Shown here piece by piece: positions 1 to 64,000 of a stretch of 64,000 bases of DNA; position 1 is the first letter of the stretch, and each line of letters opens with the position of its first letter. Location: NCBI GenBank assembly GCA_028868695.1, contig JAGWTZ010000007.1, positions 1-64,000 on the forward strand, in the 5' to 3' direction. This stretch comes from Alphaproteobacteria bacterium (GTDB lineage: Bacteria > Pseudomonadota > Alphaproteobacteria > Rhizobiales > Aestuariivirgaceae). The translations under genes were made by a program, and so were the position numbers. The notes under the pieces are model-generated. The model saw only the letters and a program-made list of their open reading frames with translations, was not told where the DNA came from and searched no databases.

Positions 1-153
1 AAAGGGGCCGATGTGGCGGTATTCATCGCCGCCCGGCGGCTCCAGCTTGATCACCTCGGCGCCCAGGTCAGCCAGCAGCGCGGTGCAATAGGGGCCTGCG
101 AGAACGCGCGTGAGATCAAGAACGCGAAAGCCGGTGAGCGGTCCATCAGCCAT
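1..153 (-). CDS. CaiB/BaiF family CoA transferase, N-terminal fragment (runs off window start)
   Basis: Minus-strand translation from ATG at 153: [51 protein letters not shown], typical CoA-transferase family III N-terminus; start overlaps the hutG stop. Confidence 0.8.
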
Positions 154-949
154 GGGCGGGCGCCTTCAGCTTGAGAGACGCGAGATCAGCGAGCAGGTGG
201 CGGAGAAGCGCGCGCAGGCTTGCACATCGCACTGCATCGAAAGCCCAAGGCGCAGCTTCGGCTGCGAGATAGGCGGATTGGGCAATCTCCATCTGGATGG
301 CGTGGACGCCATTCTGCGGCTGGCCATAATGCCGCGTGGTCCAGCCGCCGCGGAAACGGCCGTTGAGAACATGCGTGAAGGGCGAGGCCTTGGCCCGCGC
401 CATGGCGGCAGTTTCGATTTCTGGCGCGCAGGTCTTGCCGCCATCCGTGCCGATGTTGAGCGTGGGCAGCGTGCCTTCAAACAGGAAGGGAATGCGCGAG
501 CGGATGGAATGGCAATCATAGACGATCGCAAAACCATGCCGCGCCTTCACGCGGGCCACTTCCGCTGCGAGTGCGGCATGATAGGGCGCATGGTAGGCGG
601 CAAGGCGGCTGGCAATGTCTTGCGGTGTTGGCTCTTCGCCGGGGTTCCAGATAGGCTGGCCATCAAAATCGGTTTGCGGGCAAAGGCCAGTGGTGTTCTG
701 GCCGGGGTAAAGCGAGGCGCCGGCGGGGTCGCGGTTGGCGTCAATCACATAGCGGTGGAATGTGGCGCGCAGCGTGGTGGCGCCCGGCAGCAGGCCATCA
801 TAGAGCGCGTCAATGTGCCAATCGGTGTCGGCCAGCTTGCGGCCATTGGCGTTGAGGCGCGCGGCGATGTCTTGTGGCACATGGGTGCCGCCATGGGGCA
901 TGCCCAAAATCACCGGCCCATCGCCGCGGGTGACTTCAACAGCTTTCAT
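146..949 (-). CDS. hutG: N-formylglutamate deformylase
   Basis: 267 aa; MPHGGTHVP...[10 protein letters not shown]...[27 protein letters not shown]; located in hut cluster. Confidence 0.9.
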
Positions 950-2484
950 GCGCCAAATTCCGGCAATGCAACCTGTGCCGCCGCGGCAATCGTGCCTTGC
1001 GCCACAAGCCTTGCGGCGGCTTCCAGTTCTGGCGCCACATAGCGGTCATCCACCAGGCGGGGCACATCGGCACGCAAGGCGGCGATGACACGCTGAAGGG
1101 CGGGGGACGTGGGCAGGGGGCTGCGGAACTCCACGCCCTGCGCCGCACAGAGAAGCTCAATGCCCAGGATGCGCTGCAGGTTTTCATTCATGCGGGCCAG
1201 GCGGCGGGCGCCATGGGCGGCCATTGAGACATGATCTTCCTGATTGGCGGAGGTGGGGGTGGAATCCGTCACGCAGGGCGTGGCCAGATGCTTGTTCTCG
1301 CTCATCAGCGCGGCACTGGTCACTTCGGCAATCATATAGCCGGAGTTGAGGCCGGGCTTGGGGGTGAGGAAGGCGGGCAGGTCGAAGGACAAGACCGGGT
1401 CCACCATCAAGGCAATGCGCCGCTGGGCAATGGCGCCGATTTCAGAAATGGCCAGTGCCGTCATGTCGGCGGCGAAGCCCACAGGCTCTGCATGGAAATT
1501 GCCGCCCGAGACAATTTCGCCAGTGGAGCTCAGCACCAGGGGGTTGTCGGTGGCGGCGTTGGCTTCGATTTCCAGCGTGCGGCCCGCCTGGCGCAGCACA
1601 TCCATGGCCGCGCCGGTCACTTGCGGCTGGCAGCGGATGCAATAGGGGTCTTGCACGCGGCTATCACCCTCGCGGTGGCTTTCGCGGATCACCGAGCCCT
1701 CCAGCAGGGCGCGCATGGTGGCGGCTGCCTCGATCTGCCCGGCGTGGCCGCGCAGCTCGTGAATCTCCGGGTGCAGGGGCGCGGTTGATCCCATGATGGC
1801 ATCGGTGGAGAGTGATGAAATCACCAAGGCGCTTTGTGCCGCTGTCCAGGCATCGAACAAACCCGCCAAGGCGAAGGCTGTGGAGAACTGCGTGCCATTG
1901 ATGAAGGCGAGGCCTTCCTTGGGGCCCAAGGGAATGGGAGCAAGGCCCACTGCGGCCAAGGCTTTGGCGCCCGGCAGGCGCTGGCCCTTCACCATGGCTT
2001 CGCCTTCGCCGATGATCACTGCCGTCATGTGGGCAAGTGGCGCAAGATCGCCACTCGCACCCACCGAGCCTTGGGCAGGAACAACTGGTGTCACATCGCG
2101 GGCCAGCATTTCCTCCAGCAGCTCGATCAACTGCCAGCGCACGCCGGATGCGCCGCGGCCGAGGCTGAGCAGCTTCAAGGCCATCATCAGCCGGGTGATT
2201 GCGGCGGGGATGGGTTCGCCCACCCCGGCGCAATGCGACAGGATGAGATTGCGCTGCAGGGTGGCGGTGTCTTCCGGCGCGATGCGGATGGAAGCGAGCT
2301 TGCCGAAGCCGGTGTTGACGCCATAGACGGGTACGGCCCCATTGGCGGCATCAGCGATCACCTTGGCCGAGGCTTCGATGCGCGGCTTGGCGCTGCGGTG
2401 CAGGCGCAAGGCGCTGCCTTCACGGTAGATCCGGCGCAAGTCGGCCAAAGTCACGCTGCCGGGGGCAAGGGTCAAAATGTTCAC
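946..2484 (-). CDS. hutH: Histidine ammonia-lyase
   Basis: MIO motif [18 protein letters not shown] start at 2484 overlapping hutI stop (GTGA) preferred over the longer ORF to 2640. Confidence 0.92.
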
Positions 2485-3686
2485 GCAAAACTCCGGATCA
2501 GACGCTGATGCAAGGGGTTGAAGCCGATGCGATAAGAAAGCTCGGCAGGGTGGGAAACATTCCAGATGGCGAAATCGGCGGCCATGCCGGGAGCGAGTGA
2601 GCCGTGGGTGGCGAGGCCCAGGGCGCGCGCGGCATTGCAAGTGGCGCCGGCCAGCGCCTCTTCGGGCGTCAGTCGGAACAGGGTGCAGGCCATGTTCATG
2701 GCGAGCAGCAGAGAGTTCAACGGCGAAGAGCCGGGGTTCAAGTCAGTGGAAACCGCCATGGCCACGCCATGCTCGCGGAACAGGGCGATGGGCGGGGCCT
2801 GGGTTTCGCGCAAGGTGTAGTAAGCGCCGGGCAGGATCACCGCCACGGTGCCTGCCTTGGCCATGGCCGCAACACCTTCCTCATCAACATATTCGAGATG
2901 TTCGGCGGAAAGCGCGCCATAGCTGGCGGCAAGCTTGGCACCGTGGAGATTGGAAAGCTGCTCGGCATGCAGCTTCACCGGCAGGCCAAGCGCCTTGGCC
3001 ACATCGAACACGCGCGCGATTTGCGGGGGCGAGAAGGCAATGCCCTCGCAGAAGCCATCCACGGCGTCCACCAGGCCTTGGGCATGGGCAGCCTTGAGGG
3101 CGGGAATGCAGATGTCATCAACATAGGCATCAGCCCGGCCCTTGTATTCGGGCGGAATGGCATGGGCGCCGAGAAAGCTGGTGCGGATGATCACCGGGCG
3201 CAGCGTGGCGATGCGGCGCGCGGCGCGCAGCATGTTCAATTCGGTTTCAATATCGAGGCCATAGCCGGATTTGATCTCAATGGCCGCCACGCCCTCGGCA
3301 ACCAGCGCATCGACGCGGGGCAGGGCGCTGGCCACCAGGTCATCAAGGCTGGCGCTGCGCGTGGCCTTGACCGTGGAGACAATGCCGCCGCCCGCCCTTG
3401 CCACTTCCTCATAGCTTGCGCCCTTGAGGCGCAGCTCAAACTCACCGGCGCGGTTTCCGCCATGCACAAGGTGGGTGTGGCAATCGACCAGCGCAGGTGT
3501 GACCAGCCTTCCGCCCAGATCGCTTGGCGTGAAGGCGGCATAGGCCTTGGGCATTTCGGCGCGCGGCCCCGCCCAGGCAATGCGGCCATCCTCGCAGGCA
3601 ATCGCCGCATCTTCGATCAAGCCATAGCGGCCCGCCACCATGGTGGCGGCGGTGCCATTGATCAAAAGGATTTTGGGCTCATTCAT
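2481..3686 (-). CDS. hutI: Imidazolonepropionase
   Basis: 401 aa; [38 protein letters not shown]. Confidence 0.93.
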
Positions 3687-3730
3687 CTCGGGGCCATGGG
3701 AAACGCTTTACAAGAGTGTAGGACTTTGCG

Positions 3731-3754
3731 AATATTATGTCTAGACATAATATT
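3731..3754. promoter_or_regulatory. Perfect 24-bp palindrome, candidate HutC operator (hutI/hutF divergent promoter)
   Basis: AATATTATGTCTAGACATAATATT equals its own reverse complement; lies between divergent hut genes. Confidence 0.8.
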
Positions 3755-3764
3755 TGGAGGGGTG

Positions 3765-5138
3765 ATGAGCAGCAACTGTTGGATATTTGCCACGCGCGCC
3801 CTTATGGGGCAGCGCTGGGTGCACAATGCGCGCCTACAAGTCAGTGCTGGTAAGATCACCACGCTTGAGGAAGGGGCTGCCGCGCAGGCTGGCGATTGCC
3901 GCGTGGACACGCTGCTTCCGGCGCTTTCCAACCTTCATTCCCACAGTTTCCAGCGCGCGATGGCTGGCATGACCGAGGCGCGCGTGGCCGGGCGCGAAAG
4001 CTTCTGGAGCTGGCGCACGCTGATGTACCGCTTTCTGGAGCGGCTGACGCCAGAGCATGTCGAAGCCTTTGCCGCGCAAGTGTTCATGGAGATGCAGGAG
4101 GCAGGCTATGCCGCGGTGGGCGAATTCCATTATGTGCACCACCAGCAGGGCGGCGCGCCCTATCAGGCGCTGAGCGAGCTCTCGCAGCGGATCTTCGCTG
4201 CCGCAGGGCAGACGGGCATGGGCCTCACGCACCTGCCGGTGCTTTACAGCTATGGCGGTGCCGGAAAGCAGGCGCTGGCGGGTGGGCAGCTGCGTTTCGG
4301 CAATGATGTGGCGCGCTTTGGCCGGTTGGTCGAAGAGTGCCGCGCCGCGGCGAAAGCCCTGCCTGCCGATTGCCTTGTTGGCATCGCTCCGCATTCACTG
4401 CGCGCAACGGCGCCGGGGGATTTGGCTGCGGCGCTGCCACTGGCGCAAGGCCAGCCGGTGCATATCCATGTGGCCGAGCAGCCCAAGGAAGTGGAAGACA
4501 TTCAGGCCTGGCTGGGCGCGCGGCCGGTGCAGTGGCTGCTGGACAATGCAGTCGTGGACAAGAGCTGGTGCGCCATCCATGCCACCCACATGACGGCGGG
4601 GGAAACGCGTGGCCTTGCGCAGTCAGGCGCGGTTGCCGGGCTGTGCCCGATCACCGAGGCCAATTTGGGGGATGGGCCATTCAACGGGCCGGGCTGGCTG
4701 GCGGCGGGCGGCGCATTTGGCATTGGCTCTGACTCCAATGTGCGGATTTCGCTGACCGAGGAATTGCGCACACTCGAATATTCGCAACGGTTGCGGGACC
4801 TGTCGCGCAATGTGCTGGTGCCTGAACAGGGTTCGGTGGGTGCCTATCTCTATACCCATGCGGCGCGCGGCGGGGCGCAGGCGCTGGGGCGGAATGCTGG
4901 TGAAATCGCGGTGGGCAAGCTGGCTGACCTGGTGGCCATCAATTCTGGCCATGACGCGCTATGCGGGCTTTCTGAGGCGCAATTGCTGGATGGCCTGTGC
5001 TTTGCCGCGCCCGACACGGTGATCACCGATCTCTGGTCGGCCGGGCGGCACCGCGTGCAGGGCGGCAGGCATGTGGCGCGTGAGGCCGTTTCAGCGCGTT
5101 ACCGCCGCGCCATTGCTGATTTGACGCAGGCGCTGTGA
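3765..5138 (+). CDS. hutF: Formimidoylglutamate deiminase
   Basis: 457 aa from ATG 3765 preceded by ggagggg; LPALSNLHSHSFQRAMAGMTE, GSDSNVRISLTEELR. Confidence 0.9.
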   Translation: MSSNCWIFATRALMGQRWVHNARLQVSAGKITTLEEGAAAQAGDCRVDTLLPALSNLHSHSFQRAMAGMTEARVAGRESFWSWRTLMYRFLERLTPEHVEAFAAQVFMEMQEAGYAAVGEFHYVHHQQGGAPYQALSELSQRIFAAAGQTGMGLTHLPVLYSYGGAGKQALAGGQLRFGNDVARFGRLVEECRAAAKALPADCLVGIAPHSLRATAPGDLAAALPLAQGQPVHIHVAEQPKEVEDIQAWLGARPVQWLLDNAVVDKSWCAIHATHMTAGETRGLAQSGAVAGLCPITEANLGDGPFNGPGWLAAGGAFGIGSDSNVRISLTEELRTLEYSQRLRDLSRNVLVPEQGSVGAYLYTHAARGGAQALGRNAGEIAVGKLADLVAINSGHDALCGLSEAQLLDGLCFAAPDTVITDLWSAGRHRVQGGRHVAREAVSARYRRAIADLTQAL

Positions 5139-5675
5139 TCAGATGCGGGCGAGGCGCACCAGAATGACAGGGCCATGGCTGTGGACGGCGCAACTGCTGA
5201 ACACCTGCACCAGCGAGCCAGCGGCAATGGGAATGGAGTTGGCGGTTCCCTCAGTGAGGAAATACAAGGCATGAGAGGCCTCACGCTCCGCCATCACTGC
5301 CAAGTCTTCGCCGGCTGCGGCCACGCGCAAGCTGGCGGCGATGCGCCTGCCGTCAAAGATCACATTGAAATCCCGCACTGGGCCGTTGAAGCGGCGGCTG
5401 ATGATGGGCGTGTCTCCCGAAAAGGCCACGGGCGCCAGGGGCAAGGCTTGCAGCGCCCCATCGGGTGCCTGAAGCTCAAGGCCCTCCCCATCAATCACCG
5501 TGAGGATGCGCGAAAGGCCGGGGAAAGCGGAGAAAGGCCCATCACTGCCGACTTCTGCCACCGAGAGGCGCCACAGCAGGCGGCCAGCCTCTTCCTCCTT
5601 GGCCACCTCATGGGTGATGCCGCCGCCGTTTTTCCACGGCATGGTGACGAAAGCGGATGGGGGAATGATTTTCAT
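5139..5675 (-). CDS. hutD: HutD/Ves family protein
   Basis: 178 aa; MPWKNGGGITHEVA, DGPFSAFPGLSRILTVIDGEG, RFNGPVRDFNVI. Confidence 0.85.
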   Translation of the reverse strand: MKIIPPSAFVTMPWKNGGGITHEVAKEEEAGRLLWRLSVAEVGSDGPFSAFPGLSRILTVIDGEGLELQAPDGALQALPLAPVAFSGDTPIISRRFNGPVRDFNVIFDGRRIAASLRVAAAGEDLAVMAEREASHALYFLTEGTANSIPIAAGSLVQVFSSCAVHSHGPVILVRLARI

Positions 5676-5725
5676 GAAAGGGCCCTCAGTGCTTGCGGCA
5701 GTGCCATCACCTTAGGGGGTGCCGC

Positions 5726-6433
5726 TTGAAGGTCAAGACAAAGGCGGCGCCGGGCTATGCGGCGGTGAAGGAAGAAATCCTGCGGCGCATCCGCGCCAAG
5801 GCCTGGGCGCCGGGCGATCTGCTGCCGGGCGAGATCGAGCTGGCGGGCGAATTCGGCGTGGCGCGCGGCACGATGAACCGGGCGCTGCGGGAATTGACCG
5901 AGCAGGGCTATCTCGAGCGCAAGCGCAAGGGCGGCACGCGGGTGCGGCCATCGCCGTTGCGGGCGGCGCGCTTTGAGATTCCGCTGGTGCGGGCTGAGAT
6001 TGAGGCCACCGGGGCTGTCTATGGCTACGAGCTGCTCTCGCGCCGCATCGAGGCGGGCGGGGCCGCGTTGCGCGCCCTGCTGGGCCTTGACAACGATGAA
6101 CAGCTGCTGCGCCTCGCCTGCCTGCATCTGGCGGATGGCAAACCCTATCAGTTGGAGGAACGCTGGATCAGTATTTCGGCCTTGCCACAGGCGGGGCGGG
6201 CGGATTTTTCAGCCTCCGGCCCCAATGAATGGCTGGTTCAAACCGTGCCTTACTCCGACGTGGAAATCTGCTTCGAGGCCAATGGCGCCAGTGCGCTGGT
6301 GGCCCGGCATTTGGGAGTAGCGCCGGGCACACCCTTGTTCACCACCTTGCGCACCACCTGGCTCAAGGGCAAGGCGCTCACCCATGTGCGGCTTTCGCAT
6401 CATGTGCATTACCGGATGGTGGCGCGGTATTGA
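5726..6433 (+). CDS. hutC: GntR family histidine utilization repressor (UTRA domain)
   Basis: wHTH YAAVKEEILRRIRAKAWAPGDLLPGEIELAGEFGVARGTMNRALREL plus UTRA domain; probable TTG start at 5726 (ORF extends to 5693). Confidence 0.85.
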   Translation: MKVKTKAAPGYAAVKEEILRRIRAKAWAPGDLLPGEIELAGEFGVARGTMNRALRELTEQGYLERKRKGGTRVRPSPLRAARFEIPLVRAEIEATGAVYGYELLSRRIEAGGAALRALLGLDNDEQLLRLACLHLADGKPYQLEERWISISALPQAGRADFSASGPNEWLVQTVPYSDVEICFEANGASALVARHLGVAPGTPLFTTLRTTWLKGKALTHVRLSHHVHYRMVARY

Positions 6434-6569
6434 GGGCGCGGGCTGTCAACAGGGCCGGTCCACTGGATATGTTTGATCTGGCCCTTCACCGCTTTATCCG
6501 GCTAGTGTTCAAGGCACGGGGCCGCGCGCCGCATTCCGCAGCAGCGCGGCAACCACAAAGAGGGCCTTG

Positions 6570-9398
6570 ATGCCTGCCAAGCAACCGCAAGTGAACCTGT
6601 CGCCCAAGGGCTGGGACGAGATCAAGACCACAACCTGCTACATGTGCGCCTGCCGCTGCGGCATCCGGGTGCACCTGAAGGATGGCAAGGTTGTCTATAT
6701 CGACGGCAACCGCGACCACCCGGTGAACAAGGGCATCATCTGCGGCAAAGGCGCTTCCGGCATCAAGCAGCATTATTCCCCGGCAAGGCTATCGAAGCCG
6801 CTGCTCCGGGTGGGGGAACGCGGGGCGGGCGAGTTCAAGGAAATCGAATGGGATGAGGCGCTGGCGCTGGCCACCAACTGGCTAGGCAAGGTGCGCGCCG
6901 AAGACCCCAGGAAGCTCGCCTTCTTCACGGGCCGCGACCAGAGCCAGGGCCTCACCGGGTGGTGGGCCTCGCAATTCGGCACGATGAACTATGCAGCCCA
7001 TGGCGGCTTTTGTTCGGTGAACATGGCAGCGGCCGGGCTTTACACCTATGGCGGGGCGTTCTGGGAATTTGGCGAGCCGGATTGGAAGCACACCAAATAT
7101 TTCCTGCTTTTCGGCGTGGCGGAGGACCATGGCTCCAACCCGATCAAGGCGGGCCTTGGCAAGCTGAAGGCGCGCGGCGCCAAGTTTGTCTCGGTCAATC
7201 CGGTGAAGACGGGCTATTCGGCGATTGCCGATGAATGGATCGGCATCAAGCCGGGCACGGACGGGCTGTTAGTCGGCGCGCTGATCCATTGCCTGCTGGC
7301 GGCGCAGAAGATTGATGGCGAATCCCTCAGTCGCTATACCAACGCGCCCTGGCTGGTGATTGAAAACCCCGGCGGGGCGGATGATGGCCTGATCCTGCGC
7401 AATGCCGCGGGCACGCCGCTGGTGTGGGACGCCTCAGGGGGCGGCAGCGGTGGCACCAAGGTGGCAGGCACCTTCGGCACCAACCCATCGCTGCTCGGGC
7501 GCTTCAGCCTGCCGGACGGGCGCAAGGTGGTGACAAGCTTCACGCTGATTGCCGAGCGCTTCGCCACCGAGGCCTATTCACCCGAAGCGGTTGCGCCCCA
7601 GTGCGGCGTTCCCGCCGAGACCACGCGGCGTATCGCCGCCGAACTGGCGCATACCGCCTTCAACGACACGGTGGAGCTTGATATTCCGTGGACGGACTAT
7701 CTGGGCCGGCGGCATGAGAAGACCATCGGCCGGCCAGTGGCAATGCATGCCATGCGCGGCATCTCGGCCCATTCCAACGGCTTCCACACCTGCCGCACCA
7801 TTCACATCCTGCAAATCCTGCTGGGCACCATCGATTGCCCCGGTGGCTCGCGCTACAAGCCGCCCTTCCCGAAATCCATTCCACCCAATGTGAAGCCTGC
7901 GGGCAAGCCAGACCAAGTGAAGCCCAACACGCCCCTGCCGGGCCCGCCCCTGGGCTTTGTCACCAGCCCGGAGGACTTGCTGGTGGACGAACAGGGCACG
8001 CCGCAGCGCATCGACAAGGCCTATTCATGGGATGCGCCGCTGGCCGCGCATGGCCTGATGCACATGGTGATCAACAATGCCGCGAAGGGCGCCCCCTACG
8101 GCGTTGACGTGCTGTTCATGTACATGGCCAACATGAGCTGGAATTCGGCGATGAATGTGCCAGACACCTTGAAGGCGCTCACCGCCAAGCGCGCCGATGG
8201 CGAATATGTGATTCCGAAAATCATCTACTCGGACGCCTATCAGAGCGAGATGGTGCATTACGCCGATCTCATCCTGCCCGACACCACCTATCTTGAGCGC
8301 TGGGATTGCATCTCGATGCTGGACCGGCCGATCTCGGAAGCCGATGGCCCGGCCGATGCCATCCGCCATCCGGTGGTGGAGCCGGACCGTGACGTGCGCC
8401 CGTTCCAGACCGTGCTGCTTGATCTTGGCCACAGGCTTGGCCTGCCGGCGATGACGAAGCCGGATGGCTCAGCGCGTTACCCTGGCGGCTATCCCGACTA
8501 CATCGTAAACCACGAACGCGCGCCGGGCCTTGGGCCTTTGGCAGGATTCCGCGGCAAAGATGGCACGGCGGCGGGGCGCGGGCCTGTGAACCCCGACCAG
8601 CTCAAGGCCTATATCGAAAATGGCAGCCACTGGTTCCAGGAACTCAGTGACAACATGAAATACTACCGCCATGTGAACTGGGATTATCTCGACTGGGCCA
8701 CCTTCTTCGGCTTCCTGCCGCGGCCGGAGCCGATCATTCACCAGCTCTATTCGGAAACGCTGCAGAAGTTCCGCCTTGCGGCGCGGGGCCATGGCAAGGT
8801 GGTGCCGCCACAGCAGCACCGCAAGCGCATCGAGACCTATTTCGATCCCATCCCGTTCTGGTATGCGCCGTTCGAAGGCGAGATGGTGAGCGGCGATGAA
8901 TTCCCGCTGCATGCCATCACCCAGCGGCCCATGGCGATGTATCATTCCTGGGGATCGCAGAACGCCTGGCTGCGGCAGATCCTCGGCCGCAACTGGCTTT
9001 ACATGCACAAGGCCAAGGCGGCAAAACTCGGCATCGAGGATGGTGATTGGGTGGACGTGACTTCGCATCACGGCAAGATCAAGGTGCAAGTGAAGCTGGT
9101 GGACGGCCAGAACGAAGATACCGTTTGGACCTGGAATGCCATCGGCAAGCGGCGCGGAAGCTGGGGCCTGGCGCCGGATTCGCCGGAGGGTGAAAAGGGG
9201 TTTCTTTTGAATCACTTGATCAGCGATCTTCTACCGGAACATGAAGGCGGATACCGCTATTCCAATTCTGATCCTGTCACCGGGCAGGCAGCGTGGTTCG
9301 ACCTCAAGGTGCGGGTGGCAAAAGCGGCAGACCAGACGGCACAGAGCGCGCCGCAATTCCCGGCGCTGAAGCCGGTGCGCGGAAAGGCAAACGTATGA
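6570..9398 (+). CDS. soeA: Molybdopterin oxidoreductase, SoeA-like (sulfite dehydrogenase) catalytic subunit
   Basis: 942 aa; 4Fe-4S motif CYMCACRCGI, molybdopterin-binding domains, no Tat signal; followed by FeS and DmsC-type anchor genes. Confidence 0.6.
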   Translation: MPAKQPQVNLSPKGWDEIKTTTCYMCACRCGIRVHLKDGKVVYIDGNRDHPVNKGIICGKGASGIKQHYSPARLSKPLLRVGERGAGEFKEIEWDEALALATNWLGKVRAEDPRKLAFFTGRDQSQGLTGWWASQFGTMNYAAHGGFCSVNMAAAGLYTYGGAFWEFGEPDWKHTKYFLLFGVAEDHGSNPIKAGLGKLKARGAKFVSVNPVKTGYSAIADEWIGIKPGTDGLLVGALIHCLLAAQKIDGESLSRYTNAPWLVIENPGGADDGLILRNAAGTPLVWDASGGGSGGTKVAGTFGTNPSLLGRFSLPDGRKVVTSFTLIAERFATEAYSPEAVAPQCGVPAETTRRIAAELAHTAFNDTVELDIPWTDYLGRRHEKTIGRPVAMHAMRGISAHSNGFHTCRTIHILQILLGTIDCPGGSRYKPPFPKSIPPNVKPAGKPDQVKPNTPLPGPPLGFVTSPEDLLVDEQGTPQRIDKAYSWDAPLAAHGLMHMVINNAAKGAPYGVDVLFMYMANMSWNSAMNVPDTLKALTAKRADGEYVIPKIIYSDAYQSEMVHYADLILPDTTYLERWDCISMLDRPISEADGPADAIRHPVVEPDRDVRPFQTVLLDLGHRLGLPAMTKPDGSARYPGGYPDYIVNHERAPGLGPLAGFRGKDGTAAGRGPVNPDQLKAYIENGSHWFQELSDNMKYYRHVNWDYLDWATFFGFLPRPEPIIHQLYSETLQKFRLAARGHGKVVPPQQHRKRIETYFDPIPFWYAPFEGEMVSGDEFPLHAITQRPMAMYHSWGSQNAWLRQILGRNWLYMHKAKAAKLGIEDGDWVDVTSHHGKIKVQVKLVDGQNEDTVWTWNAIGKRRGSWGLAPDSPEGEKGFLLNHLISDLLPEHEGGYRYSNSDPVTGQAAWFDLKVRVAKAADQTAQSAPQFPALKPVRGKANV

Positions 9399-10195
9399 CC
9401 ACGCTTCCCGCCCCTTCAGCAAAGAAGCTGGGCCTTGTGATTGACCTCGACACCTGCGTGGGCTGCCAAGCCTGCGCCACATCCTGCAAGGAGTGGAACG
9501 CGCAGGGCGATGGCGGGCCGCTCACCGACACCGATGCGCAAGGCGCAGACATCAGCGGGCCGTGGTTCAACCGGATCCATGGCTATGAAGTGCGCGAAGA
9601 CGGCCGCGATGATTCCCGCATGGTGAATTTCCCGCGCTCTTGCCTGCATTGCGAGACGCCGGCCTGTGTGACCGTGTGCCCCACGGGTGCTTCCTACAAG
9701 CGCGCCGAAGATGGCATCGTTCTGGTGAACCCGGATACCTGCATCGGCTGCAAGCTGTGCTCATGGGCCTGCCCTTATGGCGCGCGCGAATATGACTACA
9801 CGCAAGGCGTGATGAAGAAGTGCACGCTGTGCGTGGACCGCATCTACAATGACAATCTGGTGGAGGAAGACCGCGTGCCCGCCTGCGTGCGCGCCTGCCC
9901 CACGGGGGCGCGGCATTTCGGCGACCTGGGCGATGAGAGATCAGCCGTTTCACAACTGGTGAAAGAGCGCGGCGGCTTCGATCTGCTGCCAGCGATGGGC
10001 TACAAGCCCACCAACAAATACCTGCCGCCGCGGGCGCGCCGGGAAACTTACGCCGCTGGCGTGGCGCCGCTGCCCAAGGGTGACGGCTCGGTTATGGAGA
10101 AGCTGTTTTCCTGGGCCGACAAGCTGCTCAGCGCCGCGCCCAAGGTTGAGGCCAGGGCCAACCCGCAAGACAATTCCGACAAGCTGGAGGGCTGA
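9395..10195 (+). CDS. soeB: 4Fe-4S ferredoxin-type subunit, SoeB/DmsB-like
   Basis: DTCVGCQACATSCKEW, CLHCETPACVTVCPTGAS, DTCIGCKLCSWACPYGA; ATGA overlap with upstream gene. Confidence 0.65.
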   Translation: MTTLPAPSAKKLGLVIDLDTCVGCQACATSCKEWNAQGDGGPLTDTDAQGADISGPWFNRIHGYEVREDGRDDSRMVNFPRSCLHCETPACVTVCPTGASYKRAEDGIVLVNPDTCIGCKLCSWACPYGAREYDYTQGVMKKCTLCVDRIYNDNLVEEDRVPACVRACPTGARHFGDLGDERSAVSQLVKERGGFDLLPAMGYKPTNKYLPPRARRETYAAGVAPLPKGDGSVMEKLFSWADKLLSAAPKVEARANPQDNSDKLEG

Positions 10196-11130
10196 TGAAC
10201 CCCGCCTATTCCGTCATTCTGTTCACCACGGCTTCCGGTGCGGGCTATGGCTTGCTGGCGCTCAGCGGGCTTGCCGCCGCCGGCCATGGGCCTGCCTCGA
10301 GCATCGGCTTTGCGTTGGCTTGCGTTGGGGTGGCGCTGGCGTTGATCACCACAGGGCTCTTGTCTTCCACCGCGCATCTGGGGCGGCCCGAGCGGTTCCT
10401 GCGGGCCTTTTCGCAATGGCGCTCCAGCTGGCTTTCGCGCGAGGGCGTGGTGGCGGTGGCCACCTATCCGGTGGCGCTGGCATTCCTGGCCGTGTGGTCT
10501 GGCCTCGTTGAGGCCCCGGCACTGATTGCACCGCTGGGGATTGCCACGGCGGCGCTCTGCGCCGTCACTGTGTACTGCACCTCAATGATCTACCGCCAGC
10601 TCACCACCATTCCGGCCTGGGCGAACCGCTTCACGGTTCCGGGCTATCTGCTGTTCGCGCTTGCCACCGGTGCGGGGCTTTTGAGCTTCATCAGCGTGGT
10701 CTTCGGGCGCTTTCAGGCGGGGGCGGGGAATTTCCAGGCCTTCCTCACGCTCATCCTGATCTTTGCGGTGATTGTGCTCAAATGGCTCTATTGGCGATGG
10801 CTGCGGCGGCGCAAGCCTGAGCACAGCATGGCTGCGGCCACCGGGCTTGGGCCAGGCGTGCGGCAATGGGAAGTGCCGCACACGGCGCGCAATTTCATCA
10901 TGAAGGAGATGGGCTACAGCGTGGCGCGCGCCCATGCGCGGCGGCTGCAGCAAATCGCCATGCTGCTGCTGGATGTTGCTTTCATCGCCACTTTCATCAG
11001 CCCGAAATTCCCGTGGGCCGTGGCGGTGTCAGCGCCAGCCCTGCTGCTTGCGGCGTGGACCGAGCGCTGGCTGTTCTTTGCACAAGCCGAGCATGTGGTG
11101 CAGCTGTTCTACGGGCAGGAAAAGGTTTGA
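10195..11130 (+). CDS. soeC: DmsC-type membrane anchor subunit, SoeC-like
   Basis: 311 aa multi-TM; SVILFTTASGAGYGLLALSG...SSTAHLGRPERFLRAFSQWRSSWLSREG; TGATG coupling. Confidence 0.65.
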   Translation: MNPAYSVILFTTASGAGYGLLALSGLAAAGHGPASSIGFALACVGVALALITTGLLSSTAHLGRPERFLRAFSQWRSSWLSREGVVAVATYPVALAFLAVWSGLVEAPALIAPLGIATAALCAVTVYCTSMIYRQLTTIPAWANRFTVPGYLLFALATGAGLLSFISVVFGRFQAGAGNFQAFLTLILIFAVIVLKWLYWRWLRRRKPEHSMAAATGLGPGVRQWEVPHTARNFIMKEMGYSVARAHARRLQQIAMLLLDVAFIATFISPKFPWAVAVSAPALLLAAWTERWLFFAQAEHVVQLFYGQEKV

Positions 11131-11137
11131 GGCGCGA

Positions 11138-11833
11138 TTACTGCGCGTGAACCCAGGCCATGCGGGCCGCGAAATCCGGCGCATTGAACGCGAGTGAGCC
11201 CATCACAATGGTTTCCGCCCCGGCCTTGCGCAGATTGGGAACCGTGTGTTCGCGGATGCCGCCATCCGCCGCCAGCACGATGCGGTGCGGGTTTTTTGCC
11301 GCGGCAATCATCGCCTTTGCTTCGGTGAGGCGCGTGGTGGCGGCATCATCCAGGCCCTGGCCCTTGACGCCGATGCGCGTGCCCAGCAGGGTGAGCATGC
11401 TGATATCTCCCAGCCAGGCCTTTGCCGCGCTGACCGGCGTGTGAAGCTGCAGGACCACGCCGGATTTGAGCCCCAGGCTGGCGATGAGCTTCAGGGCTTC
11501 GGCGCAATTGGCATTTTCGGCATGAACGCTGATCAGGTCAGCCCCCGCTTCGGCGAATTGCTTCACCTGCTCTTCAAGGATTGCGTCCTTCACCATCAGG
11601 TGAACATGGAAGGGCTTGGCTGAAACCTTGCGGCAGCGAGCCACGAGATCAGGGAAGAACAGGAAGGCCGGGGAGAAATGGCCATCAGCCACATCGACGT
11701 GGAAGATGTCGGTCTGTGCTTCGACACGGCGCATGTCATCCTCAAGGCGGCCGAGATCGGCGGACCACAAGGACATTTCAGCCATCAGGCGGTTGGCGGG
11801 CAGGGTCTCAATCCAATTGGCGGCGGGCTTCAT
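11138..11833 (-). CDS. Ribulose-phosphate 3-epimerase family protein
   Basis: 231 aa; SLWSADL, FHVDVADGHFSP, FHVHLMVKD, VLAADGGIRE. Confidence 0.8.
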   Translation of the reverse strand: MKPAANWIETLPANRLMAEMSLWSADLGRLEDDMRRVEAQTDIFHVDVADGHFSPAFLFFPDLVARCRKVSAKPFHVHLMVKDAILEEQVKQFAEAGADLISVHAENANCAEALKLIASLGLKSGVVLQLHTPVSAAKAWLGDISMLTLLGTRIGVKGQGLDDAATTRLTEAKAMIAAAKNPHRIVLAADGGIREHTVPNLRKAGAETIVMGSLAFNAPDFAARMAWVHAQ

Positions 11834-12690
11834 GTGCGTGTCCTTGGTGTTTCAACGGGCAGGCCGGCGGCCTGCATTTGGGGTGTCAGGAATTGGGCAA
11901 CGGCTGGCGCCTCGGCAGCATCAAGCCCGTGGGTGATGACATGGCCCGCAAAGCCGGCGCGGCGCAGCGTTGTGAAATAGGCGGCGAAATCAATCACGCC
12001 GTGGCCTGCAGCGGCGAAGCTGCCATCGGCCTTCCTGTCCTTGGCGTGGGCCATGATGATGTCTCCGGCCAGCAGGCCTGCGGCCTCATCAATGATCGCC
12101 TGGCGCTGGCGGGCATCGGCCTGTTCGAAAAGGTTTGCGGCATCGAAGACGATCTTGATGCGCGGTGACTTGAATGTGTCCAGCAGCTTGCGCGCCTTGG
12201 CGGCGGAAGAGACGGCATTGCCCAGTTCCGGCTCCACCCCCAGCGTGACGTCATGGGCCTCAGCCAAAGGCAGGAGGAATTCAAATTCCCGCAGCATGTC
12301 AGCCCAAGTATCAGCGCTGGCATTTTCCGGGTGGTGGCGCCATTGGTCGGCCGCGTCGCGGCTGCCGGTGCAAAGGGTGATGAGGCTGGTGCCCATGCGG
12401 TGGGCTTGCGTGGCGATGGCAGTAAAAGCGCGGCGGCCCGCCTCACGTTGGCCCATGTCCGGCGTGAGCATGTTGTAGGTGGCGGAGATGGCGGAGACCG
12501 ATACGCCATGGCTTTGCGCGGCTTGCTGCACAGCATCGCCGGCTTCATCCGGAATGGCCTGCGGCAAGGCGCCGAGGCCGGAGCAGGCCCAGTTATACTG
12601 AACGGCGGAATAACCGGCCGACGCTGCTGCCTGCAACACATCGCCCGGTTGCAGCCCGGCAAAGGTCTTGGCGAAAATGCCGAGGCGCAT
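11830..12690 (-). CDS. Sugar phosphate isomerase/epimerase (xylose isomerase-like TIM barrel)
   Basis: 286 aa; AP-endonuclease 2-like fold signatures (VEPELGN, IVFDAANLF, AHAKDR). Confidence 0.75.
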   Translation of the reverse strand: MRLGIFAKTFAGLQPGDVLQAAASAGYSAVQYNWACSGLGALPQAIPDEAGDAVQQAAQSHGVSVSAISATYNMLTPDMGQREAGRRAFTAIATQAHRMGTSLITLCTGSRDAADQWRHHPENASADTWADMLREFEFLLPLAEAHDVTLGVEPELGNAVSSAAKARKLLDTFKSPRIKIVFDAANLFEQADARQRQAIIDEAAGLLAGDIIMAHAKDRKADGSFAAAGHGVIDFAAYFTTLRRAGFAGHVITHGLDAAEAPAVAQFLTPQMQAAGLPVETPRTRT

Positions 12691-13769
12691 CAGACCGGGC
12701 CTGACACGCTGGCCAGCTTCACCGGCTTGCCGCTGGCCACTGATTGCGCCACGGCCACCATGGCGCGCACTGAGGCCAGGCCGTCTTCGACGGTGGCGCC
12801 CGCCATCGCCTTGCCATGCAAGGCGGCATCGGCCAGACCTTCAAGCTGGCGGCGGTAGAAATGCCCGTCCGCGCCCAGCACACGGGTGGTGGTGGCGTTG
12901 CTCTCGTGGAAGATTTCGACATCCGAGGATTTGTAGTACCAAGGATTGTAGATTTTGCCGGAGACGCTGCCGTTCTGACCATAGATCTGCACACCCTCGC
13001 TCCAATCACCGCGGATGGCGACGGTGAGATCCAAGTGCCCCATGGCGCCGCTGGCGAAGGCCAGGTCAATGAACCAGCAATAGGCGCCGAAGCGCTGGCG
13101 CAGCCGGGCCTCAACCTCGACAATCTCGCCGCCGAAATAGCGCGCCAGATCGACCAGGTGGCTGCCATGGGCGAGCATGAAATAACGCTCGAGATTGGCC
13201 TTGGGGTCAGTTCCCGGCTTCCTGGCATTGGCGCTTTTGACCATCAGCGGCTGGATGGCGTCGGTCATGGTGTAGCGGTGGGTTGAATCGCAATACCAGG
13301 CCTTGAGGGCCAGCATCTCGCCCATCTCGCCATCCACGAAATGCTTGGCGCTTTGCAGGCCGGGGTCAAAGCGCAGCATGTGGCCCACCTGCAAGAGCTT
13401 GCCGCTTTTCTTCACGGCGGCCTGCAGGTCTTCCACTTCTTCAACAGAAATGCCCAGCGGCTTTTCGCACAGCACATGCTTGCCCGCGGCCAGCGCCAAT
13501 TTGGAGGCTTCGACGTGGAAGCCATCCGCTGTGGCGATGATGACGGCATCCAGTGCCGGGTCTGCCAGCATCTGGGCATAGTCCTTGAAGGATTTTTGCG
13601 CGCCATGGGCGATCGCCATGCGCTCGCGTAGATCGTCGGCCACATCGCACACCGCATAAAGGGCGGCATTGCGCGCCTTGGCGGCGCTTTCAAAGTGGGC
13701 CGCCTGGGCGATGGGCCCGCAGCCCAGAATGCCGACATTCAGCAGGCGCGATTCTTTGACGATGGGCAA
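12690..13769 (-). CDS. Gfo/Idh/MocA family oxidoreductase
   Basis: 359 aa; LNVGILGCGPIAQAAH, HVLCEKPLGISVEE. Confidence 0.88.
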   Translation of the reverse strand: MPIVKESRLLNVGILGCGPIAQAAHFESAAKARNAALYAVCDVADDLRERMAIAHGAQKSFKDYAQMLADPALDAVIIATADGFHVEASKLALAAGKHVLCEKPLGISVEEVEDLQAAVKKSGKLLQVGHMLRFDPGLQSAKHFVDGEMGEMLALKAWYCDSTHRYTMTDAIQPLMVKSANARKPGTDPKANLERYFMLAHGSHLVDLARYFGGEIVEVEARLRQRFGAYCWFIDLAFASGAMGHLDLTVAIRGDWSEGVQIYGQNGSVSGKIYNPWYYKSSDVEIFHESNATTTRVLGADGHFYRRQLEGLADAALHGKAMAGATVEDGLASVRAMVAVAQSVASGKPVKLASVSGPV

Positions 13770-13926
13770 GGGCTTCCTCCGGGGCGTGGTTAGCGCTTTC
13801 TACAATGAAACGCCGCCCGCGCAAGGACAACCGCTGGCATGCACAATTTTCAGGAACGTCCTACACGCATTCGTGGCTTGCGCGCGAGGGCCGCAGCCGC
13901 CAATATGCCGCAAACGGATTTTTGCC

Positions 13927-14661
13927 ATGGATTTGAATGTTTCCTGGGGCGCGGCGGCACTGGCCGGCGTGGTCTCTTTCCTCAGCCCCTGCGTCTTGCC
14001 GCTTGTGCCGCCCTATCTGGTGTTCATCAGCGGGGTTTCGCTGGATGACTTGAAGCGCGGCCAGGGCGGAACGGTGGACCGGCAGGTGCTGCTGGCGGCG
14101 CTGGCCTTCGTGCTGGGTTTCACCACGGTGTTTGTGGGCCTGGGCGCCACGGCCTCCTATATCGGTGAAGTGCTGCGTGACCAGCTGCCGCTGTTGGCCA
14201 AGATTGCCGGTGTGTTCATCATCATCATGGGGCTCAATTTCCTGGGGGTGTTCAGGCTGCCTTTCCTGCATCAGGAGAAGCGCTATCACCACGATGAAAG
14301 GCCGGTGGGGCTGATTGGCGCCTATGCCATTGGCCTGGCCTTTGCCTTTGGCTGGACACCCTGCATCGGCCCGGTTCTGGCGGCCATCCTGTCGCTGGCG
14401 GCCAGCACGGAAAGTGTCAGCAAGGGGGCGGCCCTGCTTGCCGTCTATTCACTGGGGCTTGGCATTCCGTTTCTTCTCGCGGCGGCCGGCATCAATGCCT
14501 TCCTGCAATTCTTTGCGCGCTTCAAATCGAATCTTGGCCATGTCGAGAAGGTGATGGGTGGCCTGCTGGTGCTTGCCGGCGTGATGTTCCTCACCGGCTG
14601 GATGCAGGTGATTTCCTATTGGCTGATCGAGAAGTTTCCGGCGCTGTCATCCATCGGTTGA
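13927..14661 (+). CDS. ccdA: Cytochrome c biogenesis protein CcdA
   Basis: 244 aa; GVVSFLSPCVLPLVPPYLVFISG, FGWTPCIGPVLAAIL. Confidence 0.88.
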   Translation: MDLNVSWGAAALAGVVSFLSPCVLPLVPPYLVFISGVSLDDLKRGQGGTVDRQVLLAALAFVLGFTTVFVGLGATASYIGEVLRDQLPLLAKIAGVFIIIMGLNFLGVFRLPFLHQEKRYHHDERPVGLIGAYAIGLAFAFGWTPCIGPVLAAILSLAASTESVSKGAALLAVYSLGLGIPFLLAAAGINAFLQFFARFKSNLGHVEKVMGGLLVLAGVMFLTGWMQVISYWLIEKFPALSSIG

Positions 14662-14713
14662 TAAGTTGGCGCGGCATCTGGCCACGGCTGCACGCTCAGG
14701 CTAATTCTGGGGC

Positions 14714-15406
14714 ATGGCGGGCGAGCTTTTCAGAAAACTCGAAGGCGTGCAGGCAATCGTGTTCGATGCCTATGGCACGCTGTTTGACGTGGCCACTCCG
14801 GTGTTCAAGCAGGAAGCCGCGCTGGGCGGCAAGGCTGCTGAAGTGGCAGCGCTTTGGCGGCAGAAGCAGTTGGAATACACTTGGGTGCGCAGCCTGATCG
14901 GCGTGCATGCCGATTTCTGGGCCGTGACGCGCGATGCCCTGAACTACACGCTTGAAAACTTCGCCATCACCGAACCGGGCCTTGCCGACGAGATGATGAC
15001 CGGCATGTTGAAGCTGGAGGCCTTTGCCGATGTGGCGGCAGCGCTGCCTACCTTGCGCGCCAAGGGCAAGCGGCTGGCCATTCTCTCCAATGGCAGCCCC
15101 TCGATGCTCGATTCCATGCTGCGCGCCGCTGGGCTGGAGAAACTGTTTGAGCAGGTGCTGTCGGTGGAAGAGGTGGGCATCTACAAGCCCAGCCGCCGGG
15201 TTTACCGGCTGGCAATGCAGAAGCTGCAGATCGCCGATGCCCCTTCCATCTGCTTTGTCTCGGCCAATGGCTGGGACGCGCATTCGGCGGCGCAGTTTGG
15301 CTTTCAGGCAGTGCGGATCAAGCGGGCGGCAGTGCCTGATGACAGGCTGCCGGGGAAGCTGGCGGGCGTAGTAGAAAATATCGGGCAGCTTTTAGAGGTC
15401 GTCTAG
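14714..15406 (+). CDS. Haloacid dehalogenase type II (HAD superfamily)
   Basis: 230 aa; VFDAYGTLFDV, LSNGSPSMLDSML, FVSANGWDAHSAAQFGF. Confidence 0.85.
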   Translation: MAGELFRKLEGVQAIVFDAYGTLFDVATPVFKQEAALGGKAAEVAALWRQKQLEYTWVRSLIGVHADFWAVTRDALNYTLENFAITEPGLADEMMTGMLKLEAFADVAAALPTLRAKGKRLAILSNGSPSMLDSMLRAAGLEKLFEQVLSVEEVGIYKPSRRVYRLAMQKLQIADAPSICFVSANGWDAHSAAQFGFQAVRIKRAAVPDDRLPGKLAGVVENIGQLLEVV

Positions 15407-15452
15407 CCGGCTGCAAGCGGGCAGTTGGCCACCACCGGCAAGGAACAGGTTC

Positions 15453-16205
15453 ATGAGCAGTCTTGCACAACGCCGCGCCAAATTCCGGGCCTTGCATCAA
15501 CAGGGTTGTTTCGTCTTGCCCAATCCGTGGGATGGCGGGTCTGCCCAACGCTGCGCCAAGGCTGGCTTTGAGGCGATTGCCTCCACCAGCGCCGGGGCGG
15601 CCTGGGCCATGGGCAAGGATGACGGCGAGATGAGCGTTGATGAGGTGTTGCACCATCTGCAATTCCTCTCGGGCCTCACGGATTTGCCGGTGAATGCGGA
15701 TTTTGAAGCTGGCTTTGCGGATACCGCAGATGGCGTGGCCAGGAATGTGACGCGTTGCATTGCCACGGGCGTTTCCGGGCTTTCCATTGAAGACAGGGAT
15801 GGTGGCAAGTTCTTTGCGCTCGACGAGGCTGTGGCCCGCGTGGCGGCGGCGCGGCGGGCGATTGATGCATCCGGCGAAAACGTCGTTCTCGTGGGGCGCT
15901 GCGAAGCTTATTTGATGGCTGAGATCGACATGGCTGAAATCATCCGGCGCTTGCAGGCTTATGCCGCCGCAGGGGCGGATTGTGTTTATGCGCCGGGCCT
16001 GAAAAGCTTGACACAGTTTGCAGAGATCGTCCGCGCGGTGAACAAGCCAGTCAATGCAAACCTGACGGGCACTGGCCTTTCGGTTGCGCAACTGGCTGGC
16101 GTTGGCGTGCGGCGGGTGAGTGTGGGCGCGGCCTTGGCAAGGGCGACCTATGGCGCCTTTGAAGGTTATCTTGGGCGGCTGCAGACGGCCGGCACGCTGC
16201 CCTGA
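15453..16205 (+). CDS. Isocitrate lyase/PEP mutase family protein
   Basis: 250 aa; FVLPNPWDGGSA, VNADFEAGF, GVSGLSIEDR. Confidence 0.85.
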   Translation: MSSLAQRRAKFRALHQQGCFVLPNPWDGGSAQRCAKAGFEAIASTSAGAAWAMGKDDGEMSVDEVLHHLQFLSGLTDLPVNADFEAGFADTADGVARNVTRCIATGVSGLSIEDRDGGKFFALDEAVARVAAARRAIDASGENVVLVGRCEAYLMAEIDMAEIIRRLQAYAAAGADCVYAPGLKSLTQFAEIVRAVNKPVNANLTGTGLSVAQLAGVGVRRVSVGAALARATYGAFEGYLGRLQTAGTLP

Positions 16206-16209
16206 GGCT

Positions 16210-16656
16210 CTAGACGGCTTTCACCCTCAGGCGCAGGCCGTCCACACCCGTCACTTTCACCTGCGTGCCCTTGGGTGAGTCTTCTCCCTCCACATCCCAG
16301 ATGCGGTCATCGACCTTGATCTTGCCGTGGCCGTTCTCAATGGCCCTTTCGAGATAGAAGCTCTTGCCGACCAGGGCAGCGTGTTGCTGGTTCAAATGCG
16401 GTGCGTCTGACTTGGCGGCCCAGGATTTGGTGACGATGCGCCAGGAGGCAGCCACCGAGAGAATGGCCAGGCCAGCGAAGATGATGACTTCGGTGGTCCA
16501 GTCAAAGTGGAACAGCATCTGGACAATGGCGGTGAGCGCCGCCGCCGCCGCCAGCCAGATCATGAAAAAGCCGGGCTGCAGCATTTCGGCCAGCAGCAGC
16601 AGGCCCGCCACGATCCACCAGAAATAGGGGCCGAGGGTTGGGAAAATCTGATCCAT
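16210..16656 (-). CDS. NfeD-like membrane protein
   Basis: 148 aa; N-terminal TMs, C-terminal OB-like (GRGKIKVDDRIW-type); next to SPFH gene. Confidence 0.75.
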   Translation of the reverse strand: MDQIFPTLGPYFWWIVAGLLLLAEMLQPGFFMIWLAAAAALTAIVQMLFHFDWTTEVIIFAGLAILSVAASWRIVTKSWAAKSDAPHLNQQHAALVGKSFYLERAIENGHGKIKVDDRIWDVEGEDSPKGTQVKVTGVDGLRLRVKAV

Positions 16657-16670
16657 TTGCGTGTCTCCGG

Positions 16671-17642
16671 TCAGGTGCGGGGCACAGTGGGGGTGGGGCG
16701 CTTGGGCGGAGCTTCCGCAGCAGGCTTGCTGCCAAAGGCTTCCTTGGCGATTTCGGCAATGCCGCCAATGGACCCCAGAACCGAGGTGGCGTCCAGCGGC
16801 AGCATCAGGATCTTCTGGTTCGGGGATTGCGCCAGCGCCTCCAGCGCCTTGATGTAGTTGTTGGCGACGAAGTAGTTCACAGCCTGCACATTGCCGGCGG
16901 CGATGGCCTGGCTCACCATTGTGGTGGCCTTGGCTTCGGCCTCGGCGGCGCGCTCGCGCGCTTCAGCGGTGCGGAATGCGGCTTCGCGCTGGCCTTCGGC
17001 CTCAAGCACGATGGCGGCCTTCTCGCCTTCCGCCTTCAGGATGGCGGCCTGGCGCATGCCTTCGGCCTCAAGAATCGCGGCACGCTTGTCACGCTCGGCC
17101 TTCATCTGGCGGCCCATGCTTTCAATCAAGTCACGCGGCGGGCTGATGTCCTTGATCTCGATGCGGGTGGTCTTGACGCCCCAGCCGATGGTGGCCTGAT
17201 CCACCGTGCCCAACAGGCGCTGGTTGATCTCGTCACGCTGCGAGAGCAGGTGATCGAGCTCCATTGAGCCCATCACGGTTCTGATCTGCGTCATCACCAT
17301 GTTGAGCACGGCGTTCTCGAGGTTGTTCACTTCATAGGAGGCCTTGGCGGCATCCATCACCTGGAAGAAGGCGACACCATCGACCTTCACCATGGCGTTG
17401 TCGCGGGTGATCACCTCCTGCGACGGCACGGGCAGCACGCGCTCCATCATGTTCTGCTTGTAGCCGATGCGGTCAACAAACGGAGTGATGAGGGTGAGGC
17501 CGGGATAAAGCGTCTTGGTGTAGCGGCCGAAGCGCTCCACCGTGTAGTTATAGCCCTGTGGCACCATGCGGATGGCGCGCAGCAGGTAAAACACCACAAC
17601 AGCCAATACGATCAGAACGAATACGCCAGCGCCTTGCAACAT
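16671..17642 (-). CDS. SPFH/band 7 (stomatin/QmcA-like) protein
   Basis: 323 aa; [43 protein letters not shown]. Confidence 0.88.
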
Positions 17643-17751
17643 GGACAGCCTCCCTTGTCATGGCGGCGGGCGAAACAGGGCCGCCACAAACAAGATAGGA
17701 GGCCGCGCGTTGCGTTTCAATGACGCTGACCAGAAGTTGCGGCGTTAAGGT

Positions 17752-18774
17752 TTACAGCCAGCCGCCCAATTCATCCCGGGCAAGGCGCGCCAGCATGGCG
17801 ATGGAGCCCGGCGCGTCATTGAGGCAGGGCACCACGGCGAAGTTTTGGCCACCTTTTTCCATGAAGGTCTCCTTCAGGCCGATGGCCAGTTCCTCCAGCG
17901 TTTCCACGCAATCCGAAGCAAAGCCAGGGGAGATCATCAGCAGGTTCTTCACGCCCTGGGCGGGCAGGCCTTCCACCGTGTCCTGTGCGTAAGGTTGCAG
18001 CCATTCAGCCTTGCCGAAGCGGGATTGGAAGACGATCTGGGCGAAGTCCTTGTCCAGACCCAACTCCTCGCGCAGCAGCCTTGCGGTTTTCTGGCAGTGG
18101 CAATGATAGGGGTCGCCCTTGTCGAGATATTCACGCGGCAGGCCGTGGAAGGCGAGGAGGATGCGGTCCGGCTTCCAGGGCAAGGTGGCCATGTGGGCCT
18201 TCAGCGAGTCTGCAATGGCATGGACATAGGCGGCGTGGTCGAAATAGGGCGGCACGGTGCGGATGGCGGGCTGCCAGCGCATGGCCTGCAAGGCTTCATA
18301 GGCCTTGTCCAGGGCCGTGGCCGTGGTGGCGGCGGAATATTGCGGATAGAGCGGGAAGAGAACGATGCGGTCGCAACCCTGTTCCTTCAGCGCGGTGAGG
18401 CGCTCGGCGATCGAGGGCTTGCCGTAGCGCATTGCCCAATCCACCACGAGCGAGGAGCCGCCTGCCAGCGCGGCCTGCAGCTTTTCAGCCTGTGAACGGG
18501 TGAAGGTTTTCAGCGGCGATTCATTTTTCTCGCGGTTCCATATCTGCTCATAGGCGTGGCCGGAACGCTTGGGCCGCGTGTTCAAAATGATGCCATTGAG
18601 GATGAACCACCACAGGACGGGGTTCACCTCGATCACCCGCCGGTCGCTCAGGAATTCCTTGAGATAGCGGCGCATGGAGGCGAAGTCGGTGGCTTCCGGG
18701 GTGCCGAGGTTGATGATCAGCAAGCCAGTCTTGCGGGGGGCGATGGGCGGGTGGCCAGGGGGCAATTCTCTCAT
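17752..18774 (-). CDS. hemH: Ferrochelatase
   Basis: 340 aa; GLLIINLGTPEATDFASMRRYLKEFLSDRRVIE, FHGLPREYLDKGDPYHCHCQKTARLL. Confidence 0.93.
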   Translation of the reverse strand: MRELPPGHPPIAPRKTGLLIINLGTPEATDFASMRRYLKEFLSDRRVIEVNPVLWWFILNGIILNTRPKRSGHAYEQIWNREKNESPLKTFTRSQAEKLQAALAGGSSLVVDWAMRYGKPSIAERLTALKEQGCDRIVLFPLYPQYSAATTATALDKAYEALQAMRWQPAIRTVPPYFDHAAYVHAIADSLKAHMATLPWKPDRILLAFHGLPREYLDKGDPYHCHCQKTARLLREELGLDKDFAQIVFQSRFGKAEWLQPYAQDTVEGLPAQGVKNLLMISPGFASDCVETLEELAIGLKETFMEKGGQNFAVVPCLNDAPGSIAMLARLARDELGGWL

Positions 18775-18826
18775 GGCGGGCGTTTTGCGCGATTTGGGCG
18801 CGCAGGTCTAGACGCAATCGGGGCAA

Positions 18827-20677
18827 ATGGCGCAACTTGCGGGCCAGCGGGGCAATGATTCGAAAAAGCCCTGCATGGGGCATTTTGTGATGCGGGTGCG
18901 GCTGGGCTCTCTGAGCTTGAAGGAAGCTTATGCGCTGTTGTTCGCCAATCAGGACAATGGCCTCGTTTCCTATCAGTTCGAGGAAACCCGCACGGCCCTT
19001 CCGGTGCTGGCGGCTTTCCATGTCTTTGCCGGGGCCGCGGTGCTCAAGCTTTGCCATGGCGCGGTTCCGGCCATTCAGCTTTTTGCATGGGGGGCGGCTG
19101 GCCTTGCGCTACTGGCCCTCATCATGGCCGGGTTCCGCTTCCTTGGCCGGGAGCACACTGCCAAGGAGCCTGAGAGGCGGCGGCTGGCCATCATTGCGCC
19201 GCTGGTGGGCGTTGCGCTCGGCCTGTACTGGGGTTGGGCGGACCTTGGTTTTTCAGGTTATCTTGTTGGCAGGAATGCAGGTTACCTTGAAGCCCTGATG
19301 CTGAGTATGGCGCTGGTGGGCCTGCTTTGCCTGGTGCGCCTGCCCATCACCGCGCTGGTGTTTGCTGTCATCCATGTTGTGCTTGAGACGGCGAATGACT
19401 TCCTGCATCTTGAAAATGGCGCCTTGGCCGCGTTGTTGATCGGGTTTGCCACACTGTTCGGCTCAATCCTGGTGATCGCGCTGCTCAACATCAGCTTCCG
19501 CAATCGCTATCACGTTGAGCAGCGGCGCAAGCGTGATGGCGAAGTCATCAACCTGCTGCTCAATGACCTTGGCGCCGAAATCCGCGATTGGCTGTGGGAG
19601 ACCACGGCAGATGGCAAGCTGGCGTTTTTCTCGCCGAAGCTGGCCGAAGTCCTGGGCGTGCCTGCCGAAGAGTTGCCGGGCATGGCTTTCATTTCCGGTT
19701 TCTTCGGGCGGCATGCCCCCGCGCTGGCCAGCCGCCTGCAGGCCGGCGAAGCGCTGGAAGATGAAATTGTGGTCACAACCATCAATGGCGTGGAGAAGCA
19801 CTGGCTGGTGCTGGCCAAGCCGCTGCAGGATGAAAATGGCGTTTTCGCCGGGCACCGTGGTGTGGCGCGCGATGTGACCACGCAACGCATGCAGGACCGG
19901 CAGATCGCAAAATCCCGCGATGAGGCGCAGCGCGCCAATGAGGCGAAATCGCAGTTCCTGGCGGTGATCAGCCATGAGCTGCGCACGCCGATCAATGCCA
20001 TTGTGGGCTTCAGCGAAGTGCTGAGTGCGGGGCAGGGCGAGAACCTGCCGCTGGCGGCGCGGCGCGAATATCTCGGCACCATCTTGGAAAGCGCCAAGCA
20101 TCTGCAGGGCCTGATCAACGACATCCTCGAAGCCACGCGCATTGAGCGCGGCAACATCACGCTGGACGAGCAGCCGACGGATGCCGCCGAATTGGTGGAG
20201 ATCGCCGTCAAGATCGTGCGGGACCAGGCGACCAATGGCAAGATTTCCATTGTGGCGCGGGTGATCGACGATGTGGTGGTGACGTGCGACCTCACGCGAC
20301 TGAAGCAGGTGATCCTCAACGTGCTCACCAATGCCATCAAGTTCTCGCCCGAAGGTGGGGTGGTGCAGGTGGACATGAACCGCAGCCCGGCGGGAGACCT
20401 GCTGATCACCGTGCGCGATGCCGGCATTGGCATTTCAGCCGAGGACGCCGAGCGGGTGTTTGAGCCCTTCGTGCAGGCCGAAAATGGCTCCAACCGCCGG
20501 TTCGGCGGCATGGGGCTGGGCCTGGCCATCGCCCGGCGCATTGCAAGGCTGCATGGCGGGGAATTGACCCTGGCTGGCGCCATGGGCGTGGGCACCGAGG
20601 CAAAGCTGGTGTTGCCTTCGGTGCGGGTGCGCTGGCCCGCCGCGAAAAAGCCGAAGCAGGAAACGGTTGCCGCCTGA
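18827..20677 (+). CDS. Membrane sensor histidine kinase (PAS + HisKA + HATPase_c)
   Basis: H-box FLAVISHELRTPINAIVGFSEVL, G-box GGMGLGLAIARRIARLHGGELTL; start codon uncertain. Confidence 0.85.
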   Translation: MAQLAGQRGNDSKKPCMGHFVMRVRLGSLSLKEAYALLFANQDNGLVSYQFEETRTALPVLAAFHVFAGAAVLKLCHGAVPAIQLFAWGAAGLALLALIMAGFRFLGREHTAKEPERRRLAIIAPLVGVALGLYWGWADLGFSGYLVGRNAGYLEALMLSMALVGLLCLVRLPITALVFAVIHVVLETANDFLHLENGALAALLIGFATLFGSILVIALLNISFRNRYHVEQRRKRDGEVINLLLNDLGAEIRDWLWETTADGKLAFFSPKLAEVLGVPAEELPGMAFISGFFGRHAPALASRLQAGEALEDEIVVTTINGVEKHWLVLAKPLQDENGVFAGHRGVARDVTTQRMQDRQIAKSRDEAQRANEAKSQFLAVISHELRTPINAIVGFSEVLSAGQGENLPLAARREYLGTILESAKHLQGLINDILEATRIERGNITLDEQPTDAAELVEIAVKIVRDQATNGKISIVARVIDDVVVTCDLTRLKQVILNVLTNAIKFSPEGGVVQVDMNRSPAGDLLITVRDAGIGISAEDAERVFEPFVQAENGSNRRFGGMGLGLAIARRIARLHGGELTLAGAMGVGTEAKLVLPSVRVRWPAAKKPKQETVAA

Positions 20678-20734
20678 GGTGATTTGGGCGACAAAGGCGG
20701 GCGTTTTCCACAATTTGCCGGAGCCCAATGATCC

Positions 20735-21652
20735 ATGAGCAGCAGCCGGAAAGTTCCGCCCTTCCTGGGCACGCGTTTTGCCAAGACGGCTAGGGCTGCG
20801 CAGGCGGCGGTCTTTGCCGCGCGGTATGGCACGCCTTACCGCGGCATCGACAACAAGGTGCACGCCGCTGCGGGAGACGCCTTCCGGCGCGCGCTGGCCG
20901 CTGATGCCGAATGGCTCGAGCATTGGGATTTTGATTTTGGCGGGCCGCTTTTGCCGAAGCCGGATTTCAAGGCGGTGGACCTTGGCAACCTGGCCACCAG
21001 CCCGCGCGACGGCAAGGGCAACCGTCGCAAGATCGAGGCGATGACGCGTGCCATCCTGAAAGAAGGTGCCGTGCCCATCATGTTTGGTGGCGATGACTCG
21101 GTGCCCATTCCCTTCATCGAGGCTTTCTCTGGCGGGCCGCCGGTGATGATCCTGCAGATTGATGCCCATATCGACTGGCGCGACGAAAGATATGGCGAGC
21201 GCATGGGCTTTTCCTCCACCATGCGCCGCGCCTCGGAATGCGCGCATGTGTGGCGCATGGTTCAGGTGGGGGCGCGCGGCATGGGCAGCGCGCGCGAAGG
21301 CGAAATCCGCACCGCGCAGGATTGGGGCTCGCATCTTTTCACATCGCGTGACGTGTTGCGCCATGGCGTGGCGCCGGTGCTTGAGCATGTGGAAGAGGGC
21401 AGCGCCTGCGTCATCAACCTTGACCTTGATGTGCTGGACAGTTCGGTGATGCCGGCGGTGGCCTATCCCTCTCCCGGCGGCCTTGGCTTTCACCACGTGG
21501 TTGACCTGATTGCGGGCGTGGCGGCCAAGGCGAAGATTGCCGGCTTTGCCATGGTGGAGTTTGAACCGAGGCGTGATCCGGCTGGCACCGCCGCCTTCAC
21601 GGCAGCCCGCATTGCCGCGCATGTGCTGGGGCATCTCTGCCGGGCGCAATAA
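20735..21652 (+). CDS. Agmatinase-like ureohydrolase family protein
   Basis: 305 aa; FGGDDSVPIP, ILQIDAHIDWRDE, NLDLDVLDSSVMPAV. Confidence 0.8.
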   Translation: MSSSRKVPPFLGTRFAKTARAAQAAVFAARYGTPYRGIDNKVHAAAGDAFRRALAADAEWLEHWDFDFGGPLLPKPDFKAVDLGNLATSPRDGKGNRRKIEAMTRAILKEGAVPIMFGGDDSVPIPFIEAFSGGPPVMILQIDAHIDWRDERYGERMGFSSTMRRASECAHVWRMVQVGARGMGSAREGEIRTAQDWGSHLFTSRDVLRHGVAPVLEHVEEGSACVINLDLDVLDSSVMPAVAYPSPGGLGFHHVVDLIAGVAAKAKIAGFAMVEFEPRRDPAGTAAFTAARIAAHVLGHLCRAQ

Positions 21653-21779
21653 TGAATGGCCCTTGCGCGCCTGCCAGCCCCGCATTGCTGCGCTTCGGCT
21701 CCGGCATGGCAGGGACCTTGGCAAGCACAGCCGCGATTGGCATAGTGTTGCAAAATCACATTCGGCCCGTTTGGACATC

Positions 21780-22568
21780 ATGATTGCAAAGAGACTGCCC
21801 CTCGTTGGCCTGCCTGCCGACACTTACGAAAACAGCGGCTTCCTGTTTCATTCGCTTGGCGACAAATATGTCCGCGCGCTGACAGATGTCTCGAAGGTGC
21901 TGCCGATCATGCTGCCTTCGCTGGTGGGCGAGGGCGAGATCGAGGCGTTGCTCGATCATGTGGACGGTGTGCTGATGACGGGCGCTGTCTCCAACGTGCA
22001 TCCGCCGCATTATGGCGAGGAGCCAAGTGCGGCACATGAACCTTATGATCATGGCCGCGACGCCACGACGCTGAAGCTGATCCGGGCGGTGGTTGACCGT
22101 GGCGTGCCGCTGTTTTGCATCTGCCGCGGCTTCCAGGAGCTCAATGTGGTGATGGGCGGCACGCTGGAAACCGAGCTGCAGGATGTGCCGGGCCGGCTGG
22201 ATCACCGTGGCAAGACCTCAGACCCCGACATCCGCTATGCGCAGGTGCATGACATTGCCATCACCAAGGGCGGCATGCTGGAGCGCATCCTCGGCAAGGC
22301 CTCCACGCGGGTGAACAGCGTGCACCGGCAGGGCATCAAGACGCTCGGGCCGGGGCTTTCCGTCGAAGGTGTTGCACCGGATGGGGTGATTGAAGCCGTG
22401 TCCGTGAAGGGTGCCAAAAGCTTTGCATTCGGCACGCAGTGGCACCCGGAATTCAAGGCGGCCAACAACCCGGATTCGGTGAAGCTGTTCACGGCCTTTG
22501 GCGATGCGGTGCGGGCCCATGCCCGGGCGCGGGCCGAGGCCTATTATGGCGCGGTGCGCAGCGCCTGA
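21780..22568 (+). CDS. Gamma-glutamyl-gamma-aminobutyrate hydrolase family (class I GATase-like, PuuD-like)
   Basis: 262 aa from ATG 21780; LFCICRGFQELNVVMGGTLETELQD, QWHPEF. Confidence 0.85.
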   Translation: MIAKRLPLVGLPADTYENSGFLFHSLGDKYVRALTDVSKVLPIMLPSLVGEGEIEALLDHVDGVLMTGAVSNVHPPHYGEEPSAAHEPYDHGRDATTLKLIRAVVDRGVPLFCICRGFQELNVVMGGTLETELQDVPGRLDHRGKTSDPDIRYAQVHDIAITKGGMLERILGKASTRVNSVHRQGIKTLGPGLSVEGVAPDGVIEAVSVKGAKSFAFGTQWHPEFKAANNPDSVKLFTAFGDAVRAHARARAEAYYGAVRSA

Positions 22569-22571
22569 GCG

Positions 22572-24152
22572 CTAGTGGCCGCCTCCGCCGCCGCCCGCGG
22601 CTTTGGGCTTTTGCAGCAGTGGTAGCATCAGCACGATCGCCAGGAACAGGATGGTCAGCAGGAAGAAGATGTCGGCAATGGCCAAGGTGAAAGCCTGCTT
22701 GCGCACCATCAGTGACAGTTGCTTCAGCGCCACCGTGTCGGCCTTTGAGCCGAGGCTTTGGAAGGCGTGGGTCATGTTGCTCAGCGTGTCCGTGGCCGTG
22801 CTTGAGGCCCAGCCGACGGATTCATGAAGGCGCTGCAAATGCAGGTCGAAGCGCTGGTTCATGGTGGTGTTGATGAGCGCCAGGCCAACCGCGCCGCCCA
22901 GGTTGCGGGTGAGGTTGAAGAGGCCCGCGCCGCCGCGCATCTGCACCGGCGTCAGCGTGCCAAGGGCAATGTTGGTCACCGTCACCATGCACAGCATGAG
23001 CGAGACGCCGCGCAGGATCTGCGGCACCAGCAATTCCCAGAAGGCCCAATCGGACGTGATGTAATGGGCCTGCCAGGTGCCGATGGCAAAGCCGACAAAG
23101 CCGCCGCCGATCATCACGCGCGGATCAACAATTGAAGACAGGCGGCCAGCCACTGGCGCTGTGAGGAACATGGCCACGCCGGTCACGAACATGGTCTCGC
23201 CGATCATCATGGCGGAGTAGTTCTGGATGCGCGCCAGATAGACCGGATAGAGATAGGTGAGGCCATAAAGGCCAATGCCCATGGTGAAGGAGAAGATGCT
23301 GCCCGCCGTGAAATTGCGGTTGCGGAAGGCGCCGAAATCTACCAGCGGATTGGGCTTGGTGAACATGCGCCAGTGGAACCACACGCAGCTGATGGCGCAG
23401 ACCACGATAAGGTTGCGGATCACATCGCTGTTCAGCCAGTCATCGGCGGCACCTTCCTCGAGGACATATTCCAGCGAACCGAGATAGACAGCCAGCAGGG
23501 CAAGGCCAGTCCAGTCAAAGGTCTTGATCAGGTTGTAGTTGGGCTTGTCGAAATCAATGGTGGCCCAGGTGCCGATGGTGACGAAGATGCCGGGCAGGAT
23601 GTTCACCAGGAACAGCCAGTGCCAGGAATAGAGCTCGGTCAGATAGCCGCCCACCGTGGGGCCGATGGTGGGGGCCAACGTGGCGATGAGGCCGATGATC
23701 GGCGAGATCACATTGCGCGTTCGCGGTGGGAAAATGGTGAAAGATGTTGCAAAGACAGTGGGGATCATCGCGCCGCCCAGGAAGCCCTGCAGGGCGCGCC
23801 AGATCATCATCTCGCCGATCGATGAGGAAAGCGCGCACATCAGGCTCATCAGCGTGAAGCTGGCAGCGGAAGCAACAAACAGCCAGCGCGTGGAGAAGAT
23901 GCGTGTCAGCGTGCCCGAAAGCGGGATCATCACCACCTCGGCCACCAGATAGCTGGTTTGCACCCAGGTGATTTCATCGGCGCTGGCGGAAATGCCGGCC
24001 TGGATTTCAGCCAGGGAGGACGAGACGATCTGAATGTCGAGGATCGCCATGAACATGCCAAACACCATGAAGAAGAAGGCCACGATGTGCCTCATGGGCA
24101 CATGCGGTTCTGCCTTGGCGACGGGTGCTGCGATGGTGGCGGTGGCGGACAT
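22572..24152 (-). CDS. emrB: DHA2 family MFS efflux transporter (EmrB-like)
   Basis: 526 aa, 14-TM type; MAILDIQIVSSSLAEIQAG, WVQTSYLVAEVVMIPLSG. Confidence 0.88.
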   Translation of the reverse strand: MSATATIAAPVAKAEPHVPMRHIVAFFFMVFGMFMAILDIQIVSSSLAEIQAGISASADEITWVQTSYLVAEVVMIPLSGTLTRIFSTRWLFVASAASFTLMSLMCALSSSIGEMMIWRALQGFLGGAMIPTVFATSFTIFPPRTRNVISPIIGLIATLAPTIGPTVGGYLTELYSWHWLFLVNILPGIFVTIGTWATIDFDKPNYNLIKTFDWTGLALLAVYLGSLEYVLEEGAADDWLNSDVIRNLIVVCAISCVWFHWRMFTKPNPLVDFGAFRNRNFTAGSIFSFTMGIGLYGLTYLYPVYLARIQNYSAMMIGETMFVTGVAMFLTAPVAGRLSSIVDPRVMIGGGFVGFAIGTWQAHYITSDWAFWELLVPQILRGVSLMLCMVTVTNIALGTLTPVQMRGGAGLFNLTRNLGGAVGLALINTTMNQRFDLHLQRLHESVGWASSTATDTLSNMTHAFQSLGSKADTVALKQLSLMVRKQAFTLAIADIFFLLTILFLAIVLMLPLLQKPKAAGGGGGGH

Positions 24153-24170
24153 GGGCTTGGCCTTTGGCGC

Positions 24171-25310
24171 TTACTGCTCGGCACCCTTGTCGCGGGTGTC
24201 GATGGAAACGGCCACCGACATGCCGGGCCGCAGCTTGGCCGAAATTTCCGGCGCAACCAGGATCTTCACCGGGAAGCGCTGAATGATCTTGGTGAAGTTG
24301 CCGGTGGCGTTGTCGGGCGGCAGCAGCGAGAATTCCGCGCCGGAAGCGGGCGAAAGGCTGGCCACCTTGCCTTCAAAGGTTTGGCCCTTGTAGCTGTCCA
24401 CGGTGATTTCAACCTTCTGTCCGGGGCGCAGGTCCGAGAGCTGGGTTTCCTTGAAATTTGCGGTGATGAAGCTTTGCGTCACAGGCACCAAAGCCATCAG
24501 GTTGGCGCCCGGCTGCACATATTCGCCCGGCGCCACGGCGCGGTTGGCCACCACGCCATCAAAGGGCGCCTTGATTTCGGCGAAGGTCAGATCATGCTCG
24601 GCCTTCTGGAGGGCGACATTGATCTCGTTCAGGGTGCTTTGCGCCTGCTTTTCATTGGCATCGAGAATGCCAAGCTGCGCCTTGGCGGCGGCAAGGTTGG
24701 AATCAGCCACCGTCACGCCGGCGGCGGCAGTGTCACGCGCGCGGTTGGCGTCGTCCAGCGCCTGCTGGCTGCCAGCATTGGTTTTCACCATCTGGCTGGC
24801 GCGCTGCTGGGTGAGGGCGGCGTTAAGCTCCACCGCCTTGGCGCTGGCCACCTGCGCATCAGCCGCGGCAATTTGCGCGGCCTGGGCGGTTTTCTGCTGT
24901 CCGATGGCGGCGATGGCCGCCGTTTGGGTTTCAATCTTGGCCTTGGCTGCGGCCACGGCGAGCTGATAGTCAGTGTCATCCAGCTTGAGGATGACATCAC
25001 CGGCCTTCACCTGCGTGTTGTTGAGCACGGGAGTTTGGGTGACCAGCCCGGCGATCTTGGTGCTGAGCACTGAAGTGTCGGCCTTCACATAGGCATCGTC
25101 GGTGGAAACCGTGAAGCGGCCAACCGTCCACCATTCATAGCCAAACTTGGCGGCCGTGCCCAAGGCCACAAGCAGGACCGCGCCGAGGATGATCCGGCGG
25201 CGGAGATTGGGCCTGGCCGCGCCGGCCGGTGCCGTTGATGCAGGGGGCACCAGTGCCGGCTTGGGGGCGGCTTGGTCATCAGGCTTGGACTTCAATGCGG
25301 GGCTGGACAT
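24171..25310 (-). CDS. emrA: HlyD/EmrA family membrane fusion protein
   Basis: 379 aa; TDDAYVKADTSVLSTKIAGLV, IKAPFDGVVANRAVAPGEYV. Confidence 0.88.
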   Translation of the reverse strand: MSSPALKSKPDDQAAPKPALVPPASTAPAGAARPNLRRRIILGAVLLVALGTAAKFGYEWWTVGRFTVSTDDAYVKADTSVLSTKIAGLVTQTPVLNNTQVKAGDVILKLDDTDYQLAVAAAKAKIETQTAAIAAIGQQKTAQAAQIAAADAQVASAKAVELNAALTQQRASQMVKTNAGSQQALDDANRARDTAAAGVTVADSNLAAAKAQLGILDANEKQAQSTLNEINVALQKAEHDLTFAEIKAPFDGVVANRAVAPGEYVQPGANLMALVPVTQSFITANFKETQLSDLRPGQKVEITVDSYKGQTFEGKVASLSPASGAEFSLLPPDNATGNFTKIIQRFPVKILVAPEISAKLRPGMSVAVSIDTRDKGAEQ

Positions 25311-25371
25311 GGCACGACAACTTTCAACGGAATGGGCTGGCGCCCGGTTTTTGGGCCGGATGCGGAATTTT

Positions 25372-25387
25372 TGAACCGAACGGTTCA
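25372..25387. promoter_or_regulatory. Candidate TetR operator 1
   Basis: TGAACCGAACGGTTCA, near-perfect palindrome; reverse-complement match to site 2. Confidence 0.75.
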
Positions 25388-25429
25388 GTTCGACTTGTAT
25401 GTAGCAGCTTCTTTTGCTATACGCAAGAC

Positions 25430-25445
25430 TGAACCGTTCGGTTTA
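25430..25445. promoter_or_regulatory. Candidate TetR operator 2
   Basis: TGAACCGTTCGGTTTA, 58 bp from site 1, directly upstream of the TetR gene. Confidence 0.75.
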
Positions 25446-25462
25446 GTTCCCAAGAGGTCATT

Positions 25463-26089
25463 ATGGAACCAGCCACCGCGACAAATGACAATTTAGACTC
25501 CGCCAAGCGCCAGCAGATCCTGGAGGGGGCGCGGCGCTGCTTCATGGCGCAAGGCTTTGATGCCGCCAGCATGAATGACATCGTCAAGGCGGCAGGCGTG
25601 TCGAAGGGCACGCTCTATGCCTATTTCCCCTCCAAGGAAAAGCTGTTTGAGGCCATGGTGTTCGCCGACAAGCGGCGGCTGGCTGAACAGGTTGTGGCCA
25701 TCAGCGGGCAGGAGCGCCCGGTTGAAGAAGTGTTGCGCGAATTGGGCCTGCGCATGACGCAGCAGTTCCTGGCCGAGGACTCGCTGGCCTATTTGCGCAT
25801 GGTGCTGGCAGCGGCGGCCAAGTTCCCTGAAGTGGGCCGGGCCTTTTATGAAGCCGGGCCTGCCTTTATCAACGCCAAGATTGCCGCCTATCTCAAAACC
25901 AAGATCGAGGACGGCACATTGCGCCCGATGGATGCGGATTGCGCTGCCATGCAATTTGTTGAGCTGGTGCAATGCGGCCTGGTCAAGCCGCGCCTCTTTT
26001 CCAGCACCTCGCTGGTGAAGCAGCGCAGTGTGGAAGAGGTGGTGGAGGCCGGGTTGCAGCTGTTCCTCAAAGGTCTGCTGCCGCGCTGA
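25463..26089 (+). CDS. TetR/AcrR family transcriptional regulator
   Basis: 208 aa; ILEGARRCFMAQGFDAASMNDIVKAAGVSKGTLYAYFPSKEKLFEAMV. Confidence 0.9.
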   Translation: MEPATATNDNLDSAKRQQILEGARRCFMAQGFDAASMNDIVKAAGVSKGTLYAYFPSKEKLFEAMVFADKRRLAEQVVAISGQERPVEEVLRELGLRMTQQFLAEDSLAYLRMVLAAAAKFPEVGRAFYEAGPAFINAKIAAYLKTKIEDGTLRPMDADCAAMQFVELVQCGLVKPRLFSSTSLVKQRSVEEVVEAGLQLFLKGLLPR

Positions 26090-26146
26090 GCATTGCCGCA
26101 CAGGGCGGCAAGGTTCCATTAACCATAATCTTCTTATTCTGGTGGC

Positions 26147-27487
26147 ATGGGTCAGTTGCGTGTCCTTGCCAGGTTGTCTTTGCTCCTGCCGCTTGCGGCC
26201 GGGGCAGGGCTGGCGCATGCCCAGACCGTTCCCTGCAATTGCCAGACCGGTGCAACACCCAGCACCGGCGACAGCGGCGGCATCACCCTTGATGGCAGCA
26301 GCATTGGCGCAGATTCAACCAGTGTTGCCCCGCGCAAGCGCAAGGCGAAGGCCGACCCCTATGGCGCCTATGGCTATGACGACGGGGCCTTCCGCTTCCG
26401 GCCCATGCTGGAAATCGGTGTTGCCGCCAGCAGCAATGCCAACCTCTCGCCCACAGCGCCCAAGGCCGATGTGGGCCTGCGGCTCAAGCCCAGCTTTGCC
26501 TTTGAAAGCGATTGGCCGCGCCATGCGTGGAAAGGCTCTGCCTCGCTGGATCTGGTGAATTTCGCCAGCACCCCCAGCGCCAACAGCACGACGGGAACGG
26601 CGGAAACCTCATTCCGCCTTGATATCCGCCACACCACCCATGCCGATTTCAGCACCACGGCCTCGCTCACCCAGGCCAATGCCGGCAGCAGCGAAGTGCC
26701 GGGCACGGCCATTGGCCCGCGGCAGGATGTGAATTTCGCGCAGACGGCAAGCATCACCCATGATTTTGGCGGCTTTGAAGGCCGGTTCAAAACCGGCCTT
26801 GCCCGCGCCAGCTTTGGCGATGTGGCGCTTTCGGGCGGCGGCACAGAAATCAACGCCGACCGAAACTATTGGGAACCCTCGCTTTCGGCCCGCGCCACAC
26901 TGGGCCATGAGGGCTTGCCACTGCGGCCATTCGCAGAAGTGAGCTATGACCCGCGCTTCCACGACCAGACCGTGGACCGCAATGGCGAGCAGCGCAATTC
27001 GCAAGGCTTTGGCGCCGCGCTGGGACTGGATTTCGCCGATGGCCCGATCTGGAGCGGCGAGATCGCCGGCAACTTCATTGCCCGCAGCTTTGATGACCCC
27101 GCGCTGCAAACCGCCACAGCATTGGGCGTAAGCGGAACAGTGACCTGGAGCCCAACGCCCTTGTGGAGCATCGTGGCCAACAGCGGTGTGGCGCTCAATG
27201 AATCGGAAGTGGCTGGCGTTTCGGCCACGCAAAGCTGGAATGCCGGGCTCAATGCCACCTATGCCTGGCGCGACAATGTGAATTTCCGCGGCGGCGGCAC
27301 GCTGACGCTGGCCGACAATGGCAGCAGCATCGACACCACTGTGGTGGCCAGCCTTGGCGCTGATTGGCAGCTGAACCCCAACATGGCCTTGGCGGGCACC
27401 GTGCAGAACACCTGGTATGCGCCGGGCAGCGGTGTGGGGGCCTATTCCGAGCAGCGCGCCATCACCAGCATCGTGTTGCGGCCCTGA
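26147..27487 (+). CDS. Outer-membrane beta-barrel protein, hypothetical
   Basis: 446 aa; signal peptide, alternating aromatic/polar beta repeats, terminal ...ITSIVLRP. Confidence 0.6.
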   Translation: MGQLRVLARLSLLLPLAAGAGLAHAQTVPCNCQTGATPSTGDSGGITLDGSSIGADSTSVAPRKRKAKADPYGAYGYDDGAFRFRPMLEIGVAASSNANLSPTAPKADVGLRLKPSFAFESDWPRHAWKGSASLDLVNFASTPSANSTTGTAETSFRLDIRHTTHADFSTTASLTQANAGSSEVPGTAIGPRQDVNFAQTASITHDFGGFEGRFKTGLARASFGDVALSGGGTEINADRNYWEPSLSARATLGHEGLPLRPFAEVSYDPRFHDQTVDRNGEQRNSQGFGAALGLDFADGPIWSGEIAGNFIARSFDDPALQTATALGVSGTVTWSPTPLWSIVANSGVALNESEVAGVSATQSWNAGLNATYAWRDNVNFRGGGTLTLADNGSSIDTTVVASLGADWQLNPNMALAGTVQNTWYAPGSGVGAYSEQRAITSIVLRP

Positions 27488-27502
27488 GCAGCGGGGGAAA
27501 TG

Positions 27503-27533
27503 AAAAAGCCCCGGTGTGATGCCGGGGCTTTTT
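27503..27533. terminator. Bidirectional rho-independent terminator
   Basis: AAAAAGCCCCGG-TGTGATG-CCGGGGCTTTTT, perfect 12-bp stem between convergent genes. Confidence 0.9.
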
Positions 27534-27547
27534 GTGACGGGTTGCGC

Positions 27548-28552
27548 CTAGCTGGCCACCTTGGTGATGCCCTGGCCTTCGGGAATTTCATCTTCCGGCG
27601 CTTCGCTGCCGGCACGGATTTCCTTCAGCACCTTGGCGAGTTCGGCATTGCCGTGCCAGGAGAGGAAGCCGCCCTGCTTGGCAATGATGTCCTGCAAGGC
27701 TTCGCGGAAGGCGGGGCCCAGGTCCTCGCGCTCGAGGCCGTAAGCCACGTTCGCGGCAAGGAAGCCGACCTTGTCGCCGCAGTCATAGGTCGTGCCATTG
27801 AACTGCAAGCCGTGGAAAGCCTGGTATTTGGCCAAGGCGATCATCGCATCGGTGATCTGAATTTCACCGCCGGAGCCCGGCTGCACATTCTCAATCTCGG
27901 TGAAGATTTCCGGCTGCAGGATGTAGCGGCCGGAGATGATGAGGTTGGAGGGCGCATCCTCGCGCTTGGGCTTTTCGACCATGCCGGCGATGGAGAAGTG
28001 GTTGTCCTGCCAATCCGACGGGGCCACCACGCCATAGCGGTGCACATGCTCCCAGGGCGCTTCCTCGACAGCAATGACATTGCCGCCGCCGCGCTCATTG
28101 TAGACTTTCACCATCTGGGCCAGGCAGCCCGGCTCGCTCTTGATGATCATGTCCGGCAGCAGCACGGCGAAGGGTTCATGGCCCACGAGATGGCGGGCGC
28201 ACCACACGGCGTGGCCAAGGCCCAGTGGCTCCTGCTGGCGGGTGAAGCTGGTCTGGCCGGCGCCGGGCAGGTCCTGTTCCAGCACCGAAAGCTGAATGCT
28301 CTTGCCGCGCTTGCGCAGGGTAGATTCCAGCTCATACTGCTTGTCGAAATGGTCTTCGATCACGCCCTTGTTGCGGCCGGTGACGAACACGAAATGCTCA
28401 ACACCCGCCTCGCGCGCCTCTTCCACCACCATCTGGATCAAGGGCTTGTCCACCACCGTCAGCATTTCCTTGGGCATGGCCTTGGTGGCGGGCAGGAAGC
28501 GCGTGCCCAGCCCGGCGACAGGGAAAACCGCAGTCTTGATGGGACGAACCAT
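27548..28552 (-). CDS. galU: UTP--glucose-1-phosphate uridylyltransferase
   Basis: 334 aa; TAVFPVAGLGTRFLPATKAMPKEMLTVVDKPLIQ. Confidence 0.93.
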   Translation of the reverse strand: MVRPIKTAVFPVAGLGTRFLPATKAMPKEMLTVVDKPLIQMVVEEAREAGVEHFVFVTGRNKGVIEDHFDKQYELESTLRKRGKSIQLSVLEQDLPGAGQTSFTRQQEPLGLGHAVWCARHLVGHEPFAVLLPDMIIKSEPGCLAQMVKVYNERGGGNVIAVEEAPWEHVHRYGVVAPSDWQDNHFSIAGMVEKPKREDAPSNLIISGRYILQPEIFTEIENVQPGSGGEIQITDAMIALAKYQAFHGLQFNGTTYDCGDKVGFLAANVAYGLEREDLGPAFREALQDIIAKQGGFLSWHGNAELAKVLKEIRAGSEAPEDEIPEGQGITKVAS

Positions 28553-28662
28553 TTACAAACCTTTCACTAATCTCGTTGCTATGTCCAAGCGTAGGGCGAT
28601 TGTAACGCTATTTAAATGAGCAAATGGTGTATTCGCGCCGACATTTTGGATAGGAGGCCTAT

Positions 28663-29652
28663 ATGGCGGTATTGGTGACGGGCGGTGCGGGCTATATCGG
28701 CAGCCACATGGTTCTGGCCCTGACCGATGCGGGCGAAAGCGTGGTGGTTCTGGACAACCTCACCACCGGCTTTGCCTGGGCCGTGGCCCCGCAGGCCAAG
28801 CTCGTCAAGGGCGACATCGGCGATGAGGCGCTGGTGGAAAAGCTGGTCAAGGAGCATGGCATTGACGCGATCGTGCATTTCGCCGGCTCCATCGTGGTGC
28901 CGGATTCGGTTTCCGACCCGCTGGGCTATTATCTCAACAACACCGTGAAATCGCGCGCCCTGATGGCGGCGGCGGTGAAATCAGGCGTGAAGAACTTCAT
29001 CTTCTCATCCACGGCGGCCGTCTACGGCAACCCGGAATCCATGCCGGTGTTCGAGACGGCGCGGCCGGCGCCCATCTCGCCCTATGGCACATCCAAGCTG
29101 ATGACCGAGCTGATGCTGCGTGATTCCCATGTGGCCTACGGCCTCAACTACATCGCGCTGCGCTATTTCAATGTGGCGGGCGCCGACCCCAAGGGCCGCA
29201 CCGGCCAATCAACACCGCGCGCCACGCATCTGATCAAGGTGGCCTGCCAGACGGCGCTGGGCCAGCGCAAAAGCATGGATGTGTTCGGCACGGATTATCC
29301 CACGCCGGATGGCACCTGCCTGCGGGACTACATCCACGTCAGCGATCTCATCGCCGCGCACATGGATGCGCTGCGCCACCTGCGCAAGGGCGGGGAAAGC
29401 GGCATCTTCAACTGCGGCTATGGCAAGGGCTATTCGGTGCTTGAGGTGATCAAGGCCGTTGAGAAGGCCCATGGCGGGCCGGTGAACCATGTGCTTGGCC
29501 CGCGCCGGGCGGGCGATCCGGCGGGCATCGTGGCGGGGGCAGAGCGGGTGCGCGAGGTTCTAGGCTGGCAACCCAAATACAATGACCTTGACCTGATCGT
29601 GAACTCCGCACTGGCCTGGGAAAAGCACTTGATGAAGCGCAACGCGGCTTGA
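28663..29652 (+). CDS. galE: UDP-glucose 4-epimerase
   Basis: 329 aa; VLVTGGAGYIGSHMVLAL, YGTSKLMTELML, LRYFNVAGADP. Confidence 0.93.
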   Translation: MAVLVTGGAGYIGSHMVLALTDAGESVVVLDNLTTGFAWAVAPQAKLVKGDIGDEALVEKLVKEHGIDAIVHFAGSIVVPDSVSDPLGYYLNNTVKSRALMAAAVKSGVKNFIFSSTAAVYGNPESMPVFETARPAPISPYGTSKLMTELMLRDSHVAYGLNYIALRYFNVAGADPKGRTGQSTPRATHLIKVACQTALGQRKSMDVFGTDYPTPDGTCLRDYIHVSDLIAAHMDALRHLRKGGESGIFNCGYGKGYSVLEVIKAVEKAHGGPVNHVLGPRRAGDPAGIVAGAERVREVLGWQPKYNDLDLIVNSALAWEKHLMKRNAA

Positions 29653-29684
29653 AGCGGAGGCTTCACCCGCGCTAAAGCGCTGGC

Positions 29685-30302
29685 ATGTCCCTTTCCGGCC
29701 TTGCCTTCTTTGCCCTTGTCTATTTCATCTTCGTGATCACGCCCGGCCCCGGTGTGGCCGCCATGGTGGCGCGTGGACTGGGCACCGGCCTGCGCGGCTG
29801 GTTCCCCTATGCCATGGGCTTCATGCTGGGCGACATGACGTGGTTCACCATCGCCGCCACCGGGCTTTCGGCGCTGGCGCATGAATTCGCGCTGGCCTTC
29901 ACCGTGGTGAAATATGCGGGCTGCGCCTATCTCATCTATCTCGCCTGGAAAATCTGGCAATCGCCGCCGCATGTGGAAAACATCGAACAGGCGCATGTGG
30001 CCACCGCCGCCTGGCCCAGCTTCATCGGCGCGCTCACCCTGTGCCTGGGCAACCCCAAGGTGATCGTGTTCTTCATCTCGATCATGCCGCTGGTGGTGGA
30101 CGTGGCGCATGTGACCCTGTGGTCCTATCTCGCCATGCTTTCGGTGATGGCGCCCTTCGCGCCGTTCCTCACCTTCAGCGTGCTTTATCTCGCCAAGCGG
30201 GCGCGGATGATTTTCCAATCAGCCCGTGCGCTGCGCCGCATCAACCGCGGCTCGGCCGGGCTGATGGCAGGTGCTGCCACGCTGATTGCGCTCAAAGGCT
30301 GA
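29685..30302 (+). CDS. LysE/RhtB family translocator
   Basis: 205 aa; ITPGPGVAAMVARGLGTGLRG; multi-TM. Confidence 0.85.
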   Translation: MSLSGLAFFALVYFIFVITPGPGVAAMVARGLGTGLRGWFPYAMGFMLGDMTWFTIAATGLSALAHEFALAFTVVKYAGCAYLIYLAWKIWQSPPHVENIEQAHVATAAWPSFIGALTLCLGNPKVIVFFISIMPLVVDVAHVTLWSYLAMLSVMAPFAPFLTFSVLYLAKRARMIFQSARALRRINRGSAGLMAGAATLIALKG

Positions 30303-30366
30303 AGCCTTCATTTCTTCAAATTGATCTGGCCTGCTAGATTGGCGCGAATCTGAATTGGAGAGACGG

Positions 30367-31557
30367 ATGCGGAAATTGCTGTTGGCCCTGATGCTGGGGG
30401 TTGCCCTTGCCAGCCCCGCCCATGCGGATGCCAAGTTTGAAGCCTTCGTGCAATCGCTTTGGCCGCAGGTGAAGGCGGCCGGCTTCTCGCGCGAGCTGTT
30501 TGACGCCGCCTTCAAGGGCATCACAGACCCGGACCCCGTTGTGATCAAGCTGGCCGACAACCAGCCGGAATTCAAATCCACCACGTCGGAATATCTCGAC
30601 AAGACGGTGACGCCGGCGCGCATCCAGCAGGGCAAGGATGGGCTTGCCGCCAATGACGCCTTGCTCAGCGCCATTCAGGCCAAATATGGCGTGGAGAAAT
30701 ATGTGCTGCTCGGCATCTGGGGCATTGAGAGCAATTATGGCCGGGAGATGGGCAACATGCCGGTCATGCGCTCGCTGGCCACGCTGATGTATTATGGCAA
30801 CAAGAAGCAATATGCCAAGGAACAGCTGATTGCCGCCTTCACCATCCTGAAGCGGGGCATCAAGTCTCCTGACAATTTCACCGGCTCCTGGGCAGGCGCG
30901 CTGGGCCATACGCAGTTCATCCCCACCACCTATCTCGCCTCGGCCGTTGATTGGAACGGCGATGGCAAGAAGGACATCTGGGGATCAAAGGAAGATGCGC
31001 TGGCCTCGACCGCGCATTACCTTTCGCAATCAGGCTGGAAGAGCGACCGCCCCTGGGGCTGGGAAGCCAAGCTGCCCGATGGCTTCGACCGGGCGCTGAT
31101 CGGGCGGGCACATTGGAAAACCGTGGCGGAATGGGAAAAGCTGGGCATCAAGCCGGCCATCGGCGATCATTTCTCATCGCCCGCCGCAAAGGCCTTTGTG
31201 ATGATCCCGCAAGGCATTGATGGCCCGGTGTTCCTGGTGACGCAGAATTTCTTGGCGCTGCTGGCCTATAACTACAGCCATGGCTATGCGCTGGCGGTGG
31301 CCATGCTGGGAGACCGCATCGCCGGGCGCGCCAAGGTGCAGGCTGCCTGGCCCGCGCAGACAACTGACCTCACATTCAAAGAGCGCGTGGAAATGCAGAC
31401 CCGCCTGACCGACATGGGCTTTGACACCAGCGGCGCTGACGGGCGCTTTGGCGCAAAGACCTATGAGGCGGTGCTGGCTTTCCAGAAAAAGGTGGGCTTG
31501 CCACTGGATGGCTTCCCCTCACGCAAGGTGCTTGAGCGGCTGCGGGCGGGCGGCTAA
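30367..31557 (+). CDS. Lytic murein transglycosylase (MltB/SLT_2 family) with peptidoglycan-binding domain
   Basis: GIWGIESNYGREMG, FTGSWAGALGHTQFIPTTYL, C-terminal PG-binding domain. Confidence 0.88.
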   Translation: MRKLLLALMLGVALASPAHADAKFEAFVQSLWPQVKAAGFSRELFDAAFKGITDPDPVVIKLADNQPEFKSTTSEYLDKTVTPARIQQGKDGLAANDALLSAIQAKYGVEKYVLLGIWGIESNYGREMGNMPVMRSLATLMYYGNKKQYAKEQLIAAFTILKRGIKSPDNFTGSWAGALGHTQFIPTTYLASAVDWNGDGKKDIWGSKEDALASTAHYLSQSGWKSDRPWGWEAKLPDGFDRALIGRAHWKTVAEWEKLGIKPAIGDHFSSPAAKAFVMIPQGIDGPVFLVTQNFLALLAYNYSHGYALAVAMLGDRIAGRAKVQAAWPAQTTDLTFKERVEMQTRLTDMGFDTSGADGRFGAKTYEAVLAFQKKVGLPLDGFPSRKVLERLRAGG

Positions 31558-31566
31558 CTTCAGGCC

Positions 31567-32652
31567 ATGATGAATTTCCGTCCGGCGTTGTGTGTGGCTT
31601 TGGGTTTGGCGCTGGCCATGCCCGCAAGCTTGCGCGCGCAAGACCAGGGGCCGGCCATCGGCTCGGAAGCCACAGCGGCGCAAGGCGATGGCACGGCACC
31701 GGACCAGCAGGCCGCCGACGCTGTGCGCCGTGTGCTCATCGTGGGAGACCAGCTGGCGGGCGGCATGGGGGCTGGCCTTACCCGCATGTCGGACGGTGAC
31801 GACACGATTGAAGTGGTCAACCGTTTCAATGAGTCCTCGGGCCTCACCCGGCCGGAGATTTATGATTGGGCGGCCGCCATTCCCAAGATGGCGGAGAACA
31901 AGAATTTCGCCGCCGCCTTTGTGCTGGTTGGGCTGAATGACCGGCGCGACATGCGCAGCGGCGACAAGGTTTTGGCCTTCAATTCCCCGGAATGGCAGGC
32001 GCTCTACAAGCAGCGCGTGGACGGCGTGCTCGATGCGCTGGCGCAGCAGAAGATCAAGGTGTTCTGGTTGGGCGAGCCGCCGATGGGCGATGCGGCGCTG
32101 GATGCCGACATGCAGGCGCTGACCGCGCTGGAGAAAGAGCGCGTGACAGCCAAGGGCGGCACGTTCATCGAGTTGCGTACGCCCTTCCTTGGCCCGGATG
32201 GCAAATATGCCGATCGCGGGCCTGATGACACGGGAACCGACAGGCGCTTGCGTGAAAGCGATGGCGTCACCTTTTTCAAGCAGGGCAACAACCGGCTGGG
32301 GCAGATTGCGCTTTCCGCCCTCAAGGGCGTGAGTGCGCCTGCGGCAACGCCGGACGCCACACCGGCCGATGCGCAGGCCAGCGCCGCGCCGCTTCCCGCG
32401 CCAGCGCCGGTTGATCAATCGCCGCTGTTTGCGCAGGAAGGCGTCGATGGCGGTGCCGTGGCCCAAGGCAGCGGCGAATTGGTGGCGGCCGTGGCGGCTG
32501 ATGCCGAAAAGGTCGAGGCCACCAAGGCCAGCAGCATTGGCATTGCCGCGGCCAAGGGCAGCAATGCCGAAAGCCTGCTCACAACGGGCCTTTCTGCAGC
32601 GGCGCCAGCGGGGCGCTTTGATGATTTCAGCGCGGCAGCGCCGGCCCAGTGA
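31567..32652 (+). CDS. DUF459 (SGNH-like) protein
   Basis: 361 aa; VRRVLIVGDQLAGGMGAGL, VLVGLNDRRDMR; Ala-rich C-terminus. Confidence 0.75.
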   Translation: MMNFRPALCVALGLALAMPASLRAQDQGPAIGSEATAAQGDGTAPDQQAADAVRRVLIVGDQLAGGMGAGLTRMSDGDDTIEVVNRFNESSGLTRPEIYDWAAAIPKMAENKNFAAAFVLVGLNDRRDMRSGDKVLAFNSPEWQALYKQRVDGVLDALAQQKIKVFWLGEPPMGDAALDADMQALTALEKERVTAKGGTFIELRTPFLGPDGKYADRGPDDTGTDRRLRESDGVTFFKQGNNRLGQIALSALKGVSAPAATPDATPADAQASAAPLPAPAPVDQSPLFAQEGVDGGAVAQGSGELVAAVAADAEKVEATKASSIGIAAAKGSNAESLLTTGLSAAAPAGRFDDFSAAAPAQ

Positions 32653-33627
32653 TCAGGCCGTGGCTGGCCGGGTGCGGGCACCAAGCAGGGTGAGCCCGGC
32701 AATCGCCAGCACGAGAACGATGAAGGCAGCCACCTGATAGGGCAGAATGGCTTCATGCAGGAACAGGCTGGCGAACACCATGGTCAAGGCCGGTGAGGTG
32801 GCGCCGATGGTGGCCGCCAGCGAAACGGGAATATGGCGGATGGCGCTGAACCAGATCAGCAGCTCAAGATAATAGACCAGCCCCATCAGCGCCGCGGCCA
32901 TTTGCCATTGCGGTGTTGTGAAAGCCGCGAACAGGCCGCGCGCATCAGTGGCCAGCAGCACAAGGCCGAGGAACAAAGCCGAAAGGCCGACGCGGAAGAA
33001 TGTCACCTGCGCGGGGGTAATGGGGGATTTGCCCAGCTCCTGGCGTACGATCACATGGGCAATGGCCCACAGCAGCGGCACCGCCAGCACGGCAAGGAAC
33101 CAGATATTGAGGCCCGCAATGGTCCATGCGCCATTGGTGCCAAGGCCATAGAGCGTCACCAGCAAAAGCGCCGTCAGGCCCAGCTCGGCGGCGGATTTGC
33201 GGCGGCCCAGAAACACCGCCTCAATGATGATGGCGAAAACTGGCGAGGCCTGCAGCGCGATGGCGCCGGACACGGTGCCCGCCGCTTCCACCCCAAACAC
33301 GAACAGGAAAATCGCCACCGCAAAGAGCAGGCCGGTGAGAAGCGTGAGCATGAAGGCGCGGCGCGGGCTGTGGCTGCCGCTGGCAGGCGAGAACATGCCG
33401 CGCTGACCGCTGAACATCTCCTTCAGCATCAGCGGCACCGAGAACAGGAACTGGTAGAATGAAAGGAAGAAGGCAAAGCTGAGCGCGCCAAAGCCCGCTG
33501 GCCGGCCATTGGAAATGACCGGCAGCAAGGCAATCAGGCTGACGCAGACAAGTGTTTGGCCCACGCCTTTCAATGTGTTGGAGCTTTGCACGCCTTCCCC
33601 ATTCCAGAAAGCGCTGCGATCACCCAT
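32653..33627 (-). CDS. EamA/DMT family transporter
   Basis: 324 aa; repeated 5-TM EamA domains. Confidence 0.8.
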   Translation of the reverse strand: MGDRSAFWNGEGVQSSNTLKGVGQTLVCVSLIALLPVISNGRPAGFGALSFAFFLSFYQFLFSVPLMLKEMFSGQRGMFSPASGSHSPRRAFMLTLLTGLLFAVAIFLFVFGVEAAGTVSGAIALQASPVFAIIIEAVFLGRRKSAAELGLTALLLVTLYGLGTNGAWTIAGLNIWFLAVLAVPLLWAIAHVIVRQELGKSPITPAQVTFFRVGLSALFLGLVLLATDARGLFAAFTTPQWQMAAALMGLVYYLELLIWFSAIRHIPVSLAATIGATSPALTMVFASLFLHEAILPYQVAAFIVLVLAIAGLTLLGARTRPATA

Positions 33628-33690
33628 TTCAGCGTTGCAGGCAAGGGCCAGAAGGCCGCGCTTGTTGCGGCGCTGGCCCCATCACCCGCG

Positions 33691-34473
33691 CTACTCCATG
33701 AACCAGCCGTGGCTCACCACCAGCGACTGGCCTGTCAAGGCATTGGTGTTGAAGGCGGCGAACATGTAGGCCACCTCCGCCACATCCTCGAGCGTGGTGA
33801 ACTGGCCATCCACCGTGTCGCCCAGCATGATCTTCTTGACCACGTCTTCCTCGGAGATGCCCAGTGTCTTGGCCTGTTCCGGAATCTGCTTTTCCACCAG
33901 AGGCGTTTTGACAAAGCCGGGGCAGATCACATTGGTGCGCACGCCGCGCGCCGCGCCCTCTTTCGCAATCACCCGCGAAAGTCCAAGAAGCCCGTGCTTG
34001 GCCGTGACGTAGGCCGACTTGAGCGGCGAGGCGAGCTTGGAATGCACCGAGCCCATGAAAATGATGGCACCAGAGCCCTTGGCATACATGTGCGGCAGCA
34101 CCGCCTTGGAGGTGAGGAAGGCGCCGTCGAGGTGAATGGCCAGGATCTTCTTCCAGTCAGCAAAGGGGAATTCCTCCATCTTGTGCACGATCTGGATGCC
34201 GGCATTGGAAACCAGAACGTCCACCCCGCCCCAGGCCTTGACCACGGCATCAACGCCGGCATTCACCTGGTCTTCATTGGTCACATCCATGGCGACGCTC
34301 ATGGCCGAGCCGGCGCGCCTGGCGTTCAGGTCATCAGCGGCGGCCTTGGCGGCATCGGCGTTGAGATCGGCAATCACTACTTTTGCGCCGCCCGCGGCAT
34401 AACGGTCGGCGATTGCCTTGCCGAGGCCCGAGGCTGCGCCGGTGACGATGCACACTTTGCCGGTGAGATTCAT
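33691..34473 (-). CDS. bdhA: 3-hydroxybutyrate dehydrogenase (SDR)
   Basis: 260 aa; [53 protein letters not shown]. Confidence 0.88.
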
Positions 34474-34524
34474 GGGGTCAGTCCTTCAGATTGTTGGAGT
34501 TGGTTGTGGCTGGCGTGGCGTGTG

Positions 34525-35643
34525 TCATGACCGCACGACCTTGCCGTTGTCAAATGTCACCATGCCCTGGGCCGGAATGGCGCGGGCCTTCCAGGCCTTG
34601 TCGGAAAGGCCGCGCTGGGCGTCATCAAAGCCATTTTGCCAATGTTCCTCGACGCTGAGGCGGGAGAATTCATAGTCCTTGGATTGGGTGTCGAAATCAT
34701 TGCCGCGGTTGATGAGATGCATCACCGTGATGCCGGCGGCGCGGGAGGTTTCGGTGAGGGCCTTCACGTCCGGGTCACCGGCCATGTCCTGCGGCAGCTT
34801 TTTGAGCAGGTTGGCCGCCGCCTGGCGCAGGCGCTGTTCGGTCATGGCGGCGGTGGTCATCATGCGGGTGCGGCTGGAATAGCGGATTTCCTTTTCACGC
34901 TCGGCCGTTTCCATGATGGTTTCCGGCAGCTTGCCGCGGGCTGAGAAGAGATCCACCTGGAAAATGCACAGGCTGTCGCTCGGCCCCGCCATGTCGATCA
35001 CCTGGCTCAGCGGCGTGTTGGAAACGAGGCCGCCGTCCCAATAGAAGGCACCATCAATTTCCACCGCCGGAAAGCCCGGCGGCAGCGCGCCTGATGCCAT
35101 GATGTGCTCGGCGCGCAGCTTTTCCTGCGTGCTGTCAAAATAGCGGAAGTTGCCGCTGACGACATTGACCGCACCCACGCTCAGCCGCGGGCCGCCCTTG
35201 TTGATGAGGTCGAAATCCACCAGTTCGTGCAGCGTGTCTTTGAGGGCGCTGGTGTCGTAAAAGCTGGTCGCCTCGCGCGTTCCGGGCCAGGAGAGCAGGG
35301 GCGAGACCAGGCGCGGGCTGAAAAAGCCGGGAATGCCGAACATGGTGGCCAGCCAGCTGCTCAGCTCATTGAAGGTGCTGCGGCCTTGCGCGCCGGGAAT
35401 GAGAGAAGCCCCCTGCAGGCCAGAGGACACCTTGTTCCAGAACTCCCGCAGCCGGGCCACGCGCCTTTCCGGCGGGTTGCCGGCGATGAGTGCTGCGTTG
35501 ATGGCGCCAATGGAGATGCCAGCCAGCCAATCCGGCTGTTCACCGGCCTGGGCCAGCGCTTCAAAGGCCCCGGCTTGATAGGCGCCCAGCGCCCCGCCGC
35601 CCTGAAGCACCAAAACCTTCTTTTCAAGCGGTTTCTGTTGCAT
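34525..35643 (-). CDS. Patatin-like phospholipase family protein (DUF3734-type C-terminus)
   Basis: VLVLQGGGALGAYQAGAFEAL, GISIGAINAALIAGN, DGGLVSNTPL; ATG 35643 preferred over 35661. Confidence 0.85.
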   Translation of the reverse strand: MQQKPLEKKVLVLQGGGALGAYQAGAFEALAQAGEQPDWLAGISIGAINAALIAGNPPERRVARLREFWNKVSSGLQGASLIPGAQGRSTFNELSSWLATMFGIPGFFSPRLVSPLLSWPGTREATSFYDTSALKDTLHELVDFDLINKGGPRLSVGAVNVVSGNFRYFDSTQEKLRAEHIMASGALPPGFPAVEIDGAFYWDGGLVSNTPLSQVIDMAGPSDSLCIFQVDLFSARGKLPETIMETAEREKEIRYSSRTRMMTTAAMTEQRLRQAAANLLKKLPQDMAGDPDVKALTETSRAAGITVMHLINRGNDFDTQSKDYEFSRLSVEEHWQNGFDDAQRGLSDKAWKARAIPAQGMVTFDNGKVVRS

Positions 35644-35667
35644 TGCAGCATGATAGTGCAATGCAAC
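35637..35667. promoter_or_regulatory. Inverted repeat at patatin/bdhA promoter-start region, candidate PhaR-type site
   Basis: GTTGCATTGCA-N9-TGCAATGCAAC, perfect 11-bp arms. Confidence 0.6.
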
Positions 35668-35796
35668 GCAAGATGGAAAGTTAAATTTGGCTCAGCAAGG
35701 GCCTCCTTTGGCCCCGCGACAAAACGGGGTGATTGCAGGTCATGCCCCTGTCGTTTAGACAGGGCAAAACCCTGAAGACCAGAAAAGGAATCGGAC

Positions 35797-36099
35797 ATGG
35801 CAGACCACGGTCACTCATCGCAACCCGCCCTCACCGGCATGGCGGCCCACCAGGCCACCTATGACGGCTTCCTGAAGGGCTCCATCGCGCTTGGCCTCGT
35901 TTGCCTTTACGTTCTGGTGGCGCTGGTCACCTTCCGCTTCATGGACAACCCGATGAACCTGCTCGTCGGCTTCGGCGGCATCATCATCGGCACGATTGCC
36001 ACGCTGATCGGCGTTCGCGCCGGTGGCAAGTGGCTGCTGCCCGTGGTGGTTCTGGTGCTGTATGGCCTGCTGGTGGCCAACAACATCCACATGTCGTAA
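35797..36099 (+). CDS. Small membrane protein, aa3-type cytochrome c oxidase subunit IV-like
   Basis: 100 aa; MADHGHS...AAHQATYDGFLKGSIALGLVCLYVLVALVTFRF; typical neighbour of pnt genes. Confidence 0.65.
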   Translation: MADHGHSSQPALTGMAAHQATYDGFLKGSIALGLVCLYVLVALVTFRFMDNPMNLLVGFGGIIIGTIATLIGVRAGGKWLLPVVVLVLYGLLVANNIHMS

Positions 36100-36114
36100 G
36101 ACGGAATTCGCATA

Positions 36115-37233
36115 ATGAAGATTGCGGTTCCTGCTGAAAGTGTTTCGGGTGAGAGCCGCGCGGCGGTTTCGGCTGAAGCCGTCAAAGCCTATGTGAAAAA
36201 GGGCCTTGCCGTTGCTGTCCAATCGGGCGCGGGGCAAGGCTCAAACATTTCCGATGATGACTACAAGGCTGCGGGCGCTGCAATCGCCAAGGGTGTTGAT
36301 GTGGTGAAGGATGCTGACGTCATCCTTTCGGTGCGGCGGCCTTCGGATGCGGTTTTGAAGGCGGCTAAAAAGGGCGCGGTGCTGCTGGCGGGGCTCGAGC
36401 CTTATGGCGAGCGCAAGGGCCTTGAGGCCATCGCCAAGAGCGGGGTCACGGCCTTTGCCATGGAACTGATGCCGCGCATCACCCGCGCGCAGAGCATGGA
36501 TATTCTTTCCTCGCAGGCCAATCTTGCTGGCTACAAGGCGGTGATTGACGCCTCGGCCCATTTCGGCCGCGCCATGCCGATGATGATGACGGCGGCTGGC
36601 ACAGTTGCCGCCGCCAAGGTGTTCATCATGGGCGTGGGTGTTGCTGGCCTTCAGGCCATCGCCACAGCGCGGCGCCTCGGCGCCATTGTTTCTGCCACGG
36701 ACGTGCGCAAGGCCACCGAAGAGCAGGTGAAGTCGCTGGGCGCCAAGTTCGTGTTTGCCGATGTGGCCGATGCCGCCACTTCGGGCGGCTATGCCAAGGA
36801 GCTTTCTGCCGAAGACAAGGCCAAGCAGGCCAAGCTGGTGGCCGACCATGTGAAGACGCAGGACATCGTCATCACCACGGCGCTCATTCCCGGCCGCCCG
36901 GCCCCTGTGCTCATCACCAAGGAAATGGTGGAGAGCATGAAGCCCGGCTCGGTGATTGTTGACCTGGCGGTGGAACGCGGCGGCAACTGCCCGCTGTCAA
37001 AGCCCGACGAGATCGTGGTGCACAAGGGTGTCTCGATCATCGGCACGCTGAACCTTGCGGGCAAGCTTGCCGGCAACGCCACGCCGCTCTTTGCCAAGAA
37101 CCTGTCCAACTTCCTTGACACGATGGTTGGCAAGGACGGAAATCTCGCCATCAACTTTGATGATGAACTCATCAAGGGCACGCTGATCGCCAAGGACGGC
37201 GCGCTGGTGCACCCGATGTTTGCTGCGAAATGA
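36115..37233 (+). CDS. pntAA: Re/Si-specific NAD(P)(+) transhydrogenase subunit alpha-1
   Basis: 372 aa; GESRAAVSAEAVKAYVKKGLAVAVQSGAG, GVGVAGLQAIATARRLGAIVSATDVR. Confidence 0.9.
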   Translation: MKIAVPAESVSGESRAAVSAEAVKAYVKKGLAVAVQSGAGQGSNISDDDYKAAGAAIAKGVDVVKDADVILSVRRPSDAVLKAAKKGAVLLAGLEPYGERKGLEAIAKSGVTAFAMELMPRITRAQSMDILSSQANLAGYKAVIDASAHFGRAMPMMMTAAGTVAAAKVFIMGVGVAGLQAIATARRLGAIVSATDVRKATEEQVKSLGAKFVFADVADAATSGGYAKELSAEDKAKQAKLVADHVKTQDIVITTALIPGRPAPVLITKEMVESMKPGSVIVDLAVERGGNCPLSKPDEIVVHKGVSIIGTLNLAGKLAGNATPLFAKNLSNFLDTMVGKDGNLAINFDDELIKGTLIAKDGALVHPMFAAK

Positions 37234-37258
37234 ACCTTTCAAACGCCAACCCATCCTG

Positions 37259-37350
37259 CCGTCATCCCCGCGAAAGCGGGGACCCAGCTTCATTCACAAC
37301 CTCTGAAACAGCCCAAGTCAGCTGGGCCCCCGCCTTCGCGGGGGTGACGG
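37259..37350. repeat. Palindromic inverted-repeat doublet (REPIN/MITE-like), same family as repeats flanking the 62.5-kb GIY-YIG gene
   Basis: CCGTCATCCCCGCGAAAGCGGGGACCCAGCTT ... 24 nt ... AAGTCAGCTGGGCCCCCGCCTTCGCGGGGGTGACGG. Confidence 0.88.
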
Positions 37351-37391
37351 AGGGTGTGAACAACCAATTTGAATTGAGTGTGGACTGAATC

Positions 37392-37700
37392 ATGGAACAA
37401 CTGGTTGATCCCTTCATCTATCTCTTCTCGATCTTCGTGCTGGCGGTGTTTGTCGGCTACTATGTGGTGTGGAACGTCACACCCGCGCTGCACACGCCGC
37501 TGATGTCGGTCACCAACGCCATCTCCTCGGTGATCGTGGTAGGCGCGCTCCTGGCGGTTGGCGCGGGCGCCATTGCCTCAGGCTCCACGCTGGCGATGAT
37601 CTTCGGCTTCCTGGCGCTGGTGCTGGCCTCGGTCAACATCTTCGGCGGCTTCCTCGTGACCAACCGGATGCTGGCAATGTACAAGAAGAAAGAAAAGTGA
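37392..37700 (+). CDS. pntAB: NAD(P) transhydrogenase subunit alpha-2
   Basis: 102 aa; [31 protein letters not shown]. Confidence 0.9.
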
Positions 37701-37978
37701 TGCCGCCAGCAAGCCCATTCTATCTTGAAATGATCATTTCGGTGGCGATCATCGTTTTATCGCTCGCCACGATTTTCAAGAAAGCCAATTCAATGGCTGC
37801 GCGCCGCCTGATGGCTGCGGCTCAAGCTCTGATTTTGGTGATGTTGGTCATCATGCGCCCCCCGGCAGACCAACTCGGATGGCTGCAAATCCTGGCAACC
37901 TTGATGATCGGACTCGGCTTCGGCCTTTTCATCGCCAACGAACGCAACATGGCCAGCAAGCCATCGCATAGGACCTGA
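37700..37978 (+). CDS. Unidentified small membrane protein between pntAB and pntB
   Basis: 92 aa from ATG 37700 (TGATG overlap with pntAB stop): [92 protein letters not shown]; about 3 hydrophobic segments; stop 3 bp before pntB ATG. Confidence 0.7.
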   Translation: MPPASPFYLEMIISVAIIVLSLATIFKKANSMAARRLMAAAQALILVMLVIMRPPADQLGWLQILATLMIGLGFGLFIANERNMASKPSHRT

Positions 37979-37981
37979 GAT

Positions 37982-39379
37982 ATGACCGCATCCTTCGCTG
38001 CCCTGCTTTATCTCATCTCCGGCGCGCTGTTCATCATGGCGCTGCGCGGGCTTTCATCGCCGGCCACTTCGCGCCAGGGCAACAGCTATGGCATGATCGG
38101 CATGACGCTGGCCGTGCTCACCACGCTGGCCATTTCCGCGCCCACCAACCCGGTGGTTTGGCTGCTGATCATCGCCGGCATCGGCATTGGCGGTGGCATT
38201 GGCCATTATATGGCGAACAACATCGCCATGACGGCCATGCCGCAGCTGGTGGCGGCGTTTCACTCGCTGGTGGGCCTGGCGGCGGTGTTCGTGGCGGCGG
38301 CGGCCTTCTATGCGCCAGACGCCTTTGGCATTGCCACGGATGGCGTGATCCACCCGCAAAGCCGCATTGAAATGGCCCTTGGTGCCGCCATTGGCGCGCT
38401 CACCTTCACGGGCTCGGTCATCGCCTTCCTGAAACTGGATGGCCGCATGTCAGGCGCGCCCATCATGCTGCCCGGCCGCCATCTCATCAACATCGCGCTG
38501 GGTGTCGCACTGGTGGCGGCCATCGTGCTGTTCTTCGGTGCGCCGTCCTCCGTGCTGTTCTGGGGAATCGTGGCTGTCTCGCTGGTGCTGGGCTTCCTGC
38601 TCATCATCCCGATCGGCGGGGCGGACATGCCCGTCGTGGTCTCGATGCTGAATTCCTATTCCGGCTGGGCGGCAGCAGGCATCGGCTTCACGCTGCACAA
38701 CACGGCCCTGATCATCACCGGCGCGCTTGTGGGCTCATCCGGCGCAATCCTGTCCTACATCATGTGCAAGGCGATGAACCGCTCCTTCATCTCCGTCATC
38801 CTCGGCGGCTTTGGCGGAGCCACGGCTGGCCCGGCGGGCGGCGGTGAGGCCAAGCCTGTGAAGCAAGGCTCCGCTGATGATGCGGCCTTCATGATGAAGA
38901 ATGCCGGCAGCGTGATCATCGTTCCGGGATACGGCATGGCCGTGGCCCAGGCCCAGCACGCGGTGCGTGAAATGGCCGATCACCTCAAGGCCGCTGGCGT
39001 TTCGGTGAAATATGCCATCCACCCCGTGGCGGGCCGCATGCCCGGCCACATGAACGTGCTGCTGGCCGAGGCCAATGTGCCCTATGATGAGGTTTTTGAG
39101 CTGGAAGACATCAATGGCGAATTCGCGCAGGCCGACATTGCCTATGTGATCGGCGCCAATGACGTGACCAACCCTTCGGCGAAGGACGACCCCACATCAC
39201 CCATCTTCGGCATGCCGGTCCTCGAAGTGTGGAAGGCCAAGACAGTGATGTTCGTCAAGCGCGGCATGTCTTCGGGCTATGCCGGCGTTGAAAACCCGCT
39301 GTTCCACCGCGACAACACGCTGATGCTGTTCGGCGACGCCAAGAAGATGACGGAAGAGATCAACAAGGCGATGGGATAG
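37982..39379 (+). CDS. pntB: NAD(P) transhydrogenase subunit beta
   Basis: 465 aa; IPIGGADMPVVVSMLNSYSGWAAAGIGFTL, VIGANDVTNPSAKDDPTSPIFGMPVLEVWKAKTVMFVKRGMSSGYAGV. Confidence 0.93.
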   Translation: MTASFAALLYLISGALFIMALRGLSSPATSRQGNSYGMIGMTLAVLTTLAISAPTNPVVWLLIIAGIGIGGGIGHYMANNIAMTAMPQLVAAFHSLVGLAAVFVAAAAFYAPDAFGIATDGVIHPQSRIEMALGAAIGALTFTGSVIAFLKLDGRMSGAPIMLPGRHLINIALGVALVAAIVLFFGAPSSVLFWGIVAVSLVLGFLLIIPIGGADMPVVVSMLNSYSGWAAAGIGFTLHNTALIITGALVGSSGAILSYIMCKAMNRSFISVILGGFGGATAGPAGGGEAKPVKQGSADDAAFMMKNAGSVIIVPGYGMAVAQAQHAVREMADHLKAAGVSVKYAIHPVAGRMPGHMNVLLAEANVPYDEVFELEDINGEFAQADIAYVIGANDVTNPSAKDDPTSPIFGMPVLEVWKAKTVMFVKRGMSSGYAGVENPLFHRDNTLMLFGDAKKMTEEINKAMG

Positions 39380-39459
39380 GCGCTCACAAGCCTCTCCCCC
39401 TCCGCCACTGAATCGTCTAAGTTCATCCGCAAAACACAATGAACAAGCGGGGATGAGGC

Positions 39460-40455
39460 ATGGCGCAGGAAGCAATCATCGTGGAGCAGCCGCGGGTGCA
39501 TTTGCTGCACATGCTGGTTTTCAGCCTCGTGGTGGCGGTGATTGCCGCAGTTCTCTTCCCCAACATCAAGAACGCCTTCATGGCCAACCCGGGCCTCAAT
39601 GGGCTGATCGTGGGCGCGCTGCTGCTCGGCACGCTCTATGCCTACCGCATGGTGTGGCGGCTGTTTCCCGAGGTGAACTGGCTGAATGGCTTCAGGCTGG
39701 GGCAGGGCTCCACCGAGCCTGCGCCGCTGCTGCTGGCGCCGATGGCCACGATTCTGGGCGATGCTTCGGGCCGCACCGTGCTGTCGCCGCAAACCATGCG
39801 CTCGCTTTTGGATTCGCTGGCCTCGCGGCTGGATGAGAGCCGCGATCTGCTGCGCTATCTGGTTGGCCTTTTGATCTTTCTGGGCCTGCTCGGCACCTTC
39901 TGGGGCTTGCTGGCCACTGTCACCTCGGTGGGTGATGCCATCAAGGGGCTGGATGTTTCATCGGCGCAATCGGCCAATGTGTTTGAGGAGTTGAAGTCCG
40001 GCCTGCAAAAGCCGCTGCAGGGCATGGGCCTTTCGTTTTCGTCATCGCTGTTCGGCCTCGCCGGCTCGCTCATCCTTGGCTTTCTTGATCTCAAGGCGGC
40101 CCAGGCGCAGAACCGCTTTTATCACAATCTCGAAGACTGGCTCTCGACCATCACTGATGTGCAGGTGGGCGACGGCGGCGGCACGATGATGCCCGCCTTC
40201 CTGCGCATTGACCTGCAGAACCTGCAAAAATCCATTGAGAGGCTTGGCGGCCATCTCGACCAGCGCGCAGCGGCGCCGGCAACGCCTGCGCCTGCGGCTG
40301 GCGATGAATCGGCCACCGAGGAACTGGCCGACGCCGTGGCCAATCTTGTGCAGCAAATGCGCGAGGAGCAGAAGATGGTGCGCCAGTGGATCCAGTCGCA
40401 GCAGGTGCAGCAGAGCGAAATCCAGCGCCTGCTGATCCGCGGGGAGCGCAAGTAA
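39460..40455 (+). CDS. MotA/TolQ/ExbB-like membrane protein
   Basis: 331 aa; LLIFLGLLGTFWGLLATVTSVGDAI, GMGLSFSSSLFGLAGSLILGFLDL. Confidence 0.75.
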   Translation: MAQEAIIVEQPRVHLLHMLVFSLVVAVIAAVLFPNIKNAFMANPGLNGLIVGALLLGTLYAYRMVWRLFPEVNWLNGFRLGQGSTEPAPLLLAPMATILGDASGRTVLSPQTMRSLLDSLASRLDESRDLLRYLVGLLIFLGLLGTFWGLLATVTSVGDAIKGLDVSSAQSANVFEELKSGLQKPLQGMGLSFSSSLFGLAGSLILGFLDLKAAQAQNRFYHNLEDWLSTITDVQVGDGGGTMMPAFLRIDLQNLQKSIERLGGHLDQRAAAPATPAPAAGDESATEELADAVANLVQQMREEQKMVRQWIQSQQVQQSEIQRLLIRGERK

Positions 40456-41490
40456 ATGGCCAACCGCCTTTCCCGGCGCGGGCGCGGCGAGGAAGCGCCT
40501 TATTGGCCCGGCTTTGTCGATGCCATGGCGCAGCTTTTGCTGGTCATCACCTTCCTGCTCTCGGTGTTCATGATTGCGCAGTTCCTGTTGGCGCGGCAGA
40601 TTTCGGGGCAGGATTCGGCGCTGGGGCAATTGCGCTCGCAAATTGCTGAGCTGACGCAACTGTTGGCCTTGGAAAAATCCGCCAAGGCCGATGCCGATGC
40701 GCAATTGCTGGCGCTCACTGATGATCTCAACGCCCAGAAATCAAAGAACGCCGATCTCCTGAACAATCTCTCGGCGCAGAATGCGGCGGGGTTGGGCGCG
40801 GGCAACACCATCTCCGGCCTGCAGACGGCGCTGGATGGCGAAAAGAAAATCTCGTCCGAAGCCTTGGCCAAGGTGGAACTGCTCAACCAGCAAATCGCCG
40901 CCATGCGCCGGCAACTGGCCACGCTCTCAGCGCTGCTTGATGACTCGGAAGCGCGCAACAAATCTTCCGAAACACAGATCGCCGATCTGGGCCGCAGGCT
41001 CAACACGGCGCTGGCCCAGAAGGTGGAAGAGCTTTCCAAATACCGTTCGGAATTCTTCGGGCGGCTGCGGCAGATCCTCTCGCAGCGGCCGGATATCCTG
41101 GTGGTGGGCGACCGTTTCGTCTTCCAATCGGAAGTGCTGTTCCCCAAGGGCAGCGCTGACCTGAATGAGGCCGGGCAGGCGGAGATGGCCAAGCTGGCGG
41201 ATGCGCTCAAACAGCTGGAAAAGGAAATCCCTTCCGATCTCGGCTGGATCCTGCGCGTCGATGGCCACACCGACAAGGACCCGATCATCCTCGCCACCAA
41301 GTTCGCGTCGAACTGGGAGCTTTCCTCGGCGCGCGCCACGGCGGTGGTGAAATATCTGGTGGCGCAGGGTGTCTCGCCCGAACACCTGGCCGCCGCAGGC
41401 TTCGGCGAATATCAGCCCCTGGTGCCCGGAGACACCGAAGACGCCAAAAGCCAAAACCGCCGCATTGAGCTCAAGCTGACGGAGAAGTGA
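40456..41490 (+). CDS. MotB/OmpA-like peptidoglycan-binding protein
   Basis: 344 aa; N-terminal TM, coiled coil, C-terminal OmpA domain (ILRVDGHTDKDP...NRRIELKL). Confidence 0.8.
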   Translation: MANRLSRRGRGEEAPYWPGFVDAMAQLLLVITFLLSVFMIAQFLLARQISGQDSALGQLRSQIAELTQLLALEKSAKADADAQLLALTDDLNAQKSKNADLLNNLSAQNAAGLGAGNTISGLQTALDGEKKISSEALAKVELLNQQIAAMRRQLATLSALLDDSEARNKSSETQIADLGRRLNTALAQKVEELSKYRSEFFGRLRQILSQRPDILVVGDRFVFQSEVLFPKGSADLNEAGQAEMAKLADALKQLEKEIPSDLGWILRVDGHTDKDPIILATKFASNWELSSARATAVVKYLVAQGVSPEHLAAAGFGEYQPLVPGDTEDAKSQNRRIELKLTEK

Positions 41491-41687
41491 GAAGGATTTC
41501 ACTCTGGTTGTTGCGAAGTGGCTGGCAAGTTGGAATTTGGTCATCGCAGCGCTGCCATTTCATTGGCTTGCAGTGGCAGCCGGGTTTGCATTAAATCCTG
41601 ATTAGTTGGAGGTGTTGGCGTGGCGGCTAGATGTCTCCGTCCGCTGCAACACCAAGGACCGAATTGTAACGGCAAGATTGAACAGAG

Positions 41688-42659
41688 ATGAAATCAAACT
41701 TCACGCCACAGAAGGCGCCTTCTCCCGAAATTGCTGTCTTGATTCCCTGCTACAATGAAGGGTCCTCAGTGGCGCAAGTGGTGGCAGATTTCAAAACGCA
41801 TCTGCCGCGTGCCCATATCTATGTCTACGACAACAACTCACGCGATGATACCGCCATGAAAGCGCGCGGGGCCGGGGCGATCCTGCGGAGCGAGACGCGG
41901 CAGGGCAAGGGCCATGTGGTGCGGCGGATGTTTGCAGACGTGGAGGCGGATATCTACATTTTGGTTGATGGCGACGGCACTTATGATGCCAGCGTGGCTC
42001 CGGAATTGGTGAACGTGTTGCTGTCGGGCCCGTATGACGTGGTCAATGTCGCGCGGGTTCCATCAGGGGCCGGGGCGTACCGGTTCGGACACAGCTTTGG
42101 CAACAAGCTGCTGACAGGGCTTGTCCGGCTTGTCTTCGGTGCAGGAACTGACGACATGCTGTCTGGTTACAAGGGATTTTCTAGGCGGTTCGTCAAATCT
42201 TTTCCTTCCTACTCCGCAGGCTTTGAGATCGAAACCGAACTTGTCGTCCACGCATTGGACCTGCAACTGCCGATGAACGAAATAGCCAGCACCTATGGCG
42301 AGCGCGGCTCGGGGTCCGAGAGCAAGCTCAGCACATACAGGGATGGCTTGCGAATTCTCAGGCTCATTGGTTTCCTGATCAAAGAAGAAAGGCCGATGGC
42401 TTTTTTTACCGTTGTTGCTGCGTTGCTGGCGGGCAGCTCGATTTTCCTGAGCATTCCCATTTTCGACGAATATTTGCGCACCGGCCTGGTCCCGCGCCTG
42501 CCAACTGCGGTTCTTTCAACCGGCTTGATGCTGTCGGCCATGCTGGCACTTTTGGGCGGTTTTGTGCTTGATGGCATTTCGCGAAACAGGCGTGATGCAA
42601 AAAGGTTGCGTTACCTCAGCATGCCGGCGCCTGATCACGCCAGCGCTGGCAGGGATTGA
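41688..42659 (+). CDS. Glycosyltransferase family 2 (GtrB/DPM1-like, two C-terminal TMs)
   Basis: 323 aa; VLIPCYNEGSSVAQVV, ILVDGDGTYDAS; hydrophobic C-terminus. Confidence 0.85.
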   Translation: MKSNFTPQKAPSPEIAVLIPCYNEGSSVAQVVADFKTHLPRAHIYVYDNNSRDDTAMKARGAGAILRSETRQGKGHVVRRMFADVEADIYILVDGDGTYDASVAPELVNVLLSGPYDVVNVARVPSGAGAYRFGHSFGNKLLTGLVRLVFGAGTDDMLSGYKGFSRRFVKSFPSYSAGFEIETELVVHALDLQLPMNEIASTYGERGSGSESKLSTYRDGLRILRLIGFLIKEERPMAFFTVVAALLAGSSIFLSIPIFDEYLRTGLVPRLPTAVLSTGLMLSAMLALLGGFVLDGISRNRRDAKRLRYLSMPAPDHASAGRD

Positions 42660-42662
42660 GCG

Positions 42663-43082
42663 ATGGCCTATCAGTTTGGCCGCTTCCTGATCGTCGGTGC
42701 TGCAGGATTTGCAGTTGATTTCCTGGTCTATCTTGCAATGGTTGCCATCTTGGGCGCTAACGGTGCCTTGGCGCGCTGTGCAGCCTCAGCAGCGGCGATC
42801 AGCTTCACCTGGATGCTGAACCGGCATTTCACCTTCCAATTGCAGCATGTCAGGCCATCGCTTGGTGAATTCTTGCGCTATTTGATTGCCAGCCTCAGCG
42901 GGGCCTTGGCCAACTTTCTGGTTTTCATCCTGGTGGAGCGCTTTGAAACGCGTGATTTTCATCCCCTGGCTTATGTTCTGGGAACAGCAGCAGGCCTGCC
43001 AGTGAACTTCCTCCTCTACAGGACAGTGGTGTTTGATGCCCTCTCCCGCCGCGCCAAAGGCAGGCCCAATCATGAGATTTGA
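42663..43082 (+). CDS. GtrA family protein
   Basis: 139 aa; FGRFLIVGAAGFAVDFLVYLAMV, 4 TMs. Confidence 0.82.
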   Translation: MAYQFGRFLIVGAAGFAVDFLVYLAMVAILGANGALARCAASAAAISFTWMLNRHFTFQLQHVRPSLGEFLRYLIASLSGALANFLVFILVERFETRDFHPLAYVLGTAAGLPVNFLLYRTVVFDALSRRAKGRPNHEI

Positions 43083-43142
43083 GACTGGGAGACGGCCGCT
43101 ATTTTTGAGGTTGAAAATGCTTGGCGCGGCAAAGGGGGCCAA

Positions 43143-45326
43143 ATGAAGCGCGGCCTGATTTCGGGAATCCCTTTTTTTGACAGGGTAATGCTCTTCATCC
43201 TTTGCGCCTGCGGCCTGTTCTATGTTGGCATGGCATGGACGCCATCACATTTCGCCCAAACGCTTGCTCTGCTTGGCTATGAACCCAAGGACTGGGGATT
43301 GGTATTTGGTCAGGCGCGGCCCATCCGCAGTGATGACTATCTCGTTGCGACGGCGCTTATCCGCAATGTGGTGGCGAACCATTTCGACACGATTGATCAT
43401 GTCTCGCCCTATCATGAATCCTTCCGGTCGTTCGTTGCGTCGCCGCTGCTGGATTGGTCTTTGTTGTTCAGGCCGCAGTTTTGGGGCTTTTATGTGCTGC
43501 CCCCGGCCTATGCGCTTTCACTTTCCTTTTTTGTCTCGAGCGCCTCGCTGCTCACTGGTGTGACGGTGGCGCTCCGGCGGTTTGGAGCGAGCAGCGTTGT
43601 CTCGGTGCTGGTGGCCTTGATGTTGCTCTATTCGCAATTGTTGCAAGTCTGGTGGACGCAGCGGGCAACAGACGTGGCGTTTTCACCCTGGCCCTTCCTG
43701 ATCCTGCTTTCGAATTGGAGGTGGTTTATCCGCATTCCGGCAATCGCCTATGCCACTGCGGTTTGGCTGTTGGGCGAATTCTATCCGCCGTCACTGATCG
43801 CCATTGGCTTCGCATGGGTCGTGCTTCTGATCAGTTTTGCCAGGGTTGAGTTCGTCCGGCCGCAGGCGGCCGCAAAGCTTGGCGGCGGATTGCTCGGCAT
43901 CGCTTTGGGCGCGGCAATTGTCGGATTCTATTTCCGCGACATCATTCCCGTGATGGCGGCAACGGTCTACCCCGGCCAACGGCTTTCATCCGGTGGTGGG
44001 GTGCCATGGCAAATGCTCCTGTCCCACCTGCTGCCGCATTTTGCGACAGTGTATTATGAACCCACCTTGCCCGGATTGAATGAGTGTGAAGTGGGCGTTG
44101 TTGGAACCTATTTGCCGCTTGCCATTCTTTGCTTCACAGACCACCGCAGCCTTGTGCAATGGATTTCACGAAACAAGGCGGCAATGTCCATATGGCTGGC
44201 GGGCTTGGCTTTGATGCTGGCCTGGATGTGCCTGCCCATCCCTGCCATGGCGGGAAAGCTGTTCCTGTGGGACAGGGTGCCACCATTGCGCATGCTCTGG
44301 GGCTTCGGCCTGGCTTTGACACTGGGTTCAGGCGTTGTAGCGTCGCAAGTTGAATGGCGCTACAGCCCCATGCGTGCGCTCATCGCAGCGAATGCCGTCG
44401 TGGCGAGCTGGCTGGTTTCGAAACTCCTGTTTGTTGATGCTGCGGCCGCCAACGGTGCAACCCCGGCCGTGGTTGTCTTGCGTTATTCTGCGTGGGAACT
44501 CATTGCCGTGGCGCTATTGGCCGCGGTAGCCGTCTTGGCGGCGGCCAAGCCGCGCTGGCTTTCCAGCCACGTCCGGGAAATTGTTCTGGGCGCCGTGGCG
44601 GCTGAGGTTTTCCTGATTTTTGGGATGTTCAACCCCATTGAATCCGCCCATGCCATCTTCACAGAAAAGAAGTCGCCATTTCTTGATGCAATGGATACGC
44701 TGGCCCGCGCCAATCCTAGAGGCTGGACCGCAACTCCTGGAGTTTTTGGAGAATCGCTAAATGCATTCGGCGTGCCGGCAATCAACAACGTTCAATTCTT
44801 GCCGGACGAGGCCTTCTTTGCCGATGTCTTTAAGGGAGCTGCCCAAAACGAACTCAACTTAACATTCAACCGCTATGCTCACATTGTTCCCTCATTTGAA
44901 GCAGCGATCAGATCGCCTCAAGCTGATGTGGCCCTAATTCCAATTTTCGATGTTGCCACACCGCTTGCTGTTTCACCTGCCGATGTGGTAGCAGCGCGCT
45001 CGGTGGCGGGGCGGGTTGATGCCTTTCAGGTGGATGCTGCGGTTAATGGAAAATACCGGGTTGTGATGATCGGCTGGGCGCCTTTCCACGGCATCACTGC
45101 GGATCAATCCATCAGCGTCGGATATGCGGCGGGCAAGCTGGAAGGCGTGCGTGCCATCAGGCTGCCGCGCATTGATGTTGGCGCCGCCTTAAAGGATGCA
45201 AGCCTCAATGTGTCTGGCTTCGCAATCGAAGCCTATGCCACCCCTCTGTCCGGCAAGCCCGGAAAGACCGATTTTCAGGTCGTTGCGCGGGATGCAGGCG
45301 GCTCAATGGTCATAGACAACCATTAG
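43143..45326 (+). CDS. Large polytopic membrane protein, putative GtrC-type glycosyltransferase
   Basis: 727 aa, many TMs, forms trio with GT2 and GtrA genes. Confidence 0.55.
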   Translation: MKRGLISGIPFFDRVMLFILCACGLFYVGMAWTPSHFAQTLALLGYEPKDWGLVFGQARPIRSDDYLVATALIRNVVANHFDTIDHVSPYHESFRSFVASPLLDWSLLFRPQFWGFYVLPPAYALSLSFFVSSASLLTGVTVALRRFGASSVVSVLVALMLLYSQLLQVWWTQRATDVAFSPWPFLILLSNWRWFIRIPAIAYATAVWLLGEFYPPSLIAIGFAWVVLLISFARVEFVRPQAAAKLGGGLLGIALGAAIVGFYFRDIIPVMAATVYPGQRLSSGGGVPWQMLLSHLLPHFATVYYEPTLPGLNECEVGVVGTYLPLAILCFTDHRSLVQWISRNKAAMSIWLAGLALMLAWMCLPIPAMAGKLFLWDRVPPLRMLWGFGLALTLGSGVVASQVEWRYSPMRALIAANAVVASWLVSKLLFVDAAAANGATPAVVVLRYSAWELIAVALLAAVAVLAAAKPRWLSSHVREIVLGAVAAEVFLIFGMFNPIESAHAIFTEKKSPFLDAMDTLARANPRGWTATPGVFGESLNAFGVPAINNVQFLPDEAFFADVFKGAAQNELNLTFNRYAHIVPSFEAAIRSPQADVALIPIFDVATPLAVSPADVVAARSVAGRVDAFQVDAAVNGKYRVVMIGWAPFHGITADQSISVGYAAGKLEGVRAIRLPRIDVGAALKDASLNVSGFAIEAYATPLSGKPGKTDFQVVARDAGGSMVIDNH

Positions 45327-45336
45327 GCTTGCGCAC

Positions 45337-47112
45337 TCACACGCTGAATTGCAGCTTCGCCAGCCTTGCGTAGAGCGGGCTTTTTTTCAGAAGTTGCGCG
45401 TGCGTGCCTTGGGCGGCGATGCGGCCCTGGTCGAGAACCAGGATGCGGTTGGCGCCGCGCACCGTGGCGAGGCGGTGTGCGATCACCAGCGTGGTGCGGC
45501 CCTTGGAGATGTTTTCCAGCGCCTCCTGGATCAGCGCTTCGCTTTCGGCGTCCAAGGCCGATGTGGCTTCATCGAGCAGCAGCACAGGGCTGCCGCGCAG
45601 GATGGCGCGGGCAATGGCCAGGCGCTGGCGCTGGCCGCCTGAGAGTGTCACCCCGCGCTCGCCCAGCAGGGCTTCATATTTCTGCGGCAGTTTCTCCACA
45701 AATTCGGCCACGCGGGCGGCCTTGGCTGCGGCGGCCACTTCGGCATCCGTGGCGCCGGGGCGGCCAAGGCGGATGTTTTCGGCAATGGTGCCAGAGAAGA
45801 TCACCGGGTCTTGCGGCACGCTGGCCATGGCGCCGCGCAGGTCTTCGAGCTTGAAGCCGGCAATGTCGATGCCATCCAGCGTCACCCTGCCGGCGCTCGG
45901 TGTCTGGAACCTTTGCAACAGGGCATAGAGCGTGGTCTTGCCGGCACCCGATGGGCCGACGATGGCGATCACCTCGCCCGGCTTGGCGGCAAAGCTGATG
46001 TCTTTCAACACTTGCGTGCCCGGCGCAGCGGGATAGGCAAAGCTCACGTCATCAAAGGCGATCTCGCCGCGCAAGGGTTGCGGCAATGCCATGGGCATTG
46101 CGGGCGAGGTGATGGCCGGCTGTTCATCCAGCAGTTCGGAGATGCGTTCGGCGGCACCCGCGGCCTGTTGCAGCTCACCCCACACCTCAGAAAGCTGGCC
46201 CAGCGAGCTTGCGGCCAGGATGGCATAGATCAGGAACTGCACCAGCGTGCCCCCCGTCATGGTCTTGGCGATCACCTGATGGGCGCCGAACCACAGAAGC
46301 CCGACGATGGAGCCGAAGGCGATGGCGAAGATCGCAAAGGTGAGGACGGCGCGGGAAAAAGTGCGCGATTGCGCGGCCGTGAAGGCCTCGATGGTGGAGC
46401 GGGCGAAGGCCGCCATGGTCTGCGGCTCTTGCGTGTTGGCCTGCACGGCGGTGATGCCGGCCAGCCTTTCCTGCGCGAAGGCGGCGGAGGCAGCCAGCGT
46501 ATCCTGCGCGGCGCGCGAAAGGACGCGCACCCTGCGGCCATAAAGCACCAGCGGCAGCACCACGGCGGGAATGGCCAGTGCCGCAAGGCCCGACATGCCG
46601 GGCGAGGTGTAGATCATGAGGGCCAGCGCGCCCAGCAGCATCACGGCGTTGCGCAAGGCAATCGAGGCGGTGGAAGAAAAGGCGGATTTGATCAGCGTGG
46701 TATCTGCCGTCAGCCGTGAGACAACATCGCCAGTCTTCTGTGATTCATAGAAAGAAGGCGTGAGGGTGAGGAGGTGGCGGAACAGCGCGTCGCGCACATC
46801 GGCCACCACGCGCTCGCCCAGCCACATGACATAGTAGAAGCGCACTGAAGAGCCCAGCGCCAGCAGCGCCACCACAAGGAACATGCCGCCGAAGTAATAA
46901 TTCACCACGGTGGCGTCCTGGTCATTGAAGCCATGGTCCACCACGCGGCGCGCGGCGATGGGGATCACCAGTGTTGCCAGCGAGGCCACCAGCAGGGCCA
47001 CCAGCGCCATCACCACGCGCCCGCGATAGGCGGAAAGATAGGGCAGGAGGCGCAAAAGAGGGCGCAAATTGGTGCGGCGGGCAGGGGTTCCGGAGGCTTT
47101 TTCGACAGACAT
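45337..47112 (-). CDS. ABC transporter, fused permease/ATP-binding (MsbA/LmrA-like exporter)
   Basis: 591 aa; Walker A GPSGAGKTT, signature LSGGQRQRLAIARAIL. Confidence 0.9.
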   Translation of the reverse strand: MSVEKASGTPARRTNLRPLLRLLPYLSAYRGRVVMALVALLVASLATLVIPIAARRVVDHGFNDQDATVVNYYFGGMFLVVALLALGSSVRFYYVMWLGERVVADVRDALFRHLLTLTPSFYESQKTGDVVSRLTADTTLIKSAFSSTASIALRNAVMLLGALALMIYTSPGMSGLAALAIPAVVLPLVLYGRRVRVLSRAAQDTLAASAAFAQERLAGITAVQANTQEPQTMAAFARSTIEAFTAAQSRTFSRAVLTFAIFAIAFGSIVGLLWFGAHQVIAKTMTGGTLVQFLIYAILAASSLGQLSEVWGELQQAAGAAERISELLDEQPAITSPAMPMALPQPLRGEIAFDDVSFAYPAAPGTQVLKDISFAAKPGEVIAIVGPSGAGKTTLYALLQRFQTPSAGRVTLDGIDIAGFKLEDLRGAMASVPQDPVIFSGTIAENIRLGRPGATDAEVAAAAKAARVAEFVEKLPQKYEALLGERGVTLSGGQRQRLAIARAILRGSPVLLLDEATSALDAESEALIQEALENISKGRTTLVIAHRLATVRGANRILVLDQGRIAAQGTHAQLLKKSPLYARLAKLQFSV

Positions 47113-47229
47113 TCAACACTTTCGGCCGGGCCTTGTGCCCGCAATGGTTTTCCCCTATAGACCGCCTCCGAAATGGCCGGAAGTGCAGCTTTCGGCCTTG
47201 CCCGTTTTTATTATCAAAGAGTTTGTCCC

Positions 47230-47457
47230 ATGAAGGCCGATACGCATCCCGACTATCATCCGATCACCGTTGTCATGACCGACGGCACCAAGTTCATCAC
47301 CCGCTCGACCTATGGCAAGGCCGGTGACCAGCTGGCGCTGGACATCGACCCGAAGTCCCATCCGGCCTGGACCGGCGGCCAGCAGCAGATCATGGACCGC
47401 GGTGGCCGCGTGTCGCGCTTCAACGACAAGTTCGCCTTCCTCAACAAGAAGAAGTAA
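47230..47457 (+). CDS. rpmE: 50S ribosomal protein L31
   Basis: 75 aa; [29 protein letters not shown]...[27 protein letters not shown]. Confidence 0.93.
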
Positions 47458-47479
47458 GGCGCCTCGCGTTTTGAAATTG

Positions 47480-47509
47480 AAAAACCCGGCCCAAGCGGCC
47501 GGGTTTTTT
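47480..47509. terminator. Rho-independent terminator downstream of rpmE
   Basis: AAAAACCCGGCC-CAAGC-GGCCGGGTTTTT. Confidence 0.9.
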
Positions 47510-47527
47510 ATGTCTCTAGGCCGGTGC

Positions 47528-48325
47528 CTATTTGAGTGCGGCATTCAGGCAGGCCTTGCCCTTGCTTGCCACGGTGGCGGCCAGTGTTCCTGGCTTCAGG
47601 TCCTTGCGCTTGTCGGCAGAGTTGGCGCAGGCCACGAAAACAACGCCACTTGATTGGGTGTGCGGCTTGCCGTCGTTGGAAAGGGCGGCCAGAAGCGCAG
47701 CCGAGCCTTCGCCGATCTTGTAGGCCGGGCCTTCGTCGGCAAAGATCACCGGAACGGTTTTGCCATTGAAGATGACAGCCCCATAGTCGCCCACCTTGAT
47801 GCCTGTGATCTTGCTGAAAGCGCCACTTTCCATGCCGGGCGGTGCCGCCATGGGGATGACGGCGTAGGGAATCAAGCCTGCATCAACGGGCACACATTTG
47901 CTCTTTCCAACTTTGGGGACGGCACATGGATGGCTTGCGTCCGGGTCGAGCATCAGTGATGTCGTGCACTGGTCGGTTGGTCCCTTGGCGCCGCCGCAGG
48001 CCTTTTGCGAGCCGTCATCGTCGCGTGCCAATTTCGATTGCCAGAGAATGGCTGTGTGCTTGCCGTCCTTGGAGCGGATCTGTTCAAGCCGAGTCAGGCG
48101 GCTTGGGTCTGACTTGCAGCCATACCAAATAGTCTTTCCGGCCGCGTTCTTGATGGGCAACTGCACCCCATCAAAAGCGTCGGTGGCATCACAATTGGCA
48201 AACTGCTGTTTGTAGTCTCCGGCAATGGCTTTGCCTTGTGGCGCTTGCACGGACTGGCCCAGCGCGTGCGGCGCGCAGGCCAACATCCATGCGAAGGCTG
48301 GCATGATCACCCATCTATGGTGCAT
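47528..48325 (-). CDS. Secreted protein, GH75 chitosanase-like (tentative)
   Basis: 265 aa; signal peptide; PYAVIPMAAP, YGAVIFNGKTVPVIFADEGPAYKIGEGSAAL resembles the GH75 fold. Confidence 0.45.
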   Translation of the reverse strand: MHHRWVIMPAFAWMLACAPHALGQSVQAPQGKAIAGDYKQQFANCDATDAFDGVQLPIKNAAGKTIWYGCKSDPSRLTRLEQIRSKDGKHTAILWQSKLARDDDGSQKACGGAKGPTDQCTTSLMLDPDASHPCAVPKVGKSKCVPVDAGLIPYAVIPMAAPPGMESGAFSKITGIKVGDYGAVIFNGKTVPVIFADEGPAYKIGEGSAALLAALSNDGKPHTQSSGVVFVACANSADKRKDLKPGTLAATVASKGKACLNAALK

Positions 48326-48411
48326 GTGTTTCTCCCCTGTCGCTGCCCCGGCGGATGTGAGGCTAGCGCCTATTGGGCCAGCGAGAAACAGCAGAGATTG
48401 GCGCCCTGGCC

Positions 48412-48933
48412 TCAGCCCACCTTGAAGGCGCGTTCCAGCATGGAGAGCTGGGCTGTCACCGGGCTGGCGGCGGCTTCGGCATTGTCGGCCTTGTTGGCGG
48501 CGCTGATCATGGAATCCAGCGTCTTGATGCGCTCCAAGAGGCGCAGTGAACGCTCGACCAGGGCGAGCAGGCCGTCCGGCAGCGTTTCGCCGCCCTTCAG
48601 GCTGTGGCCACGGCCGATTTCGGCGAGGTTAATGCGGTGCTTTTCGCGCTGCACGTCCTGGCTGGAAAGCTCGCCCGCCGCCATGGCGCGCTGCAACAAG
48701 AGCCAGGAGGCCATCTGCATCAGGCGGGTGGTCAGGCGCATGCTCTCGGTGGCATAGGCAATGGCGCCGGTGCGGTCGAGGGCGCGGGCATCGATGCGGC
48801 CTTCGCCGTCGAGGTAATTGGCGGTTTCCTCCACAAGGCCCATGCCTTCCTTGAAGGTTTTCTCGAAATTCTCCGATCCCGTGAACTTCACGAGAAAATC
48901 AATCGCACCGGAATTTGTCACAGCACTGCGCAT
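48412..48933 (-). CDS. rcdA: DUF1465 family protein, RcdA-like (CtrA proteolysis adaptor)
   Basis: MRSAVTNSGAIDFLVKFTGSENFEKTFKEGMGLVEETANYLDGEGR...YATESMRLTTRLMQMASWLLLQRA; synteny with rpmE/DUF1192/TrcR. Confidence 0.75.
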   Translation of the reverse strand: MRSAVTNSGAIDFLVKFTGSENFEKTFKEGMGLVEETANYLDGEGRIDARALDRTGAIAYATESMRLTTRLMQMASWLLLQRAMAAGELSSQDVQREKHRINLAEIGRGHSLKGGETLPDGLLALVERSLRLLERIKTLDSMISAANKADNAEAAASPVTAQLSMLERAFKVG

Positions 48934-49043
48934 GCCCAAAGACCCCTTACCCCACACACCGTTTTTATTTTTGTTAATCATGTCTCTCTTGCCTCGCAGC
49001 GTCAATAGCTTCAACCGAAAAGAGGGGGAGCAAGATCGGGGCC

Positions 49044-49071
49044 AAAAAAAAGCCGCGGGATGCGCGGCTTT
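49044..49071 (-). terminator. Rho-independent terminator (minus strand)
   Basis: AAAGCCGCG-CATCC-CGCGGCTTT followed by T-run on the minus strand. Confidence 0.8.
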
Positions 49072-49200
49072 GAGTTTCTAACAGGGAGGCGTCAAACAGA
49101 GTGGAATCAACCACTCGGAGAAACCCAGAAGCTCTGGGCTGATGGTGAATCTAAACGTTAATTATTACCCAATGCTTAATGGCGGCCCGCGAAATCGCCT

Positions 49201-49386
49201 CTAATTGCGGAAAAAACTCGCGGCGGCGGCCTTGGAAGCCTGCTTTTTTGCGATCTCGGCGCGCAGGCGGGCGATCTCGGACTCCAAAGCCCCAACGCGC
49301 TGTTCCAATTCGGCCACGGAGATTGCCTCGAGGTTTTCGCCAATAACCATTACGGGTTTTTTAGACGGCAGGTCATCAATATCCAT
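49201..49386 (-). CDS. DUF1192 family protein
   Basis: 61 aa MDIDDLPSKKPVMVIGENLEAISVAELEQRVGALESEIARLRAEIAKKQASKAAAASFFRN. Confidence 0.82.
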   Translation of the reverse strand: MDIDDLPSKKPVMVIGENLEAISVAELEQRVGALESEIARLRAEIAKKQASKAAAASFFRN

Positions 49387-49452
49387 GTCAGCCTCACAAG
49401 TTGTGTTAAGATGATGCACCGGGGGGTGGTTGCCAGACAAGGGAATCCGGAA

Positions 49453-50436
49453 ATGACGCAAATGCACGCCATCGAGATTGCGGGCTTTGGCGGCCCCGAT
49501 GTGCTGCGGATGACAGAGATTGCCAGGCCCATTCCCATGCCAGGGCAAATCCTCGTTGAGGTGGCGGCGGCCGGGGTGAACCGGCCTGATTGCCTGCAGC
49601 GCAGGGGCGGCTATCCGCCGCCTGCCGGCGCGCCCGCCACGCCGGGGCTGGAAATTGCCGGAACCGTGGTGGGGCGGGGCGATGGCAGCTCGCGCTTCAA
49701 GCTGGGGGACGAGGTTTGCGCGCTGGTGCCGGGCGGGGGCTATGCCGAGTTTGCGGCGGTGGCTGAAAGCAATGCCCTGCCCGTGCCGGCCGGGCTTTCC
49801 CTCACCGAGGCGGCCGCACTGCCCGAAACCTATTTTACTGTGTGGACCAATGTGTTTGAGCGCGGCGGGCTGAAATGGGGCGAGACGTTTCTGGTGCATG
49901 GCGGCTCTTCCGGCATCGGCTCCACCGCCATCCAGCTGGCGCGGGCCTTTGGCGCGGGCCGGGTGATCACCACGGTGGGCAGCGCCGAGAAGGCGCAGTT
50001 CGCGGTGGAGCTGGGCGCTGACCTTGCCATCAATTACCGTGAGCAGGATTTTGCCGAAGTGATGAAGGCGCATGACCTTCAGGCCGATGTGACGCTTGAC
50101 ATGGTGGGCGGCTCTTATGTGGCGCGCAACATGGCGGTGGCGGCGCTGGGCGGGCGCATTGTGCAGATTGCCTTCCAGGAAGGCTCGAAGATCAGCGCCG
50201 ATTTCACGGCATTGATGGTGAAGCGGCTGACTTACACTGGCTCCACCCTGCGGCCGCGCAGCGTGGCGGAAAAGGCCCATATCGCCCACGCGCTCAAGGA
50301 AAAGGTTTGGCCGCTGCTGGCGCAGGGGCGCTGCAAGCCGCATGTCTTCACCACCTTTCCCCTGGCCGAGGCCGCGGCGGCGCATCACATGATGGAAAGC
50401 GGCGCCCACATGGGCAAGATTGTTCTCGTGCCGTAA
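49453..50436 (+). CDS. NAD(P)H-quinone oxidoreductase (zinc-type ADH superfamily)
   Basis: GVNRPDCLQRRGGYPPPAGAPATPGLEIAGTVV, FLVHGGSSGIGSTAIQLARAFGA. Confidence 0.88.
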   Translation: MTQMHAIEIAGFGGPDVLRMTEIARPIPMPGQILVEVAAAGVNRPDCLQRRGGYPPPAGAPATPGLEIAGTVVGRGDGSSRFKLGDEVCALVPGGGYAEFAAVAESNALPVPAGLSLTEAAALPETYFTVWTNVFERGGLKWGETFLVHGGSSGIGSTAIQLARAFGAGRVITTVGSAEKAQFAVELGADLAINYREQDFAEVMKAHDLQADVTLDMVGGSYVARNMAVAALGGRIVQIAFQEGSKISADFTALMVKRLTYTGSTLRPRSVAEKAHIAHALKEKVWPLLAQGRCKPHVFTTFPLAEAAAAHHMMESGAHMGKIVLVP

Positions 50437-50475
50437 CGGGGCAATCCGATTCGGCCGCGAAATGAGCGCCAAGCC

Positions 50476-50814
50476 ATGATGATGACCAAGCCTGAGATGA
50501 TGTTCCGCGTTGCCGAACTGGAGATCGATCCGCAGCACCTGGCGGCCTACCGCGCGCTGCTGGCCGAGGAGATCGAGGCCTCGCTGCGGCTGGAGCCTGG
50601 CGTGCTGTTCCTGCAGGCGCTGGCGGAGCAGGAGAACCCGGCCCGCATCCGGGTGATTGAATGCTATGCCAGCAAGGCCGCCTATGAGCAGCACATCACC
50701 ACGCCGCATTTTCTCAAATACAAGCAGGGCACGCTGGCCATGGTGAAGGCGCTGCGGCTGGTGGAGATGGACCCCATCGCGCTGGCCGCCAAGGATGGGG
50801 CCTTTTCGCGGTGA
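50476..50814 (+). CDS. Antibiotic biosynthesis monooxygenase-like (putative quinol monooxygenase)
   Basis: 112 aa; EIDPQHLAAYRALLAEEIEASLRLEPGVLFLQAL...YASKAAYEQHITTPHFLKYK. Confidence 0.78.
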   Translation: MMMTKPEMMFRVAELEIDPQHLAAYRALLAEEIEASLRLEPGVLFLQALAEQENPARIRVIECYASKAAYEQHITTPHFLKYKQGTLAMVKALRLVEMDPIALAAKDGAFSR

Positions 50815-50937
50815 GACTGGCTGGCCTTCGCCGCCATTGCCTTTTTCCGGCGCCACGACTATATAGCGCCCATCCCAGACACTGTTATGTCAATCGCGCC
50901 TCGGGGCCCGCAACCGGCTCCGAAAAGGAGAGAAGTC

Positions 50938-51675
50938 ATGTCCGCACCCCTGATGCCCAAGGCCACCGCCGTTTGGCTGGTTGAGAACACCTCGCTGTCG
51001 TTCAAGCAGATCGCCGATTTGTGCGTGCTGCATGAACTTGAAGTGAAGGGCATTGCCGATGGCGACGTGGCCGCCGGCATCAAGGGCATGGACCCGGTGA
51101 CCGCCGGCCAGCTGACGCGCGAGGAAATCCTGAAGGGTGAGGGCGACCCGGACTACCGCCTGCAGATGGTGGTTTCCAAGGTGAACATTCCGGTGAAGCG
51201 CTCCACCGCCGGCCCGCGCTATACGCCCGTGTCGCGCCGCGGCGACCGGCCGGACGCCATCATGTGGCTGCTGCGCAACCACGCGGAGCTGCCGGATTCG
51301 GCGATCATGAAGCTGGTTGGCACCACCAAGCACACCATTGCCTCGGTGCGTGACCGTGACCATTGGAACGCCCAGAACATCAAGCCAGTGGATCCGGTGA
51401 CGCTGGGCCTGTGCTCGCAGCTGGAGCTTGATCTTGCCGTGCAGAAGGCGGCCTCCAAGGGCAAGAAGGTGGCGGGCGACACTGCCGCGCCGCGCACGCT
51501 GATCCCGGCCCATGAAGTGGCGGGCACTGCCGCCCATGCCGCCGCCGAAGCTGAAAAGCAAAAGGCGGCCCAGGCCGAAGCCGCCGCGCAGCCACCCTCA
51601 CGCGATGATGACAAGACCTATGACGCCGATTCCGTTTTCGCCAAGCTCAAGGGCGTTGCGCCGAAGGAAGATTGA
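50938..51675 (+). CDS. DUF1013 family protein, cell-cycle regulator TrcR-like
   Basis: 245 aa; MSAPLMPKATAVWLVENTSLSFKQIADLCVLHELEVKGIADGDVAAGIKGMDPV. Confidence 0.85.
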   Translation: MSAPLMPKATAVWLVENTSLSFKQIADLCVLHELEVKGIADGDVAAGIKGMDPVTAGQLTREEILKGEGDPDYRLQMVVSKVNIPVKRSTAGPRYTPVSRRGDRPDAIMWLLRNHAELPDSAIMKLVGTTKHTIASVRDRDHWNAQNIKPVDPVTLGLCSQLELDLAVQKAASKGKKVAGDTAAPRTLIPAHEVAGTAAHAAAEAEKQKAAQAEAAAQPPSRDDDKTYDADSVFAKLKGVAPKED

Positions 51676-51696
51676 GATGCTGCGCCAGCGGCCCGG

Positions 51697-51819
51697 CCCC
51701 TCATCCGGCGCGCCGCTGCGCTTGCGCCACCTTCTCCCCTAAAGGGGAGAAGGGTGAAGTGGCTGATCTGCCCCTCTCCCCTTCAGGGGAGAGGGAGCGC
51801 CGCAGGCGCGGGTGAGGGG
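51697..51819. repeat. Palindromic repeat doublet overlapping the DUF559 3' end
   Basis: Palindromes CTTCTCCCCTAAAGGGGAGAAG (51731-51752) and CCCTCTCCCCTTCAGGGGAGAGGG (51772-51795), with inverted outer arms CCCCTCATCCGGCGC / GCGCGGGTGAGGGG. Confidence 0.85.
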
Positions 51820-52129
51820 ACGTGTTGAGCTTCAACAAGACCGTGTCCAGAACCCCGGCGAGATTTTCGTAGACATCCTGGTTCCAGACGCGGTGGATTT
51901 CATAGCCCCGGGACCTGAGCCACTGGCTGCGCTGCCAGTCATGCTTCAGTTCGTGGGCCTCAGAATGCGTGGCCCCATCCACCTCAATCACCAGCCGCTC
52001 ACTGCGGCAGACAAAATCGGCAATGAATTTACCGATGGGCACCTGTCTTGAAAACTTGAAACCACCCAGCGCCTTGTTGCGCAGGCAGTTCCACAAGATT
52101 TGTTCCGCGGGCGTCATGTCCTGGCGCAT
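51701..52129 (-). CDS. DUF559 endonuclease-domain protein (PD-(D/E)XK, Vsr-like)
   Basis: MRQDMTPAEQILWNCLRNKALGGFKFSRQVPIGKFIADFVCRSERLVIEVDGATHSE...GYEIHRVWNQDV; start uncertain (ORF to 52207). Confidence 0.85.
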   Translation of the reverse strand: MRQDMTPAEQILWNCLRNKALGGFKFSRQVPIGKFIADFVCRSERLVIEVDGATHSEAHELKHDWQRSQWLRSRGYEIHRVWNQDVYENLAGVLDTVLLKLNTSPHPRLRRSLSPEGERGRSATSPFSPLGEKVAQAQRRAG

Positions 52130-52167
52130 GGCGCGCGCCCGGCCAAGTGTCACGGGGTCCTTTGCAC

Positions 52168-53304
52168 TCAAAACAGCGCCATCTGTTCGCCCTTTTGCGG
52201 GGGGCATTTGAACAGGTCGGTGCGCAGCTTCACGCGGCTGGCGTTGAGGCCGAGGCGCTGGCAGGCCAGCTGGAATCGGCGGCCGATGGTCCAGGCATAG
52301 GGGCCGGTGCCGGCCATGCGGGTGCCGAAGTTCGGGTCATTCTCGCGGCCGCCGCGCACTGATTTCACCAGCGCCATCACCTTGGCGGCGCGGTCGGGGT
52401 ATTCCTTCTCCAGCCAATCCTTGAACACGTCCTTCACCTCCAGCGGCAGGCGCAGCATGGTGTAGCCCGCCTCCTTCACGCCGGCATTGCGCGCCGCCTT
52501 CAGGATGTTGTCGATCTCGCTGTCATTGAGGCCGGGAATGATCGGGCCCATCATCACCACGGTGGGAATTCCGGCCTTGGAGAGGATCTCCAGCGCCGAA
52601 AGCCGCTTCATCGGCGTTGAGGCGCGCGGCTCCATGCGCCGGGCAAGATCGGCATCCAGCGTGGTGAGCGAGATCGCCACCTTCACAAGGCCCTTGGCGG
52701 CCATGTCCTGCAGGATGTCGAGATCGCGCAGCACGGTGGCGGATTTGGTGACGATGCCGAAGGGGTGGCTGAATTCCTGCAGCACTTCCAGCACCGAACG
52801 GGTGATGCGGTAGTCCCGCTCGATCGGCTGGTAGGGATCGGTGTTGGCGCCCAGCGCCAGCGTGGCAGGCTGGTAGGTGGTCGCGGTTAATTCCTCCCGG
52901 AGGAGAGCCGCCGCGTTCGGCTTGATGAAAAGCTTGCTCTCGAAATCGAGGCCGGGGGAAAGGCCCATATAGGCATGGGTCGGCCTGGCATAGCAGTAGA
53001 TGCAGCCATGCTCGCAGCCGCGGTAGGGGTTGATGGAACGGTCAAAGGAAATGTCGGGCGAGTCATTGCGGGTGATGATCACCTTGGGGGTTTCGGTGAA
53101 CACCTCGGTCTTGCGGCGCGGCAGTTCGGCCAGGCTTTCCCAGCCGTCATCGCTGAAGGCGCTGGCGTGCTTGTCAAAGCGCGGCGGCGGGTTGGCCTTG
53201 GCGCCGCGCCCGCGCTCCAGCTGCGGGAGCGAGGTGAGCTTGCCGGCGCCCAGGGCCGCAAGGTCAAGGGCGGAAGAACGGGTGTGATCAAGAAGCGTTG
53301 CCAT
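52168..53304 (-). CDS. PA0069-like radical SAM protein
   Basis: RSINPYRGCEHGCIYCYARPTHAYMGLSPGLDFESKLFIKPNA; ATG 53304. Confidence 0.9.
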   Translation of the reverse strand: MATLLDHTRSSALDLAALGAGKLTSLPQLERGRGAKANPPPRFDKHASAFSDDGWESLAELPRRKTEVFTETPKVIITRNDSPDISFDRSINPYRGCEHGCIYCYARPTHAYMGLSPGLDFESKLFIKPNAAALLREELTATTYQPATLALGANTDPYQPIERDYRITRSVLEVLQEFSHPFGIVTKSATVLRDLDILQDMAAKGLVKVAISLTTLDADLARRMEPRASTPMKRLSALEILSKAGIPTVVMMGPIIPGLNDSEIDNILKAARNAGVKEAGYTMLRLPLEVKDVFKDWLEKEYPDRAAKVMALVKSVRGGRENDPNFGTRMAGTGPYAWTIGRRFQLACQRLGLNASRVKLRTDLFKCPPQKGEQMALF

Positions 53305-53417
53305 GAATGAGACTATAATCCGGAACATGGAACAAAGCAAGAACAATTTGATCTGGCCACAAAGGGTGAAAAATCAGGCTCTTGCGGCGCGGCGGCGGCT
53401 TCGCCATGGGTGGGGGC

Positions 53418-54287
53418 ATGAGCCCGCGCAACCTTGGTTTGGCGATTCTGGCCCCGCTGTGCTGGGGCCTCACTTTCACTTTGGCCAAGCCGGTGGTGAC
53501 GCATTTCCCGCCGCTGTTCATGATGCTGATGGTCTATGCCGGCATCGGTCTGGTGATGGCGGCCACGCACCGCACCCCTTTCAAGACCGGCTGGCCCAAG
53601 CTGCTGCTGATCTCGGCCTTATCAGTTACCATCCAGGGCGGATTGCTGTTCTATGCAGTGAAGGAGGTTGACGCCACCACCTCAAACCTCGTGCTGCAGG
53701 CGCAGGTGCCGGCAGGTGTAGTCCTCGGCTGGCTGATCGCCGGGGAGCCGCTCAACCCGTCGCGCATCGTGGGCATGCTGGTGGCGGTGCTGGGCGTGGT
53801 CATCGTCATCGGCCTGCCGGAGAAGAAGCCGCCGCTCATCCCGGTGCTCACCATCGTGCTCAGCGGCTTTGTCTGGGCGGCGGGCCAGGTTCTCGCGCGG
53901 GTGCTGTCGCAGGATTCGGGGCTCATGGTGCTCAAGGCCAATGCCTGGTTTGCAACGCCGCAGCTGGTGGTGGCCACGCTGCTTTTGGAGCAGGGGCAAT
54001 GGCAGGCGGTGATGACGGCCACGCCATTCCAATGGCTGCTGTTCGGCTTTGTCGGCGTCTTCGGCTTCTATGTGGCCTACATGACGTGGTTCACCCTGCT
54101 GAAGCGGGTGAGTGTGGACCAGGCCGTGCCCTTCATCCTGCTGATGACGCCGATTGGATTGGTGGGTGCCGTGGTGTTTCTGGGCGAGACCATTACGCCC
54201 GTTCAGCTCATCGGCGGCGCGGTGCTGATGCTGGGCCTCGCCATCGTCAATGGCGTGGGCGTGCCGAGGCGCTTCAAAACAGCCTAA
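53418..54287 (+). CDS. EamA/DMT family transporter
   Basis: GLAILAPLCWGLTFTLAKPVV; 10 TM; start uncertain (53382/53406/53418). Confidence 0.85.
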   Translation: MSPRNLGLAILAPLCWGLTFTLAKPVVTHFPPLFMMLMVYAGIGLVMAATHRTPFKTGWPKLLLISALSVTIQGGLLFYAVKEVDATTSNLVLQAQVPAGVVLGWLIAGEPLNPSRIVGMLVAVLGVVIVIGLPEKKPPLIPVLTIVLSGFVWAAGQVLARVLSQDSGLMVLKANAWFATPQLVVATLLLEQGQWQAVMTATPFQWLLFGFVGVFGFYVAYMTWFTLLKRVSVDQAVPFILLMTPIGLVGAVVFLGETITPVQLIGGAVLMLGLAIVNGVGVPRRFKTA

Positions 54288-54706
54288 TCCGCCTTCCAGA
54301 ATTCCACAGCGCCTTGCGGCAAGGTGGCCAGCACCGCATCAAGCTTCATCTCGTCAACATGCTTGCGCAAGCTGCGCGCGACATCGGCAATGGCGGTGTC
54401 GGGCGAGAAGTTGTGATCGCGGCGCAAGGCCTTCACCTCGGCGGTGAGTTCCTCGCGCGAGGCAAAGGGCAGGGGCTTTTCATCAATGGCCCACTCCTTG
54501 ACGAACAAGGCGCGCAGCACAGGCGGCAGCACATCGGCAAAGCGCAAGCCGTCACGCACAGAAAGACGGCGGCGGAAGGTGCGCAGCACCGCCTCGGTGG
54601 TGGTATAGGCCGGGTTGCGCGTGGCGAAATTGCAAGCCTCCATCACCTCGCGCAGAAAGGCATCAAACTCCTCGCCGGGGTGGCGGTATTCATAAGGGAG
54701 GGGCAT
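54284..54706 (-). CDS. DUF2267 domain protein
   Basis: MPLPYEYRHPGEEFDAFLREVMEACNFATRNPAYTTTEAVLRTFRRRLSVRDGLRFADVLPPVLRALFV; ORF upstream of 54706 only reads through the palindromic repeat. Confidence 0.8.
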   Translation of the reverse strand: MPLPYEYRHPGEEFDAFLREVMEACNFATRNPAYTTTEAVLRTFRRRLSVRDGLRFADVLPPVLRALFVKEWAIDEKPLPFASREELTAEVKALRRDHNFSPDTAIADVARSLRKHVDEMKLDAVLATLPQGAVEFWKAD

Positions 54707-54730
54707 GTGGGAAGGATAGCACAAGGCGAC

Positions 54731-54773
54731 GCATCCTTCGAGGCTTTGCTGCGCAAAGCACCTCAGGATGAGG
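54731..54773. repeat. Left inverted repeat of GIY-YIG element A
   Basis: GCATCCTTCGAGGCTTTGCTGCGCAAAGCACCTCAGGATGAGG, 41/43 to reverse complement of 55155-55197. Confidence 0.92.
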
Positions 54774-54842
54774 TGGAGCACAAAACCTCATCACGACAGG
54801 CGCACCATGTACTGCAGGCCCGGAACATGCGAGGCTCTGAAC

Positions 54843-55142
54843 ATGACGGGGGCATGGATTTACATTCTGGAATGCAGTGATGGCAGTTTCTACACCGGCC
54901 TCACGAAGCAGGAGCCAGAAGGGCGGTTGTGGGAGCACAACAACCGCATTTACAAAGATGCCTATACCTCAACACGGCTGCCTGTCAGGCTTGCTTATGC
55001 GGAGTTCCATGATTCCATCGTCAATGCCATAGAAGCCGAGCGCCGCATCAAGGGATGGAGCCGCGCCAAGAAGATCGCAATGATGAATGGAGACTGGAAG
55101 AGACTGGTTGAGCTTGCGAAGCGCAGGGGAGGAAAGACTTGA
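54843..55142 (+). CDS. GIY-YIG nuclease family protein (element A)
   Basis: 99 aa; WIYILECSDGSFYTGLT, GRLWEHN, AIEAERRIKGWSRAKK. Confidence 0.88.
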   Translation: MTGAWIYILECSDGSFYTGLTKQEPEGRLWEHNNRIYKDAYTSTRLPVRLAYAEFHDSIVNAIEAERRIKGWSRAKKIAMMNGDWKRLVELAKRRGGKT

Positions 55143-55154
55143 GTTCAAACCCCG

Positions 55155-55198
55155 CCTCATCCTGAGGCGCTTTGCGCAGCAAAGCCTCGAAGGATGAG
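55155..55198. repeat. Right inverted repeat of GIY-YIG element A
   Basis: CCTCATCCTGAGGCGCTTTGCGCAGCAAAGCCTCGAAGGATGAG, ends 3 bp from moaB stop. Confidence 0.92.
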
Positions 55199-55201
55199 CC
55201 G

Positions 55202-55732
55202 CTATTTCCTCCGCAAATGCTCATCCAGCCGCGGCATGATTTCCACGAAGTTGCAGGGCTTATGGCGGTAGTCGAGCTGCTTGGCCAGGATCTCGTCCCA
55301 GCCGTCGCGGCAGGCGCCGGGGGAACCGGGCAGGCAGAAGACATATTTGCTGTTGATCAGGCCGGCGGTGGCGCGGCTTTGCATGGTTGATGTGCCGATC
55401 TTCTGGAAGGAGATCATGTGGAACACCGTGCCGAAGCCCTCAATCTCCTTCTCGAACAGGGGCTGCAGGGCCTCGATCGTCACGTCGCGGCCGGTGAGGC
55501 CGGTGCCGCCGGTGGTGATCAGCGCATCCACGGCCTTGTCGGCCAGAAAGCCATGCGCCGCGGCGCGGATGGCCTCCACCTCATCCTTTACGATGCCACG
55601 GCCGGCAAGGCGGTGCCCTGATGCGGTGATGCGGTCGGCCAGCGTCTGGCCGGATTTGTCGTCGGCCAAGGTGCGCGTGTCCGACACGGTGATCACGGCA
55701 AGGCCCATGGGGATGAAGGCGCGCTCAGTCAT
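55202..55732 (-). CDS. moaB: Molybdenum cofactor biosynthesis protein B
   Basis: 176 aa; ITVSDTRTLADDKSGQTLADRI, LITTGGTGLTGRDVTIEAL, FCLPGSPGACRDGWDEIL. Confidence 0.9.
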   Translation of the reverse strand: MTERAFIPMGLAVITVSDTRTLADDKSGQTLADRITASGHRLAGRGIVKDEVEAIRAAAHGFLADKAVDALITTGGTGLTGRDVTIEALQPLFEKEIEGFGTVFHMISFQKIGTSTMQSRATAGLINSKYVFCLPGSPGACRDGWDEILAKQLDYRHKPCNFVEIMPRLDEHLRRK

Positions 55733-56511
55733 GGCAGTTTCTCTTTGAAGGCCAGCAGGTCGCGCCAGGCGAGGCGCTTGTGCTGCGGGAATTTCAGCAG
55801 CTCTTCGGGGTGCAGCGTGGCCAGCATGGGAATGCCCGCCACCTGCATCCAGCGGCCGCGCTGGCGCAGGATCGAGGCATCGCCATTCGCCAAATGCTGG
55901 CCGGGCAAGGCGGAGAAGGCGAGGATCACGCTGGGCCGCACCAGCTCAATGGCCCGCTTGGCAAAGGGCAGAACCGGGTTCAGCTCGGCGGGCTTCGGGG
56001 CCGCCCCGCCCAAGGGCCGCCAGGGGATCAGGTTCATCAGCGCCACGTCCTCCAGCCGCAAGCCTATGGCGGCCAGCATGTTGGTGAGCAGCAGGCGGCT
56101 TTTCTCGGCGAAGACAAGCCCGTGCCGGTCTTCCTCCTTGCGGGGGTGATCGGAGATGACCAGTACGCGCGCCTGCTCCGGCCCCTCGAAGAAGGAAAGC
56201 TTCATGGCGTTCTTGCGCAAGGGGTGGGCCTCGAAGAAATTCAGGGCCTGGGCAATTTCAGCAATCGAGTTGAGGCCTGCGGCCTCACCCATGGGAATGG
56301 CGGGTGCGGCGGGGGCGGGCGGCGGCGGCGCGGGCTGGAAGGCCGGGGCGGGCCTTGGCGCAGGGGCTGCTGCCTTGGCGCTTTCGGCGAAACGGTCCAC
56401 CGGCTGATCCAGGGTGATCTCGTCGGCACCCAGGGCCACAAGCCAAGCCAGCGCATCGGCGGCGCTGGCAAATCCGCTGCCCTCAAGGGTGTCGGCTGGC
56501 TTCGATTCCAT
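55729..56511 (-). CDS. Divergent uracil-DNA glycosylase superfamily protein
   Basis: 260 aa; VLVISDHPRKEEDRHGLVFAEKSRLLLTNMLAAIGL, MNLIPWRPLGG, ATLHPEELLKFPQHKRLAWRDL. Confidence 0.8.
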   Translation of the reverse strand: MESKPADTLEGSGFASAADALAWLVALGADEITLDQPVDRFAESAKAAAPAPRPAPAFQPAPPPPAPAAPAIPMGEAAGLNSIAEIAQALNFFEAHPLRKNAMKLSFFEGPEQARVLVISDHPRKEEDRHGLVFAEKSRLLLTNMLAAIGLRLEDVALMNLIPWRPLGGAAPKPAELNPVLPFAKRAIELVRPSVILAFSALPGQHLANGDASILRQRGRWMQVAGIPMLATLHPEELLKFPQHKRLAWRDLLAFKEKLP

Positions 56512-56580
56512 GTCTGAATTGGCTTCTATTCGGGATTTGCCCTAGCCTATAACATTGACGGAAACAAAGGAACCAGAACT

Positions 56581-58230
56581 GTGTCTGATCAACAACGCGA
56601 AGCGATGGAATATGATGTGGTGATCGTGGGCGCGGGCCCGGCGGGCCTGGCGGCTGCCATCCGCGTCAAGCAGCTTTCCCCCGAGACTTCGGTTTGCGTT
56701 CTGGAAAAGGGTTCCGAGGTTGGCGCCCACATTCTGTCGGGCGCGGTGGTTGACCCCATCGCCCTCAATGAGCTGATCCCCGACTGGAAGGAAAAGGGCG
56801 CGCCGCTCAACACCCCGGTGAAGGAAGACCGTTTCTATGTGCTGGGCAAGGCGGGGGCGCTGCGCATTCCCAACTTCCTCATGCCGCCGCTGATGGACAA
56901 CCACGGCAACTATGCCGTTTCGCTCGGCAATGTCTGCCGCTGGCTGGCCACACAGGCAGAGGCCTTGGGCGTTGAGATCTATCCGGGCTTTGCGGCCTCG
57001 GAAGTTCTTTTCCGCGAGGATGGATCGGTGGCGGGCGTGGTGGCGGGTGTGATGGGCATCGCCAAGGACGGCACGCACAAGGCCGATTATCAGCCGGGCA
57101 TGGAACTGCGCGGCAAATATGTGTTCATCGCCGAGGGCGTGCGCGGTTCGCTGGCCAAGGAGATCATCGCCAAGTTCAATCTTTCCGAAGGCCGCGAGCC
57201 GCAGAAGTTCGGCATCGGCATGAAAGAGCTTTGGGAGGTGAAGCCTGAAAATCACCACCAGGGGCAGGTGACCCACACCATGGGCTGGCCGCTGGGCATG
57301 AAGACGGGCGGCGGCTCGTTCATGTATCACCTGGAAGACAACCTCGTCTCCATCGGCTTTGTGGTTCACCTCAACTACCAGAACCCGCATCTCTATCCTT
57401 ACATGGAGTTCCAGCGCTTCAAGCATCACCCGCTCATCGCGCAAGTGCTGGAAGGCGGGCGGCGCGTGGCTTATGGCGCGCGGGCCATCACCGAGGGCGG
57501 CTTCCAATCCGTGCCCAAGCTGGCGTTCCCCGGCGGCGCGCTGATCGGCTGCTCGGCAGGCTTTGTGAACGTGCCGCGCATCAAGGGCAGCCACAACGCA
57601 ATGAAGACAGGCATGCTCGCCGCCGAGGCCGCCGTGGCGGCGCTGCAGGCCGGCCGCGAGGCTGACACGCTCAGCGAATACCAGAGCGCCTATGAAGGCT
57701 CCTGGGTTTATGAGGATCTCAAGAAGGTCAAGAACGTCAAGCCGATGTGGTCGAAGCTTGGCCTCCTGGGTGGTGCCGCGCTGGGCGCTGTGGACATGTG
57801 GCTCAACACCCTGTTCGGCTTTGGCCTGGGCACATGGAAGCATGGCAAGGCCGATTACGCCACGCTGAAGCCGGCCTCGGCCTGCAAGCCGATTGACTAT
57901 CCCAAGCCGGATGGCGTTCTTTCCTTTGACCGCCTCACCAATGTGGCTTTCTCCAACACGGCGCATGAGGAAGATGAACCGGCGCATCTCAAGCTCAAGG
58001 ACAAGTCCATCCCTATTGCCGTGAACCTGCCGCAATGGGATGAGCCGGCCCAGCGCTATTGCCCGGCCGGTGTTTATGAAGTGGTGCGCGCCGAGGGACA
58101 GGAGCCGCGGTTCCAGATCAACCATCAGAACTGCGTGCACTGCAAAACCTGCGACATCAAGGACCCGTCGCAGAACATCAACTGGACCGTTCCGCAGGGC
58201 GGCGAAGGGCCAAACTATCCCAACATGTAA
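56581..58230 (+). CDS. Electron transfer flavoprotein-ubiquinone oxidoreductase
   Basis: 549 aa; VIVGAGPAGLAAAIRVKQL, C-terminal FeS NCVHCKTCDIKDPSQNINWTVPQGGEGPNYPNM. Confidence 0.93.
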   Translation: MSDQQREAMEYDVVIVGAGPAGLAAAIRVKQLSPETSVCVLEKGSEVGAHILSGAVVDPIALNELIPDWKEKGAPLNTPVKEDRFYVLGKAGALRIPNFLMPPLMDNHGNYAVSLGNVCRWLATQAEALGVEIYPGFAASEVLFREDGSVAGVVAGVMGIAKDGTHKADYQPGMELRGKYVFIAEGVRGSLAKEIIAKFNLSEGREPQKFGIGMKELWEVKPENHHQGQVTHTMGWPLGMKTGGGSFMYHLEDNLVSIGFVVHLNYQNPHLYPYMEFQRFKHHPLIAQVLEGGRRVAYGARAITEGGFQSVPKLAFPGGALIGCSAGFVNVPRIKGSHNAMKTGMLAAEAAVAALQAGREADTLSEYQSAYEGSWVYEDLKKVKNVKPMWSKLGLLGGAALGAVDMWLNTLFGFGLGTWKHGKADYATLKPASACKPIDYPKPDGVLSFDRLTNVAFSNTAHEEDEPAHLKLKDKSIPIAVNLPQWDEPAQRYCPAGVYEVVRAEGQEPRFQINHQNCVHCKTCDIKDPSQNINWTVPQGGEGPNYPNM

Positions 58231-58371
58231 CTTAAACGATTGTTAACCTTGGGGCCAACTTATTGGCCTGGAAGGGCGTTCGTTAAAAAGCAACCTGATT
58301 TCGCAACATGTTGTTGAGACCTCCAAACCTATATCTGGGGTTGAACCAAGACTGGGGAAGAGGTCTGAGCC

Positions 58372-59808
58372 ATGACGAAGGTATCAAAGCCGAAGAAAGT
58401 GCTTGGCGCGCTGAAGAGCCTGTGGGCTGACAAGCGCGGCAGCATTTCCATGATGGCCGGCCTTGCGGCCGTGCCGATGGTGATCGCCGGGGGTGCGGCA
58501 ATTGACTATGACCGCGCCATCAATGCCAAGACCGAGCTGATGGCTTCGCTTGATTCCGCGGTGCTCTATGCTTCCACGCAGAATACAGATGACTTGACGG
58601 TGTTGACCACCGTGTCCAAGCCGTTTGTGGATGTAAACTACAACAACAGCGGCGATGCCACGCTGCAGTCCTATGCCGTCACCGCAGGCTCGGGCACCAA
58701 CACGTTGAAGGCCACGGGCGTGGTCAAGATGAACACCTGGTTCATGGCCGCTGTCGGCATCACCACCCTGTCTGTCACCGCCTCTTCGGAAGCGTTGCAT
58801 GTGGGCACCGGCCGCAACATCAACCTGGAAGTGTCCATGGTGCTGGACAACACCGGCTCGATGAACACCAGCGACGGTTCCACGCCGAATGCGCCGATCA
58901 CCGATCTCAAGACGGCGGCGGCCAGCTTTGTCTCCACCGTGATGGGCTCCAACCAGACGCCCTATTACACCAAGATCGCCGTCATTCCCTACAACAACAG
59001 CGTGAACCTGGGCAGCGCTTCGCTGGCTGCCGCCGCGCGCGGGGCGATCCTGACCAACCCTTCGACCAGCACGACGCCGGGCTACAGCAATTTCAAGTTC
59101 ACCAGCGCATCGAACCAGACAATGACCTATCCGTCGAGCAATTGCGTGACGGAGCGGCAGGGCGCGCAGGCCTATACTGATGCCGCCATGTCCACCGCCC
59201 CGGTTGGCCTGATGTATGGCCCGCCCGGCTACAATGATTGCAGCGTTGTGCCGATGGTGCCGCTGTCCACTGACAAGACCGCGCTCGTCAACACCATCAA
59301 CTCGATGGCCGCCGGCCAATCCACTGCTGGCCAGGTGGGCATTGCCTGGGGCTGGTATGCGCTGTCGCCCAATGTGGGCATCTGGTCCGGCACCAGCGTG
59401 CCTTCGGGCTATGACAAGCTGACCACCACCGACGCCGCCTCCAAGGTCAAGAAGATCATGGTGCTGATGACTGACGGCGAATATAACAGCGCCTATTGCA
59501 ACGGCGTGATCTCCTATCCGTCGAGCCTGTCGGGTTCGGGTTCCTACAGCTACCAGATCCCCTGCTCGTCTTCGCTGGGCAACTCCTACACCCAGGCCAC
59601 CTCGATGTGCGGTGCCATCAAGCAGTCTGGCGTTGAGGTGTATGTGATCACCTTCCAGCTCAACACGTCCTACACGCAGCGCGTGAGCCTGGTGAATTCC
59701 TGCGCCACGGATGCCTCGCACATCCTCAACGCGTCGAACCAGTCGCAGCTCAACAATGTGTTCCAGTCGCTGGCACAGAACCTGGTGTCGCTGCGCCTGA
59801 CCAACTGA
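58372..59808 (+). CDS. TadE/TadG-like pilus-assembly protein with VWA domain
   Basis: 478 aa; RGSISMMAGLAAVPMVIAGGAAIDYDRAI, VSMVLDNTGSMNTSDG. Confidence 0.82.
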   Translation: MTKVSKPKKVLGALKSLWADKRGSISMMAGLAAVPMVIAGGAAIDYDRAINAKTELMASLDSAVLYASTQNTDDLTVLTTVSKPFVDVNYNNSGDATLQSYAVTAGSGTNTLKATGVVKMNTWFMAAVGITTLSVTASSEALHVGTGRNINLEVSMVLDNTGSMNTSDGSTPNAPITDLKTAAASFVSTVMGSNQTPYYTKIAVIPYNNSVNLGSASLAAAARGAILTNPSTSTTPGYSNFKFTSASNQTMTYPSSNCVTERQGAQAYTDAAMSTAPVGLMYGPPGYNDCSVVPMVPLSTDKTALVNTINSMAAGQSTAGQVGIAWGWYALSPNVGIWSGTSVPSGYDKLTTTDAASKVKKIMVLMTDGEYNSAYCNGVISYPSSLSGSGSYSYQIPCSSSLGNSYTQATSMCGAIKQSGVEVYVITFQLNTSYTQRVSLVNSCATDASHILNASNQSQLNNVFQSLAQNLVSLRLTN

Positions 59809-59832
59809 TCCGAAGGCGGACCTGAACAAAAG

Positions 59833-59861
59833 GGGCGGCTGGGAAACCAGCCGCCCTTTTT
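59833..59861 (+). terminator. Rho-independent terminator downstream of tadG-like gene
   Basis: GGGCGGCTGG-GAAA-CCAGCCGCCC-TTTTT. Confidence 0.9.
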
Positions 59862-59934
59862 GCTTGCGGGGGCGCATAAAAACCGTAATCCTGCGCTGAA
59901 TCGGGGCCGTTTCCGGCCAGTTCAAGGATGTTTC

Positions 59935-61671
59935 ATGTTGCTTCGCGGTCTTTCGCTCATTTCCCTCAGCCTGGCGTTGAGCCTGCCGGCGCTCGCCGAG
60001 GCGCAGCCTGTCACGCTGTCGGGCGCCTATCTGGCCTCGCGCACCGCCAGCCACCTGATGGACCTTGGGGCGACGATTGATTTCACCAGCGCCGCCCTGA
60101 AGCAGGACCCCAACAACGGCGCGCTGATCGAGCGGCTGTTCGAGGCTGAAGTGATGCAGGGCGATCTGGCCAAGGCTGAGCCGCTGGCCGCCCAGGTGGT
60201 GAAGTTCAACAGCCAGCAGCGCACGGCGCGGCTGGTTCTGGGCCTGAAGGAATTCGCGGCGCGGCGCTATCCCGAGGCGCGCAACCATTTCGACGAGGCG
60301 GCCTACACCTCGGTTGGAACCCTCACCTCGGCGCTGCTCAATGCCTGGAGCTATGCGGGCGAAGGCTCGCTCAATGCCGCGCTGCATGAGCTGGACAAGC
60401 TGGACGGCCAGGACGCCTTTGCCAATTACAAGGCGTTTCACGCGGCGCTGATTGCCGACTATCTCGGCTCTTCGGTGCGCGCCGAAGCCGCCTACAAGAA
60501 GGCTTACGGGCTGGCGCCCACGTCGCTGCGCATCGTGCAGGCCTATGGCAATTTTCTTGAGCGCAACGGCCACAAGGACCAGGCCGAAAAGATCTACCGC
60601 AACTATCTCGCTGACGGCCAGCGCGACACGCTGATCCAGCATGCGCTGGACCAGCTTTCTTCCGGCGCCAAGCCTGAGGCTTTCGTCAAAACCCCTGCGG
60701 CAGGCGCTGGCGAGGTGTTGTTTTCCATCGCCTCGGCACTGAACGTGGACCAGAGCGCCACTGCGGCGCTGACCTATGCGCGCCTTGCGCTGGCCTTCAC
60801 CGCCGACAAGCCGGTGGTGCTGACTACGCTGGGCAGCGTGCTTTCCGGCTTCAAGCTTTACGAAGACGCCAACGCCGCCTTTGACCAGGTGCCACAGCAA
60901 TCGGTTCTGCGCACCTATGCCGACACGGAAATCGGCGTGAACCTTGAGCGCATGGACAAGAACAAGGACGCCATGGCCAAGCTCGAAGCCGTGGTGGCCA
61001 AGGCGCCGAAGGACACTGACGCGCTGATTTCGCTGGCAGGCGTTTACCGCGCCAATGATGAATTCGTGAAAGCGGCGGACACCTATAGCAAGGCGCTGGC
61101 CCTGCTGCCCGACAGCGACAACGCCACCTGGCACGTGCTCTATGACCGCGGCATCGTCTATGACCACCTGAAGCAATTCGACAAATCCGAGCCGGATTTC
61201 CGCAAGGCCTTGGCGCTGTCGAAGGATGACGCCTCGGTTCTCAACTATCTCGGCTATTCGATGATTGACCGTGGCGTCAATCTCGATGAGGCGCTGGGCA
61301 TGGTGAAGAAGGCGGTGAGCCTCAAGCCCAATGACGGCTATATCACCGACAGCTTGGGCTGGGCCTATTACACGCTGCGCGACTATGACCAGGCGGTGAC
61401 CTATTGCGAGCGGGCGGTGGACCTTGTGCCATCTGACCCGATCATCGCCGAACATCTCGGCGATGTGTACTGGAAAGTGGGCCGCAAGCTGGAGGCACAG
61501 TTCCAATGGCAGCACGCCAAGGACAATCACCCCGAAAGTGAAGACTTGGTGCGCATTGAGAAAAAGCTGAAGGATGGCCTGCCGGACGCGCAGGACGCCA
61601 AGCCTGCGGACAATTCCGCACCCGCCGCCCCGGCCGATGGCGCGGCCGCAGACCAGCCCAAGAAAGGCTGA
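59935..61671 (+). CDS. Tetratricopeptide repeat protein, exported
   Basis: 578 aa; signal peptide MLLRGLSLISLSLALSLPALAEA, multiple TPRs. Confidence 0.85.
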   Translation: MLLRGLSLISLSLALSLPALAEAQPVTLSGAYLASRTASHLMDLGATIDFTSAALKQDPNNGALIERLFEAEVMQGDLAKAEPLAAQVVKFNSQQRTARLVLGLKEFAARRYPEARNHFDEAAYTSVGTLTSALLNAWSYAGEGSLNAALHELDKLDGQDAFANYKAFHAALIADYLGSSVRAEAAYKKAYGLAPTSLRIVQAYGNFLERNGHKDQAEKIYRNYLADGQRDTLIQHALDQLSSGAKPEAFVKTPAAGAGEVLFSIASALNVDQSATAALTYARLALAFTADKPVVLTTLGSVLSGFKLYEDANAAFDQVPQQSVLRTYADTEIGVNLERMDKNKDAMAKLEAVVAKAPKDTDALISLAGVYRANDEFVKAADTYSKALALLPDSDNATWHVLYDRGIVYDHLKQFDKSEPDFRKALALSKDDASVLNYLGYSMIDRGVNLDEALGMVKKAVSLKPNDGYITDSLGWAYYTLRDYDQAVTYCERAVDLVPSDPIIAEHLGDVYWKVGRKLEAQFQWQHAKDNHPESEDLVRIEKKLKDGLPDAQDAKPADNSAPAAPADGAAADQPKKG

Positions 61672-62480
61672 TGCAGCCGGTTGTTGAAGCCGCGCGGGCC
61701 AAGATCAACCTGGCCCTGCATGTGCTGGGCCGCCGCGCCGATGGCTATCACGAGCTCGATTCCATCGTGGCCTTCGCTGATCTCGGCGACAGGCTGACGG
61801 TGGCGCCTGCTTCCGCCAACGCGCTTTTGGTGGAAGGGCCTTTCGCCGCGGATGTTCCGGCAGACGAAGGCAATATCATCTGGAAGGCTTGGGCGCATGT
61901 GCGCGGGTTGCTGGACGTGCCTTTCGTCTCGGTTATCCTCGAGAAGAACCTGCCGGTGGCCTCGGGCATTGGCGGCGGCTCGGCCGATGCGGCAGCACTG
62001 GTCCGGGCCTTGTTGCGGCTGGCAGGCGCACGCTTGAGTGAGGCGCAGGTGGCGGGGCTCGCTGCCATCGGGGCTGATGTGCCGGTGTGTTTCGTCGGCA
62101 AGCCCTGCCGCATGGAAGGCATTGGCGAAAAGATCAGTGTCCTGAGCGAACAGCTGCCGCCGGCGCTGGTGCTGGTGAACCCGCTGGCGCCTTGCGGCAC
62201 GGCGGAGGTGTTCAAGGCCATGGGGCTGAAGCCGGGCGAGGTGCTTGCCACGCGGGCCGATTTGCGCAATGACATGACGGCCGCCGCCGTGCAGGTGCAG
62301 CCGCGCATTGCCGATGTTCTCTCGGCGCTAGAGAAAACCGCGCTGTGGCCGGTGCGCATGTCCGGCTCCGGCGCCAGCTGCTTTGGCATCGCCAACAGCC
62401 TGGAAGAGGCCGAAGCCGTGGCTGCCAAGCTTTCGGCGGCCCATCCCGCCTGGTGGGTAAAGGCCGCGCGGCTGGGTTAG
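61671..62480 (+). CDS. ispE: 4-diphosphocytidyl-2-C-methyl-D-erythritol kinase
   Basis: 269 aa; ARAKINLALHVLGRRADGYHELDSIV, NLPVASGIGGGSADAAALVRAL. Confidence 0.93.
   Translation: MQPVVEAARAKINLALHVLGRRADGYHELDSIVAFADLGDRLTVAPASANALLVEGPFAADVPADEGNIIWKAWAHVRGLLDVPFVSVILEKNLPVASGIGGGSADAAALVRALLRLAGARLSEAQVAGLAAIGADVPVCFVGKPCRMEGIGEKISVLSEQLPPALVLVNPLAPCGTAEVFKAMGLKPGEVLATRADLRNDMTAAAVQVQPRIADVLSALEKTALWPVRMSGSGASCFGIANSLEEAEAVAAKLSAAHPAWWVKAARLG
62432..62480. repeat. 49-bp direct repeat, copy 1 (ispE 3' end)
   Basis: TTCGGCGGCCCATCCCGCCTGGTGGGTAAAGGCCGCGCGGCTGGGTTAG, identical to 62937-62985. Confidence 0.97.
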
Positions 62481-62503
62481 GCGGCAGTCTGACCACCCAC
62501 AAA

Positions 62504-62537
62504 CTCCGTCACCCCTGCGAAGGCAGGGGCCCAGCTT
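62504..62537. repeat. Left inverted repeat of GIY-YIG element B
   Basis: CTCCGTCACCCCTGCGAAGGCAGGGGCCCAGCTT, exact reverse complement of 62893-62926. Confidence 0.97.
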
Positions 62538-62856
62538 GCGGTGGAACAAGCGTTGCCATAGCATCAATGTTGCCGTGCAAGTCGCGCCAATCAGGGTTCA
62601 TTTGTTCAATGATCCGGATTTTCCATTCCCGCTTCCATTTCTTCAGCTGTTTCTCGCGGCGGATTGCCGTTTCCATGGTGTGGTGATGTTCGTACCAGAC
62701 GAGCAGGTGCACATTGTGTTCAGCCGTGAAGCCTTCAAAGGTCTTGTTCTTGTGATCGCAAATCCGGTTCCACAGGGCACTTGTGACGCCAACGTAGATC
62801 GTGCCGCGATAACGGTTGGCGGTGATGTAGACAGCAGGCCACTTCTCATCATGCAT
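62509..62856 (-). CDS. GIY-YIG nuclease family protein (element B)
   Basis: 115 aa; WPAVYITANRYRGTIYVGVTSALWNRICDHKN, METAIRREKQLKKWKREWKIRIIE; C-terminus (LVPPQAGPLPSQG) encoded largely by the inverted repeat. Confidence 0.88.
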   Translation of the reverse strand: MHDEKWPAVYITANRYRGTIYVGVTSALWNRICDHKNKTFEGFTAEHNVHLLVWYEHHHTMETAIRREKQLKKWKREWKIRIIEQMNPDWRDLHGNIDAMATLVPPQAGPLPSQG

Positions 62857-62892
62857 GGAGGGACGCTATCCTCCAAATGGCCGGTGTCAAGA

Positions 62893-62926
62893 AAGCTGGG
62901 CCCCTGCCTTCGCAGGGGTGACGGAG
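62893..62926. repeat. Right inverted repeat of GIY-YIG element B
   Basis: AAGCTGGGCCCCTGCCTTCGCAGGGGTGACGGAG. Confidence 0.97.
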
Positions 62927-62936
62927 AATGTGTTGC

Positions 62937-62985
62937 TTCGGCGGCCCATCCCGCCTGGTGGGTAAAGGCCGCGCGGCTGGGTTAG
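62937..62985. repeat. 49-bp direct repeat, copy 2 (provides aroC stop codon)
   Basis: Identical to 62432-62480. Confidence 0.97.
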
Positions 62986-64000
62986 CCCACTTGGCCCCTG
63001 TGGCGCAGGAAGGCGTCAGCCAGCACGATGGCCATCATGGCTTCGCCCACCGGCACGGCGCGGATGCCCACGCAAGGGTCATGCCGGCCCTTGGTGATGA
63101 TGTCGGCGTTCTCGCCATCCTTGGTCACGGTCTTGCGGGTGTTGAGGATGGAGGAGGTGGGCTTCACGGCAAAGCGCGCCACCAGATCCTGCCCAGATGA
63201 AATGCCGCCCAGAATGCCGCCCGCATGGTTGGACTGGAATTCCGGCTTGCCATGATGCATGCGGATTTCATCGGCGTTTTCCTCGCCGCTCAAGGCTGCG
63301 GACGCAAAGCCATCGCCGATCTCCACGCCCTTGACGGCATTGATGCTCATCAGCGCGCTGGCAAGTTCGGCGTCCAGCTTGCCGTAAAGCGGCGCACCCC
63401 AGCCGGCGGGCACGCCCGAGGCCGTCACCTCGATGACCGCGCCGCAGGACGAGCCCGCCTTGCGCACGCCATCGAGATAGGCTTCCCATTTCCTGGCGGC
63501 TTCGGCATCGGGGCAGAAGAAGGGGTTGCGCTCCACCTCGCTCCAATCCCAGTTCTTGCGGTCGATTTTGTGCGGGCCCATCTGCACCAGGGCGCCGCGC
63601 ACTTTCACTTGCGAGATGACGAGGCGCGCCACCGCACCCGCCGCCACGCGGCAGGCGGTTTCACGCGCCGAGGAGCGGCCGCCGCCGCGATAGTCGCGGA
63701 TGCCATATTTGGATTGATAGGTGAAATCGGCATGGCCGGGGCGGAACTTGTCGCGGATTTCGGCATAGTCCTTCGAGCGCTGGTCGGTGTTCTCGATCAG
63801 CAAGGCAATGGGCGTGCCAGTGGTGCGCAAGCCGCCGGTGCGCTCATCTTCAAACACGCCGGAGAGGATTTTCACGGCGTCGGCTTCCTGGCGCTGCGTG
63901 GTGAAACGGTTCTGGCCCGGCTTGCGCTTGTCGAGGAAGGACTGGATTTCCTCAGCCGAGATTTTCAAATTGGGCGGGCAGCCATCCACCACGGCGCCGA
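62982..64000 (-). CDS. aroC: Chorismate synthase, N-terminus beyond window end
   Basis: [74 protein letters not shown]; frame stays open to 64000. Confidence 0.93.

Follow-up and report, generated by a model that had tools for sequence, protein, structure and literature searches.

The window, the whole 64,000-nucleotide stretch of alphaproteobacterial DNA analysed here, contains a small nuclease gene enclosed by two inverted repeats. To the left lie an EamA-type transporter gene (53403–54287, plus strand; named by eye from the sequence), which is the conserved left neighbour of the site that is empty in relatives, and a DUF2267 gene (54284–54706, minus strand; PF10025, E = 2.6e-25), which adjoins the cassette and is not assigned to it. 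To the right lies a moaB-like gene (55202–55732, minus strand; PF00994), the conserved right neighbour of the insertion site. The cassette itself (54726–55202, plus strand) is ~477 bp long and is composed of a TCGA-type left arm (54726–54776, minus strand), a GIY-YIG nuclease gene encoding 99 amino acids of catalytic domain only (54843–55142, plus strand), and a right arm (55152–55202, plus strand) that abuts the moaB stop codon. The two arms form an inverted pair of 51 nt, 92% complementary and 375 nt apart, with hairpin cores at 54732–54770 and 55158–55196. The preliminary description, made from the sequence alone, had given the arms as 43 nt (54731–54773 and 55155–55197), inverted with 41 of 43 positions matching, and re-reading of the sequence returned the same match. 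It had placed the right arm 3 bp from the moaB stop codon, whereas the actual gap is 4 bases (stop codon 55202–55204); the 51-nt arm extends as far as the stop. Each arm, as had been proposed, folds on itself, with DNA folding energies of −12.0 and −14.9 kcal/mol (z = −2.6 and −3.2). Both arms are members of a genome-wide REP family; that they are REPs had not been foreseen.

The 99-aa product matches the Pfam GIY-YIG family (PF01541) with an E value of 1.7e-13. Specifically, residues Y7, G19, R28, H32 and E66 are invariant across 50 homologues, Y17 is conserved in at least 90% of them, and an invariant KGWSRAKK stretch lies downstream of E66, so that the Pfam match and the conservation both agree with the earlier reading of an intact catalytic site. 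The AlphaFold model is a confident single domain (pLDDT 93.3), and a fold search with this model finds the UPF0213-type proteins 1zg2 and 1ywl as the nearest solved structures and the branched-DNA nuclease Slx1 next, more weakly; these closest solved structures have fold and catalytic residues in common with the cassette protein. The protein therefore combines the fold and the conserved Tyr, Tyr, Arg and Glu of the GIY-YIG superfamily. PADLOC returned no match to a defence function, NCBIfam gave no family, and an Rfam search gave no match above chance for a known RNA family.

To place the cassette among related genomes, we read 30 moaB loci, the host's own and those of 29 relatives, a few of which end early at contig ends. 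moaB is present in 37 of 37 genomes of the genus, and the EamA-type gene faces it in most loci read. In 17 of the 29 relatives the stop codons of the two genes overlap or are at most 6 bp apart, while the host has a gap of 914 bp containing the DUF2267 gene and the cassette. The GIY-YIG cassette is absent from the moaB locus in all 29 genus relatives examined and occurs there in the host genome only, which is the presence/absence polymorphism that the preliminary description had suggested looking for at the moaB–DUF2267 junction. Comparison of gene order across these loci indicates that the cassette is an insertion. The DUF2267 gene is also missing from the EamA–moaB junction in relatives; homologues occur in only 3 of 37 genus genomes, and the one in G028 (L181) stands without a neighbouring GIY-YIG gene. 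The gene was considered as possible cargo of the cassette, and these results leave either answer open to it. In addition, a gene-less REP pair lies between grxD and a GST gene (named by eye) in the host, and ~11 relatives have these two genes directly adjacent. At a further locus beside hslV (L120), the cassette is absent in G024 and G026, where the flanks diverge next to the junction and leave no base-exact empty site.

The arms have many counterparts in the 3.09-Mb draft host genome, as counted by an exact-pattern search of the whole genome. The pattern CTGAGGNGC-N5-34-GCCTCGAAG has 19 exact matches, and the reversed-pattern control has none. At seven host sites the REPs form gene-less inverted pairs with a short spacer between the partners; these pairs resemble REPINs, and they answer the earlier suggestion of a search for copies of the repeat without the gene. 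A cassette at one locus in all relatives with no copies elsewhere, the picture that the preliminary description had set against mobility, is thus not what the genomes hold. All 45 pairs of neighbouring REPs from a sample of relatives are inverted. Alignment of 17 distinct host copies gives a 16-bp hairpin with two 2-nt bulges, in which 97% of cells are paired and two-sided changes number 38, versus 12.7 in shuffles; pairing falls to 29–46% when the partner is slid by 1–3 columns. The outer stem occurs as CATCCT/AGGATG, CATGCT/AGCATG and CACCCT/AGGGTG, and the CTGAG and CTCGNAG side is fixed throughout the aligned family. The bulges recall the bulged hairpins of E. coli REPs, where the activity of TnpA-REP depends on the bulge (PMC8266576).

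Among the small GIY-YIG loci of the family, 73 of 108 have inverted flanks that pair with a score of 30 bits or more, versus 10% of cross-pairs; in GTDB genomes, such a pair accompanies 58 of the 80 closest relatives of the window protein. Of 87 window-clade loci, 60 have TCGA-REPs on both flanks (9/9 in the family, 51/78 in GTDB) and none has CGTC-REPs, the 'ASxxxGTLY' clade has CGTC-REPs in 35 of 67 loci and TCGA-REPs in none, and the GHVYI/GFCYI clade has the CGGGCTTGACCCG-REP in 12 of 22. Slx1-like GIY-YIG genes of the same genomes, unlike the cassette gene, are flanked by REPs in 0 of 10 cases, and the motif-scan controls give 0 of 29 at moaB and 2 of 190 at shifted positions. Within single genomes, furthermore, enzyme similarity correlates with REP arm similarity (rho 0.54, permutation p = 0.001). 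Enzyme clade is a predictor of REP type across many genomes, a relation not foreseen in the preliminary description. TCGA-type repeats also lie around relatives found in bins of Bacteroidota and Cloacimonadota, for which binning errors are possible.

Another GIY-YIG cassette, element B, lies in the window at 62432–62985. Its GIY-YIG gene (stop-to-stop ORF 62512–62865, minus strand) is accompanied by 40-bp inverted CGTC-type REPs at 62498–62537 and 62893–62932. Flanking these, at 62432–62480 and 62937–62985, the upstream gene's end (ispE, by eye) is present twice as a perfect direct repeat of 49 bp. Two other small GIY-YIG genes are located elsewhere in the host genome (L002 and L004, at G000 C84:16445 and C79:3479), one between 30-bp CGTC-type REPs and one between 15-bp inverted repeats. 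The window cassette, element B, L002 and L004 are all bracketed, and therefore all four small GIY-YIG genes of the host genome have flanking inverted repeats. The insertion and the gene-less copies support the initial view of the window cassette as a second mobile-looking GIY-YIG cassette with a repeat family of its own.

We compared 190 GIY-YIG loci, most alignments being too diverged to span the cassette. Where cassettes from different contexts do align across their length, they resemble each other as far as the outer REP ends and no further, with both ends no more than 15 bp off in 26 locus pairs. Specifically, the end offsets are −1 and 0 for L104/L105 (one genome, 84%), −1 and +17 for L118/L120 (one genome, 92%), 0 and 0 for L220/L248, and 0 and +1 for L156/L158. 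The polarity of the arms relative to the gene is not fixed, with 26 loci +−, 8 −+ and 18 in the same orientation among the 52 GTDB loci scored. A long flanking direct duplication is absent from 122 of 123 cassettes, element B being the only one that has it, while duplications of 2–8 bp would escape detection without exact empty sites. At the window cassette, the alignment-based search for degraded duplications that had been recommended found none, and the longest common outer flank is 8 bp, as expected from the earlier remark that no long flanking direct repeat is present. Target-site duplication was therefore rejected as a general cassette feature, and the window cassette does not display this hallmark of a classical DDE insertion sequence.

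We interpret the cassette as a mobile, or recently mobile, REP-flanked GIY-YIG gene whose product would be a partner dedicated to the REP type that flanks its gene, a reading to which we assign a probability of roughly two-thirds (about 0.68). It is built on the unit structure, the insertion, the clade-specific pairing of enzyme and REP, the gene-less inverted REP pairs and the purifying selection on the gene; the mobility of the unit is well supported. In the proposed mechanism, the small Slx1-like GIY-YIG enzyme would recognise the bulged REP hairpin, as single-stranded or cruciform DNA, and would nick at it. Host replication or repair would then copy or join the segment bounded by the REPs, whether it contains the gene or consists of a REP pair alone, into a new position close to the ends of genes, usually without target-site duplication. 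GIY-YIG enzymes hydrolyse DNA, and we know of no strand-joining activity among them, so the joining step would have to be the host's. This host-supplied joining is the weakest link of the mechanism.

The cassette is closest in organisation to the REPtron/RAYT systems with their REPINs (PMC2817692, PMC3116915, PMC8266576). Both have a small nuclease gene between inverted REPs, and these REPs are also found elsewhere as gene-less inverted pairs; bulged hairpins, matching of enzyme and REP, a mostly chromosomal location and low copy number are likewise common to the two. The REPtron enzyme, however, is an HUH/Y1 transposase (PF01797) and its REPs carry a GTAG tag, whereas the window enzyme is a GIY-YIG protein in a genome without Y1_Tnp, and the window REPs are of unrelated sequence, with invariant CTGAG and CTCGNAG and no GTAG. 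A REPtron enzyme is further characterised by cutting its REP as a single-stranded hairpin. Lacking both the HUH/Y1 enzyme and the GTAG tag, the cassette is not a REPtron, though it would work like one: the GIY-YIG enzyme would fill the role of RAYT/TnpA-REP with an unrelated enzyme.

A related comparison concerns the CGTC REP superfamily, which is defined by a CGTC (or TGTC/CCTC) tag, an 8–9 bp stem, a short loop and a CCA tail, is typical of alphaproteobacteria, and apparently lacked a dedicated transposase in a 2013 survey (PMC3733652). The window arms are likewise short palindromic alphaproteobacterial repeats, mostly in inverted pairs near gene ends; they differ in being 16-bp bulged hairpins of the CTGAG...CTCGAAG type with no CGTC tag. 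CGTC-type arms do occur in element B and other sister cassettes, including some in the host genome. We are evenly divided on the broader proposal that GIY-YIG nucleases power an undescribed class of mobile elements, in which each clade would recognise and spread its own REP hairpin type (TCGA, CGTC, others) in trans, in alphaproteobacteria and probably in several phyla, and which would supply the missing mobiliser of transposase-less REPs. REPs are one of the most frequent kinds of repeat in bacteria, and a GIY-YIG gene whose clade predicts the repeat offers a concrete, small and testable enzyme candidate for the CGTC REPs that have no apparent dedicated transposase (PMC3733652). It would further mean that a REP-based lifestyle, in which a nuclease is accompanied by hairpin pairs lacking the gene, evolved with a nuclease of unrelated fold as well. 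Text searches, which covered open-access papers, found none that links GIY-YIG to REPs.

Among the alternatives, the enzyme could be a host-serving nuclease that processes REPs, for example by cruciform resolution, kept by selection beside them and rarely moved by REP–REP recombination. The strong purifying selection (dN/dS 0–0.16 among related cassette genes), the low copy number, the rarity on plasmids (6 of 72,556 records) and the Slx1-like fold all accord with such a role, as do the vertically inherited, REP-free copies in Brucella relatives. In particular, the Brucella/Ochrobactrum group keeps the gene in conserved synteny without REPs (L184, L192–L194, L199), which counts against a dedicated REP partner; these homologues look as if domesticated. 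However, the presence of the gene is patchy, with just 10 of the 69 family genomes carrying a window-clade homologue (close to full length in 8), the loci differ between genomes, some cassette copies have decayed with stop codons, and, at unrelated sites, the unit stops where the outer REPs do. We consider a host-serving role unlikely.

A passenger role for the gene is, in our judgement, quite unlikely: here a different enzyme, a DDE transposase or a RAYT/Y1 protein acting in trans, would spread the REPs, with the GIY-YIG gene merely caught between two of them. REPs in other bacteria are thought to be spread by RAYTs (PMC2817692, PMC8266576), and a Y1_Tnp gene is present in 14 of 69 family genomes. 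However, the RAYT-type Y1 transposase (PF01797) has no match in the host genome and is absent from 55 of the 69 family genomes, and within the genus REP abundance does not track Y1 (p = 0.66) but tracks the GIY-YIG clade (p = 4e-4), so a RAYT is disfavoured as mobiliser. Every one of the 10 family genomes that carry the window clade contains at least 18 of these REPs. Of the 59 genomes without it, 46 have no such REPs and 8 have at least 5; these 8 count against the main reading, and loss of the clade member or incomplete assembly is possible in them. The co-occurrence, which favours the main reading, gives a Fisher p of 1e-7 family-wide, a value inflated by shared ancestry; host phylogeny confounds the relation in part. 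Within the genus the figures are 6/6 versus 6/31 genomes. A match between clade and REP type would not be expected of a passenger, and the 122 of 123 cassettes lacking a long duplication argue against DDE transposition.

Free-standing homing endonuclease genes encode a GIY-YIG catalytic domain, a classic fold of such enzymes, and show presence/absence polymorphism. Like them, the window cassette has the GIY-YIG domain and is present or absent at one site among relatives; the gene would cut one allele and be copied in by homologous repair, the REPs being incidental. However, the model contains no separate DNA-binding domain, and homing on one conserved homologous target site does not fit related cassettes that lie at many unrelated sites with no flanking sequence in common. 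The REPs, furthermore, are clade-specific and mark the unit ends, and we regard homing as very improbable. Hardly credible at all is the proposal that REPs pile up in intergenic hot spots and bracket any small dispensable gene there, which would suit the junctions described below and is contradicted by the near-empty moaB, shifted-position and Slx1-like controls and by the clade-specific repeat types.

The EamA–moaB and grxD–GST junctions hold other repeat types in several other genomes (L027, L043, L292, L294, L297), which suggests shared, repeatedly used hot spots at gene ends. For the REP-flanked GIY-YIG unit as a mobile element, rarity on plasmids together with the several family copies inherited at one locus (L054–L056) points to low mobility. 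Two relatives (at L054 and L055) have direct copies of a ~106–117-bp REP pair on either side of the GIY-YIG gene in place of single inverted REPs.
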